Shown: one piece after another, positions 1 to 47,698 of the stretch | Layout: each line of letters opens with the position of its first letter | Position numbering within the stretch: position 1 is the first letter of the stretch | Assembly (NCBI GenBank): GCA_030831965.1 | Contig: JAURJZ010000008.1 | Coordinates: 1 to 47,698, forward strand | Source: Verrucomicrobiota bacterium | GTDB taxonomy: Bacteria; Verrucomicrobiota; Verrucomicrobiia; Opitutales; UBA953 | Length of the DNA: 47,698 bases | Reading direction: 5' to 3' | Program-made: the position numbers and the translations under genes | The notes under the pieces: model-generated | The model's database searches: none | Told to the model about the DNA's origin: nothing | Seen by the model: the letters and a program-made list of their open reading frames with translations, nothing else

Positions 1-1
1 C

Positions 2-1834
2 GCCCTGGGCGACGAGGACGAGCGGGCGCTGCAAGCCCAGGCCGAGCTCATCGCCGCCCATGCGGAGAACCGACGCGCCGGCCACGCCCGCCTGCTCGCC
101 CTGCCCGACCGGCTGCCGTTCGCCGAGCCACGCCCGGAGTGGCTGGAGGCGGGGGCCGAGCTCGACGCCACCGCCGGGCTTGCCCTGCGGCTCCTCGTCG
201 CCCCCACCGGATTCGGCAAGACCTCCGCCGCCCTCCGCCACGGGCTCGCCCTGCTCCGCTCGGGACGGGCGACCAAGCTCGCCTACCTCACCGGCAAGGG
301 CACCGGCCAGCTCCAGGTGATGACCGAGCTTCGCCGTCTCGCCGGACCCCGCGAGCTGCGCGCCCTGGTGCTGCGGCCGCGCGCGGAGCATGAGCTCGAG
401 GGCATGCCCGACGACCCCGCCGACATCCGTCGCAACTGGGCCAAGGCGGGCATCGACGCCGCCCGGCTGCTCGAGTCGGGCGCCGACCTCGGGATGGTCC
501 GCCAGCTCGGGCGCCTCGCCCGCGTCCCGCCCTGGCTGATCAGCAAGGCCATGGCCGCGGAGGCCGACGTCCTCATCTGCGACTACAACTACGTCTTCGC
601 CCCGGCCCAGCGCCCCGCGCTCGAGCTCCTTCCGGGGTGGGACGAGTCCGAGCACGTCCTGGTCGTCGACGAGGCGCACAACCTCCCGGAACGCGTCGCC
701 GACTGCCTCTCCCTCGGCATCACCGCCCAGGCGGCGGTCGACGCCGCGCACGCCCTCGGCGCGGCCCGCGCCCCGCGCGAGTGGGTCGACGCCCTCCACG
801 GCTGGGCCTCCTTCCTCGGGCGCCTCCCCGCGGCGGACGCCGCCGACCCCGACGACCGCGCCGAGGCCGCCGCCCATGCCGACCGGTTCGCGACCCTCGC
901 GGCCGCCGAGCCGCTCGACCTCGACAGCCTGCCCGAGGCCGCCGCCCGCGTCGCCTCCGGGGCCCCGCACTGGCAGTCGCGCCTCGGCGCGCTCGACTCC
1001 GGCTGGCTGCTCTGGTCGCCCGAGCCGGCCACGCTCCGGCTCGACTGCCTGAGCGCGGCCCGCGCGATCGGCGAGCGCCTGCGCGGGCAGGGCCGCTGTC
1101 TCCTGCTCTCGGGCACGCCCGGACCGCGCGGCGCCCTCGACGCGGACTGCGGCCTGGAGGCCGGCTCGCTTCACCGCGTCGTGGCCCACGCCCCCTGGCG
1201 GCACGGCGCCTACCGCGTGGCCATCGACGCGCGCGTCGACACCCGTTACCGCTCGCGCGACCGGCACCTGGGCGCCACCGCCGCGACCCTCGCCCGGCTG
1301 GCCAGCCGCGACGGGCCGGTCGCCGCCTTCTTCCCCTCGTATCGCTACGCGGAGGCCGCCGCGGCGGCCCTGCGCGAGGCCTCCCCCTCCACGCCGGTGG
1401 CGATGCAGCCCCGAGGCCTCAGGCCCGACGGCATGACGCGCTTCCTCGACCAGTCCCTCCGCCCGGGATCCGTGCTCTGCCTCATCGTCGGCGGCGCCCT
1501 CGGCGAGGGCATCGACCTGCTCGGAGGCCGGATCGGCTCGGCCGTGGTCGTGGGCCCGGCCCTGCCGGAGGTCAACGCCCTGCAGGAGGCCCGTCGCCGG
1601 ATGTTCGAGCAGGCCGGCGCCGAGGATCCCTTCGCCCTCGCCTACATCCGCCCGGGCATGAGGAAGGTCAACCAGGCGCTGGGGCGCCTGGTGCGCGCGC
1701 CGGGGCAATCGGCCCGCGTGCTCCTGCACTGCCGGCGCTTCGCCGAGGAGTCCTACCGTGTCGCGCTCTCGCCGGAGTACGGCGACCCCGAGGTGCTCGC
1801 CAGCGACGACGACCTCCTCGGCTGGCTGCGCTGA
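2..1834 (+). CDS. XPD/DinG-like superfamily 2 DNA helicase, 5' end outside window
   Basis: This is a partial gene: the frame is open from the first bases of the window and ends with TGA at 1834. It encodes an ATP-dependent DNA helicase of the Rad3/XPD/DinG group, expected to unwind DNA 5'-3' in repair or recombination intermediates. Walker A (APTGFGKT, nt 200-223), the DEAH box (VVDEAHNL, around nt 662-685) and the C-terminal helicase motifs (GEGIDLLGG, then QALGRLVR near nt 1673-1696) are all visible. XPD-type proteins carry four Fe-S cysteines between Walker A and the DEAH box. Here that stretch (nt 347-577) has none: the usual VCPF is VPPW, although the flanking EADVLICDYNYVF is well kept. 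Some bacterial DinG proteins also lack the cluster. The gene converges on the nitroreductase with a 3-nt gap. The family call is firm; the exact subfamily is not. Confidence 0.88.
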   Translation, partial: ALGDEDERALQAQAELIAAHAENRRAGHARLLALPDRLPFAEPRPEWLEAGAELDATAGLALRLLVAPTGFGKTSAALRHGLALLRSGRATKLAYLTGKGTGQLQVMTELRRLAGPRELRALVLRPRAEHELEGMPDDPADIRRNWAKAGIDAARLLESGADLGMVRQLGRLARVPPWLISKAMAAEADVLICDYNYVFAPAQRPALELLPGWDESEHVLVVDEAHNLPERVADCLSLGITAQAAVDAAHALGAARAPREWVDALHGWASFLGRLPAADAADPDDRAEAAAHADRFATLAAAEPLDLDSLPEAAARVASGAPHWQSRLGALDSGWLLWSPEPATLRLDCLSAARAIGERLRGQGRCLLLSGTPGPRGALDADCGLEAGSLHRVVAHAPWRHGAYRVAIDARVDTRYRSRDRHLGATAATLARLASRDGPVAAFFPSYRYAEAAAAALREASPSTPVAMQPRGLRPDGMTRFLDQSLRPGSVLCLIVGGALGEGIDLLGGRIGSAVVVGPALPEVNALQEARRRMFEQAGAEDPFALAYIRPGMRKVNQALGRLVRAPGQSARVLLHCRRFAEESYRVALSPEYGDPEVLASDDDLLGWLR

Positions 1835-1837
1835 GCC

Positions 1838-2488
1838 TCAGACCGTGCGCAGCACCTCGCCCGCCGGGTAGCGGACCTTCGCCGCCTGGGCGTAGGCGTC
1901 GTCCGCGGCGCGGTAGCCCGCCGCGCAGGCCACGACCGTCTCGTGGCCCGAGCCGGCAAGCCCGAGGATCTCGTCGTACCTCGCGGGGTCGATGCCCTCG
2001 AGCGGACAGGTGTCGATTCCCATCGCGGCCGCGGCCGCCATGAACTGCCCCAGGGCGATGTAGACCTGTCGCGCGGCCCACTCGCGCTGGACCTCGGCCG
2101 ACTTGCCCTGGGCCACGTTGGCCACCATCAGCTGGCGGTAGGCCTCCAGCTTCTCAAGGGGGACTCCGCGAACCTCGCCGATGCGCGCGATATGGCGGTT
2201 GACCTCGGCCTCGCCGGTGGACGCGCGCCGCAGGAACACCACCAGGTGGGAGGCGTCGGTCACCTGGGACTGGTTCCACGAGTGCTCGCGCAGGCGGGCG
2301 CGCAGCTGGGGATTCTCGACCACGAGGAAGCGCCAGGGCTGGAGGCCGAACGACGAGGGCGCGAGCACGAGGCTGGCGGCCAGGGCCTCCCAGGCGGAGG
2401 CGGGCAGGCGGCGGGTGTCGAACTTCTTCGTCGCATAGCGCCAGGCGAGGGCGGCGGAGAGTTCCGAGGGCGAGAGGGTGTTGGGCAT
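1838..2488 (-). CDS. NAD(P)H-dependent nitroreductase family protein (NfsB-like)
   Basis: This is an FMN-dependent oxidoreductase of the nitroreductase fold, about 216 residues and close to the usual 210-220. Family signatures are the N-terminal RYATKKFD segment (FMN phosphate-binding Arg/Lys), SSFGLQPWRFLVV (the common Ser-x-x-x-Gln-Pro-Trp flavin contact), and ALGQFMAAAAAMGIDTCPLEG near the C-terminus. Proteins of this type reduce nitroaromatics, quinones or flavins using NAD(P)H in the cytoplasm; the physiological substrate cannot be read from sequence. The ATG at 2488 was chosen over an in-frame GTG at 2500 because GTGGGG lies just upstream. It lies 51 nt downstream of lolD on the same strand, with a small inverted repeat (GGTTTG/CAAACC, 2517-2529) between them, so co-transcription is possible but not shown. 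Confidence 0.88.
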   Translation of the reverse strand: MPNTLSPSELSAALAWRYATKKFDTRRLPASAWEALAASLVLAPSSFGLQPWRFLVVENPQLRARLREHSWNQSQVTDASHLVVFLRRASTGEAEVNRHIARIGEVRGVPLEKLEAYRQLMVANVAQGKSAEVQREWAARQVYIALGQFMAAAAAMGIDTCPLEGIDPARYDEILGLAGSGHETVVACAAGYRAADDAYAQAAKVRYPAGEVLRTV

Positions 2489-2539
2489 GGGGAACCCCAC
2501 CGAGCCGCGCCGGGCCGGTTTGTCAAACCCGACCCGCGC

Positions 2540-3223
2540 TCAACCCAGGCCGAGCAGGCCGCCCCTCAGGACCAGCCGCCGGTCGCAGCGGGCGGCGTGG
2601 GAGCGGGAATGCGTGACGAGGAGGACCGCCGCGCCCTGCTCCCGGGCCAGGCCGAGAAGCAGGTCCATCACCGCGGCGCCCGAGGCCTCGTCGAGGTTCC
2701 CGGTCGGCTCGTCCGCGAGCAGCAGGCGGGGCCGGTTGGCAAGGGCGCGGGCCAGGGCGACGCGCTGGCACTCCCCGCCGGAGAGGGTCGAGGGCAGGTG
2801 CCGCGCCCGGCCGCCGAGGCCCACCGAGGCGAGCAGCCGGTCCGCCGCGGCCAGCGCCTCGCGGCGACCGGACGCCCCGGCCACGCGGAGGGCGAGGGCG
2901 ACGTTCTCGCGCGCGTCCAGCTCCGGCATCAGCTGGTAGGACTGGAAGACGAATCCGAGCAGGCCGGCTCGCCTCCGGGCCAACTCGCGCCCGGCCAGGG
3001 CGTCCACCCGCTCGCCGCCCCACCAGAGCTCGCCGCCATCCGCGCGGTCCAGCCCGCCGAGAACCTGGAGCAGGGTCGACTTGCCCGCGCCGGATTCGCC
3101 GGTGACGGCGACCGCCTCGCCCGCGGCCAGCTCGAGGTCGACCCCGCGCAGCACCGGCAGCTCGCCCGAGGGCGAGCGGTAGGCCTTGCGCAGACCCGAG
3201 CATCGGAGGACGGGCTCAGGCAT
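2540..3223 (-). CDS. lolD: Lipoprotein-releasing ABC transporter ATP-binding protein LolD
   Basis: This is the ATPase subunit of the Lol complex, which extracts outer-membrane lipoproteins from the inner membrane. Its 227 residues match the family length. Walker A is GESGAGKST (about residues 42-50), the Q-loop is VFQSYQLMPELDARENV, the signature is LSGGECQRVALARAL, Walker B is LLLADEPTGNLD and the H-loop is LLVTHS. QSYQLMPELDARENV and DEPTGNLD are typical of the LolD/MacB/FtsE group rather than importers. It overlaps the 3' end of lolC by 8 nt, so the two are almost certainly translated together. The partner permease, not the ATPase alone, supports the Lol assignment over MacB or FtsE. Confidence 0.9.
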   Translation of the reverse strand: MPEPVLRCSGLRKAYRSPSGELPVLRGVDLELAAGEAVAVTGESGAGKSTLLQVLGGLDRADGGELWWGGERVDALAGRELARRRAGLLGFVFQSYQLMPELDARENVALALRVAGASGRREALAAADRLLASVGLGGRARHLPSTLSGGECQRVALARALANRPRLLLADEPTGNLDEASGAAVMDLLLGLAREQGAAVLLVTHSRSHAARCDRRLVLRGGLLGLG

Positions 3224-4442
3224 CGCGCATCGCGTCGGTCGGCCGCCGCCGGGCCGCCCAGAGGGCGGGGACCAGTCCGGCGGCCGTGGTGGTCAGGAGG
3301 GTGAAGGCGGCCGCCAGGGCGAAGTCCCACGGCTCGTAATGCAGCGGCACGAAGCCGAACTGGTAGACCTGCCCGACAAGGTCGCCGTCCCCGAAGAGGG
3401 CGTTGATCGCGGCGAGGATCGCCTCGCGACCGGCCAAGACCGCCCAGGTCAGGGCGAAGCCGAGCAGGGTGCCGAGCCCGCCGATGAGGAGACCCTGGAC
3501 GGCGAAGACCGAGGCGACGGAGGCGGGCGAGGCGCCAAGGGCCGCGAGCACGCCGATCTCGCGCGAGCGGCGGATGACGGCGGAGAACAGGCTGCTCCCG
3601 ATGGAGAAGGAGGCGACCAGGGTGATGATGAACATCAGGAAGAAGAGCATGGTCTTCTCAAAGCGGATCGCCTCGAGGAAATCGCGCTTGATCGCGGTCC
3701 AGGGCCGGAAGCGGACGCCGGGATGGGCCGCCTCCAGCCGGGCGGCCGAGGCCTCCGCCGACGGTCCCGAGGCGTCGCGGAGCCGCAAGGTCAGCCCGTG
3801 GGCGCGCTCGCCCATGCCCCATAGCTCGCGGAAGCGGCGGAGGGGCACGAGGGCCGCGCGGTCGTCGACCTCGGTGAAGCCGGTGCGGAGAAGGGCGCAG
3901 ACCTCGAGCTCGACCGGAAGCGGGGCGCGTCCGCGCTCGGCGCGCTCCGCCATGGCGGGGGCCCAGACCTCGATGCGGTCGCCGACCCCGACCCTCAGCT
4001 GCCGCGCCAGCCCCCGGCCGAGCGCGACGCGGCCGTCATCCAGGCCGTCGAGCGAGCCGTCGGCGACGTAGCGCCGCGCGGGCAGGTCGGGATCCGCGGG
4101 CCGCACCCCCCGGACGAAGGCGACGGACGAGAAGTCGCCCGAGCGCGCCAGCGCGGGCCCCTCGGCGTAGGGCTCGGCCGAGCGCACCGCCGGGTCGCCC
4201 GCCAGCGCGAGGGCGAGGGCCTCGGGACGCTCGATCGCGCCCGCGCCGACCGCCACGACGTCGCCGAACGACTCGCGGATGCGAAGCCGGTGCTCCTCGC
4301 CGAAGCCGTTCATGACCGTCTGCACGACGAGCAGCGAGGCGACGCCCAGCCCGACGCCGAGGATCGACACGCCCGCGAACGCGGGGAAGCGCCGACCCCG
4401 GGGGAACAGCTGGCGGAGGGCGAGGTGGAGGGTCCAGGGCAC
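3216..4442 (-). CDS. lolC: Lipoprotein-releasing permease LolC/LolE family
   Basis: This inner-membrane permease works with LolD to release lipoproteins to the periplasmic carrier LolA. Its 408 residues match LolC/E length. The N-terminus (LALRQLFPRG, then a TM with SILGVGLGVASLLVVQTVMNG) is the classic LolC/E start, followed by a periplasmic MacB-PCD-like domain (about residues 50-250). Three C-terminal FtsX-type TM segments follow, with EIGVLAALGAS in the cytoplasmic loop. The start is GTG at 4442, with no clear Shine-Dalgarno. Only one permease gene is present, so the complex may be a homodimer as in single-permease lineages, unless a second permease lies elsewhere. It lies 26 nt after lysS, a common bacterial arrangement. 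Confidence 0.9.
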   Translation of the reverse strand: MPWTLHLALRQLFPRGRRFPAFAGVSILGVGLGVASLLVVQTVMNGFGEEHRLRIRESFGDVVAVGAGAIERPEALALALAGDPAVRSAEPYAEGPALARSGDFSSVAFVRGVRPADPDLPARRYVADGSLDGLDDGRVALGRGLARQLRVGVGDRIEVWAPAMAERAERGRAPLPVELEVCALLRTGFTEVDDRAALVPLRRFRELWGMGERAHGLTLRLRDASGPSAEASAARLEAAHPGVRFRPWTAIKRDFLEAIRFEKTMLFFLMFIITLVASFSIGSSLFSAVIRRSREIGVLAALGASPASVASVFAVQGLLIGGLGTLLGFALTWAVLAGREAILAAINALFGDGDLVGQVYQFGFVPLHYEPWDFALAAAFTLLTTTAAGLVPALWAARRRPTDAMRDA

Positions 4443-4445
4443 GGC

Positions 4446-4472
4446 TCAGGCGCGGCGCGCGCCGCGGGTCAT
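4446..4472 (-). other. Eight-codon mini-ORF bridging lysS and lolC
   Basis: An ATG at 4472 overlaps the lysS stop as ATGA. It opens eight codons (MTRGARRA) and ends in TGA, three nucleotides before the lolC GTG and in the same frame. The arrangement would let a ribosome finishing lysS restart and be delivered to lolC, which lacks its own Shine-Dalgarno. This is a coupling hypothesis; the short ORF could also be chance in GC-rich sequence. Confidence 0.3.
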
Positions 4473-5953
4473 TCCCGGACCTCGGGCCGGAGGGTCGGGA
4501 AGAGGATGGTGTCGCGGATGTTGGCCGCGCCCGTCAGGAGCACCCCCAGCCGGTCGACGCCCACGCCGAGACCGCCCGCCGGGGGCATGCCGTGCTCGAG
4601 CGCGAGCAGGAAATCCTCGTCGATGCGGTGCGTCTCGGCCCCCGCCTGGGCCTCGAGCATGCGGCGCTGCTCGAGGGGGTCGTTCTGCTCCGAGTAGGCC
4701 GGCGCGATCTCCTGGCCGTTGATGCAGAGCTCGAAGACGTCGATGGTGTCGGGGTCGTCCGGCGTGAGCTTGGCCAGCGGGCAGAGCTGGCGCGGGATGT
4801 GCGTGACAAAGGTCGGCTGGATGAGCGTGGGCTCGACCAGCTTCGCGAAGACCTCGTTGGTGACCTCGAAATCCTCCCAGTCCGGGCGGGGCTCGCCCAG
4901 GCCGAGGCGACGGCAGGCCTCGATCTTCTCCTCCTTGGTCCGGGAGAACCAGGCGGGGTCGCCCGTGCGCCCAAGGATGAGGTCCTTGTACCGGACCTCG
5001 CGCCACTCGCCGCCGAGGTCGATCTCGCCGCCCTCGGCGCGGGCGACGGTGGTCGAGCCCAGCACCTCGCGACAGACCTGCTGGATGAGGGAGCGGATGA
5101 GCTCCATCATGCCCCGGTAGTCCGTGTAGGCCTGGTAGAGCTCGAGCATGGTGAACTCCGGGTTGTGCTTGCGCGAGAGCCCCTCGTTCCGGAAGACCCG
5201 GCCGATCTCGAACACCCGGTCCAGGCCGCCGACCAGGCAGCGCTTGAGATGGAGCTCGAGGGCGATGCGCAGCGAGAAGTCGCAGTCCAGCGCGTTGAAG
5301 TGCGTGACGAACGGGCGGGCCGCGGCGCCCCCGGCCACGCCGTGCAGGGCGGGCGTCTCGACCTCGGCGAAGCCGCGCGACCAGAGGAAGCGCCGGATCG
5401 ACTCGATGATCCGGCTGCGGGTCAGCAGGCGCCGGCGGGAATCGTGGTTGGCGACGAGGTCGAGGTAGCGCTGGCGGTAGACCTGCTCGGGGTCGGCGAG
5501 CCCGTGGAACTTCTCCGGCGGCGGGCGCAGCGCCTTGGAGACCAGGCCGTAGGCGGCGGCGCGGACGGTGACCTCGCCGGTCTTGGTGCGGAAAAGCCGG
5601 CCGCGGACGCCGATGAAGTCGCCCAGGTCGACCAGCTTCTTGAAATGGCCGTCGTAGCGCTCGCCCAGGGCGTCGCGGGTCAGGTAGCACTGCACGACGC
5701 CCGAGCGGTCGAGGAGCTTGACGAAGCTGGCCTTCCCCATCACGCGGAGGGCGACAATCCGGCCGGCGACCGAGACCTCGGGGCCCTCCTCCGCGCCCTC
5801 CGGCAGGAGGGCCGGGCAGTCCGCGGCCACGTGGCTCTGGTCCCAGTTCGCGCGGAAGGGATCCTCCCCCGCCTCCCGCAGGATCGCGAGCTTCTCCCGG
5901 CGGACCGCGAACAGGTCGTTGGAGATGGCGTTCAGGTCGTGGGGCTCGCTCAT
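4469..5953 (-). CDS. lysS: Lysine--tRNA ligase, class II
   Basis: This enzyme charges tRNA-Lys with lysine using ATP in the cytoplasm. It has 494 residues, typical for class II LysRS. The N-terminal OB-fold anticodon-binding domain includes [20 protein letters not shown]. Class II motif 2 is [20 protein letters not shown] and motif 3 is [15 protein letters not shown] followed by [14 protein letters not shown]. The ATG at 5953 ([15 protein letters not shown]) was chosen because it matches the usual LysRS start; an in-frame extension to 6076 would overlap thyA and adds proline-rich, non-family sequence. It is the first gene of a lysS-lolC-lolD run and is divergent from thyA, with 121 nt between them. 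Confidence 0.95.
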
Positions 5954-6074
5954 GACAGGCCCACTAGGGAGCCGAGGGGGACGCGGGGGGTCAATGGCAC
6001 AATGCGCCGGGCTCGTCGGCGCGGGCCCGATTTTGCCTTTCCCGACGCCGCGGCCCTGCTCCATAGTCGACCCC

Positions 6075-6920
6075 ATGCAGACCTACCTGGACCTCCTGAG
6101 GCACGTCCGCCAAAACGGCGAGCGCCGCGCGGACCGGACCGGGGTCGGCACCCTCGGCATCTTCGGCGCCCAGCTTCGCTTCGACCTTTCCCGGGGATTC
6201 CCCCTGGTCACGACCAAGAAGGTCCACCTCCGGTCGGTCATCCAGGAACTGCTGTGGTTCCTCGCCGGGCGGACCGACAACCAGTGGCTCAACGAGCGGC
6301 AGGTCACCATCTGGGACGAGTGGGCCACGCCCGAGCAGTGCGCCCGCTTCGGGCGACAGCCCGGCGACCTCGGGCCCGTCTACGGCCACCAGTGGCGCAA
6401 CTTCGGCGCCTCGCGGAAACCCGACGGCGCCTACGCCGCCGACGGCGTCGACCAGATCCGCCGCCTGCTCGACGACCTCCGCGCCAAGCCCGCCAGCCGC
6501 CGACACCTCGTCACGGGCTGGAACCCCGCCGAGGCCGACCAGGTCGCGCTGCCGCCCTGCCACACCCTCTTCCAGTTCCATGTCTCGGGCGACGGGCGGC
6601 TGAGCTGCCAGCTCTACCAGCGCAGCGCGGACCTCTTCCTCGGCGTGCCCTTCAACATCGCGAGCTACGCCCTCCTCACCCACATGATCGCGCAGGTGAG
6701 CGGCCTGCGGGCCGGCGACTTCGTGCACACCTTCGGCGACGCCCACGTGTACCTCAACCACCTTGGGCAGGTCGACCTGCAGCTGACGCGGGAGCCGCGA
6801 CCGCCGCCCACGCTGCGCCTCAACCCCGCGGTGACCGACCTGTTCGCCTTCCGCGCCGAGGACATCTCGGTCGAGGGCTACGATCCCCATCCGGCGATCA
6901 AGGCGCCCGTGGCCATCTGA
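6075..6920 (+). CDS. thyA: Thymidylate synthase ThyA
   Basis: It converts dUMP to dTMP with methylenetetrahydrofolate as methyl donor and reductant, producing dihydrofolate. It has 281 residues; E. coli ThyA has 264. Visible motifs are [22 protein letters not shown], the active-site Cys in [12 protein letters not shown], and [19 protein letters not shown]. The ATG at 6075 fits the family start ([11 protein letters not shown]); no Shine-Dalgarno is evident in the C-rich leader. folA follows after 5 nt, coupling production and recycling of dihydrofolate. This organism therefore uses classical ThyA rather than flavin-dependent ThyX, at least here. Confidence 0.96.
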
Positions 6921-6925
6921 GGCCC

Positions 6926-7408
6926 ATGGACCTCGGTCGCCCCCTCGTGGCCATCGCGGCGCTCGGCCGCAACCGCGCCATCGGCAAGGACAACCGCCTG
7001 CCCTGGCGCATTCCCGAGGACTTCGCCTTCTTCAAGGCGACCACCATGGGCCACCTTCTCGTCATGGGCCGAAAGACCCACGAGTCCATCGGCCGACCCC
7101 TGCCCGGCCGCCGCACCGTCGTGCTCAGCCGCTCGGGCTTCGCCGCCCCCGGCGTCACCGTCATCCCCGGCTGGGAGGGGCTGCGCGACCTCGAGCCGGG
7201 CAAGACACTCTTCCTCGCCGGCGGCGCGCAGCTCTACGCGGAGGCCCTGCCGTGGTGCTCGGAGCTCCTGCTGACCCATGTCGACATGGAGCCGGAGGCC
7301 GACGCCTTCTTCCCCGATTGGACAAAGGGGTTCGACCCAGGCGAGGTGCTTCGGCAGGGTCCGGGCTTCGTCATCCGTCGCCATCTTCCGCTGCGACGCG
7401 CGCCATGA
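6926..7408 (+). CDS. folA: Dihydrofolate reductase
   Basis: It reduces dihydrofolate to tetrahydrofolate with NADPH, regenerating the cofactor used by the adjacent ThyA. It has 160 residues, the normal size. The substrate-site motif WRIPEDFAFFKATT contains the catalytic Asp, VMGRKTHESIGRPLPGR is the cofactor-binding segment, and LFLAGGAQLYAEAL is the second dinucleotide motif. The ATG at 6926 is 5 nt after the thyA stop. The stop overlaps the start of the next membrane-protein gene as ATGA, so thyA, folA and the ligase-like gene probably form one transcript. Confidence 0.95.
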   Translation: MDLGRPLVAIAALGRNRAIGKDNRLPWRIPEDFAFFKATTMGHLLVMGRKTHESIGRPLPGRRTVVLSRSGFAAPGVTVIPGWEGLRDLEPGKTLFLAGGAQLYAEALPWCSELLLTHVDMEPEADAFFPDWTKGFDPGEVLRQGPGFVIRRHLPLRRAP

Positions 7409-9375
7409 CCCGCCTGCGACACAAGCTCAGGCTCGCCCTCGCGTCGCTCGGCCACCGGCTCGGCCAGCCCGACCTGCTCGACGGCGCCGTGCTCCTGCTG
7501 ACCCTGGCCGGCGCCTGGATGATGGCCCTCCACCAAGGCGGCGCCCGCGCCGAGGGCCTGGTCTACGGGGCGCGGTGCATCCTCGCCGCGGCCTGCCTCC
7601 ACGGCGCGGCCGTCGCCAGCCGCCGCGAGCAGGGCTTCCGCCTGGTTCGGACCGGCCTCCTCCCCCTCCCCTTCGTCGGGTGGCTGGCGGTCGACGCCGC
7701 CTTCCTCGCGCCCGACCCCGGGCAAGCCCTCGAGCGTTGGGTCGTGGTCGCCCTGGGCGCCCTGGCCGTGTGGCTCACGCTCCACCACGCCCGGCGCGCC
7801 TGGAGCCAGGCCGTCACCCTCCTCCTCATCGTCGGGCCGGCCTCGCTCATGGCCAGCGGCGCCTACGATCGCGAGGGCGGCCAGGTTCGCGCGCTCATCG
7901 GCCTGCAGCCCGACCCCGCCTACTCGTCGCACTTCACATCGGCCTTCGGCTCACCCGGCGCCTGCGCCGCGATCATGCTTCTGGCGCTGCTCCCCGCCCT
8001 GGCCGCCGCCCTCAACCCGCGTCACAAGCCCTGGCTCAGGGGCGTCTGCGCCTACTTCGCGGTGCTGCTTCTCATCGGCCTGCACCAGACCCATCACGGC
8101 TGGGCCTGGCTGGGTTTCGCCGGCGGCGCGCTCTTCGCCGGCCAGGCGCTACGCCGCAGGGCGGGCGCCGGCTGGCTCGACCTGCGCCTGCTCGCCGCCC
8201 TCGGACCCCTCGCCGCCTGGGCGGGCGGCCGATTCCTGGACATCGGCGCGCTGCGCGGATCCAGCTCGCCCGCGGAGTCGCCCCTCGCCCAGGGCGCCTG
8301 GCGGAGCCTGCTGCAGGACCCCCTTCTCGGCGGCGGCGCGGGCTCCTACCCCTTGGCCTTCGAGGCGGTCCGGCCCCACGCCTGGCAAACCGACCCGGCA
8401 TCGCCCGGCAGCCTCCTCCTGCAGCTGGCCGCCGAGCACGGCGCGCTCGGCGTGCTGCTGGCGGCGCTCCCGCTCGCCGCCGTTCTCATCGCCTGCGCCA
8501 AGGCCGCGCTGGCTAAGCCAGCCGCCACCCAGCCGGGCGACATCCCGGCGCTCGAGCGCCAGCAGCTGCGACGCACCCTCGCGGCGGGCGGCGTCGCCGG
8601 AGTCGCGGCGGCGCTGTGGACGCTCAGCCTCGACCACGCCGGCAGCCAGCCGGGTGTCGTGTTGCTCGTCCTGCTCGTCCTGGCCGTCGTCGTGCGGGCC
8701 GCGGAGGTGTCGGGAGAGACCCACGTCCCCTGGCCTGCGGCTGGGCGCGCCGCGATCGGCTTCGCCGCGGTCATCCTGCCGCTCGCCCTAGCGCCGCTTG
8801 CCTTGGCGCCCCTCCAGGCGGCCCGACTCGCCCAGCCTGCCGAGGAGACCGTGAACGCCTTCTCGCCGGAGGGCATGGAGGGCGGCAACCTCCTCCCCGC
8901 CGACCAGGAGCTCCGGCTGCGCGAGGCCTCCGCGGCCTTGGCCGCCTCGCTGCGTTGCAACCCCCTGCACGGCGGGCGGGCGGCCGCCCGGGCCCAGGCC
9001 CTCTCCCTCCTCATCCGCCAGGCGCCCGATGACGCGCGACTCCTCGCCCAGGCAAGGGCCGAGGCCGACCGGGCCGTGAGGCTGGCGCCGCGGCTCCCCC
9101 AGCCCCGGCTGGTCCGGGGATCGCTGCTCCTCAGTTCGCACAGCGCCGACGATCGGGCGTCGGGCTTGGCCGAGATCGAGACGGCCGCGCGGATCGCGCC
9201 GCGCAACCAGGCGACGACCCTTCGGCGGGCCCAGGCGCTCGGACAATCCGGGGCCGCCCCCGAGGCGCTCCGGGCGGCGCTGGAGCTGGCGCGGCTGACC
9301 TCGCCCAACCGCCCCGAGATCCCGCAGCGACTCTCCCTGCTCCCTCCCGCCCCCGACAAGGCCGGCCCGCGATGA
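7405..9375 (+). CDS. O-antigen-ligase-like polytopic membrane protein with soluble C-terminal repeat region
   Basis: This is a 656-residue protein. Residues about 25-475 form roughly ten or more hydrophobic helices. The central loop has the Wzy_C/O-antigen-ligase pattern: QDPLLGGGAGSYPLAF resembles the family's G-x-G-x-G-x-F region, followed by LLLQLAAEHGALGVLLAALP, which matches the ligase motif preceding the last TMs. The C-terminal roughly 170 residues are soluble and Ala/Arg-rich with helix pairs resembling TPRs. Proteins of this family ligate or polymerise surface glycans in the inner membrane; the substrate is unknown and no glycosyltransferases lie nearby. The start at 7405 overlaps the folA stop by 4 nt. 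The family call is good, the precise function open. Confidence 0.72.
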   Translation: MTRLRHKLRLALASLGHRLGQPDLLDGAVLLLTLAGAWMMALHQGGARAEGLVYGARCILAAACLHGAAVASRREQGFRLVRTGLLPLPFVGWLAVDAAFLAPDPGQALERWVVVALGALAVWLTLHHARRAWSQAVTLLLIVGPASLMASGAYDREGGQVRALIGLQPDPAYSSHFTSAFGSPGACAAIMLLALLPALAAALNPRHKPWLRGVCAYFAVLLLIGLHQTHHGWAWLGFAGGALFAGQALRRRAGAGWLDLRLLAALGPLAAWAGGRFLDIGALRGSSSPAESPLAQGAWRSLLQDPLLGGGAGSYPLAFEAVRPHAWQTDPASPGSLLLQLAAEHGALGVLLAALPLAAVLIACAKAALAKPAATQPGDIPALERQQLRRTLAAGGVAGVAAALWTLSLDHAGSQPGVVLLVLLVLAVVVRAAEVSGETHVPWPAAGRAAIGFAAVILPLALAPLALAPLQAARLAQPAEETVNAFSPEGMEGGNLLPADQELRLREASAALAASLRCNPLHGGRAAARAQALSLLIRQAPDDARLLAQARAEADRAVRLAPRLPQPRLVRGSLLLSSHSADDRASGLAEIETAARIAPRNQATTLRRAQALGQSGAAPEALRAALELARLTSPNRPEIPQRLSLLPPAPDKAGPR

Positions 9376-9608
9376 TGCCCGAAATGCCCAGCTCGCGCCG
9401 CCGCGCCATCCACCGGCGCAACCTCTACCTGATGGTCGCGGGCGTGGCCGCGGCCGCGGCCTGCCTCCTCGTGGAACCGGTCGAAACGGGAGCCGACGCC
9501 GCCCCGGCTGAGCGCATGTCGCCCGGCGCCCCGCCCGAGATCGCGGTTCGGCCCAACGCCCCGACAGAGCCCGTCATGGGCGCCCGCGCGCCGGGTCCCG
9601 GGAGCTGA
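9372..9608 (+). CDS. Small membrane-anchored protein of unknown function
   Basis: This is a 78-residue protein whose ATG overlaps the preceding ligase-like gene's stop (ATGA), a typical sign of translational coupling. An Arg-rich start (SSRRRAIHRRN) is followed by one hydrophobic segment (LYLMVAGVAAAAACLL, residues about 19-34) and a Pro/Ala-rich tail predicted to be outside. No family is recognised. Reality is supported mainly by the coupled start and the positive-inside membrane segment, and it could be a chance frame in GC-rich DNA. A 51-nt gap precedes nuoJ. Confidence 0.5.
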   Translation: MMPEMPSSRRRAIHRRNLYLMVAGVAAAAACLLVEPVETGADAAPAERMSPGAPPEIAVRPNAPTEPVMGARAPGPGS

Positions 9609-9659
9609 GCCCTAGGTTTTGCCTTTCCAAGCGGACGGGCTGACCCCTACGTTCTGTCC

Positions 9660-10187
9660 ATGCCGGACCCTCTGTTCGTCTTCATCGCCGCCTTGACGCT
9701 CGGAGCCTGCTGCCTCCTCGTCGCGAGCCGCAACCCGGTGACCTCGGCCATGGGGATGATCCTCGCCCTCGTCGGCATCGCCGCGGAGTTCTTCCTGCTC
9801 GACGCCTACTTCCTCGGCGTCCTCCAGGTGCTGGTCTACGCCGGCGCGGTGATGGTGCTCTTCCTCTTCATCATCATGCTGCTGGACGTGCAGCCCCCGG
9901 GGGGCGCCTACCCCTGGAAACGGGCCCTCGCCGGCGGGGCCGCCTTCCTGCTCCTTTCCGCCGCCGCCTTCGCCCTGCTCGCCCCCGAGGGGTCCCTCGC
10001 CAAGGCCGCCGGCCCCACCCCGCCCGAGCTGGCCGCCAACCCCGAGTCCTACGCCACCGCGGCCAAGGCCTTCGGCCGCTCGCTCTACACCAAGTACATG
10101 CTGCCCCTGCAGATGGCCGGACTCCTCCTCCTCCTCGCCCTTGTCGGCGTCGTCACCCTGGCCAAGGCGCCCAAGTCCGCCGACTGA
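9660..10187 (+). CDS. nuoJ: NADH-quinone oxidoreductase subunit J
   Basis: This membrane-arm subunit of complex I (ND6 homologue) sits near the quinone-site/membrane-arm junction. It has 175 residues with about five TM helices. The helix-3 segment LQVLVYAGAVMVLFLFIIMLL is diagnostic, including the conserved VYAGAVMVLFLF with its pi-bulge region. It is the first gene of a nuoJKLMN set and precedes nuoK by 6 nt. The leader is C-rich without a clear Shine-Dalgarno. Confidence 0.95.
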   Translation: MPDPLFVFIAALTLGACCLLVASRNPVTSAMGMILALVGIAAEFFLLDAYFLGVLQVLVYAGAVMVLFLFIIMLLDVQPPGGAYPWKRALAGGAAFLLLSAAAFALLAPEGSLAKAAGPTPPELAANPESYATAAKAFGRSLYTKYMLPLQMAGLLLLLALVGVVTLAKAPKSAD

Positions 10188-10193
10188 ACCGCC

Positions 10194-10505
10194 ATGGAAT
10201 CGACCACCCTCGCCCACCACCTCCTGCTCGCCGCGCTGGTCTTTTGCGCCGGCCTGACCGGGGTGCTCGTCCGCCGCAACCTCCTCGTCACCTACATGTG
10301 CCTCGAGCTGATGCTCGCCGCGACCATGCTGGCCCTGGTCGCCTTCTCCCGCTTCAACGGGACGATGGACGGGGCGGTCCTCGTTTTCTTCGTCATCACC
10401 GTCGCCGCCGCCGAGGTCGCGGTCGGGCTCGCCCTCATCGTCGCCCTCTTCCGCCGCACCGGCGCGGTCGGATCCGACCGCCTCGACTCCCTCGCCGACC
10501 GCTGA
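10194..10505 (+). CDS. nuoK: NADH-quinone oxidoreductase subunit K
   Basis: This is a complex I membrane-arm subunit (ND4L homologue) of 103 residues with three TM helices. TM2 holds the conserved glutamate in [20 protein letters not shown], and TM3 holds the second in [19 protein letters not shown]; both acidic residues are used in proton transfer. It lies 6 nt after nuoJ and 4 nt before nuoL. Confidence 0.96.
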
Positions 10506-10509
10506 GACC

Positions 10510-12327
10510 ATGGACGCCCACCTTCTCCACTGGATCCTCCTGCTGCCGCTCGGCTCGGCCGCCGCCTGCGGCCTCCTCCTGCGCCGCCGCGGCGCGGCCG
10601 CCGGCATCCTGTCCATCGCGACGGCCTTCGCCGTGGCCGGCCTCGCCCTCGCGGTTCTGGCAGGCCTCGCCCCCGGCCAGACCCTCGCCTGGCAGGCGGA
10701 GATCGGGCGGCTCGGCGGGGTGCCCATCCGCGTCGGCTACCTGCTCGACGGCCACGCGGCGCTCATGCTCTTCGTCGTCACCTTCGTCGGCGCCTGGATT
10801 CACCTCTTCTCCTGGGGCTACATGCGCGACGACGGCGCCCGCGGCCGCTTCTTCGGCGGCCTCTCGCTCTTCATGTTCGCCATCCTCGGCATCGTGCTCG
10901 CCGACGGGCTGCTCATGACCTTCGCCTTCTGGGAGCTGGTCGGCTTCTGCTCCTACCTCCTCATCTCGCATTACTTCGACACCGACTTCGCGCCGCCCGC
11001 CGCGAACAAGGCCTTCATCGCCAACCGCGTCGGCGACCTCGGCTTCATCCTGGGCATCGCCATGTGCCTGGCCACCTACGGCGCGGCCGACTTCGCCAGC
11101 CTCAAGGCCGCCGCCGCGGCCAAGCCCGCGCCCGCCCTCCTCGGCTTCCTCCTCCTCTGCGGCTTCATCGGCAAGTCGGCCCAGTTCCCCCTCCACGTCT
11201 GGCTGACCGACGCGATGGCGGGCCCCACCCCGGTCTCGGCCCTCATCCACGCCGCCACGATGGTGGCCGCCGGCGTCTTCCTCATGGCCCGGGTCGACTT
11301 CCTGCTCGCGCCGGAGGTCCTGCAGCTCTGCCTCTGGTCCGGCGCCGCCATGGCCGCCCTCGCCGGGCTCTGCGCCCTCGCCCAGACCGACATCAAGAAG
11401 TCGCTCGCCTACTCCACCCTCGCCCACCTCGGCGTCATGGGTGCCGCCCTCGGCCTGGGGCGCGCCGACCTCGCCCTCCTCCACATGGCCATGCACGCCT
11501 TCTTCAAGGCGACGCTCTTCCTCGGGGCCGGCTCCGTCATCCACGGCTGCCACCACGGCCAGGACATGCTCCGGATGGGCGGGCTCGCCTCGCGCATGCG
11601 GCTGACCTTCGCCGCCTTCCTCGCCGCCACCCTCTCCAACTGCGCCCTGCCCTTCCTCGCGGGCTGGTACTCAAAGGACGCCATCCTCGAGGCCGCCCAC
11701 GGCTCCAGCATCGGCGCCTTCGCCCTGCTCGCGCTGGCGGCCGTCGCGACGTGCCTGTACAGCGCGCGCATGATCCGCCTCGTCTTCCTCGGCGAGGCCC
11801 GGTCGGAGGAGGCCCGCGCGGCCCACGAGTCGCCCTGGACCATGACCCTGCCCCTGGTCGTGCTCGGCCTCGGCTACAGCATCATCGCCGGCACCTATCT
11901 CGGCCTGCCCGCCGCCGCCGTGCACGTGCTCCCGAAACCGATGGCCTTCCACCTGGGCGCCGCCTCGGCCGTCGGCCTCGCCGCCCTGCTGCTCGGCCTC
12001 GGCGCCCTGCGGTTCTACGGGCGCTCCTCCGGCGACGCGCTGCGCGACGCCGCCCCCGGCGCCTACCGCGCCCTCGAGCGGCGCTGGATGGACGACGCCT
12101 ACGGCTGGTGGATCGACAGAGTCCAGCAGCCCGCGATCGAGGTCCTCGCCTTCCTCGACCTCGCCCTCGTCAACGGGCTGGCGGGCAAGGTCCTCGCGGG
12201 CGGCATCCCCGCCCTGCTCGGCGCCGCCTCGCGCCGCCTTTTCCACGCCGGATCCGTCCGGGCCAACGCCGCCTGGTTCACGGCCGGCGCCGCCCTCATC
12301 GCCGCCCTCCTCCTCGGCGCCCTCTGA
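10510..12327 (+). CDS. nuoL: NADH-quinone oxidoreductase subunit L
   Basis: This is the distal antiporter-like proton-pumping subunit of complex I (ND5 homologue), 605 residues and about 16 TM helices including the long lateral helix expected at the C-terminus. Key residues are canonical: the TM5 Glu in FAFWELVGFCSYLLI, the TM7 Lys in FIGKSAQFPLHVW, and LTDAMAGPTPVSALIHAATMV following it. QTDIKKSLAYSTLAHLG matches the TM10-11 region. These intact charged residues contrast with the altered NuoM next door. It is separated from nuoM by 1 nt. Confidence 0.96.
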   Translation: MDAHLLHWILLLPLGSAAACGLLLRRRGAAAGILSIATAFAVAGLALAVLAGLAPGQTLAWQAEIGRLGGVPIRVGYLLDGHAALMLFVVTFVGAWIHLFSWGYMRDDGARGRFFGGLSLFMFAILGIVLADGLLMTFAFWELVGFCSYLLISHYFDTDFAPPAANKAFIANRVGDLGFILGIAMCLATYGAADFASLKAAAAAKPAPALLGFLLLCGFIGKSAQFPLHVWLTDAMAGPTPVSALIHAATMVAAGVFLMARVDFLLAPEVLQLCLWSGAAMAALAGLCALAQTDIKKSLAYSTLAHLGVMGAALGLGRADLALLHMAMHAFFKATLFLGAGSVIHGCHHGQDMLRMGGLASRMRLTFAAFLAATLSNCALPFLAGWYSKDAILEAAHGSSIGAFALLALAAVATCLYSARMIRLVFLGEARSEEARAAHESPWTMTLPLVVLGLGYSIIAGTYLGLPAAAVHVLPKPMAFHLGAASAVGLAALLLGLGALRFYGRSSGDALRDAAPGAYRALERRWMDDAYGWWIDRVQQPAIEVLAFLDLALVNGLAGKVLAGGIPALLGAASRRLFHAGSVRANAAWFTAGAALIAALLLGAL

Positions 12328-12328
12328 C

Positions 12329-13723
12329 ATGACCGTCCTCGCCCTTCCCGCCGGCTCCCTGCTCGACGCCGCCGTCTTCGCGCCCCTCGCCGCCGGCGCC
12401 CTGCTCCTCCTCGCCGGGCGGCGGCTCGAGACCGCCTGGCAGGTCATCGCGGCCAACCTCGCCGCGCTTCCCGCGCTCCTGCAGCTCGGCTTCCTCCTGA
12501 GCGAGGGTCGCCTCGGCGGCGCCAGCCCCCTCGGCGGCTTCCTCCTCGAGCCGCTGGGGGCCGCCCTCTTCGGCATGACCGTCCTTGTCGGCGCCGCCGC
12601 CCTGCACCGCGCCCTCCGCCAGCTCGGCCAGGTCGAGCTGCCCCATCTTTACCTCGGGCTCATCCTCATCCTGTGGAGCGGCACCCTGGGCGCGTTCGCC
12701 TCGCCCTTGTCGACGCCGTCGGGGGTCCTTGCCGCCTACGTCTACCATGAGTTCGCCCTCATCCCGACCTTCGTGCTGACGCTCTTCTGGGGAGGCGACG
12801 GCCGCCGGTCCGCGGCGATGCAGATGGCGGTCACCCTGACGCTCGGCGCCATGGTCGGCCTGGCCGGCCTGTTCCTCTGCGACTTCCAGCCCTCCCACGC
12901 CGAGGCGCCCGCCATCGGCCTCATCCTGCTCGGCTTCGGCACCCTGGTCTCCCTCTTCCCCTTCCACTCCTGGGCGGCTCCCGTCTACTCGGCGGCGCCA
13001 AGCCCGGTGGCGATGCTCCACGCCGGCGCCCTCAAGAAGTTCGGCCTGGCCGTGATCGCCGCGTTCGGCGTCGGCCGGCTCGGCCCCTGGTCCGACGTCC
13101 TCCTCTGGCTCGCCCTCGGCAACACCGTGCTGCTCGGCGCCGTCTGCCTGGCCCAGCGCGACCTCAAGCAGCTTGTCAGCTGGAGCTCCGTGGCCCACAT
13201 GGGACCCATCTTCCTCGGCCTTTGGGTCGCCGACCGCACCGGCCAGCCCGACGGCCTCGTCGCCGCCGCCGTCCTCATGACCGCGCACGGCCTCGCCGCC
13301 GCCGCGCTCTTCGCACTGTCCAACGACGTCCGGGCGCGCGCCGGCACCTACCGGCTCGACGAGCTGGGCGGGCTCGCCGGGCGCGCGCCGGTCCTCGCCG
13401 CCCTCTTCATCGCCGCCACCATGGCGTCGATCGGCCTCCCCGGCTTCGGCAACTTCTGGGGCGAGCTGGGGGTTTTCCTCTCGCTGCGGGACCAATCCCT
13501 CTGGATCCAGGCCGCGGCCGCCTCGACCGTCGTTCTCTCCGCCGTCTACATGCTCCGCGCCACGGCCTCCACCTTCCACGGACCCCTCCGGCCTGAGCTC
13601 GCGGCCGCGGAATCCCGCGGCGACCTCGGATGGGCGGACCGGCTCGGACCCCTCGCCCTTCTCGCGGCCTCGCTCGTCCTCGGCTGCTATCCCGCGATCG
13701 TGACCCGCCTGTTCCCCCAATGA
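12329..13723 (+). CDS. nuoM: NADH-quinone oxidoreductase subunit M, divergent
   Basis: This is the middle antiporter-like subunit of complex I (ND4 homologue). It has 464 residues, about 45 shorter than E. coli NuoM. The TM5 Glu (YHEFALIP, E141), a TM8 Lys (AGALKKFGL, about K237) and the TM12 Glu (FWGELGVF) are present. The TM7 motif is unusual. In E. coli the segment is AVKMPVVPLHGWLPDAH; here it is TLVSLFPFHSWAAPVY, so the Lys equivalent to K234 is Leu206 and the LPDAH motif is gone. CLAQRDLKQLVSWSSVAHMG matches the TM10 region. It overlaps nuoN as ATGA. It belongs to the NuoM family by position and overall similarity, but its proton channel may work differently. Confidence 0.9.
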   Translation: MTVLALPAGSLLDAAVFAPLAAGALLLLAGRRLETAWQVIAANLAALPALLQLGFLLSEGRLGGASPLGGFLLEPLGAALFGMTVLVGAAALHRALRQLGQVELPHLYLGLILILWSGTLGAFASPLSTPSGVLAAYVYHEFALIPTFVLTLFWGGDGRRSAAMQMAVTLTLGAMVGLAGLFLCDFQPSHAEAPAIGLILLGFGTLVSLFPFHSWAAPVYSAAPSPVAMLHAGALKKFGLAVIAAFGVGRLGPWSDVLLWLALGNTVLLGAVCLAQRDLKQLVSWSSVAHMGPIFLGLWVADRTGQPDGLVAAAVLMTAHGLAAAALFALSNDVRARAGTYRLDELGGLAGRAPVLAALFIAATMASIGLPGFGNFWGELGVFLSLRDQSLWIQAAAASTVVLSAVYMLRATASTFHGPLRPELAAAESRGDLGWADRLGPLALLAASLVLGCYPAIVTRLFPQ

Positions 13724-15237
13724 CCCACGCCCTCGCCGCCCTCGACGCCTTCAAGTCGGCCGCCCCGCAGGCGGGCGACTGGGCGTCGATCCTGCCGGAA
13801 ATCCTCGTCGCCGGCCTCGGCGTCTTCGCCTTGCTCCAGGCGCTCACCCTGCCCGCCTCCGGCCGATGGCTGATCCCCGCCGTGGCCCGGGTCGGCCTGC
13901 TGCTGGCGGGCTTCCTCGCCTACCAGGCCGGCGAATCCGAGGGCGCGCGCTTCGGCGGGCTGCTCCAGCAGGACGCGTCGACCCACCTCTGGCGCCAGCT
14001 CTTCCTGCTCTGCGCCCTGCTCACCAGCCTGGTCGGCGGGCGCTTCTTCCGCCAGCGCGGGGCCGACGAGGCGGAATTCCACCACATCCTCCTCCTGGTC
14101 ACCGCCTCGCTGATGATGCTCGCCCAGTCGTCGCACGTCGTGACGTTCTTCGTCGCACTGGAAACCGCCACCGTCGGGCTCTATGTCCTCTGCGGCTTCC
14201 TGCGCCGGAGCGCCGCGTCCCTCGAGGCGGGCGTCCGCTACCTCGTCGCCGGCGGCCTCAGCTCCGCCCTCCTCCTGATGGGGTTCGTCCTCCTGCACGG
14301 CGTCGCCGGCATGCACCTGCCCAAGGGCGCCGACCCGCTCCAGTTCGCCTCCATCGCGGCGGCCCTCCTCGGGCACGGCGGCGAGCCCCTCGCCCTGGTC
14401 GGCGCGGCCCTGGTTCTCGCCGGCCTCGGCTTCAAGCTCGGGGCGTTCCCCTTCCATGGCTGGGTGCCCGACGTGTACCAAGGCGCGCCCACCCCGACCA
14501 CCGCGCTGCTCGCCACCGCCTCCAAGTCCGCCGGCGTGGTCGGGCTGGTCCTCGTGGTGAGCGGCCCCCTCGCCCCGCTCGCCGCCAAGCTCAGCCCCGT
14601 CCTCGCCGTCCTCGCCGGCGGCTCGCTCCTCGCCGGCAACCTCGCCGCCCTGGGCTCGAGCGACACCAAGCGGGCGCTGGCGCTCTCCGGCGTCTCCCAC
14701 GCCGGCTTCCTCCTCGCCGGCATCGCCGGCCTCGTCACCCTCCGTTCCCAGGAGGGCGTGTTCGGGGCGGCCGACATCGCGCTGCCGATCGTCCTGGCCT
14801 ACCTGCTGGCCTATGTCCTCGGCACCTTCGCGACGATGGGAGCCCTCGCCGCCCTGCCCGCGGAGTCCGATGAGCGCCGCCCGCTGGTGGCCCTGCGCGG
14901 CCTCATCCGCCGCAGCCCCTCGCTCGCGGCGGGTCTCACCCTCGGCATCGGCTCCCTCGCCGGCATCCCGCCCTCGATCGGGTTCTTCGCCAAGGTGCTC
15001 ATCCTATGGGTGCTCGTCTCCGCGGAGGCCTGGACCCTGCTTGCGCTGGCGGTCGTGTCGGTCGCCGTCAGCATCCACTACTACTTCTCCATCATCCGCG
15101 AGGCCACGGTGCGCACCGCGCCCGACGGCGAGGTCCCGCCCCGGATCCCCCTGCTCGACCGCGCCCTCCCCCTGGGCCTCGGCATCCTCACCGTGCTGCT
15201 CGGCCTCGGCTCCCTGATCAAGGCCGCCCTCGGCTGA
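13720..15237 (+). CDS. nuoN: NADH-quinone oxidoreductase subunit N
   Basis: This is the proximal antiporter-like subunit of complex I (ND2 homologue), 505 residues with about 14 TM helices. The TM7 Lys is intact in GLGFKLGAFPFHGWVPDVYQ, followed by the family motif GAPTPTTALLATASKSAG. LGSSDTKRALALSGVSHAGF and LAGIPPSIGFFAKVLI are later NuoN signatures. The ATG at 13720 overlaps the nuoM stop by 4 nt; an in-frame extension upstream would run into nuoM. It is the last gene of the cluster and ends 1 nt before the convergent xerD. No nuoA-I genes are in the window. Confidence 0.96.
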   Translation: MTHALAALDAFKSAAPQAGDWASILPEILVAGLGVFALLQALTLPASGRWLIPAVARVGLLLAGFLAYQAGESEGARFGGLLQQDASTHLWRQLFLLCALLTSLVGGRFFRQRGADEAEFHHILLLVTASLMMLAQSSHVVTFFVALETATVGLYVLCGFLRRSAASLEAGVRYLVAGGLSSALLLMGFVLLHGVAGMHLPKGADPLQFASIAAALLGHGGEPLALVGAALVLAGLGFKLGAFPFHGWVPDVYQGAPTPTTALLATASKSAGVVGLVLVVSGPLAPLAAKLSPVLAVLAGGSLLAGNLAALGSSDTKRALALSGVSHAGFLLAGIAGLVTLRSQEGVFGAADIALPIVLAYLLAYVLGTFATMGALAALPAESDERRPLVALRGLIRRSPSLAAGLTLGIGSLAGIPPSIGFFAKVLILWVLVSAEAWTLLALAVVSVAVSIHYYFSIIREATVRTAPDGEVPPRIPLLDRALPLGLGILTVLLGLGSLIKAALG

Positions 15238-15238
15238 G

Positions 15239-16174
15239 TCAGCGGCGACGGCCGCGGGGGTGGTGTCGCCGGTGGCTTTCGGCCAGGGCGGCCCGCTCGA
15301 CCCCGGTGTAGACCTGGGTCGTCGCGATGTCCGCGTGCCCAAGCAGCTCCTGGATGGATCGCAGGTCGGCGCCCCCGCCGAGCAGGTGCGTGGCGAAGGC
15401 GTGCCGGAGAAGATGCGGCTTCACCGGCTTGGCGATGCCGGCGCGGCGGGCGGCGGTCCTCACGCCGACCCAGAACGTCTTGCGGGAGAGGGCCTGGCCG
15501 CGCTCGGAGAGGAAGACCGCGCTGCCCGTCGTCCGGCGGACAAGCGCCGGTCGCCCGGCCTTGAGATAGGCGGCGATGGCCGCCGAGGCCGAGGCGCCCA
15601 CCGGCACGACCCGGTCCTTCGAGCCCTTGCCGCGCACCCGCACCATCGCCTCGCCGAGGTCGAGCGCCTGGAGCTCCAGCCCGCAGAGCTCGGAGACGCG
15701 CAACCCGGATCCGTACATCAGCTCCAGCATCGCGCGGTCCCTGAGGCCGTGCGGGGTGGAGGTGTCGGGAGCGGACACCAGGGCGGCCGCCTCCTCCGGC
15801 GAGAGCATGCCGGGCAACCGGCGGCGATGGCGCGGACCCCTAGTCAGCTCGCTGAAGTCATCCCTCCGGGCTCCCGACCTGACCAGGAAGCCGGCCAGCG
15901 CCCGGGCCGCGGACAGCTTGCGCGCCAAGGTCGCCGCCGAGCATCCCCGGCGGTCGAGCCAGCGCACGAAGCCCTCGAGCTCGGTCCGGCCAACCTCGGC
16001 CCACGCCGCGCGCCCGGCCCTCGCGCAGCGCTCTGCCAGCTGGCGGAGATCGCCCTCGTAGGCGGCGGCGGTGTGGCTCGAGAGACCCCGCTCAAGCGAG
16101 AGGTGCGCGAGGAAGGCCTCGACCGGCTCGGCCAGTCCCTCGGGCAGGTTGGGCTTGGGGCGCCTCGGGCGCAT
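15239..16174 (-). CDS. xerD: Site-specific tyrosine recombinase XerD-like
   Basis: This 311-residue tyrosine recombinase is expected to act with XerC at dif to resolve chromosome dimers. The N-terminal SAM-like core-binding domain (about residues 14-100) includes FLAHLSLERGLSSHTAAAY. The catalytic domain carries Arg in GSGLRVSELCGL, Lys in VRGKGSKDRVVPVG, His-x-x-Arg in PHLLRHAFATHLL, His in LGHADIATTQVYT and the Tyr in the same segment. A second Xer gene lies at 46.0-47.0 kb. The XerD/XerC split is tentative; PHLLRHAFATHLL and QELLGHADIATTQ favour XerD. It is divergent from argA, with 48 nt between, and convergent with nuoN. Confidence 0.88.
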   Translation of the reverse strand: MRPRRPKPNLPEGLAEPVEAFLAHLSLERGLSSHTAAAYEGDLRQLAERCARAGRAAWAEVGRTELEGFVRWLDRRGCSAATLARKLSAARALAGFLVRSGARRDDFSELTRGPRHRRRLPGMLSPEEAAALVSAPDTSTPHGLRDRAMLELMYGSGLRVSELCGLELQALDLGEAMVRVRGKGSKDRVVPVGASASAAIAAYLKAGRPALVRRTTGSAVFLSERGQALSRKTFWVGVRTAARRAGIAKPVKPHLLRHAFATHLLGGGADLRSIQELLGHADIATTQVYTGVERAALAESHRRHHPRGRRR

Positions 16175-16222
16175 GCGGATGCAGTGTTGCCCCCGGCGCG
16201 GCGGAGTCCATAAGGAACGACC

Positions 16223-17551
16223 ATGCCCAGCCCTCGGGAGCGCGCGATCAAGCCCACGGACCTACGCGGGATCCTCCGCTATGTCCCGATGTTCCGGGAC
16301 CACGTCTTCGTCATCGCGGTCGACGGCGCCGTCGTCGGGCACGAGAACTTCGTCAATCTCGTGACCGACATCGCCGTGCTGCGCAGCCTGGCCATCAAGG
16401 TCGTGCTCGTCCACGGCATCGGCCACCAGCTCTCGGAGCTCGCCGCCGAGCACCGCATCACCCCGTCCGACGCCCACGGGGAGGGACCGACCGACGCGCC
16501 CACCATGGCGCTGGCCCGCGAGGCCGCCGCCCTCGTCTCCCAGACCATCCTCGAGCACCTCTCCCAGGCCGGCCTGCGCTGCGCCATCACCAACGCCGTC
16601 CGCGCCACCCGCACCGGCGTGATCAAGGGGCGCGACCACCTCTTCACCGGCAAGGTCGAGAAGGTCGACACCGCCCTGCTCACCTCGATGCTCGGGCAGG
16701 ACATCCTCCCGCTCGTCACGCCCATCCTCTGCGACCGCGAGGGCCAGTCCCTCCGGGTCAACAGCGACCACCTCGCGGCCGAGCTCGCCGTCGCCCTCGG
16801 CGCCTCCAAGCTCATCTACCTCACGCCCCACCCCGGCCTCACCGTCGGCGGCGAGGTCAAGGTCAACCTCCCCGAGGACGAGCTCGCCGCCCTCCTCGCC
16901 GACCGCAGGTCCGGCCTCGAGCCCCGGCTCCGGAGCAAGGCGCAGCACGCCGCCTTCGCCCTCGACGAGGGGGTGCCCCGCGCCCACATCCTCGACGGCC
17001 GCGTCTTCGGCGGCCTCCTCATCGAGATCTTCGACAAGGTCGGCCTCGGCACGATGGTCCACGCCAACGACTACGACCGCATCCGCCCCGCGCGGAAGAA
17101 GGACGCCCAGTCGCTCTACAACCTCGCCCGCCACGGCGCCCGGGCCGACGCGCTCGTCGCCCGCTCCCGCCAGCAGATCGAGCAGTCCGTCGCCGACTTC
17201 GTCGTCTACGAGATCGACGACTCCATCATCGGCTGCGCCGCCCTCCGGCGCTTCGAAAGCCAGCCCGCCCTGATGGAGATCGGCGCCGTCTACGTCCAGC
17301 CTTTCTACCACGGCCGGGGCGTCGGCACCAAGCTGGTCGAGTTCCTCAAGCGCAAGGCCAAGGAGGCCGGCGCGCGCAAGCTCGTCGCCCTCACCACCCA
17401 GACCCAGGGCTTCTTCACCGGATCCTGCGGCTTCGAGGAGGGCTCCGTGGCCGACCTTCCCGCCCAGCGGCGCAAGGAGCTCAAGGCCAGCGGGCGCAAC
17501 TCCCGGGTCCTCACCTTCCCCCTCTCGCGCTTCTCCGGCAGCCCGCGCTGA
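16223..17551 (+). CDS. argA: Amino-acid N-acetyltransferase (N-acetylglutamate synthase)
   Basis: It catalyses the first step of arginine biosynthesis, acetyl-CoA plus glutamate to N-acetylglutamate. It has 442 residues, the same as E. coli ArgA. The N-terminal amino-acid-kinase-like domain (about residues 25-285, with GHENFVNLVTDIAVLRSL and VVLVHGIGHQL) normally binds arginine for feedback inhibition. The C-terminal GNAT domain (about residues 290-435) has EIGAVYVQPFYHGRGVGTKL, the acetyl-CoA pyrophosphate loop. The start is supported by AAGGAA nine bases upstream. No other arg genes lie nearby. Confidence 0.93.
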   Translation: MPSPRERAIKPTDLRGILRYVPMFRDHVFVIAVDGAVVGHENFVNLVTDIAVLRSLAIKVVLVHGIGHQLSELAAEHRITPSDAHGEGPTDAPTMALAREAAALVSQTILEHLSQAGLRCAITNAVRATRTGVIKGRDHLFTGKVEKVDTALLTSMLGQDILPLVTPILCDREGQSLRVNSDHLAAELAVALGASKLIYLTPHPGLTVGGEVKVNLPEDELAALLADRRSGLEPRLRSKAQHAAFALDEGVPRAHILDGRVFGGLLIEIFDKVGLGTMVHANDYDRIRPARKKDAQSLYNLARHGARADALVARSRQQIEQSVADFVVYEIDDSIIGCAALRRFESQPALMEIGAVYVQPFYHGRGVGTKLVEFLKRKAKEAGARKLVALTTQTQGFFTGSCGFEEGSVADLPAQRRKELKASGRNSRVLTFPLSRFSGSPR

Positions 17552-17557
17552 GGCCGC

Positions 17558-18484
17558 TCACCGGTAGAAGCCGCGCTGCCGCTCGCTGATGGGCAGGCCC
17601 AGGCGCTCCATCGCGGCCAGCAGGTCCTCCCAGAACTCCCGCTTCACCTTGGGCGACGGATTTCTCAGGAGGTACGAGGGCAGGTAGGTCGGGAGGAGCG
17701 GCACGCCCGACACTTGGCGCCAGACGCCCCGCTCCTGGGTGATCCGAAGCGGCGCGTCCGCGCCCGCCAGGGCGTTGAGCGGCACGTTGCCGAGCGCCAC
17801 GACCACCCTCGGCGCGAGAATCTCCACCTGCGCCCTCAGGAACGGCAGGCAGAAGGCGATCTCCGCGGACGTCGGGGGGCGGCTCCCGACGCGCGACGGC
17901 AGCACGGGCCGCCAACGCAGGACCGGCACCAGGTGGACCCGGTCCATCCCCAGCCCCATCGCCCGGATCGCCTTGCCCAGCAATTCGCCGGAGGGCCCGG
18001 CGAACGGATCGCCCGACACCTCCTCGCCCTCCTCGGGATGCTCGGTCACGAAAAGCAGATCCGGCTGCGTCGATCCATGGCCGACAAAGGGGCCGACCCC
18101 GGCCGGGCGGCGCCGGCGCGCCTCCTCGCATTGCTCCAACCTCGCGCATAGGGCCGACCAGCGCTCCTCCCTCGACTTGCCGGCAGGCAAATCCAGGACC
18201 GGCGGCGCGGGCATCGCGTCCGCCTCGGTCGCCGTCACCCGCGTCTTCGGGCGGCCCGCGGGCGAGGTGTCCGACAAGGGCGGCCTCGCGGAGGCGAGAT
18301 CCGGAGCGCGCGGCGCGTCCGGCTTGCCCGGAGCCGACTCGGGCCCCGGCACCCCCGCCGACCGCCCAAGCAACTCCCTCAGACGCCGATCCGCCTCCGC
18401 GCCCATGGGCACGGAATCCACCCCTTCCGAGCGCAACCGACGAAGCTCGGAAAGCAGGATCTCGATGGCGGCGGACGCGTCCAC
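17558..18484 (-). CDS. Divergent family-4-like uracil-DNA glycosylase
   Basis: The C-terminal roughly 190 residues have the UDG family-4 fold: PDLLFVTEHP, GDPFAGPSGELLGKAIRAMG, PPTSAEIAFCLPFL, VVVALGNVPLNAL and PTYLPSYLLRNP. The family excises uracil from DNA and normally binds a 4Fe-4S cluster. Several hallmark residues differ here. GEAPG is TEHPE, the third cluster Cys (KCRP) is Trp191, the first two Cys are spaced C-x5-C instead of C-x2-C, and the motif-B His (TYHPS) is Leu268. About 100 N-terminal residues are Pro/Ala/Arg-rich linker. The start GTG at 18484 (VDASAAIEILLSEL) has AGGGTG upstream; a longer TTG start at 18565 is less likely. Activity cannot be assumed. It converges on argA with a 6-nt gap. 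Confidence 0.78.
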   Translation of the reverse strand: MDASAAIEILLSELRRLRSEGVDSVPMGAEADRRLRELLGRSAGVPGPESAPGKPDAPRAPDLASARPPLSDTSPAGRPKTRVTATEADAMPAPPVLDLPAGKSREERWSALCARLEQCEEARRRRPAGVGPFVGHGSTQPDLLFVTEHPEEGEEVSGDPFAGPSGELLGKAIRAMGLGMDRVHLVPVLRWRPVLPSRVGSRPPTSAEIAFCLPFLRAQVEILAPRVVVALGNVPLNALAGADAPLRITQERGVWRQVSGVPLLPTYLPSYLLRNPSPKVKREFWEDLLAAMERLGLPISERQRGFYR

Positions 18485-18629
18485 GCCCGCACCCTGCACC
18501 ACGCCGAGCCCACCCGCAAGCGCCGAGCCGCCGCGCGGCGGCAAGCCCAACCCGCTCCCCCGCAAGCCGTTAGCAGGGGTAATCGCCCGGGTAAAAAGCC
18601 CTAATGTGAATAAACTTGCCTTCGTCCCT

Positions 18630-18654
18630 GGAACCGGGAGTGTGCACTCGTTCC
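18630..18654 (+). promoter_or_regulatory. Hairpin in the leader of the RNA-binding-protein gene
   Basis: The segment GGAAC, an unpaired CGG, GAGT, loop GTGC, ACTC, GTTCC folds into a bulged stem. It lies about 120 nt upstream of the RRM gene, in the 289-nt non-coding stretch 18485-18773, which is visibly richer in A/T than its surroundings. A structured leader would fit post-transcriptional control of an RNA-binding protein, possibly by temperature or by its own product. The transcription start is not known, so it might lie outside the transcript. I see no convincing -35/-10 pair in this stretch. Confidence 0.3.
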
Positions 18655-18773
18655 CGCTAACTTAATCAGGGAACACCGCAGGAAGCCGGTGGGTTGTCGG
18701 TCGCAAGCGATGGCAATTTGAAATCCGAGGTCGGAAACGGGCAATGCGGAGTCGGTAAAAGAAAGAAAAACAC

Positions 18774-19211
18774 ATGGAAAACAAACTGTTTGTCGGCAAT
18801 CTTGCGTGGGCTTCCACGGAAGACGACATCCGCAACCACTTCGCTCAGTTCGGCGAGGTGACCTCTGTGGAAGTCATGCGCGACAAGTTCACCGGCCGCG
18901 CCCGCGGATTCGCCTTCGTCACGATGGCGTCCAACGAGGCGGCCCAAGCTGCCATCGCGAAGACCGAAGGCGTTGAGTTCATGGGTCGCCCCCTGAAGGT
19001 CAACGTCGCCCGTCCCCGCGAGGACCGTCCCGCCTTCGGCGGCGGCGACCGTGGCGGCTTCGGCGGCGGCGAGCGTCGCGGCGGCTTCGGCGGCGGCGGC
19101 GGTCGTGGCGGCTTCGGCGGCGAACGCCGCGGCGGCTTCGGCGGCGGTCGTGGCGGCTTCGGCGGCGGCGACCGTGGCGGCTTCGGCGGCGATCGCCGCG
19201 GCGGCTACTGA
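18774..19211 (+). CDS. RRM RNA-binding protein with Gly/Arg/Phe-rich tail
   Basis: This is a 145-residue protein with one RNA recognition motif (residues about 4-80) and a low-complexity tail. RNP-2 is LFVGNLAW and RNP-1 is RGFAFVTM, both complete with the aromatic RNA-stacking positions. The tail (about residues 88-145) is built from GGFGGG and ERRGG/DRGG units, an RGG-like disordered region. Bacterial proteins of this shape are found in cyanobacteria, proteobacteria and Verrucomicrobia and bind single-stranded RNA, often with cold-responsive expression. The leader is A-rich (AAAGAAAG before the ATG). A strong terminator follows, so it is probably a monocistronic, well-expressed gene. Its RNA targets are unknown. 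Confidence 0.93.
   Translation: MENKLFVGNLAWASTEDDIRNHFAQFGEVTSVEVMRDKFTGRARGFAFVTMASNEAAQAAIAKTEGVEFMGRPLKVNVARPREDRPAFGGGDRGGFGGGERRGGFGGGGGRGGFGGERRGGFGGGRGGFGGGDRGGFGGDRRGGY
19036..19208 (+). repeat. GGC-rich tandem coding repeats (FGGG/RGG tail)
   Basis: The 3' part of the RRM gene is an imperfect tandem array of units such as CGTGGCGGCTTCGGCGGCGG, each encoding R-G-G-F-G-G. Units are separated by variable GAGCGTCGC or GACCGT segments. Such arrays change length easily by slippage. This is protein-coding, not an intergenic repeat. Confidence 0.8.
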
Positions 19212-19237
19212 GCACCCAGGACAACCCAACCTGCCAA

Positions 19238-19268
19238 AAGGCGCACCCAACGGTGCGCCTTTTTTTTG
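19238..19268 (+). terminator. Rho-independent terminator after the RRM gene
   Basis: A 10-bp stem, AAGGCGCACC and GGTGCGCCTT with a CAAC loop, is followed directly by a run of eight T residues. It starts 26 nt after the stop codon. This is the clearest terminator in the window and isolates the RRM gene from the secreted-protein gene that follows. Confidence 0.93.
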
Positions 19269-19308
19269 CGCCTCGCGCCGGGCCTCGCCGACCCTTAGCA
19301 AGGTCGCC

Positions 19309-20439
19309 ATGCGCATCACCGCCGTCCTCGCGGCTCTCGGCGCCGCCCTGGCCCCACCCCTTGCCGCCGCGGGGGAGCTCCGCGGCATCCCGACCGACGT
19401 CGACCTTGCGCTCAGCATCTCCCACGAGACCGCCGCGAAGTCCCGCCTCCACCCCGCCCTGCAGGCCATGCAGCGTCGGCTGGAGAGGCTCGCCGAGCAG
19501 GCCGACCCCGAGGCCAGCCGTCGCAACAAGGCCTTCGCCGCCTCCCTCGGCGTCACCCCCGGCGGTAGCCGTCACCTCGACCTGGGGCTGCGCCTGCGGG
19601 ACGGCCCGGACGGTCCCGGCGTCGCCCTCTTCGTCGCCGCCCACATCGAGATGCGCAAGGCCGCCTTCGACGCCTTCGCCAGGAGCCAGGGCGTCTCGCC
19701 CGTCGCCGTCGGCGAGCTCACCGGTTGGGAGCTCAGGTCGGTCTTCCCCGCCCTGCTCCGGGCCGTCTCCGGCCAACCCGACGAGGCGGGCCTGTCCGCC
19801 GAGATGCTCGAGGGCTACGCGGTCGCGATGCCAGCCGACAACCTTGTGCTCATCGCGCCTATCCGCGAGCTCGGCAGGAGCCACGACACCTGGCGCGGCA
19901 AGTCTCCCAGCTACGCCTTCCCCGAACCCGTCAGCCGCGCCGCCGCCGCCATCCCCCTCTGCCACACCATCCTCCACGCCAACCTCGAGCGCATCCTCCC
20001 GATCGCCGCCGCCGAACCCGGCGGCGGACTCCAATCGGTCTCGCTCCACCTCGGCGAGGACGGCAAGGACGTCCTGGTGGTCGCCCGCGCCGCCTACCGC
20101 ACCGAGGCCCAGGCCAGGCTCGGCGCCGGACAACTCAGGGCCCTCATCCCCGTCCTCGGCGCGGCGTCGACGCCGACCGAGGCCGACGACGAGGCCGCGC
20201 GCCTGCTCAAGCCCGAGGTCGCGGCCTTTCTTGCCAGCATCAGGGTGGAGCAGGCGGACGCCACCCTCGGCGTGACCGCCGCCCATCCCATCGGGAGAAT
20301 GGAGAAACTCCTCTCCAAGGCCGAGGTGCTTCTTGGCGAAATCGCCTCGTCCGGCGGCGCAGGCTCGCCCGCGCCCGCCAGGCCTGCCGCCAGGCTTGAG
20401 CCGTCGTCGACCGGAAAAGACGGCGAAAAGCCCCGCTAA
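19309..20439 (+). CDS. Exported protein of unknown function (paralogue pair, member 1)
   Basis: This is a 376-residue protein with an N-terminal signal peptide (MRITAVLAALGAALAPPLAAAG, likely cleaved near residue 20). No family is recognised. The mature part alternates helices and strands and ends with a Pro/Ala-rich tail. It shares a layout with the next gene: a V-x-x-x-x-x-x-K-x-x-F-x-A-F-A-S-x-G-V block (residues about 107-125), a central D-N-L-V-L-I-A strand (about 182-188), and a block beginning L-x-S-V-x-L-x-L-G-E-D-G-K-D-V (about 242-260). AAGG precedes the ATG. It probably acts in the periplasm or at the surface. Confidence 0.75.
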   Translation: MRITAVLAALGAALAPPLAAAGELRGIPTDVDLALSISHETAAKSRLHPALQAMQRRLERLAEQADPEASRRNKAFAASLGVTPGGSRHLDLGLRLRDGPDGPGVALFVAAHIEMRKAAFDAFARSQGVSPVAVGELTGWELRSVFPALLRAVSGQPDEAGLSAEMLEGYAVAMPADNLVLIAPIRELGRSHDTWRGKSPSYAFPEPVSRAAAAIPLCHTILHANLERILPIAAAEPGGGLQSVSLHLGEDGKDVLVVARAAYRTEAQARLGAGQLRALIPVLGAASTPTEADDEAARLLKPEVAAFLASIRVEQADATLGVTAAHPIGRMEKLLSKAEVLLGEIASSGGAGSPAPARPAARLEPSSTGKDGEKPR

Positions 20440-20524
20440 CCCGCCTCGTCCGCGGCGTCGCGGCCTCGCGGGGGTTTCAGGCTGACAAAACCCGCCGACG
20501 CGTGATTGTATGGGCTTTCCCAAC

Positions 20525-21550
20525 ATGAGAACCCACCTGTCCTGCGCGCTCCTCGCGCTCGCCTCGGCCGCGCAGGCCGCGCTGCCCACCTCCGGGCTGC
20601 CCTCGGGCGACTACCCCATCGCCGCCCACGTCTCCGCCGAGTCCTTCGCGGCCACCAAGCTGGGCAAGGCCCTGGAGCTCGCCTCGGCCGGCGACGCGCA
20701 GAACGCCGCCGCCCTGCGCAAGACCAAGGATCGGCTTGGCCTCGACCTCAACAAGGACATCAGGGACCTCACGCTGCAGGCCTCGCCCGCGAAGGGCGGC
20801 GAAGCCCGCGCCTATTTCAGCGGGCTGCTTCGCGGCAGGTTCGACAAGTCCAAGATCGAGGGTTTCGCGGCCTCGAGCAAGGTTCCCCACAGGACCGTCG
20901 CCGGTCACAAGGCCTGGGAAGGTGATCGGCTGCTCAAGGCCCTGACCGACGACACCGAGCCCGACAACTCCAAGTCCGACGGCGAGTTCTACGTCGTCGT
21001 CCTCGACGGCTCCACCCTCGTCCTCGCCGACGAGCCGCTGCTCGAGTCCGCCGTCGCCGCCGCCAAGGCCAACCTGCCCTGGAAGCACGCCGGCCTCGCC
21101 GAGGCCGTCTCCAAGGCCAGCAACTCCTGGCTCGTCATCGCCGCCGACGTCCAGGCCATCGAGAAGCTCGGCGCCGCCGACGACCCCGAGGCCGCCCCCA
21201 GCGGCGCCAAGACCGGCAACATCGGCCTCGGCGAGGACGCGCGGAATGTCCAGCTGCGCGTCAACGCCGACTTTGTGAGCGAGGCCAAGGCCAAGGAGTC
21301 GCTCGCCCAGCTCCAGGGCCTGCTCGGCTTCGCCCAGCTCGGCCTCATGCCCAACGAGGAGGACAGCGCCGAGGACGCCAAGAACAAGCGCGACCTCCTT
21401 GTCCTGGTGAAAGGCCTCAAGGTCGACGGCTCCGGCAGCAAGCTCTCCATCAGCCTCGACTACCCGGTCGAGAAGGCCGTCGAGGCCCTGCTCAAGGCCA
21501 TTGCCGAGGGCAAGGCCCAGGACGCCAGCCCCGCCCCCAAGGGCAAGTAA
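20525..21550 (+). CDS. Exported protein of unknown function (paralogue pair, member 2)
   Basis: This is a 341-residue protein with a clear signal peptide, MRTHLSCALLALASAAQA, and a likely A-x-A cleavage before ALPTSG. The ATG at 20525 was preferred to the in-frame ATG at 20510 because it starts directly at the basic N-region. The mature protein is Ala/Lys/Asp-rich. It includes FYVVVLDGSTLVLADEPLL and SWLVIAADVQAIEKL, then GLGEDARNVQLRV. It has the same order of elements as the preceding secreted protein although identity is low. It is followed by a terminator. No enzymatic motif is seen, and function is unknown. Confidence 0.75.
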   Translation: MRTHLSCALLALASAAQAALPTSGLPSGDYPIAAHVSAESFAATKLGKALELASAGDAQNAAALRKTKDRLGLDLNKDIRDLTLQASPAKGGEARAYFSGLLRGRFDKSKIEGFAASSKVPHRTVAGHKAWEGDRLLKALTDDTEPDNSKSDGEFYVVVLDGSTLVLADEPLLESAVAAAKANLPWKHAGLAEAVSKASNSWLVIAADVQAIEKLGAADDPEAAPSGAKTGNIGLGEDARNVQLRVNADFVSEAKAKESLAQLQGLLGFAQLGLMPNEEDSAEDAKNKRDLLVLVKGLKVDGSGSKLSISLDYPVEKAVEALLKAIAEGKAQDASPAPKGK

Positions 21551-21571
21551 GCCGGGCGCTTTTCGGACCCG

Positions 21572-21602
21572 AGGGACGGCCAAGGCCGTCCCTTTTTCTT
21601 TT
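21572..21602 (+). terminator. Rho-independent terminator
   Basis: The stem AGGGACGGC / GCCGTCCCT closes a CAAG loop and is followed by TTTTCTTTT. It lies 21 nt after the stop of the second secreted-protein gene. Confidence 0.88.
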
Positions 21603-21639
21603 GGGTTCAAGGCGCGCGCCGACAAGCCATGCTGGCCGC

Positions 21640-22368
21640 GTGCTCCGCAGACGGCTCATCCTGCTCTCAGCCCTCTCGGCCGTGACCCTGGGCCTGGGGT
21701 GGACATTTTGGCAACGGTCCGTCACCATGAGCCTCGGCCGTCCGCACCCCGTGGTCGTGCGCGCCTTCCCCGATCGCCTCGCCCGATCCGTCACCGGACC
21801 CGGCCTGCTCGCCGCCTGCGGCTGGCTCGACGACTCGACCCGCGCCGCCGCCACCCGCGCCTCCCTGACCAAGCTCGCCTCGCCCGGGCAGGGTGGTCCG
21901 ACCGACCTCGGCTTCGGACCCGGCGACGCCTCACCCGAGCTCCCCGGCACCGCCTCTCCCGGCGCCGTCACGCTGCCCCTCCAGGCCTCGGCCCTCCTGG
22001 GCTCCGCCGACCAGCCGCTGTTGCTCCTCCACGCCTTCGACCCAGGCGCGTTCGCCGAGACCTCCCGGCGCCGTGGCTGGCTCGGCCCCCTCGCCGCCGA
22101 GATCGCCGGCTCGGCCAACGCCGTCACCGCCCTCGTCACCGAATCCGCCGCGCCCGCCCTGCTCCAGGTGACCCTCGCGCTTGAGTTCGCGGACGGCGAG
22201 TCCGCCGAACGCGCGCTCAGGCGGCTGACCGACGCGCGGGGCGACTTCGGCCAGCTGGGCTTCGCCGCCCAACCCGGCTACGAGCGCATCGTCCGGCGCA
22301 CCAGGCTCGTCGTCATCCGGCTCGACGTGGACGCCAGCCTGGCCCGGTCCAAGCTCCGCGGCCGCTGA
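21640..22368 (+). CDS. Membrane-anchored protein of unknown function
   Basis: This is a 242-residue protein starting at a GTG at 21640. The N-terminus (VLRRRLILLSALSAVTLGLGWTFW) is a signal anchor or uncleaved signal. The rest is Ala/Leu/Gly-rich and ends in Arg-rich sequence. The paired elements ALLGSADQPLLLLHAFDP and ALLQVTLALEFADGESAERAL resemble the strand-helix pattern of the two upstream secreted proteins, so it may be a third, more distant relative. No conserved family is recognised. An upstream in-frame TTG start at 21601 lies inside the terminator T-tract and is unlikely. It is convergent with hisI, with 3 nt between. Confidence 0.6.
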   Translation: MLRRRLILLSALSAVTLGLGWTFWQRSVTMSLGRPHPVVVRAFPDRLARSVTGPGLLAACGWLDDSTRAAATRASLTKLASPGQGGPTDLGFGPGDASPELPGTASPGAVTLPLQASALLGSADQPLLLLHAFDPGAFAETSRRRGWLGPLAAEIAGSANAVTALVTESAAPALLQVTLALEFADGESAERALRRLTDARGDFGQLGFAAQPGYERIVRRTRLVVIRLDVDASLARSKLRGR

Positions 22369-22371
22369 GGC

Positions 22372-22782
22372 TCAGGCCTTCTCCAAGGTGCCGTCCGGGC
22401 GGATCCGGCGATAGTAGCAACCGGAGCGCGAGCGCCCGTCCGCGCCCTTCGTGTGGCAGGCACCCTGCCCAGCCGGCCTCACCCTGTAGAGCACCGAGTT
22501 CTGCTCGCAGTTCACCCGCACCTCCACGAGCTCGAGAAAATCCCCCGAGGTCAGGCCCTTGATCCAAAGCTCGTTCCGGGACGTGCTCCAAAAGACCGCC
22601 TTGCGCTCGCGCAGCGCCGTCCCAAGGGCCAGCTGGTTGACATAGCCAAGGATGAGGACCTCGCCCGTGGCCGCATCCTGGGCGACCGCCGGGATCACAT
22701 CCTCGCGGCCCGAGGCGATTTTGCGGAGCTTGGTGAAATCAAGGCTCAGCTGGGAGCCCTCCTCGAGCTGGGGATTGGACAT
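22372..22782 (-). CDS. hisI: Phosphoribosyl-AMP cyclohydrolase
   Basis: This is the third step of histidine biosynthesis, opening the adenine ring of PR-AMP. It has 136 residues with only the HisI domain and no HisE fusion. Family motifs are [37 protein letters not shown] (W-S-R and G-x-T-S-G) and [12 protein letters not shown] with the Zn-ligand Cys, then GACHTKG and the C-terminal GCYYR. The ATG at 22782 lacks a Shine-Dalgarno and has CCCTCC just upstream. It is divergent from tkt. It stands alone, with no other his genes in the window. Confidence 0.92.
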
Positions 22783-22858
22783 GGCCGGAGGGAATCCCCC
22801 GCCCAGCCCGCATTCAAGGCTGGAATCCCCCCAGCCCACCCCCTACGCAAGGGACGTC

Positions 22859-24853
22859 ATGTCCACTCCCGACATTCCCGCCCTCTCCCGCGCCGCCACC
22901 GAGGCCCGCGGACTCGCCATGGACGCCGTGGCCGCCTGCCACTCCGGCCACCTCGGGCTCCCCCTCGGCGCCGCCGAGATCGGCGCCGCCCTCTACGGCC
23001 ACTTCCTCCGCCACGACCCGGCCGACCCCGCGTGGCCCAACCGGGACCGCTTCGTCCTCTCGGCCGGCCACGGCTCCATGTTCGTCTACGGCTGGCTCCA
23101 CCTCGCCGGCTTCGACCTGCCCCTCGACGAGGTGAAGGCCTTCCGCAAGCTGCATAGCAAGACCCCGGGCCACCCCGAGTTCGGCGAGACCGCCGGCGTC
23201 GAGGCCACCACCGGCCCCCTCGGCCAGGGCACGGGCAACCTCGTCGGCATGGCCATCGCCGCGAAGATGGCCGCGGCCCGGTTCAACACCCCCGAGCACA
23301 CCGTCTTCGACCACCTCGTCGTCGGCCTCGCCGGCGACGGTTGCCTGCAGGAGGGCGTCTCGCACGAGGCCGCCTCCCTCGCCGGCCGCCTCGGACTCGA
23401 CAACCTGGTGATGCTCTACGACTCCAACGACGTCACCCTGGACGCCCTGGCGTCCAAGACCCAGAACGAGGACACCGCCAGGCGCTACGAGGCCTGCCAG
23501 TGGGACGTCGCCACGCTGCCCGACGGCCACGACATCGCCGCCATCGCCGCCGCGCTCGACGCCGCGCGCGCCCGTCGCAACGGCAAGCCCAAGCTCATCG
23601 TCTGCAAGACCACCATCGCCAAGGGCATCCCCGAGGTCGCCGGCTCCAGCAAGGGCCACGGCGAGGCCGGGGTGAAGTTCATCCCCGCCGCCCGCAAGGC
23701 CCTCGGTCTGCCCGAGGAGACCTTCTTCGTCTCGCCCCAGACCCGCGCCTTCTTCGCCGCCCGCAAGGCCGCCCAGTCCAAGGCGCGCGCCGACTGGCAG
23801 GCCACCCACGCCGCCTGGGCCAAGGCCAACCCGGCCAAGGCCGCCGAGCTCGCCAAGGGCCTCGCGGGCGACCACGGCACCGCCGAGTCCCTCCTCGCCG
23901 CCATCCCCGAGATGGGCTCCAACAAGCACGCCACCCGCGCCTCGGGCGAGCTCGTCCTCAACGCCGCCGCCAAGGCCTCGCCCCTCGTGGTTTCCGGATC
24001 CGCCGACCTGCACGGCTCGACCAAGAACTACCTCAAGGACATGGGGGACTTCGACGTCGCCACGCCCTCCGGCCGCAACCTCTACTTCGGCATCCGCGAG
24101 CACGCCATGGGCGCCATCCTCAACGGCATCGCCTACCACGGCGTCTTCAAGGGGTCGGGGGCCACCTTCCTGACCTTCTCCGACTACCTCCGTCCCTCCA
24201 TCCGCGTCGCCGCCCTGGCCAAGCTCCAGGTCTTCTACATCTTCACCCACGATTCCGTCGGCGTCGGCGAGGACGGCCCCACCCACCAGCCGGTCGAGAC
24301 CGTCGCCGCCCTCCGCTGCATCCCCAACCTGGACGTCCTCCGTCCCGCCGACGCGGAGGAGACCGCCGCCGCCTACGCCCACGCCGTCAGCCGCCGCGAC
24401 GGACCCGTCGCCCTCGTCCTCTCCCGCCAGAACGTCCCCTCGCTCGACGCCATCCCCGCCTCCGCCCGCCGCGCCGGCACCCTCCGCGGCGGCTACGTGG
24501 CCCGCAGGGAATCCGCGCCGCTCGAGCGCATCCTCATCGGCACGGGCAGCGAGCTCCAGCTCGCCCTCGCCGCCGCCGACCAGCTCGGCGCCGGCACGCG
24601 CGTCGTCTCCCTGCCCTCCCTGGAGGTCTTCGCCCGCCAGCCCAAGCCCTACCGGGACGAGGTCCTGCCGCCCGGGTGCGCCCGCCGCGTCAGCGTCGAG
24701 GCCGGTGTCACCCTGCCCTGGGGGCGTCTGGTCGGCCACGCCGGCAAGGCCGTCGGCACCGACCGCTTCGGCCTCAGCGCGCCGGGCGACACGGTCATGC
24801 GCGAGCTTGGCGTCACCGTCGAGGCCGTGGTCGAGGCCGCCAGGTCGGTCTGA
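22859..24853 (+). CDS. tkt: Transketolase
   Basis: This thiamine-diphosphate enzyme moves two-carbon units in the non-oxidative pentose phosphate pathway. It has 664 residues, the usual size. Visible motifs are [30 protein letters not shown], the ThDP/Mg motif [13 protein letters not shown] ending near SND, the pyrimidine-domain [28 protein letters not shown], and [18 protein letters not shown] with the catalytic His. The start at 22859 has AAGGGA five bases upstream, one of the better ribosome-binding sites in the window. It is divergent from hisI, with 76 nt between. Confidence 0.96.
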
Positions 24854-24857
24854 CGCC

Positions 24858-25772
24858 TCAGCGGTCGGAGAGAATCTCCGACAGCGGCACGGCGAAGAGC
24901 GCGCCCTCCTCCGAGCCAAGGAGGAGCGTCCTCTCATCCACCCAGGCGCAACCCTCGAGCTGCCACTGCGCGGCCGGCGGCTGCAGCAGGCGGGCGTGCG
25001 CGGGGCCCGACAGCGGATTGTCCGGCGCGCCCCTGAGGTCGAAGACCCAGAGCAGCCGGTAGGTCAGCACCGCCAGCCAGCGCCCGTCGGGCGAGACCGA
25101 GGCGTCCGTCACCATGCCCCTCGCCTCCATCGCGCCGACCTGCGTGAGGAAGGCGCGGGAGCCGCTGGGCGGCACCTCCGCCCGCCAGACCGTCGTGCGC
25201 GTGTCCCTCCGGTGCTTCGTCAGCAGGTGAACGCGCCCCTTGTGCAGGAAGATCGCCTCGCAGTCATGGCGCAGCTCCGGGTCGGGGAACTCGCGTTGGT
25301 CGGGCCAGGAGAACGCCACCTGCCTGGCCGGCGCCGTCGAGGCCGACCCGGGGATGGGCTCGGGCACGATCAGCAGGTTGAGCTCGCGCCGGCGCGAGAG
25401 ATTGTTGCCGACGTCGCCCACCACCAGGTTGCCCGCGCCATCCTCGCCCAGCGCCTCCCAGTCGAGGTTCCGCGCGCCCGGCAGCTCGGCGCCCAGGTAG
25501 CCGGGGCCGGCCGCCCCCGCGACCACGAGGCCGGTGGCGCGGACGGGCACGAGGCGGGCGGGCCCGCCCGAGTCGCTCAGCGCCCAGAAGGTCCGCGGGT
25601 GCCGCCGGCTGGCCAGGAGCGCCGAGCACTCGGGGACCGACCTGCGGTCCAGGTTACCCGAGGCGCGCAGCGGAAGGGCCGGACGGTCGGGAACCGCGGG
25701 GCTGAGCACGGGGAAATCGGCGCCCGCGGCGAGGAACGGGACCGCCAGGAGCAGCGAGGCGGCGAGGCGCAT
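24858..25772 (-). CDS. Exported beta-propeller-like protein of unknown function
   Basis: This 304-residue protein has the signal peptide MRLAASLLLAVPFLAAGA. The mature part has repeated four-strand blocks. It has the block LDWEALGEDGAGNLVVGDVGNN, which matches the D-W-E-D-x-A ... G-D-x-G-D-N pattern of phytase-like or esterase-like beta-propellers. Later blades are EAIFLHKGRVHLLTKHRRDTRTTVWR, VSPDGRWLAVLTYRLLWVF and WVDERTLLLGSEEGALF. Function is unproven and could be phosphoesterase-like or purely structural. It converges on tkt (4-nt gap) and is divergent from ruvC across 89 nt. Confidence 0.72.
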   Translation of the reverse strand: MRLAASLLLAVPFLAAGADFPVLSPAVPDRPALPLRASGNLDRRSVPECSALLASRRHPRTFWALSDSGGPARLVPVRATGLVVAGAAGPGYLGAELPGARNLDWEALGEDGAGNLVVGDVGNNLSRRRELNLLIVPEPIPGSASTAPARQVAFSWPDQREFPDPELRHDCEAIFLHKGRVHLLTKHRRDTRTTVWRAEVPPSGSRAFLTQVGAMEARGMVTDASVSPDGRWLAVLTYRLLWVFDLRGAPDNPLSGPAHARLLQPPAAQWQLEGCAWVDERTLLLGSEEGALFAVPLSEILSDR

Positions 25773-25861
25773 CCGCCCATCCTCGCCGGGCGGGCAAGGC
25801 CGGGCAAGGACATTGCCGCCTTTTCTGCTGACCAATCGCCCGGGCATCGCCACCTTGGGGC

Positions 25862-26452
25862 GTGGCCCGAACCTCCGCCCGCGCCCTCTGGACCGCCGCC
25901 CTCCGCGGAGGCGCCCTTCGGCCATCCAACCCGCCGCGTCGCGCCTCGACCCATCCCGCCGGCTCCGCGCGCGGTTTCCGCGGCGTCGTCCTGGGCATCG
26001 ACCCCTCCCTGCGCGGCACCGGGCTAGCCGTCGTCGACCTCGCGGCGGCCGAGCCCCGGCTGCTCGAGAGCCGAACCCTCGGTCTGGGTCCCTCCGCCGC
26101 CGCCCCCCTCTGCCTGGCGGAGATCCATGCCGCCGTGTCCGACCTCATCGCGCGGCACCGCGTGCGGGCCGTCGCCGTCGAGTCCACCGTCTACGTGCAG
26201 AACCTCCGCACCGTGGCCACCCTCGGCGCCTCGCGCGGGGCCGCCCTCGCCGCGGCGGGCGCGGCGGAGATCGCCGTGGCGGAGTATGCGCCCACCCGCG
26301 TCAAGCAGGCGGTGGCGGGCAACGGCAAGGCCGCGAAGGACCAGGTCGCCCGCATGGTCGCCGCCCTGCTCAAGCTTCCCCGCGAGCTGCCCCTCGACGA
26401 ATCGGACGCCGCCGCGGTGGCGCTCTGCCACGGCTGGACCGCCCGGGGCTAA
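25862..26452 (+). CDS. ruvC: Holliday-junction resolvase RuvC
   Basis: It cuts Holliday junctions symmetrically during recombination repair, with RuvAB. The RuvC core starts at about residue 41 (GVVLGIDPSLRGTG). The four-acid active site is visible: Asp in GIDPS, Glu in VAVESTVYVQN, and the two Asp of LDESDAAAVALCHG. The total of 196 residues exceeds the usual 170-175 because of a 40-residue basic, Pro-rich N-terminal extension from GTG 25862. No closer ATG or GTG exists ahead of the core, so the extension is probably real. Its stop overlaps the convergent fusion-protein gene by 4 nt. ruvA and ruvB are not adjacent. Confidence 0.9.
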   Translation: MARTSARALWTAALRGGALRPSNPPRRASTHPAGSARGFRGVVLGIDPSLRGTGLAVVDLAAAEPRLLESRTLGLGPSAAAPLCLAEIHAAVSDLIARHRVRAVAVESTVYVQNLRTVATLGASRGAALAAAGAAEIAVAEYAPTRVKQAVAGNGKAAKDQVARMVAALLKLPRELPLDESDAAAVALCHGWTARG

Positions 26453-28980
26453 CCCGCGATCCGATAGCCGTCGGTCCGGCCCGTCACCGCGGCGCGCCGG
26501 GCGAGCAGCTCCGCCCAGGCCACCTTGCGCAGGCCCTGGTCGAGGTTGGCGTGGCCCGCCGCGAACTGGCGGCTGAGCTGGCGCCAGGTCGCCGGGACCT
26601 CCTCGCGCAGGGGCGCAAGGCGGTCGCGGATCAGGCTGGAGACCGAGCCGGCTCCCTCGACCTCGGTGACACGGAAACGCCCCTCGGCGAGTTCCGCCTC
26701 CGAGGCGGCCCTCAGGTCGAGGCGGGCGTGGTGAAGCCCCGGGTAGCTCCGGCAATAGCCGTCCAGCGCGTCGCGCAGCGCGGTCGTCTCGAGGTACGCG
26801 CGACGACGGGGCCTCGCTCCGTGCTCCCACGAGCCGGAGACATCGAGACGCACCACCTCGCCGGCGGCCGGCACGCGCATGAGCGAGCGGTAGTGAATCC
26901 GCTGGTAAAGGTCGGCCCTGGCCACGGCGAAGGGATCGTCCCAGATCAGGGACTCGAGGCTGCGACGGCTGTCGCCCACCACCTCCACGGCGCATTTCTC
27001 GACCACGGCCACGAGCTCGCCGACCGAGGCGCCCGGATCGCGTCTCCAGACCACCTCGAACTCGCGCCCGGGCAGCCAAGGCTGGAGCAGCCAGCCCTCG
27101 GCCAAGGCTGCCTCGCCCAGGGCCGAACGCAGGGCGGGCTCGTCGGCCAGCCGCAGCAGGCCCGCGCCGCCCGCGCCCAGCTCGGGCTTGAGCGCCAGCG
27201 GATAGCCATGGCGGGCGGCGAAGGCCAGCGCCGGGGCCAGGCCCGGCGAACCCGCCTCGAGGCGGATGAACGGGCAGGTGCGCGGATCGGCCGCGAAGGG
27301 CTCGAGCAGGTCGCCCTTGGCGTCGCCGACGGCGCCCCCGAGGCGGCCGAATCCCGGATTGGCGGCCGAGGGGGCGGTCACCCGGCCGCGAAGCACGGCC
27401 GGCAGGTAGAGGGCGGCGCGCAGCGGCAGGAGACGGATGCCCGCCGGCCAGAGATCGGTCCGCAACAGGCGGGTGACGCGCATCAGGACCTCGCGGCGGC
27501 CGCGGTGCGTCAGCAGGGGCAGGACCCAGTGGGTGAACAGCCAGATGGCCAGCAGGGCGCCGAGGATGATCCAGGCGGCGTGCTGCTTGTACTTCGGGAA
27601 CTGCTCCATGAACGGGGGCCCGAAGGTGTGCCCGAGCCACATCAGGACGGGCGTCCAGACCAGGGCGGCGACGAAGAGGAGGAGGCCGAGGCGGGGAAGG
27701 CTCAGGCGGAGGATGCCCGCGGTGACGAACGTCGGCACGCGGCTGGCGGGGATGAAGCGCGAGCTGACGATGACCATCATCCCGCGGGGCGAGCTGAACC
27801 AGGCCGCCATCCGGTCGATCTCATGCTCCTGCACCATCCAGCGCAGCGGCGGCACGCGCAGCGCCCTCCGCCCGAGGGTGTAGCCGGCCAGGTAGAGCAC
27901 CATGTCGCCGATGAAGATGCCCACGGTGCACGCGAGGGCCGCCCACCAGAAGCCGATGATGCCCTCCGCCGCCAGCAGGCCGCAGGCCAGGCAGGTCGGG
28001 TCCTCGGCCACGAACGTGCAGACCGCGATGACCGTCATCAGGATCCAGAACCGCGACCCCATCGACGTCACCAGCTCCGGCCAGGGCGCCCCGTCCGGGG
28101 CGGGCTCGGCGCGTCGCCGGGCTCGCCCCGCGTCCGCCTCCGCGTGGAAGGCGGACAAGGCGCGCGCCGCCGCGGCCGGGTCGGCCAGGTCGCGGCCGCC
28201 GGGCAGCTCGACGACCGAGGCCTGGGGCGCGAGGCGGGCGGTGTAGCGGGCCGCGTCGGGCGGCGTCACCCAGTTGTCGGCGCCGTGCACGACGAGCAGC
28301 GGGCCCTGCCAGGCCCGGAGAAAGCCGCGGCTCTCGCTCAGGTCGCTGTCGAAGAAGACGGCCGAGTAGGCGCGGTTGGCCGAGGCCTCGTGGAGGAGGC
28401 CGAAGTGGGGAAGCAGGCGGTCGGCCAGGAAGAAGGGGAGGTGGTGGAAGAAATAGACGAACTTGTTCGCGACCGCGTTGCCGAGCAGCGTGTACTCCTG
28501 GGAGCCGGGCGAGTTGACCATGGCGGCCGAGCGAACCAAGCCCGGATGGCGGGCAGCCAGCTCGGCGACCACCACCCCGCCCATGCCCTCCCCGACCCAA
28601 TGATGGCCGCGGTTGGCGAGCGCGGGCTGACCGTCGACAAGGGTCGCAAGCTCGGCGACCAGGCCGTGCGTCGAGTAATCCTCCCGGGGGGAGCGGAACG
28701 AGGACCTCGGCCATTCCACGCGCCACACCGGCGCCGAGGTGGCGCCGAGAATCGCCTGGCAAAGCCCGGAATCCGCGCGCGGGTCCGGCAGCCGCGGCAC
28801 GACAATGACCGGCGCGCCGGTCCCGGCATCCCGGACGCGGACCAGCCTCGGCCCTGGATCGACGGGCTCGCGAGACGACTGCCAGGCCCACGACGCCGCC
28901 AGCAGGAGCAGATAGGCGCCGATGAACCAGAGCTTCCGCGGCAAGCGGAAGGCCTCGGCGGGCGCGGTGGGCGTCGACAT
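26449..28980 (-). CDS. Three-domain fusion: alpha/beta-hydrolase-like, DedA/VTT membrane domain, ATP-grasp-like domain
   Basis: This 843-residue inner-membrane protein is continuous, with no frameshift. Residues 17-33 are one TM helix. Residues about 55-280 have alpha/beta-hydrolase order (HHWVGEGMGGVVVAELAARHP, then LLVVHGADNWVTPPDAARY), but the nucleophile elbow is G-E-G-M-G, with Gly132 where Ser is expected, and the His position reads GGRD (Arg263). Residues about 305-490 form a DedA/VTT domain with GDMVLYLAGYTLGRR and SSRFIPASRVPTFVTAGILR. Residues about 540-800 look ATP-grasp-like: YPLALKPELGAGGAGLL, WLLQPWLPGREFEVVWR, HARLDLR and FRVTEVEGAGS. DedA proteins flip phospholipids or carrier lipids. 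A guess is lipid-linked substrate handling at the inner membrane. The ATG at 28980 was chosen since upstream sequence overlaps apaG. It is divergent from apaG. Confidence 0.8.
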   Translation of the reverse strand: MSTPTAPAEAFRLPRKLWFIGAYLLLLAASWAWQSSREPVDPGPRLVRVRDAGTGAPVIVVPRLPDPRADSGLCQAILGATSAPVWRVEWPRSSFRSPREDYSTHGLVAELATLVDGQPALANRGHHWVGEGMGGVVVAELAARHPGLVRSAAMVNSPGSQEYTLLGNAVANKFVYFFHHLPFFLADRLLPHFGLLHEASANRAYSAVFFDSDLSESRGFLRAWQGPLLVVHGADNWVTPPDAARYTARLAPQASVVELPGGRDLADPAAAARALSAFHAEADAGRARRRAEPAPDGAPWPELVTSMGSRFWILMTVIAVCTFVAEDPTCLACGLLAAEGIIGFWWAALACTVGIFIGDMVLYLAGYTLGRRALRVPPLRWMVQEHEIDRMAAWFSSPRGMMVIVSSRFIPASRVPTFVTAGILRLSLPRLGLLLFVAALVWTPVLMWLGHTFGPPFMEQFPKYKQHAAWIILGALLAIWLFTHWVLPLLTHRGRREVLMRVTRLLRTDLWPAGIRLLPLRAALYLPAVLRGRVTAPSAANPGFGRLGGAVGDAKGDLLEPFAADPRTCPFIRLEAGSPGLAPALAFAARHGYPLALKPELGAGGAGLLRLADEPALRSALGEAALAEGWLLQPWLPGREFEVVWRRDPGASVGELVAVVEKCAVEVVGDSRRSLESLIWDDPFAVARADLYQRIHYRSLMRVPAAGEVVRLDVSGSWEHGARPRRRAYLETTALRDALDGYCRSYPGLHHARLDLRAASEAELAEGRFRVTEVEGAGSVSSLIRDRLAPLREEVPATWRQLSRQFAAGHANLDQGLRKVAWAELLARRAAVTGRTDGYRIAG

Positions 28981-29068
28981 CGGGCCGAACCCTGTGGGCT
29001 CGCCCGAGGGAGGGCAAGCGGAGTCGCATTTTTCTTCCTCCCGGGGCCGGGTTGGGGTTCGCTGTGCC

Positions 29069-29461
29069 ATGCCCACCAAGGGTTCGCTCGAGCTGCCCGG
29101 CCTCAGGGTCGCGGTGGAGAAGGTCATCCACCACCGGGGCCCCGACTTCCCCGCCGCGACCCCCCACGCCTTCGTGTACTTCCTCGCCATCGCCAACCTC
29201 TCCGACCGCACCGTCACCCTCCGGGGCAGGAAGTGGATCCTCCGGCCCGCCGAGGGCCCCGTCGAGGTGGTCGAGGGCGACGGCATCGTCGGCCAGACGC
29301 CCGTGCTGCGGCCGGGCGAGGTCTTCCGCTACAACAGCTACCACCTGACGGACGGTCGACCGCTCGTGGCCAGCGGCGCCTTCCACGGGCTCGACGACGC
29401 CGGCCAACCCGTCCACACCCTCATTCCCGACATCCCGATGACCGCACCCGACTCGCCCTGA
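29069..29461 (+). CDS. apaG: ApaG domain protein
   Basis: This is a 130-residue single-domain ApaG/DUF525 protein, an immunoglobulin-like beta fold. Diagnostic segments are VYFLAIANLSDRTVTLRGRKWIL, VEVVEGDGIVGQTPVLRPGEVFRY and SGAFHG. ApaG is linked to cobalt/magnesium resistance phenotypes in enteric bacteria and resembles domains that read protein or nucleotide ligands; its biochemical role is unclear. The stop shares one base with the start of the next gene (TGATG), so it is co-translated with the metallo-hydrolase. Residues between FRY and SGAFHG are rewritten relative to the usual Y-x-S-G-C-P-L. Confidence 0.86.
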   Translation: MPTKGSLELPGLRVAVEKVIHHRGPDFPAATPHAFVYFLAIANLSDRTVTLRGRKWILRPAEGPVEVVEGDGIVGQTPVLRPGEVFRYNSYHLTDGRPLVASGAFHGLDDAGQPVHTLIPDIPMTAPDSP

Positions 29462-30819
29462 TGCGCCTGACCGACCTCAACAGCGGCCGCGACATCGGCG
29501 CCAACTCCCTCCTGCTCGAGTTCGGCGGCCACCGCATGGTCGTCGATTGCGGCATGCACCCCAAGCACGTCGGCAAGTCGGCCCTGCCCCGCCTCGACCT
29601 CGTCGCGGGCAAGGTCGACAGCATCGTGCTCACCCACTGCCACCTCGACCACCTCGGCTCCCTCCCCCTGCTCGTCCGGGGCAACCCGCGGGCCAGGGTC
29701 CTGACCAGCGCGGCCAACACGCTCTTCGTCCAGCGCCTCCTCCGCAACTCCCTCTCCGTGATGGGTCGGCAGAAGGAGGAGCAGGGCATCGCCGAGCTGC
29801 CCCTCTACACCCACGGCGACATCGAGCGGGTCGAGGCCGCCCTGTCCGCCGTCCCCCTCGACAATCCCCGCCGCGTCGGCTCCGGCGCCGACGAGGTCGA
29901 GCTCCGCTTCCACCGCGCCGGGCACGTCGCCGGGGCGGTCGGCTTCTCCGCCACCCACCAGGGGCGGCGCGTCTTCGTGACCGGCGACGTCCATTTCTCG
30001 CCCCAGCGCACCATCCCCGGCGCGGAGTTCCCGCGGACCCCGGCCGACATCCTCGTCATGGAGTGCACGCGCGGCGCGACCACCACCATCCCCGACGCCA
30101 GCCGCGGCTCCGAGGAGCGCCGGCTGCTCCGCGCCATCAACCGGGTCGTCGACGGCGGGGGCTCCGTCCTCATCCCCGCCTTCGCCTTCGGGCGCATGCA
30201 GGAGCTCCTCGTGTTCCTCGGCGAGGCCGCCGACCGGGGTGAGCTCGCCGACTGCCCCATCTTCTGCTCCGGCCTCGGCCTCGACCTCTGCGACTACCTC
30301 TCCGAGGCCTCGCGACGCACGCGCCAGCTGGCCTTCGACCGTCGCATCCTCGACGACCTCGGGATCATCGCCCTGCGCAAGCAGTACACCGACCCCGGCC
30401 GCAAGCCCCGCGAGGCCGGCATCTACCTCCTCTCCAGCGGCATGCTGGTCGAGAAGACCCCCGCCTGGCGGCTTGCCGCCAACCTCCTCGACCACAGGGA
30501 CTGCGCCGTGTTCTTCGTCGGATACTGCGACCCCGACACCCCGGGCGGCCAGCTCATCGGCACGCCGCCCGACGGCGAGTTCGAGTTCAAGGGCCTCGAC
30601 CACGTGGCCCGCGTCCGGTGCGAGGTCGAGCGCTTCCACCTGAGCGGCCACGCCGACCGCGAGGAGCTCGTCGCCTTCGCCAAGGATGTGGGCCCGCGCG
30701 ACATCGTCCTGACCCACGGCGACCCTCCCGCCCGCGACTGGATGCGCCAAGCCCTCGCCGAGGCCCTGCCCGGGACCCGGGTCCACGACCCCGTGCCCGG
30801 CAAGCCCATCGACCTGTGA
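29461..30819 (+). CDS. Metallo-beta-lactamase/beta-CASP family hydrolase (RNA-processing type)
   Basis: This 452-residue protein has the metallo-beta-lactamase signature LTHCHLDHLGSLP (H-x-H-x-D-H, two Zn sites), later ligands in FHRAGHVAGAVGF and TGDVHFSPQ, and beta-CASP motifs: SVLIPAFAFGRMQELL, SSGMLVEKTPAW and FHLSGHADREELVAF, the last His completing the site. This pattern is that of CPSF73/YsgF-like RNA endonucleases/exonucleases, although many bacterial members have no assigned substrate. The ATG at 29461 overlaps the apaG stop by 1 nt. A GGGCTGATCAGCCC palindrome follows before the convergent rpoN. Confidence 0.88.
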   Translation: MRLTDLNSGRDIGANSLLLEFGGHRMVVDCGMHPKHVGKSALPRLDLVAGKVDSIVLTHCHLDHLGSLPLLVRGNPRARVLTSAANTLFVQRLLRNSLSVMGRQKEEQGIAELPLYTHGDIERVEAALSAVPLDNPRRVGSGADEVELRFHRAGHVAGAVGFSATHQGRRVFVTGDVHFSPQRTIPGAEFPRTPADILVMECTRGATTTIPDASRGSEERRLLRAINRVVDGGGSVLIPAFAFGRMQELLVFLGEAADRGELADCPIFCSGLGLDLCDYLSEASRRTRQLAFDRRILDDLGIIALRKQYTDPGRKPREAGIYLLSSGMLVEKTPAWRLAANLLDHRDCAVFFVGYCDPDTPGGQLIGTPPDGEFEFKGLDHVARVRCEVERFHLSGHADREELVAFAKDVGPRDIVLTHGDPPARDWMRQALAEALPGTRVHDPVPGKPIDL

Positions 30820-30826
30820 GCGCCCA

Positions 30827-30864
30827 GGGCTGATCAGCCCCGAAGGCTCCCCGCCGGGATCCCG
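30827..30864. terminator. Palindromes between convergent metallo-hydrolase and rpoN genes
   Basis: GGGCTGATCAGCCC (30827-30840) is a perfect 14-nt palindrome and CGGGATCCCG (30855-30864) a perfect 10-nt one. They occupy most of the 49-nt gap between two converging genes, the position expected for a bidirectional terminator. Neither has a T-tract, so intrinsic termination would be weak. Confidence 0.4.
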
Positions 30865-30868
30865 CCTC

Positions 30869-32311
30869 TCAGCGGCGACGCCGCAGGTGGGCCGAGGGAA
30901 GGCCGAGCGCGTCGCGGTACTTGGCGACCGTGCGCCGGGCGATGCGCAGGCCGCGCCGCTGGAGCTCGGCCGTGATCGCCTCGTCCGAGAGCGGCAACGC
31001 CGGGTCCTCGCGCGACAGGATCTCCGAGATGATCTCCTGCACGCCCGAGGCGGCCACCGCGCCGCCGTCGTCCGTCGCCACGCCGGACGAGAAGAACGAC
31101 CGGAACTCGCGCAGACCCCAGGGGGTGAGCATCCACTTGTTGGCCGCCGCGCGCGAGACCGTCGTCTCGTGGACACCCAGCTCGCCGGCCACGTCGGCCA
31201 TGGTCAGGGGACGCAGGCTGGCGGGCCCCTCCTCGAAGAAGGCCGCCTGGCGGGCGAGCAGCACCCGGGCCAGGCGCTCGAGCGTGCGCTGGCGCTCCTC
31301 GATGGCGCCGATGAGGAAGCGCCCCTGGCGCATGCGCTCGAGGATGTAGGCCCGGTCCTCCTCCGAGAGCGAGCGTCCGGCCAGCATGTCCTTGTAGGCG
31401 GGGGCGATCCTCAGGCGCGGCACATGGCGGTCGTCCAGGGTGACGACCCACCCGCCATCGGGCCCCTTGGCCACCGTGGCATCGGGCGTGACCGTCCGGT
31501 TGTCGTCGCGGCGGAACCGGCGGGCGGGAGCGGTCTCCAGCCGCGAGAGGTCGTCGAGCGCCTCGCGCATCGTCTCGGCGTCGTAGCCGAGCTCGCGGGA
31601 CAGGACGTCGAGCCGGCGCGCCATGAGGTGCTCCCAGCCCTCCTCGACCAGCCTCAGCGCGGGGGAGGGCTCGCGCCCCTCCGCGCGCAGCTGGGCCAGG
31701 TAGCACTCCCGCAGGTTGCGCGCGCCGATGCCGACCGGGTCGAAGCCGAGCAGCAGGGCGTGGGCCTCGCGGAGCCGGCCGTAATCGACCTGCCGCTCAA
31801 GCGCGAGGTGCGAGAGATCCTCCTCGAGCAGCCCGCGCTCGTCGAGGGCCCCGACCAGGGCCGCGAAGCACTCGAGGAGGTCGGGGTCGGAGGTCGCCAG
31901 GCGGGCCTGGCCGAGCAGGTGCTCGCCGAGCGACACCTCCCCGGTCACGGACTCCAGCTGGTGGCGGCGGCGATCCTCATCCTCGGCGGAATAGCCCTGC
32001 GACCGCATCTCCTCGTAATAGCTGTCGTCCCAGTCGTCCTTCATCCGGCGCAGCGCGTCAAAGTCGTCCTCGCCCAGCCGGAGCTCCTCCGGCCCTGACG
32101 CGACGTCGGGCTCCGACCCGGCGGCGGCCGCGTCGGCCGGCGCGGCGGGCTCGGTCTCCTCCAGCAGCGGGTTGGCCGCCAGCTCCTCGCCGACCACCTG
32201 GCGCAGCTCGGTCGCGGGAACCTGCAGGATGCGCAGGGACTGCCTCAGCTGGGGCGTGAGGACCATTCCCTGGAGTTGCCTCTGGGTCGGCTGGAGGCCG
32301 GATTCGGACAT
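30869..32311 (-). CDS. rpoN: RNA polymerase sigma-54 factor
   Basis: This alternative sigma factor recognises -24/-12 promoters and requires AAA+ enhancer-binding activators. It has 480 residues. Region I is Gln/Leu-rich at the N-terminus (QRQLQGMVLTPQLRQSLRILQ), region II is acidic (about residues 55-110), and region III holds the core-binding domain, the helix-turn-helix (TMADVAGELGVHETTVSRA) and the RpoN box ARRTVAKYR near the C-terminus. The ATG at 32311 is preceded directly by GGGGAG. No sigma-54 activator or obvious -24/-12 promoter was found in the window. It is divergent from the GYF-domain gene. Confidence 0.95.
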   Translation of the reverse strand: MSESGLQPTQRQLQGMVLTPQLRQSLRILQVPATELRQVVGEELAANPLLEETEPAAPADAAAAGSEPDVASGPEELRLGEDDFDALRRMKDDWDDSYYEEMRSQGYSAEDEDRRRHQLESVTGEVSLGEHLLGQARLATSDPDLLECFAALVGALDERGLLEEDLSHLALERQVDYGRLREAHALLLGFDPVGIGARNLRECYLAQLRAEGREPSPALRLVEEGWEHLMARRLDVLSRELGYDAETMREALDDLSRLETAPARRFRRDDNRTVTPDATVAKGPDGGWVVTLDDRHVPRLRIAPAYKDMLAGRSLSEEDRAYILERMRQGRFLIGAIEERQRTLERLARVLLARQAAFFEEGPASLRPLTMADVAGELGVHETTVSRAAANKWMLTPWGLREFRSFFSSGVATDDGGAVAASGVQEIISEILSREDPALPLSDEAITAELQRRGLRIARRTVAKYRDALGLPSAHLRRRR

Positions 32312-32422
32312 CTCCCCGCACAATGCGCCTCCGGGAGGATTATGCAAAGATTACCTCCGGGCGTAAGGGCTTGCCACCCCGGGAAGGCCGAACAAGCCTG
32401 CCAAACCCCTCCTCGCGCGCCC

Positions 32423-34123
32423 ATGCGTCAATTTGCCCTCTACCTGGACAACACCGTCAAGGGTCCCCTCAGCGAATACGAGATCCAGGACATGATCCAC
32501 GCCGGCCAGGTGACGGCGGAGACCCTCTGCGCCCCGGTCGGCTCGGAGCAATGGGAGCCCCTCTCCCGCCACTTCACCTTCGGCAGCGGCCTCAAGCTGG
32601 CCCGCAAGTCGGAGGCGCCCCGACCGGCGGACGGCGAGGCCCCGCCGACCCCGCGCCTCGACGTCGAGCAGCGGCGCCGCCTCCTCATGTACGGACTGGC
32701 CGACGCCGCCACGGTCGACGAGATCGCCCCCGCGCAGGCCGACGCCCTCGTCGCCCGGACCGAGGCCCGCATCCGGGGCCAGATCACCTTCCACCGACTC
32801 GCGGCCGTCGTCATGCTCGGCGCCGGCGCCGCCGGCGGCGCGTTCGCCTTCGGCGGCGACGCCTTCCGCAGCCTCCTCGGCCCGGTGGCGGACACCGCGG
32901 CGGTCGACGAGCCCGCCTCCGTCAAGCGCTGGAACCGCGTCCTCGACGAGGCGCGCCGCCATGAGGCGTCCGCGCTCGAGGCCCTCGCCGCGCCCTTCCC
33001 CGAGCCCGTCGGCGGCACCGACGCGCTGCCGGTCTTCCTCGGTCGGCTCAAGGTGAGGGAAAACCAGGCGTACGTCGTCGAGACCAACGTCCAGCTCAGC
33101 CGCGACGCCCTCATCGCCCCCCTCGAGAAATACGGCATCCCCCTCGGCGAGAAGGTGGCCGTGCTGCACTTCGCCGAGGAGATCCCCGAGGAGCAGTTCC
33201 GGCTGGCCCGCGCGACGGCCGACACCCTCGCGCTCATCCTTTCCCCCCTGCTGGCCGACGGCCAGTTCTCGCGGATGATGGAGGAGACCCTCGGCGCCTT
33301 CCCCGATGTGGCCGACATCCCCGAGGCGGCCCGGCTCCGCGTCGAGCTCGGCTCCCTCAAGGCCAACGAGCTCGGCCTCGGCATCGACAAGGTCCTCTTC
33401 CGCGCCGGCGAGGCGGAGCGCATCGCGGCGGGGCGCGGCCCGAAGATCGTCGGCAACGCCAAGCCCGAGGCCTACGGGACCTGGGCGCGCCACCTCCGCG
33501 ACTTCGCCGGCAAGCTCGCCCTCCTGCGCGACCGCATCCGCATCAACATCAACTCCGAGGCGCGGCGCGAGGTCTGGAGCGACTTCAACCGCGGCCCGGG
33601 CGCCGAGCTCGCCGCCTGGGCCCTGGCCAAGGCCGAGCGGACGGTGGAGACGGGCGAGAACGGGGCGCTCCGGCTGGACGAGGCGCCGAGCCTCCGCGCC
33701 GACGCGCTCCCGCGCCGGTTTCTCGTGCGGGTCCGCATCCAGGAGGACACCGTCCTCCTCCCCTGGGACTGCGCCTTCCTCGTCACCGGCGATTGCCGCA
33801 GCGAGCGGATCCCCAACGCCGTCTTCCTCGCCCGCGAATCCTACCGGGTCGTGAGCAAGGCCGAGACGGGCGGCCGTCGCCACGTGCATCGCGGCGAGGT
33901 GGGCGGCCGCAGCCTGGTCATCGCCCGCGAATCGCCGCGCTGGCACTACATCAGCGTCGCCCGCGACCGCGACAACGACGTCGTCACCCTCCGCGTCGAC
34001 GAGGCCCTGCACCGCTCCCTCAACCCGGGACAGTCCCTGACCGTCGCCACCCTCGCCAAGTACCCGGTGCACGACAAGCCCACCGAGTCCAACCCCGCCC
34101 AGGGCCTCCTGGTGGACAACTGA
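32423..34123 (+). CDS. GYF-like domain membrane protein of unknown function
   Basis: This 566-residue protein starts with a GYF_2/DUF4339-like domain (residues about 5-52: LYLDNTVKGPLSEYEIQDMI, QWEPLSRHF), which in other proteins binds proline-rich peptides. A linker and one TM helix (about 126-143) follow, then a large region of about 420 residues with no recognised family. It contains LKVRENQAYVVETNVQLSRDAL and repeated charged helices, ending in a beta-rich part. With one TM the GYF-like domain would face the cytoplasm and the large region the periplasm, or the reverse. The leader holds CCTCC (32408-32412) and no Shine-Dalgarno. It lies 4 nt upstream of the ABC-transporter genes, so it may be co-transcribed with them. 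Confidence 0.78.
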   Translation: MRQFALYLDNTVKGPLSEYEIQDMIHAGQVTAETLCAPVGSEQWEPLSRHFTFGSGLKLARKSEAPRPADGEAPPTPRLDVEQRRRLLMYGLADAATVDEIAPAQADALVARTEARIRGQITFHRLAAVVMLGAGAAGGAFAFGGDAFRSLLGPVADTAAVDEPASVKRWNRVLDEARRHEASALEALAAPFPEPVGGTDALPVFLGRLKVRENQAYVVETNVQLSRDALIAPLEKYGIPLGEKVAVLHFAEEIPEEQFRLARATADTLALILSPLLADGQFSRMMEETLGAFPDVADIPEAARLRVELGSLKANELGLGIDKVLFRAGEAERIAAGRGPKIVGNAKPEAYGTWARHLRDFAGKLALLRDRIRININSEARREVWSDFNRGPGAELAAWALAKAERTVETGENGALRLDEAPSLRADALPRRFLVRVRIQEDTVLLPWDCAFLVTGDCRSERIPNAVFLARESYRVVSKAETGGRRHVHRGEVGGRSLVIARESPRWHYISVARDRDNDVVTLRVDEALHRSLNPGQSLTVATLAKYPVHDKPTESNPAQGLLVDN

Positions 34124-34127
34124 CGCG

Positions 34128-35087
34128 ATGACACCCCGAATCACCACCCTCCTGCTCGCCCTCCTCGCCCCCCTCGCCGCCCAGGAGGCGAGGAAGCCCG
34201 TCGTCGCCCTCGTCCCCAAGGGCGCCACGCACGTCTTCTGGAAATCCGTCGAGGGCGGCGCCAGGGAGGCGGCCGCCGAGCTGGGCGTCGAGATCCTCTG
34301 GGCGGCTCCCCAGAAGGAGGACGACCGCGCCCAGCAGATGGGCCTGGTCGACACCCTCGTCCTGCGCAAGGTCGACGCCCTCTGCCTCGCCCCGCTCGAC
34401 GCCGTCGCCCTGCGCGACAAGGCCGTCAAGGCCACCGAGGCCGGCATCCCCGTCGTGATCTTCGACTCCCCCCTCGCCCGGCCGGAGGGCGCCTCGTCCG
34501 GCTACGTCGGCACCGACAACTTCGCCGCCGGCAAGCTGGCCGCCGAGGGCATGGCCGCCGCCCTCAAGGGCAAGGGCCGCGTCATCGTCCTCCGCTACCA
34601 GGTCGGGTCGGCCTCCAGCGACCAGCGCGAGGAGGGGTTCCTCGAGGGGCTCAAGGCCCACCCGGGCATCGAGGTCGCCAGCGCCAACCAATACGGCGGC
34701 GCCACCGTGGCCTCCTGCCTCGACAAGGCCAAGTCCCTCCTCCTCCGCTTCTCGGGGGAGCGCGCCCCCGATGGCATCTACTGCGCCAACCAGAGCACCA
34801 CCCTCGGCATGCTGCAGGCACTCCAGCAGCGCGGGATGGCCGGCAAGGTCGTGTTCGTCGGGTTCGACCCCACCCTCGCCCTCGTCGAGGCGATGCGCAA
34901 GGGCGAGGTCGCCGCCCTCGTCTCCCAGAACCCCCACGGCATGGGGCGCAAGACCGTCCAGGCCGCCGTCGCCAAGATCCGCGGGCAATCGATCCCGGAG
35001 AAGACCGACACCGGCTGCGTGCTCGTCACGCCCGCCAACCTCGACCAGCCCGAGGTCCAGGCCATCCTCAAGCCCCAGATGAACTGA
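34128..35087 (+). CDS. Sugar ABC transporter substrate-binding protein
   Basis: This is a periplasmic binding protein of the RbsB/LacI-like type-I fold, 319 residues with the signal peptide MTPRITTLLLALLAPLAAQ. Family motifs are HVFWKSVEGGAREAAAELGV, AQQMGLVDTLVLRKVDALCL, AGIPVVIFDSPL, YVGTDNFAAGKLAAEGM and GKVVFVGFDPTLALVEAMRKG. It delivers a carbohydrate (pentose or hexose type) to the permease; sugar specificity cannot be inferred. It is the first of three import genes with gaps of 4 nt, following the GYF-like gene. Confidence 0.92.
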   Translation: MTPRITTLLLALLAPLAAQEARKPVVALVPKGATHVFWKSVEGGAREAAAELGVEILWAAPQKEDDRAQQMGLVDTLVLRKVDALCLAPLDAVALRDKAVKATEAGIPVVIFDSPLARPEGASSGYVGTDNFAAGKLAAEGMAAALKGKGRVIVLRYQVGSASSDQREEGFLEGLKAHPGIEVASANQYGGATVASCLDKAKSLLLRFSGERAPDGIYCANQSTTLGMLQALQQRGMAGKVVFVGFDPTLALVEAMRKGEVAALVSQNPHGMGRKTVQAAVAKIRGQSIPEKTDTGCVLVTPANLDQPEVQAILKPQMN

Positions 35088-35091
35088 GCGC

Positions 35092-36579
35092 ATGGCGACC
35101 CCCGCCGGAGCGCCCGCCCGCCTCCAGATGCTGGGGATCACCAAGGCGTTCGGGCGCACGCGCGCCCTCGGCGGCGTCGACCTCGAGGTCATGCCCGGCG
35201 AGATCCACGCCCTGGTCGGCGAGAACGGCGCCGGCAAGAGCACGCTGATGAAGGTCCTGTCCGGGGCGCACGCTCCGGACGGGGGCCGCATGCTCCTCGA
35301 CGGCCGGCCCTACGCCCCGCGCGACCCCCAGGAGGCGCGCGCCCGCGGCGTCGGCATGATCTACCAGGAGCTCGCGATCGCCCCGCACCTCACCGTCGCC
35401 GAGAACCTCGTGCTCGGCGCCGAGCCCCGGCGCGGCCCCTGGATGGACCGCGCCGCCGCCCGCGACCTCGCCCGCCGGACCCTCGACAGCCTCGGCCACG
35501 GGGACATCGACGTCGACGCGCCCGCGGCCGGCCTGTCCCCCAGCCGCCTCCAGATCGTCGAGATCGGCCGATCCCTCGCCCTCGGCTGCCGCGTCATCGT
35601 CTTCGACGAGCCCACGAGCTCGCTCGCGCAGGGGGATGTCGGGCGCCTGTTCCAGCTCGTCGGGCGCCTCGCCGACCGAGGCATCGCCGTCGTCTACATC
35701 TCGCACTTCCTCGAGGAGGTCCGCCGCCTCGCCTCGCGCCTTACCATCCTGCGCGACGGGCGCTCGGTCGGCACCCACGCCGTCGCCGCCATCGCCGACG
35801 AGCGCATCGTCGCCGCCATGGTCGGCCGGGATGTCCGCGAGCTCTATCCGCGCTCACCCCGCCGACCCGGCGAGGTCGTCCTCCGCGGCGGCGTGCCCGG
35901 CCGGGGCGACCTCGAGGTCCGGCGCGGCGAGGTCCTCGGCATCTGCGGGCTGGTCGGCTCCGGCCGGACCGAGCTTCTCCGCGGGATCTTCGGCCTCGAC
36001 CCGGGCGGACGCACCGAGGTCGGGGGCAGGACGGTCCCGCCCGGTCCCCGCGCCGCCTGGGCCTCGGGCATGGGATTCGTCTCCGAGAACCGAAAGGAGG
36101 AGGGCCTGGCCCTGGCCCTGGGCATCGGCGACAACGTCTGCCTGCCGAGCCTGCGCAAGCTGGGTCGAGCGGGCCTCGTCTCGCCCGCCGAGCGCTCCCG
36201 GCGAACCCTGCGCTGGATCGACGACCTCGGCATCCGCTGCGAGGGCCCCGACCAGCCGGTCGGACGCCTCTCCGGGGGCAACCAGCAGAAGGCGGCGCTC
36301 GCCCGCCTGCTCGAGGCCGAGGCCGACATCCTGCTGCTCGATGAGCCCACCCGGGGCATCGACATCGCCGCCAAGGCCCGCATCTACGCGACGGTCGACC
36401 GGCTCGTCACCGACCCGGCCCGCCCCCGCGCCGTGGTCATGGTCAGCTCGCACCTCCCCGAGCTCCTCGGCACCTGCGACCGCATCGCCGTCATGGGGCG
36501 CCGCGGGCTCGGCCCCGCCCGCCCCGTCGCCGAGACCTCGCCCGAGGCCCTCATGGCCGAGGCCACCGCCGCTTCCTGA
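35092..36579 (+). CDS. Sugar ABC transporter ATP-binding protein, two nucleotide-binding domains
   Basis: This is a 495-residue tandem ATPase of the RbsA/MglA/XylG type. Domain 1 has Walker A GENGAGKST and Walker B VIVFDEPTSSL; domain 2 has the degenerate Walker A GLVGSGRTELL, the signature RLSGGNQQKAALARL and LLLDEPTRGID. The second, degenerate site and the GGNQQK signature are typical of this group, which energises importers with a single permease gene forming a homodimer. It lies between the binding protein and permease genes with 4-nt gaps. Confidence 0.95.
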   Translation: MATPAGAPARLQMLGITKAFGRTRALGGVDLEVMPGEIHALVGENGAGKSTLMKVLSGAHAPDGGRMLLDGRPYAPRDPQEARARGVGMIYQELAIAPHLTVAENLVLGAEPRRGPWMDRAAARDLARRTLDSLGHGDIDVDAPAAGLSPSRLQIVEIGRSLALGCRVIVFDEPTSSLAQGDVGRLFQLVGRLADRGIAVVYISHFLEEVRRLASRLTILRDGRSVGTHAVAAIADERIVAAMVGRDVRELYPRSPRRPGEVVLRGGVPGRGDLEVRRGEVLGICGLVGSGRTELLRGIFGLDPGGRTEVGGRTVPPGPRAAWASGMGFVSENRKEEGLALALGIGDNVCLPSLRKLGRAGLVSPAERSRRTLRWIDDLGIRCEGPDQPVGRLSGGNQQKAALARLLEAEADILLLDEPTRGIDIAAKARIYATVDRLVTDPARPRAVVMVSSHLPELLGTCDRIAVMGRRGLGPARPVAETSPEALMAEATAAS

Positions 36580-36583
36580 CCCC

Positions 36584-37594
36584 ATGTCCACGGACACCCC
36601 CCCGCCGACCAAGGCGCGCCTCGGGCGCGCGCTCGCCGCGCTCGGCCCCCTGCTCGCCCTCGCCCTCGTCTGGGTCGGCTTCGCCCTCCTCGAGCACCGT
36701 CTCGAGGGCACCCCCATCCTCGGTTCCGCCATGTTCAGCCGCGAGGCCGTCGCGCAGGTCGTCCAGCAGTCCGTCGTCATCGGCATCGCCGCCATCGGCA
36801 TGACCTTCGTCATCATCGCCGCCGGCATCGACCTGTCCGTGGGCTCCGCCATCGCCCTCGCCTCCGTCGTGGCCGCCAAGCTGGCCGTCGCCGGCCACGG
36901 CGCCGCCGCCGTCGTCCTCGGCACCCTCGCCGCGGGTGGCGCGGCCGGGCTCCTCGTCGGCCTCCTCATTGTCCGCGCCGGCCTCATCCCCTTCATCACG
37001 ACCCTGGGCACGCTGCTCGTCCTCCGCGGACTCGCCCTCGGCCTGGCCGGCTCCCAGCCCATCAACATCCAGGAGCTCGCCTGGCTGAGGTTTTGGCTCA
37101 ACGGGCTTCCTCCTGGCTGGGAATGGCTTGTCATACCCCCCGGAGGTTGGCTGATGCTCGTCCTGGCCGGGCTCGCCGCCGCCACGCTCCGCCTGACCGT
37201 CTTCGGCCGCCATGTCCACGCCGTCGGGTCCAACGAGCAGACCGCCCGCCTCTGCGGCGTCGCGGTCGACCGGATCAAGGTCGCGGTCTATGTCATCGGG
37301 GGCCTCTTCGCCGCCGCGGCCGGCCTCATGCTCGCCTCCAACCAAGGCCAGGGCGACCCCACCGGGGCCAACGGGTACGAGCTCGATGTCATCGCCGCCG
37401 TCGTCATCGGCGGCGCCTCCCTCGGCGGCGGGGTGGGCTCCGTGCTCGGCTCGCTCGTCGGCGCCCTTGTCATGACCGTCATCCGCGTCGGCTGCGGGCT
37501 CAACGGCATCGACGACAGCACCACGCGCGTGGTCACCGGCGCGATCATCGTGGCCGCCGTCCTCGCCGACCGCCTGCGCCGGCGCTCGGCCTAG
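36584..37594 (+). CDS. Sugar ABC transporter permease
   Basis: This is a 336-residue inner-membrane permease of the BPD_transp_2 (RbsC) family with about nine TM helices. Diagnostic parts are GMTFVIIAAGIDLSVGSAIAL (the RbsC helix motif), ITTLGTLLVLRGLALGLAGS, GRHVHAVGSNEQTARLCGV (the coupling loop) and AAVVIGGASLGGGVGSVLGSL. A stretch with more AT and Trp/Gly-rich sequence (37087-37155) encodes the LRFWLNGLPPGWEWLVIPP loop. It completes an importer with the two upstream genes. Confidence 0.94.
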   Translation: MSTDTPPPTKARLGRALAALGPLLALALVWVGFALLEHRLEGTPILGSAMFSREAVAQVVQQSVVIGIAAIGMTFVIIAAGIDLSVGSAIALASVVAAKLAVAGHGAAAVVLGTLAAGGAAGLLVGLLIVRAGLIPFITTLGTLLVLRGLALGLAGSQPINIQELAWLRFWLNGLPPGWEWLVIPPGGWLMLVLAGLAAATLRLTVFGRHVHAVGSNEQTARLCGVAVDRIKVAVYVIGGLFAAAAGLMLASNQGQGDPTGANGYELDVIAAVVIGGASLGGGVGSVLGSLVGALVMTVIRVGCGLNGIDDSTTRVVTGAIIVAAVLADRLRRRSA

Positions 37595-37640
37595 CCGCGA
37601 GGGCTTGCCTCGGCTCGGGGCGGGGGGCAGAAGGAGAGCC

Positions 37641-38429
37641 ATGGACCGACGCGACGCGCTTCGCCTCCTCTCGGCGGCGAGCCTCGCCCCGGCCTTGCTC
37701 GCCCAATCCAAGCCGGAGGCCGGGCGTCCCGCGCGCCTCTCGCCCAAGAAGGGGTGGGCGGGCGATCGTCCCGCCTCGCGCGAGCAGTTCGGCTGCGCGT
37801 GGTGGTACAACTGGGGCTGCCCCGGCAGGGGCTCGGCGGGCTATGAGTTCGTGCCCCAGGTGAAGGGCAACCGGCAGCCGCTGGTCGAGAGCGAGGTCGC
37901 GCTGGTCGGCGACCCCTCCGCCAAGGCCATCCTTGGCTACAACGAGCCCGAGCGGAAGGACCAGGGCAACGTCCCCCTCGAGGCGGCCCTCGAGGCCTGG
38001 CCGCGGCTCACCGAGTTCGCGGAGCGACGGAAGCTCCGGGTCGGATCGCCCTGCAACTCGTCCGACACCGGGGGCGGCGCCTACCTCCGCGCCTTCATGG
38101 AGGGCGCCAAGGCCCGCCGACTCAAGGTCGACTTCCTCGTGGCGCATTGGTACCGCAGCGCCAACCCCGACGCATTCGAGGCCTGGCTGCGGGACCTCCA
38201 TGCCGCCTATCGCCTGCCCATCTGGGTCAAGGAGTTCAACGCCATGTACACGGGCGCCGACGCCGCCGACCAGCAGCGGTTCCTCCGCGGCGCGCTCCGC
38301 TCCCTCGAGCGCCTCCGCTTCGTCGAGCGCTACGCCTACTTCAACGCCTCGAAGGGGGGCGCCTCGCTCCTCGAGGCCGACGGCTCCCTCTCCAAGCTCG
38401 GCGAGATCTACCGGTCGGCCGGCGACTGA
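37641..38429 (+). CDS. Exported GH128-like glycoside hydrolase
   Basis: This 262-residue protein resembles Glyco_hydro_cc/GH128 endo-beta-1,3-glucanases. It has WWYNWG near the start, ILGYNEPERKDQGN with the acid/base Glu in NEP, LKVDFLVAHWY, and PIWVKEFN with the nucleophile Glu. The N-terminus (MDRRDALRLLSAASLAPALLAQ) is a twin-arginine-like signal with RR followed by a hydrophobic stretch and AQ cleavage. AAGGAG precedes the ATG at 37641 with good spacing. It lies 46 nt after the sugar importer and could supply its substrate, but the importer class usually takes monosaccharides. Convergence with the TolB-like gene (4-nt gap) suggests an end of a transcription unit. Confidence 0.82.
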   Translation: MDRRDALRLLSAASLAPALLAQSKPEAGRPARLSPKKGWAGDRPASREQFGCAWWYNWGCPGRGSAGYEFVPQVKGNRQPLVESEVALVGDPSAKAILGYNEPERKDQGNVPLEAALEAWPRLTEFAERRKLRVGSPCNSSDTGGGAYLRAFMEGAKARRLKVDFLVAHWYRSANPDAFEAWLRDLHAAYRLPIWVKEFNAMYTGADAADQQRFLRGALRSLERLRFVERYAYFNASKGGASLLEADGSLSKLGEIYRSAGD

Positions 38430-38433
38430 CCGC

Positions 38434-39651
38434 TCAGCGGCGCGGGAACCAGCAATCGGGCTGCTTGCAGGCCGGCAGCGCCTCGCCCGTCAGGCGGCTG
38501 ACCTTGCCCGTGACCGAGTCGACGAGCGACAGCCAGTAGCTGTCGGAGCCCCGGCGCTGCGACTGCACCACCAGGTGGCGCCCGTCGGCGCACCAGCTGG
38601 GGCGCGAGTGGGCCACGGCGGCGCTCCCCTGGCCGGCCACCGCCACCGTGCCTTGCGCGAGGTTCAGCACCGCGACGCTGTTCGTGCCCTCGCCCGCCTG
38701 GGTGAAGGCGACCAGGTTGCGGTCGACCCCGTTCCAAGACGGCTCGCTGGCGTAGCCGCCGCCCGTCGCCAGCTGGGTGGGCGTGCCGCCCGCGGCGGGC
38801 ACCACATGCAGGCGCGGCGAGCCGCCGGCGCCCGAGGCGAAGACAATCTGGGTGCCGTCGGGCGACCAGGCTGCATCCGACTCGACCCGGTCGGGCGAGC
38901 GGACGATGCACCGGCGGTTGGCGCCGGTCGACTCGGCCACGTAGAGATCGAGCGTCTTTCCGAGGTTGGACGAGGCGAAGGCGATGCGCCGGCCGTCAGG
39001 CGAGGCCGCCCCGCCCGAGAGCGTGCCGCGCATGCCGGCGATCACCGCCCGCGGCTCGCCGAAAGGATAGGGAGCGGCGTAGAGGTCGGGCACGCCCTGG
39101 GCGTAGCTGACGAAGAACACCCGGTTGCCGTCGGCCGACCAGCGCGGCCCCTGGTTGTCGCAGTTCAGGCGGGTCAGCGGCCGCACCCCTCGCATCAGCA
39201 GGTTGCCGGCGTAGACCTCGTGGCGCCCGACACCCTGGCGGGAAAGGAAGGCCACCCGGGTGTCGGCGAACAGCGGCCGGAGCTTGAACCGGCTCCCCAG
39301 GCCGACCAGGGCCGCGTCCGCCGCGCGGAGGGCCAGCTCGCCGGTGTCCCTGCCCTGCACCTCGGTCTCGAAGGCGTAGCCGGGCTGGGCGCAGGTCACG
39401 CGCGCGCCGGCGCCCGCCCGGTCGAGGTTGACGCGGACCCCCGACGACGCCGAGACCGCGAACGCCCCGTGCAAGGCGAGCGCCTGGCGCACCTGCTCGG
39501 TCAGGGCGGCGTCCGTGCCCGAGACCTGGACCGCGATGCGCTGGGCGGAGACCTGGGCGCTGACATCGTCCGTCACGGTGACACCCCCCTGGGCCGTCAG
39601 GACGACGGGCAGCGAGGCGAGGGCGAGGAGGAAGGCGGCGAGGCGGGGCAT
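38434..39651 (-). CDS. TolB-like beta-propeller periplasmic protein
   Basis: This 405-residue protein has the signal peptide MPRLAAFLLALASLPVVLTAQ and two domains. The N-terminal domain (about residues 25-150) resembles the TolB N-domain. A C-terminal WD40-like/PD40 beta-propeller carries repeats with the motif S-x-D-G: GPRWSADGNRVFFVSYA, AASPDGRRIAFASSN, DAAWSPDGTQIVFAS and RPSWCADGRHLVVQS. TolB works with Pal and TolQRA in outer-membrane integrity; none of those genes is here, so it may be a TolB paralogue. Cys pairs in the C-terminal tail (ACKQPDC) could form a disulfide. The start lacks a Shine-Dalgarno and follows a pyrimidine-rich leader; it is divergent from mrp. Confidence 0.78.
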   Translation of the reverse strand: MPRLAAFLLALASLPVVLTAQGGVTVTDDVSAQVSAQRIAVQVSGTDAALTEQVRQALALHGAFAVSASSGVRVNLDRAGAGARVTCAQPGYAFETEVQGRDTGELALRAADAALVGLGSRFKLRPLFADTRVAFLSRQGVGRHEVYAGNLLMRGVRPLTRLNCDNQGPRWSADGNRVFFVSYAQGVPDLYAAPYPFGEPRAVIAGMRGTLSGGAASPDGRRIAFASSNLGKTLDLYVAESTGANRRCIVRSPDRVESDAAWSPDGTQIVFASGAGGSPRLHVVPAAGGTPTQLATGGGYASEPSWNGVDRNLVAFTQAGEGTNSVAVLNLAQGTVAVAGQGSAAVAHSRPSWCADGRHLVVQSQRRGSDSYWLSLVDSVTGKVSRLTGEALPACKQPDCWFPRR

Positions 39652-39727
39652 CGAAGGAAAGGGGTTGGAATGGGCGGGAGGGTCGGCAACTTAAAGGGCA
39701 AACCCCGGCCGACTTCAACCACGCACC

Positions 39728-40798
39728 ATGGAGCCCGACACCCAAGCCGCCCAGCAGGCGCTCCGCGCCGTCCGCTACCCCGGCTTCAGCCGCGACATCG
39801 TCTCCTTCGGCCTGGTGCGGGGCGTCGAGGTCACGGGCAGGAGGGTCGCCGTCGGCCTCGCCGTCACCACGGCCGACCCGGAGGTCCCCCGCCGAATCCA
39901 CGCCGACGCCGTCGCCGCCCTGAAGGCCGCGGGCTTCGCCGAGGCCGAGGTCACCGTCTCCGTCACCGTGCCCAGGAACGCCCCCGCCGCCGCCCAGGTG
40001 GTGGCCGGACCCACCTCCGAGGCCGGTGTCGGCAAGGTCCGCGCCATCGTCGCCGTGGCCAGCGGCAAGGGCGGCGTCGGCAAGTCCACCGTCGCGGTCA
40101 ACCTCGCGGCGGCCCTCAGCCGCATCCTCGCCGAGCGCGGCCGACCCGACGCGGTCGGCCTGATGGACTGCGACATCTACGGCCCCTCCGTCCCCCTCAT
40201 GCTCGGCGTCCGCGGGCGCCCCCTGATCGAGGGCGACGTCCTCCTCCCGCCGTCCAACTTCGGCATCCGCGCCATCTCGATGGGCCTGCTCATCGACGAG
40301 GACGCGCCCGTCATCTGGCGCGGGCCCATGGTCATGAAGACCATCTCGCAGTTCGCCTCCAACGTGCGCTGGGGCGAGCTCGACGTCCTCCTCGTCGACC
40401 TCCCCCCGGGCACCGGCGACGCCCAGCTGTCCATCGCCCAGTCCATGGCCCTCAGCGGGGCCGTCATCGTCACCACCCCCCAGACCGCGGCCGTGGCCGT
40501 CGCCCTCCGCGGCGCCTCCATGTTCAGCCAGGTCAAGGTGCCCCTGCTCGGGGTCGTCGAGAACATGAGCTACTTCGCCGACGACCAGGGCCGCCGCCAG
40601 CACCTCTTCGGCCAAGGCGGCGGGCAGCGCGCCGCCGCCCAGCTCGACACCGAGTTCCTCGGCGAGATTCCCCTCGACCCCGCCGTCCGCCAAGGCGCCG
40701 ACCACGGCATCCCCGTCCTCGTCAGCCACCCCGACTCCCTACCCGCCCGGGCCTTCCATGCCCTCGGCCTGCGCCTCCTCCAGCTGCTCGGACAATGA
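39728..40798 (+). CDS. mrp: Mrp/ApbC family P-loop ATPase (Fe-S carrier family) lacking the CxxC
   Basis: This is a 356-residue protein with an N-terminal MIP18/DUF59 domain (about residues 8-85) and the ParA-like P-loop domain. The deviant Walker A VASGKGGVGKSTVA is complete, and DCDIYGPSVPLML, LLVDLPPGTGDAQL and VENMSYF are the family motifs. In Mrp/ApbC the next residues hold CxxC, which bridges an Fe-S cluster between subunits. Here residues 284-294 read ADDQGRRQHLF with no Cys, and the only Cys in the protein is in MDCDIYG. Cluster delivery therefore may not use the standard site. It overlaps the small downstream gene by ATGA. Confidence 0.9.
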   Translation: MEPDTQAAQQALRAVRYPGFSRDIVSFGLVRGVEVTGRRVAVGLAVTTADPEVPRRIHADAVAALKAAGFAEAEVTVSVTVPRNAPAAAQVVAGPTSEAGVGKVRAIVAVASGKGGVGKSTVAVNLAAALSRILAERGRPDAVGLMDCDIYGPSVPLMLGVRGRPLIEGDVLLPPSNFGIRAISMGLLIDEDAPVIWRGPMVMKTISQFASNVRWGELDVLLVDLPPGTGDAQLSIAQSMALSGAVIVTTPQTAAVAVALRGASMFSQVKVPLLGVVENMSYFADDQGRRQHLFGQGGGQRAAAQLDTEFLGEIPLDPAVRQGADHGIPVLVSHPDSLPARAFHALGLRLLQLLGQ

Positions 40799-40995
40799 AC
40801 CCCGAACCCGCACCCCGGCGCGCGCGCACCGAGTACGAGGAATTCCTCGCCGAGCGCGACGAGATCCTGCGCCACAAGTGGATCGAGTCCGAGAAGGCCG
40901 GGCGCGACATCGGCTTCGAGCAGGCCCTCGTCGACTGGGTCCGCAACCATCGCGAGACCTGGCGGAAGGAGCGGAAGGAAGGGACGAAGGGATGA
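40795..40995 (+). CDS. Small charged protein of unknown function coupled to mrp
   Basis: This is a 66-residue protein starting in the mrp stop (ATGA), a coupled start. It is rich in Glu, Arg and Trp, with TEYEEFLAERDEILRHKWIE and GRDIGFEQALVDWVRNHRET as two predicted helices. The segment has a repeated aromatic/acidic pattern typical of a compact helical domain. No family is recognised. Because it is translationally tied to mrp it might be a partner of that ATPase, which is a guess. Confidence 0.7.
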   Translation: MNPEPAPRRARTEYEEFLAERDEILRHKWIESEKAGRDIGFEQALVDWVRNHRETWRKERKEGTKG

Positions 40996-41056
40996 GGGAA
41001 TTCGGAAGCATCGCCCCTCCCCCCGGACCCCGCCCCCATCCTTCGACTCCTTGCAT

Positions 41057-41081
41057 GAAAAGACCCCGGTTGACCGGGGCC
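41057..41081 (-). terminator. Terminator of rpmG
   Basis: On the minus strand, CCCCGG, loop TCAA, CCGGGG (41064-41079) is followed by TCTTTTC. The stem is short but GC-rich. It lies 25-50 nt past the rpmG stop and, read on the plus strand, also faces the end of the mrp operon. Confidence 0.72.
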
Positions 41082-41106
41082 CTTCAAAACCGCAGGCAAA
41101 AGCCGC

Positions 41107-41277
41107 TCAGCTCTTGATCTCCTTGTGGACCGTGTGGCGCCGAAGGGACGGGTTGTACTTCAGCTTCTCGACCTTGTCCTGCATCGTCTTCTTGTTGCGG
41201 GTGGTCATGTAGCGGGAGGGGCGCTTGCCCTCCTTGCGGGCTTCGGAGCACTCGAGAATGACGATTTCGCGGGCCAT
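41107..41277 (-). CDS. rpmG: 50S ribosomal protein L33
   Basis: This is a 56-residue large-subunit protein bL33. The family sequence is clear: [38 protein letters not shown] and HTVHKEIKS. It has one Cys near residue 10 and lacks the second-pair Cys of zinc-binding forms, so it is the zinc-independent type. The ATG at 41277 has CCTCCC in place of a Shine-Dalgarno. It has its own terminator and is likely a single-gene unit downstream of the mS38-like gene. Confidence 0.93.
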
Positions 41278-41344
41278 GGTCGGGAGGTGTTGGAAGGGTT
41301 TGGATACCCCCCGGGGGAGCGCCGGGCAAGGGAAAAGAGCGGGC

Positions 41345-41372
41345 AATAAAAGAGGCGACCCGGGGTCGCCTC
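41345..41372 (-). terminator. Terminator between the mS38-like gene and rpmG
   Basis: On the minus strand, GAGGCGACC, loop CCG, GGTCGCCTC (41352-41372) is followed by TTTTATT. It would end the mS38-like transcript, leaving rpmG to a separate promoter or to read-through. Confidence 0.85.
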
Positions 41373-41392
41373 GAGCGGGGGTCCTTCCAAGC

Positions 41393-41491
41393 TCAGCCCC
41401 AAAGACGCTTCTTGTGGCGCGACGCCTTCGAGCGCTTGCGGCGCTTGTGCTTGTTCATCTTCAGGCGGCGCTTCTTTTTGAGGCTTCCCAT
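41393..41491 (-). CDS. mS38/COX24 (AURKAIP1)-like tiny basic ribosomal protein
   Basis: This is a 32-residue peptide made almost only of Lys, Arg, His, Ser and small residues. The core [18 protein letters not shown] matches the AURKAIP1/COX24 C-terminal domain found in mitochondrial small-subunit protein mS38 and in tiny bacterial proteins, such as actinobacterial bS22, which sit in the ribosome small subunit near the decoding region. The ATG at 41491 is preceded by CCTCCTCC rather than a Shine-Dalgarno. The gene lies beside rpmG, supporting a ribosomal role. The family call rests on a very short sequence but is distinctive. Confidence 0.8.
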
Positions 41492-41546
41492 GGGTGGAGG
41501 AGGAAGGGTTTGGCGGTTACCGCCCCGCGCCTCAAGTCCAAAAGCG

Positions 41547-42446
41547 TCATAGCAGCCTCGCCCGGGCCAGCCAAACCCCCTCGCCCCAGGCCGCGGCAAG
41601 CAAGGAACCCAACTCGGCCAAGTCCTCCCTGCCGTCCGAAAGCAGGAAGCAGGCGCTGCCGCTTCCCGTCATGCGGCCCGCCCGACCCGATCGCTCGCGG
41701 GCCGCGTCCAGGCCCCGGAGAAGCTCGGGATGGCGCGACCCCACCGCGGACTCCAATCCGTTGCCCAGGGCGACCAAGGCGGCCAAGGGATCCGCCGCCG
41801 CGAGCGCCAACGCCAGCCTCGACTCAGCCAATCCAGCGTCCTCGTAATCGCCGAGCTCGGCCTTCCAGCGGTAAGCCTCGGCCGTCGGGACCCCCCAGGA
41901 GGGCTTGGCCAGGAGGACGTGCCGGCCGGACAACGCCGACCGGACCGTCGCCGGGAGCTCCGCGATCCTCTCGCCGCGCCCGCGCACGATGCTCCCGCGG
42001 GAGCCGAGGAAAAGCGGGCAATCCGAGCCGACCTCGGCGGCCGCCGCCGCAAGCTCGGCCTCTCCCAGCGGAGACCCGCAGGCCTGGTTCAGAAGGACAA
42101 GCGCCGCCGCCGCATCCGAGCTGCCTCCGCCCAGGCCGGCGCCGTGCGGAATCCGCTTCGCCAACGTCCAATCCCCGGTCGGCGCGCCCGGCACGCGCCG
42201 CCGAAAAGCCGCGACGGCCTTCAGCACCAGGTTGCGCCCGTCGGTTGGCACGGAAGGGTCGTCGCAGGCCAGGCGATCCGCCGCCCCGCTGGGCGCGAAT
42301 GCCAGCTCATCCCGCAGATCGACCGGGACCGCGACGCCGACCAAGTCGTGGAAGCCGTCGGGCCGCCGCCCGGTCACCGCGAGCGACAGGTTGAGCTTGG
42401 CTGGCGGATGCGCGCGAAGGGCCACGCCGCAGACTGACCCGGCCAT
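41547..42446 (-). CDS. ispE: 4-diphosphocytidyl-2-C-methyl-D-erythritol kinase
   Basis: This ATP-dependent GHMP kinase phosphorylates CDP-ME in the MEP isoprenoid pathway. It has 299 residues. [20 protein letters not shown] is the N-terminal substrate-binding signature, [17 protein letters not shown] is the glycine-rich ATP motif, and GSGSACFLL is the third GHMP motif. The ATG at 42446 is preferred because it sets AKLN about 15 residues in; a longer form from ATG 42500 (preceded by AGGGGA) is possible. It shows that the organism uses the MEP route. The mS38-like gene follows downstream; sialate O-acetylesterase is divergent. Confidence 0.9.
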
Positions 42447-42553
42447 GCCAAGGGAGGCAACGCCGCGATTCCGCGCGCCGCCAGGGGGGTCTCCTGCCAT
42501 GGACAACGTCCCCTGGCCCGGGAACCGCCGACCCGCGGGCTGGTCACAAGGCC

Positions 42554-43966
42554 ATGCCCCGCCTCCCCGTCCTCCTGCTCCTCCTGGCGACCGCCCTCGG
42601 CGCCCAGAACCTCCGCCTCCCCTCCCTCTTCTCCGACGGCGCCGTCCTCCAGACCGGCGACGCCCCTGTCTTCGGCAAGGCCGCGCCCGGGGCGACCATC
42701 CAGGTCACCCTCGGCGAGGCCGCGGCCACGGCCGAGGCCGACGCCAAGGGCGCGTGGCGCGCCGTCCTGAAGGGGCTGCGGCCGAGCGAGACCGGCCGCG
42801 AGCTCCTCATCGTCGCCACCAAGGGGCAGTCCCGCGAGGAGTTCCGCGCCGCCGATGTCATCGTGGGCGAGGTCTGGATCGGCTCCGGGCAGTCGAACAT
42901 GGACTGGACGCTGTCCCGCATCGTGCCCGCCGAGCAGCTCAAGGCCTACCCCTCCGACGCCGCCCTTCGATGGTTCCGCGTCGCCGCGACCCCGGCGGCG
43001 GAACCCGCCGAGGACATCCGGGGCAAATGGACCAAGGCCGCGCCCGAGACCGCGCCGAACATCTCGGCGGTGGCCTATTTCTTCGGCAGCCACCTCCGCG
43101 GCGAGCTGCGCCAGCCCGTCGGGCTGGTCGTGACCTCCATCGGCGGCACCCGCGCCGAAGCGTGGGGACCCCGCGGCATGTACGACGGGATCAAGGAGGC
43201 CCAAGGCTGGCAGGAGCGCGAGGACAAGGCCGTCGCCGAGCGGGCCGAGAAAAAGGACCCCAAGAACCCGCCGGTTTGGTCCAACGGACCCCATATGAAC
43301 TGGAACGGCATGGTGCACCCGTTCGTCGGCTACGGCATCCGCGGAGCCCTCTGGTACCAGGGCGAGTCCAACGCCGGCAAGGCCAGGGATTACGACTGGG
43401 TGCTCGGCGGCATGATTCGATCCTGGCACAAGGCCTGGGGTCGCGAGTTCCCCTTCCTCATCGTCCAGCTGCCCCGCTTCGGCGCCGGCAACGAGCAATG
43501 GCCCCCTCTTCGCGCCCAGCAGGAGAAGGTCGCCGCCACCGTTCCGGGGGCGATGATGACCGTCAACATCGACCTCGGGGAGGAAAAGGACATCCACCCG
43601 CGCGACAAGAAGCCCGTCGGCCAGCGCCTCGCCGCCCTCGCCCTTGAGCGCGTCTACGGCAAGCCCGTCGTCGGCACGGGTCCCGCCCCGCTCCGCTTCG
43701 AGGCCGCCGCCGACGCGCTGACGGTCACCTTCGACCGCCCCGTCCGCCTCGTCAACGACGGCAAGGGCTTCGAGATGCTCGGCAAGGACGGCGCCTGGCT
43801 GCCCGCCGTCGCCGAGGCCAAGGGCGTCACGCTCACCCTCCGCTGCCCGGGAGCGGCCTCGCCGACACGCGCCCGCTATGCCTGGAAATCCTGGCCCGAA
43901 TGGAGCCTCGTCTCCGATGGCGAGGACCGACTGCCGGTCGGCCCCTGGATCCACCCGGGCAAATGA
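42554..43966 (+). CDS. Exported sialate O-acetylesterase (SGNH-type)
   Basis: This is a 470-residue enzyme with the signal peptide MPRLPVLLLLLATALGAQ. The catalytic Ser is in GSGQSNMDW, the Gly block is SIGGTRAEAW, WYQGESNA is the family's oxyanion block and the Asp/His pair is in KDIHPRDK. The family removes acetyl groups from sialic acids or from plant-type acetylated sugars, outside the cytoplasm. AAGG precedes the ATG. It overlaps the S9 peptidase as ATGA and shares a transcript with it. The substrate is probably a decorated polysaccharide. Confidence 0.87.
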   Translation: MPRLPVLLLLLATALGAQNLRLPSLFSDGAVLQTGDAPVFGKAAPGATIQVTLGEAAATAEADAKGAWRAVLKGLRPSETGRELLIVATKGQSREEFRAADVIVGEVWIGSGQSNMDWTLSRIVPAEQLKAYPSDAALRWFRVAATPAAEPAEDIRGKWTKAAPETAPNISAVAYFFGSHLRGELRQPVGLVVTSIGGTRAEAWGPRGMYDGIKEAQGWQEREDKAVAERAEKKDPKNPPVWSNGPHMNWNGMVHPFVGYGIRGALWYQGESNAGKARDYDWVLGGMIRSWHKAWGREFPFLIVQLPRFGAGNEQWPPLRAQQEKVAATVPGAMMTVNIDLGEEKDIHPRDKKPVGQRLAALALERVYGKPVVGTGPAPLRFEAAADALTVTFDRPVRLVNDGKGFEMLGKDGAWLPAVAEAKGVTLTLRCPGAASPTRARYAWKSWPEWSLVSDGEDRLPVGPWIHPGK

Positions 43967-45999
43967 CCAGGCTGCTCCCCCTCGTCATCGGCGCCGCCCT
44001 CGCCGCCGCGGAACCCGAGCTGGCGCGCTGGCAGTCGACGCACGAGGCGTGGACCCGTGGCATGGACAACGTCCGCCTCGGCGGCGCCCGCTGGTCGGCC
44101 GACGGCGAGCGCCTCGCCTTCGACTGGCGCGGGCCCGACGGCAAGGTCGAGCGGCGCGAGCTGCTCACCGCCACCGGCGAGATCCGCCCCGGGGGCGAAC
44201 CCGCGGGCGACCCCAAGAACGCCTCCATTCTCAGCCTCTCGGCCGGCCGGACCGAGTCCCACGGCAAGGCCGGGGCGCACTCGCCCGATCGCCGTTGGAA
44301 GCTGAGGATCGACGACACGACGCTCGTGCTCGAGCCCCTCGCCGGCGAGGGGCCGGAGGTGCGCCTCAGCCCCAGCCTGCCCGCCGGGAGCGCCTGGGGC
44401 GGAGGGCCGAGCTGGTCGCCGGACGGACGCCGGCTCGCGATCTGGTCGAGGAAGCACGTGGAGCCGCGCAAGCTCACCCTGCGCAACTCCGCCGACGGGA
44501 CGGAGCGGACCATCGATTATCCGGTCGCCGGCGACCCGCTGCCCGAGCGCACCCCCTGGGTCTTCGATGTCCGAACCGGCAAGGGCTCCGCCCTGCCCTC
44601 GGACATCATCGGCCCCACCTACGAGCTCGGCGGGCTCGAATGGTCCGCCGACAGCCTCGCGCTCCGCGCCAGCTTCATCCGCCGCGGCTTCACCGGCCAC
44701 GGGATTGTCGAGCGCCGCGTCGCCGAGGGCGATTGGCGCATCCTGCTCGAGGAGCGCGACCCGAAGTTCGTCTTCACCTTCGGCCAGCGCTTCCGCCACG
44801 ACCTGACGGACGGGACCGCGCTCTGGACCTCCGAGCGCTCCGGCTGGAACCACCTTTATCGCGTCGACCTCCGCGAGGGGCGCACCCTTCACCCCGTCAC
44901 CAAGGGCGACTGGGTCCTGAAGCGCGTGCCGCATGTCGACGCCAAGGCCGGCTGGGCCCTCCTGGAGTGCCTCGGCCTCAACCGCGGCGAGAACCCCTAC
45001 CACAGCCACTTCTGCCGCGTGAACCTCGACGGCTCGGGCTTCGTCGACCTCACCCCGGAGGACGCGCACCATGAGCTCCGATCCGTCTCGCCCTGCGGAC
45101 GCCACCTCCTTGTGACCTCCTCGCGCCCCGACCTGCCCCCGCGCCACAGCGTCAGGCGGATGCGCGACGGGACCGTCGTCGCCCAGCTCGGCCAGGCCGA
45201 TGTCACCCGCGCCAAGGCGGCCGGATGGACGCCCCAGCGGGCCTTCGTGGCGAAGGACCGGGAGGGGAAGTTCGACATCTGGGGCCTCGTCACCCGGCCC
45301 CACCCCTTCGACCCCGCCAAGCGCTACCCCGTCATCGAGCACATCTACGCCGGTCCCCAGGACTCCTTCGTCCCCCGCGGCTTCAACCCCTGGGTCCGCA
45401 GCCATCGCGAGCCCGCCCTCGAGGGCTTCTACGTCGTGCAGATCGACGGTCGCGGCACCTGGAACCGCGGCAAGGTCTTCCACCAGGAGGCCTGGCGCAA
45501 CCTCGCCGACTCGGGCTTCCCCGACCGCATCGCCTGGATGCGCGCCCTCGCCAAGGAAGAGCCCCAGATGGACCTCGGCCGGGTCGGCCTCTTCGGCGGC
45601 TCCGCCGGCGGCCAGAACACCGCCTGGGGACTCCTGCGCCACGGCGACTTCTACCGGGCCGGCGCGGCCGACTGCGGCTGCTACGACAACCGCGTCGACA
45701 AGCTTTGGTGGAACGAGCAGTGGCTCGGCTGGCCGGTCGGCCCATGGTACGCGGACAACAGCTGCGCCTCCGCCGCGGCCAACCTCCGCGGGCACCTGTT
45801 GCTCACCCTCGGCGAGGTCGACAGCAATGTCGATCCCCGCACCACCCACGAGTTCCACCAGGCCCTGCTCGCCGCGGGCAAGCGCGACCAGGTCGCCCTG
45901 CGCGTCATCCCCGGCGGGGGTCACGGCGCCGGCGAGGGCAACCCGGAGCGCGTCGAGCGCATCCGCTTCCTGCGGCGCCACCTCGGCGGTCCCCGCTGA
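43963..45999 (+). CDS. Exported S9 family (DPP-IV-like) serine peptidase
   Basis: This is a 678-residue prolyl-oligopeptidase-family enzyme with the signal peptide MTRLLPLVIGAALAAAEP. An N-terminal eight-bladed-propeller-like region (about residues 35-430) is followed by the alpha/beta-hydrolase domain. The catalytic Ser is in LFGGSAGGQN, the Asp in LGEVDSNVDP and the His in GGGHGAGEG; HIYAGPQDSFVPRGF and DGRGTWNRGK match the DPP-IV group. It would cleave dipeptides or oligopeptides in the periplasm. It is coupled to the esterase gene, so both may degrade one glycoprotein-like substrate. It converges on xerC with a 6-nt gap. Confidence 0.9.
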   Translation: MTRLLPLVIGAALAAAEPELARWQSTHEAWTRGMDNVRLGGARWSADGERLAFDWRGPDGKVERRELLTATGEIRPGGEPAGDPKNASILSLSAGRTESHGKAGAHSPDRRWKLRIDDTTLVLEPLAGEGPEVRLSPSLPAGSAWGGGPSWSPDGRRLAIWSRKHVEPRKLTLRNSADGTERTIDYPVAGDPLPERTPWVFDVRTGKGSALPSDIIGPTYELGGLEWSADSLALRASFIRRGFTGHGIVERRVAEGDWRILLEERDPKFVFTFGQRFRHDLTDGTALWTSERSGWNHLYRVDLREGRTLHPVTKGDWVLKRVPHVDAKAGWALLECLGLNRGENPYHSHFCRVNLDGSGFVDLTPEDAHHELRSVSPCGRHLLVTSSRPDLPPRHSVRRMRDGTVVAQLGQADVTRAKAAGWTPQRAFVAKDREGKFDIWGLVTRPHPFDPAKRYPVIEHIYAGPQDSFVPRGFNPWVRSHREPALEGFYVVQIDGRGTWNRGKVFHQEAWRNLADSGFPDRIAWMRALAKEEPQMDLGRVGLFGGSAGGQNTAWGLLRHGDFYRAGAADCGCYDNRVDKLWWNEQWLGWPVGPWYADNSCASAAANLRGHLLLTLGEVDSNVDPRTTHEFHQALLAAGKRDQVALRVIPGGGHGAGEGNPERVERIRFLRRHLGGPR

Positions 46000-46005
46000 G
46001 CCCGC

Positions 46006-46950
46006 TCAGGCCCTCGGGTGCGCCTTGCGGTGCACCTCCCGCAGCTTGCTCAGCGTGAGGTGCGTGTAGATCTGGGTGGTCGACAGCGAGGCGTGCCCCA
46101 GCTGCTCCTGCACATGGCGCAGGTCCGCGCCGTTCGCAAGGAGGTGCGTCGCGCAGGCATGCCTGAGCTTGTGCGGGGAGAGATCCATCGGCAGCCCCGC
46201 CGCCCGGAGCCGATCCTTCAGCAGGCGCTGGATGGCCCGCGGACCGGCCGGGCCGCCCCGGCGACCGAGCAGCAGCGGCTCCCCGCGACCCGGGCTCCCC
46301 CTGCGGCCGAGGTAGTCGCGAACCGCGGCCACCGCGGCCTCGCCGACCGGCACGACGCGCTCCTTGCCCCCCTTGCCGGTCACGCGCGCCAACCCGGTTC
46401 CGAGGTCGAGGTCGCCCACCTCCAGCGAGCACAGCTCGGAGACACGCAGCCCGCCTCCATACAGCAGCTCAAGCGCCGCGCGGTCGGCGGCCCGGGTGAG
46501 CGGCGTCTCGCGCGCCGAGGCCTTGCCCTCGGGCTCGTCCAACAGGGCCGACGCCTGGTCCTCGGTGAACAGCTTGGGCAGGCGCCGCGGCAGCTTGGGC
46601 AGCGAGAGTCCCGCCGCGGGCGAGGCCCGGACCAAGCCCCGCTCGCGGAGGTCGGCGAGGAAGGCGCGGATGGCCGAGACGCGGTTGTGCACCGAGGGCC
46701 GGGCATGGGTGCGCTGCAGCTCGATCACATAGTCCCGCAGCTGGCGCGACCCCAGCGCGGCCCAGTCCCCGGACCAGCCGACATGGCGACGCAGCCAGGC
46801 GGCGAAGAGGCGCAGCGAGCGGGCGTAGTTCTCGCAGGTCCGCGGCGAGAGCCTGCGGCCCTCACGGCTCCGGGCGAGGAAATCGCGGACCTCGGCCAGG
46901 CCCGCCGGCTCCGCGGGCTCCTCGCGGGACTGGCCGCTTCGCCGGCTCAC
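46006..46950 (-). CDS. xerC: Tyrosine recombinase XerC-like
   Basis: This 314-residue recombinase is expected to pair with XerD at dif. The core-binding SAM domain lies at about residues 14-105 (EVRDFLARSREGRRLSPRTC, NYARSLRLFAAWL). The catalytic set is Arg in GGGLRVSELCSL, Lys in GKGGKERVVPVG, His-x-x-Arg in PHKLRHACATHLL, His in LGHASLSTTQIYT and the Tyr in it. The start is GTG at 46950, overlapping the queF stop as GTGA; longer in-frame sequence lies inside queF and is not family-like. Assignment as XerC rather than XerD follows from the LGHASLSTTQIYTH form and the second Xer gene at 15.2 kb. Confidence 0.88.
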   Translation of the reverse strand: MSRRSGQSREEPAEPAGLAEVRDFLARSREGRRLSPRTCENYARSLRLFAAWLRRHVGWSGDWAALGSRQLRDYVIELQRTHARPSVHNRVSAIRAFLADLRERGLVRASPAAGLSLPKLPRRLPKLFTEDQASALLDEPEGKASARETPLTRAADRAALELLYGGGLRVSELCSLEVGDLDLGTGLARVTGKGGKERVVPVGEAAVAAVRDYLGRRGSPGRGEPLLLGRRGGPAGPRAIQRLLKDRLRAAGLPMDLSPHKLRHACATHLLANGADLRHVQEQLGHASLSTTQIYTHLTLSKLREVHRKAHPRA

Positions 46951-47357
46951 TCGGGCTTTCGCCCGTGCTCTGCCCGCACGGTGATGGCGATGCCCCCGCG
47001 CACGCCGAAGGCGCCCGTCACCTCGCACCAAACGGGGTCGAGGGCGGCCACCAGGTCGTCCAGTACACGGTTGGTCAGGTGCTCGTGGAAGACGCCCTGG
47101 TCGCGGTACGACCAAAGGTAAAGCTTGAGGGACTTCGATTCGACGATGCGGGGGCCGGGCACGTAGCGGATCGAGATGGTCGCGAAATCGGGCTGGCCGG
47201 TGGCGGGGCACAGGCAGGTGAACTCGGAGGTCGACAGCTCGACCACGTAGTTCCGCCCCGCGTTGCGGTTGGGGAAAGTCTCCAGGGTCTTCTGCGGACG
47301 GTTCTGGGTGTTGCCGAGGTGGGAGAGTCCCCCGAGGTCGGACGGCTGCGTGGACAT
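46947..47357 (-). CDS. queF: NADPH-dependent 7-cyano-7-deazaguanine reductase
   Basis: It reduces preQ0 to preQ1, a step toward queuosine in tRNA. It has 136 residues, the short unimodular form. The active-site Cys is in EFTCLCPATGQPDF (Glu-Phe-x-x-x-Cys-Pro), ESKSLKLYLWSYRDQGVFHE is the signature motif, and the Asp/Glu pair follows. The ATG at 47357 has no Shine-Dalgarno. It overlaps xerC by GTGA. No queC, queD or queE occur nearby. Confidence 0.93.
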   Translation of the reverse strand: MSTQPSDLGGLSHLGNTQNRPQKTLETFPNRNAGRNYVVELSTSEFTCLCPATGQPDFATISIRYVPGPRIVESKSLKLYLWSYRDQGVFHEHLTNRVLDDLVAALDPVWCEVTGAFGVRGGIAITVRAEHGRKPE

Positions 47358-47698
47358 GCGCGTCAGTCAATCAACCCGCCGCCGGGAGACAAGAGCTAGA
47401 AAGCGGGGGCACAGGGGCACGGCCGCACAGGGGGTTGAACCCTGCGGGTTAACTTCAAAAAAGGGCGAAGGATAGAGAGTGAACACCGAAGCACCTCGGT
47501 GCTCCCTTCATCCCTTAATCCTTTAAATTCCTTCCACGGGAAACGAGCGGAGCGAGTCCTCCCTCCCGTGCCACCCCGCCACTGTGCGGCTGTACCCCTG
47601 ACATCCGTGCCCCTGTGCCCCCGTGCCTCTGATATCCCGGGCTGCGCCCGCGGCTCCCTTCCCTCTTGCCTCTCCCTCCCCAGCGGATTGCCTCCATC
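47358..47698. other. Structured intergenic region at the window end
   Basis: This is about 340 nt without a believable gene, containing stacked inverted repeats and C-rich direct repeats such as GTGCCCCTGTGCCCCCGTGCC. Its base composition differs from the coding DNA (A-rich patch 47455-47490; CCTTTAAATTCC near 47520). A hairpin AGCACC/GGTGCT lies near 47490-47505 and a longer one joins CACGGGA to TCCCGTG (about 47535-47570). It may hold the promoter of queF and the end of an unseen gene. No tRNA or known ncRNA was recognised. Confidence 0.5.
47405..47622. repeat. Long-range inverted repeat, 18-nt perfect arms
   Basis: GGGGGCACAGGGGCACGG (47405-47422) and its exact reverse complement CCGTGCCCCTGTGCCCCC (47605-47622) lie about 180 nt apart. 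A second pair, GCCGCACAG (47422-47430) and CTGTGCGGC (47582-47590), lies inside them with matching order, so the arms extend with a mismatch loop. This is not explained by coding sequence. It could be a large hairpin transcript, an intergenic repeat family member or a mobile-element remnant. Confidence 0.75.

Follow-up and report, generated by a model that had tools for sequence, protein, structure and literature searches.

The window, a stretch of 47,698 nucleotides from a Verrucomicrobiota bacterium (assembly GCA_030831965.1, contig JAURJZ010000008.1), contains a single gene that fuses an alpha/beta-hydrolase fold, a DedA membrane domain, and an ATP-grasp fold. Its product probably acts as a DedA transporter that has kept two pseudo-enzyme domains. 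We give about even weight to the explanation as a whole, which is that the window gene encodes an inner-membrane DedA lipid transporter, that in its relatives an aminolipid is extended by ligation, moved, and acted on by the hydrolase domain, and that this system has decayed in the window's own lineage. The cluster in which the relatives lie is conserved and apparently undescribed; a literature search of incomplete coverage found no paper describing either the fusion or the cluster.

The fusion gene, its domains, and its predicted topology

The gene reads on the minus strand from an ATG at 28980 to 26449 (843 codons plus stop). A previous reading of the sequence alone had claimed an unbroken frame of that length with three domains, which Pfam, AlphaFold, and Foldseek bear out for the minus strand. 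On the plus strand, translation of the interval gave only low-complexity antisense noise, and a 1761-aa open reading frame there was rejected as an antisense artifact of high GC. The reading was also right that ruvC and apaG flank the gene, and this location is fixed in the branch of the window's family (here f1) that contains the window, with transketolase and rpoN genes nearby where the flanks reach. In three other f1 loci (L004 to L006), ruvC and apaG were not found inside the 1.5-kb flanks. Because the same frame and domain order are common to orthologs in many independent assemblies, chance or an artifactual joining of separate genes is excluded. Features are collected in Table 1.

Table 1. 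Features of the fusion gene and its neighbors (window coordinates)
Feature	Coordinates	Strand	Basis or remark
ruvC	25862..26452	+	Convergent neighbor of the fusion gene, 4-bp overlap
Whole fusion gene, 843 aa	26449..28980	-	N-terminal TM + alpha/beta-hydrolase fold + DedA/VTT + ATP-grasp fold
apaG ORF	28922..29461	+	Divergent neighbor; true start probably further in
N-terminal TM helix, residues 15-36	28873..28938	-	AlphaFold helix; charge counts
Alpha/beta-hydrolase-fold domain, residues 40-290	28111..28863	-	PF00561, Foldseek; probably periplasmic
DedA/VTT membrane domain, residues 308-490	27511..28059	-	PF09335; E326, D359, R408, R414 kept
ATP-grasp-fold domain with membrane-proximal N-terminal segment, residues 500-815	26536..27483	-	Profile matches, folds; probably cytoplasmic
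Residue 132	28585..28587	-	Hydrolase nucleophile Ser to Gly; GEGMGG versus relatives' GYSQGG
Residue 236	28273..28275	-	Hydrolase catalytic Asp to Asn
Residue 263	28192..28194	-	Hydrolase catalytic His to Arg
Residue 720	26821..26823	-	Arg of G-T-H-C-R-G motif to His; motif Arg invariant in A2
Residue 775	26656..26658	-	Metal-ligand Asn of E-x-N to Glu; TEVEG versus relatives' IELNG

The AlphaFold model of the window protein, built with 40 aligned sequences, had a mean pLDDT of 89 and a pTM of 0.76. Two domains exceeded their Pfam thresholds: Abhydrolase_1 (PF00561; E 3e-10, 40.4 bits versus a gathering score of 25.8) and VTT_dom (PF09335; E 1e-13, 52.1 bits versus 33.9). Foldseek matched the hydrolase domain to Rv0554/BpoC, ABHD6, and others with a probability of 1.00. 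No curated ATP-grasp model in Pfam or NCBIfam reached its cutoff on the window protein (best Pfam score, 13.4 versus 19.8 bits), and CPSase_L_D2 was a subthreshold Pfam match at E 0.056. A false call is ruled out by profile and structure searches. A profile of the relatives' C-terminal domains recovers cyanophycin synthetases, glutathione synthetases, and D-Ala-D-Ala ligases, and Foldseek matched the window domain to D-alanyl-alanine synthetase (Ddl 3i12) and that of a modeled intact relative to cyanophycin synthetase and the same ligase group. The ATP-grasp fold on which the sequence-only reading depended is thus recovered from the predicted structure. Members of this family differ from known ATP-grasp carboxylate-amine ligases in opening with a hydrophobic, probably membrane-proximal segment.

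The best DedA model was the NCBIfam model for UptA, a transporter of undecaprenyl phosphate (NF052604; E 3e-14), which the window protein matched at 53.4 bits versus an equivalog cutoff of 250. Like UptA, a COG0586-type DedA protein, it has the conserved Glu and Asp and the arginines of the R-F-x-P-x-x-R motif; unlike UptA, it carries two extra domains. The COG0586 fusions that have been named have rhodanese and PAP2 partners (PMC10127716).

Charge counts showed Arg and Lys residues before the first helix, and because of these we infer that the N terminus is inside and the hydrolase domain outside. The stretch after the last DedA helix (residues 490 to 535) is strongly basic, which probably places the ATP-grasp domain inside as well; ATP is on the inside (cytoplasmic) face. 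Two relatives with only the DedA and ATP-grasp domains (L021 and L023) have signal-peptide-like N termini ahead of the DedA domain, and the alignment indicates that a third (L027) apparently has one too. These N termini support a periplasmic entry side of the DedA domain.

Distribution of the fusion and the gene cluster of its relatives

We searched a sample of 388 Verrucomicrobiota genomes, about 40 of which had a clear match to the ATP-grasp family; a few of the matches were broken or partial copies, including two with internal stops (G224 and G311). Many of the matching genomes encoded the full three-domain protein, others DedA plus ATP-grasp, and a few ATP-grasp alone. The fusion was present in all six f1 genomes searched and on 17 further contigs grouping there by sequence, one of them cut by the contig end (L043) and one with an apparent frame interruption (L044). 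The domain order first read from the window is therefore shared by many Verrucomicrobiota and by every f1 member searched. Plasmids of Pseudomonadota carry the same parts in other arrangements: Paracoccus denitrificans (strain PD1222, plasmid 1) has separate side-by-side genes for ATP-grasp, alpha/beta hydrolase, and VTT; Salinivibrio has overlapping VTT and ATP-grasp genes; and Azospirillum has the two fused, VTT first. Komagataeibacter, of the acetic acid bacteria, has a standalone homolog.

Outside f1, the fusion, with or without its hydrolase domain, belongs to a conserved cluster with a DinB-like gene and a gene of the TANGO2/NRDE family (PF05742). In the non-f1 Verrucomicrobiota, a DinB_2 gene and a TANGO2-family gene precede the fusion at 12 of the 16 loci that encode all three domains and at 8 of the 12 that encode two, and a YHS gene is also frequent. 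Of the 34 genomes with a non-f1 ATP-grasp match, 28 had a TANGO2-like gene, versus 8 of the 348 with no ATP-grasp match (Fisher P = 1.5e-29, ignoring relatedness), and in 22 of those 28 it lay within 3 kb of the ATP-grasp gene. These counts were made with a custom profile because the Pfam TANGO2 model missed the member in one genome (G229). The DinB-like gene showed the same pattern of co-occurrence. The bacterial TANGO2-like partners keep the Cys and the N-R-D-E residues of human TANGO2, their M-C-T and N-R-D-E motifs matching human Cys2/Asn25/Arg26/Asp27 (PMC13044924). The human protein has recently been described as a likely N-terminal-Cys hydrolase with structural relatives that act on lipids (PMC13044924).

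The cluster also touches aminolipid synthesis. Of about 31 non-f1 verrucomicrobial loci, 9 have a gene like olsF, olsB, or olsA next to the ATP-grasp gene, and aminolipid synthase genes likewise adjoin it on Vibrio and Variovorax plasmids. In four of the eight genomes with a TANGO2-like gene and no ATP-grasp match, that gene lies 171 to 973 bp from an OlsF/OlsB-like gene, and partner genes adjoin aminolipid acyltransferase genes in five genomes with no clear ATP-grasp match (G316, G257, G115, G238, and G158). The likeness to OlsF/OlsB/GlsB has limits: the OlsF-type neighbors scored 363 to 428 bits versus the NCBI equivalog cutoff of 620, which leaves room for a different lipid. Moreover, many members of the phylum have an OlsF-like gene but no DedA-ATP-grasp module.

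Because the consistent neighbors include enzymes for N-acyl amino acid lipids, we favor a model of aminolipid headgroup ligation for the active-type relatives. OlsF/OlsB-type synthases would make an amino acid-containing lipid or an acyl-amino acid precursor. The cytoplasmic ATP-grasp domain would probably modify the headgroup of that lipid or precursor by forming an amide bond, the DedA domain would carry the ligated lipid across the membrane, and the hydrolase domain outside would then act on the moved lipid, with the DinB-like protein and the TANGO2-type N-terminal-Cys protein as pathway partners. For this active-form chemistry (headgroup ligation, movement by DedA, and the hydrolase step), our confidence ranges from tentative to evenly balanced. 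A fuller version is possible, though we hold it doubtful: the intact relatives would form an undescribed pathway in which OlsF/OlsB make the N-acyl amino acid lipid, a membrane-bound ATP-grasp ligase adds an amine or amino acid to the carboxylate of that lipid, DedA exports the product, and the TANGO2 homolog serves these same lipids as an N-terminal-Cys amidase or acyltransferase, the window lineage being a secondary, transporter-only derivative. Aminolipids with a second headgroup component do exist, an example being cerilipin, the ornithine-taurine lipid of Gluconobacter (PMC4484230, PMC6669457). We liken cerilipin to the proposed product by analogy alone, and nothing ties the fusion gene to it. 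Its bond is plausibly an amide of the sort that an ATP-grasp ligase could make.

A rather unlikely alternative is that the active-type proteins act on undecaprenyl phosphate (UndP) or a phospholipid and that the OlsF/OlsB neighbors reflect shared regulation under membrane stress. UptA is the best, if below-cutoff, DedA model, the literature places this DedA subfamily with UndP (PMC10127716), and most loci have no OlsF/OlsB neighbor. However, the recurrence of aminolipid acyltransferase genes, both beside the ATP-grasp gene (at nine loci in Verrucomicrobiota and in Vibrio and Variovorax) and beside the partner genes in the five genomes named above, argues for an aminolipid, and each of the six f1 genomes has at least one other, ordinary DedA protein. 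A UndP transporter of the DUF368 type (PF04018) was not found in the f1 genomes, a result to which we attach no weight.

We consider it quite improbable that the ATP-grasp, TANGO2-like, and DinB proteins instead make and break a small amide-linked nonlipid metabolite, such as a thiol or peptide, with DedA as an anchor or ion-coupled exporter. The DinB superfamily includes thiol-dependent transferases, and the closest ATP-grasp folds are the peptide ligases for cyanophycin, glutathione, and D-Ala-D-Ala. Against this stand the fusion of a lipid transport fold to ATP-grasp, the membrane-proximal start of the ATP-grasp members, and the aminolipid synthase genes as neighbors.

Catalytic residues, partner genes, and selection in the window lineage

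The f1 proteins form one clade (support, 100/100) in which both enzyme sites have changed. In the window protein, the Ser-Asp-His triad is wholly replaced (S132G, D236N, and H263R), whereas most three-domain relatives outside f1 keep it, as do esterases and lipases of the same fold. The nucleophile Ser is Gly in all 17 aligned f1 proteins and is kept in 13 of the 16 three-domain proteins outside f1; Asp and His are missing from L031 as well as from the window protein. By the tree, the Ser was also lost independently in another group (f28).

Similarly, the ATP-grasp site is complete in all 23 aligned relatives outside f1, with the same Lys/Lys/Glu/Asp/Glu/Asn set as the carboxylate-amine ligases. 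The window domain retains the ATP-binding Lys598 and Lys662 as well as Glu640, Asp755, and Glu773, but the Asn of this six-residue metal/ATP site is changed, and with it three more residues that are invariant in all active-type relatives (R604G, H718W, R720H, and N775E in all). None of the 17 aligned f1 proteins retains R604, H718 (replaced by W, Y, or R), or N775 (replaced by E, G, or K), and only L006 keeps the Arg at 720; the other 16 mostly have His there, with Lys in L004 and L005. The metal-ligand Glu (to Gly or Ser) and R753 are also changed in L004 to L006. These losses predict a loss of enzyme activity, although the resulting E-x-E might still bind metal.

The sequence-only reading had held that the gene stands alone, with the whole activity perhaps in one polypeptide. 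That view finds no support, since the relatives' fusion has conserved partner genes, two of which are absent from the six f1 genomes: the DinB and TANGO2 profiles had no match in any of the six, the window genome included, and therefore partner loss and site decay coincide. No DinB-like, TANGO2-like, or OlsF/OlsB gene was found near the f1 fusion genes; the window genome has an OlsF-like gene on another contig (G000:C48). The fusion is not its genome's sole DedA protein, as two others exist in the window genome.

In all 40 aligned rows, the acidic residues and the two arginines of the DedA domain are conserved, except that two rows have Asp in place of Glu. By Nei-Gojobori, a simple counting method applied here at moderate dS, dN/dS between the window gene and its nearest relative was 0.09 for VTT, 0.30 for ATP-grasp, and 0.42 for the hydrolase domain, and it was 0.04 to 0.42 for every domain of the f1 pairs. 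By these estimates, all domains are constrained, DedA the most.

The original proposal of a combined ligase-flippase thus survives at the level of the family, where the OlsF/OlsB-type neighbors of intact relatives favor it, and fails for the window gene, whose catalytic residues are lost. Ligase-flippase activity in this one polypeptide is unlikely, and we assign it only a small probability. Five ATP-grasp site residues are retained, and the three domains are intact in frame under purifying selection; however, the hydrolase triad is gone, the ATP-grasp substitutions run through the whole f1 clade and are more extensive in L004 to L006, and the DinB-like and TANGO2-like partners have disappeared. 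Least probable of all is that the f1 gene is a functionless remnant in decay: enzyme sites and partners are indeed lost, and broken copies occur elsewhere (G224 and G311), but the intact f1 loci keep long open frames, low dN/dS in every domain, invariant DedA residues, and a conserved location.

What we favor for the window lineage is a transporter or scramblase role, because the partners are lost, both enzyme sites are decayed, and the location of the gene between ruvC and apaG is conserved. The protein would most likely work as a DedA transporter or scramblase, with the flanking pseudo-enzyme domains binding or positioning the lipid.

Significance for DedA and TANGO2 proteins

What the widespread DedA proteins carry is debated. 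A family in which DedA is fused to enzymes on both faces and clusters with an aminolipid synthase provides a concrete substrate hypothesis for that branch of DedA proteins. The value of the finding lies in this wider family and its cluster, and the window lineage offers a natural experiment: the transporter was kept while enzyme sites and partner genes were lost. The cluster also ties bacterial TANGO2 homologs to the synthesis of N-acyl amino acid lipids, a lead that can be tested for a protein involved in human disease; if the pathway reading is true, it would hint at the substrate class of human TANGO2.

Loss of parts of the module

In family f28, the second group, the hydrolase serine has been lost independently (proteins L018, L019 and L024), the motif there reading ANGHAG; the ATP-grasp site of these proteins is intact. 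The DinB and TANGO2-like genes of these genomes lie together, away from the L018, L019 and L024 loci. The ATP-grasp gene is interrupted by internal stops in two genomes, both of genus g27; the module can be dispensable.

Features in the window, its genome (G000) and compared genomes
Feature	Location	Strand	Remark
ATP-grasp gene, broken copy	G224:C1:1518216-1519173		internal stops
ATP-grasp gene, broken copy	G311:C2:35899-36755		internal stops
OlsF-like aminolipid synthase (L095)	G000:C48:19448-21085	minus
Ordinary DedA gene, further copy	G000:C56:8247-8639
Ordinary DedA gene, further copy	G000:C25:2069-2416
Conserved f1 gene adjoining ruvC	window 24858-25925	minus	signal-peptide-like start MRLAASLLLAVPFLAAGA
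Standalone alpha/beta hydrolase	L055:10483-11376		near ATP-grasp/OlsF pair, G340

Neighboring and unlinked genes

The OlsF-like gene of the window's genome is unlinked to the fusion. The standalone hydrolase of G340 is weakly related to the hydrolase domain of the fusion. YHS-domain and DoxX-like genes (Vibrio), and likewise SDR oxidoreductase genes, were found in or beside the Vibrio/Salinivibrio clusters (L052:10316-11275 and L049).

TANGO2-family genes and aminolipid synthases

OlsF/OlsB-type aminolipid synthases adjoin TANGO2-family genes at G316:C41, G257:C158, G115:C56 and G238:C76, and at L093, L094 and L056. This pairing is present even in genomes without a clear match to the ATP-grasp gene, and the adjacency is a lead towards the substrate of TANGO2.
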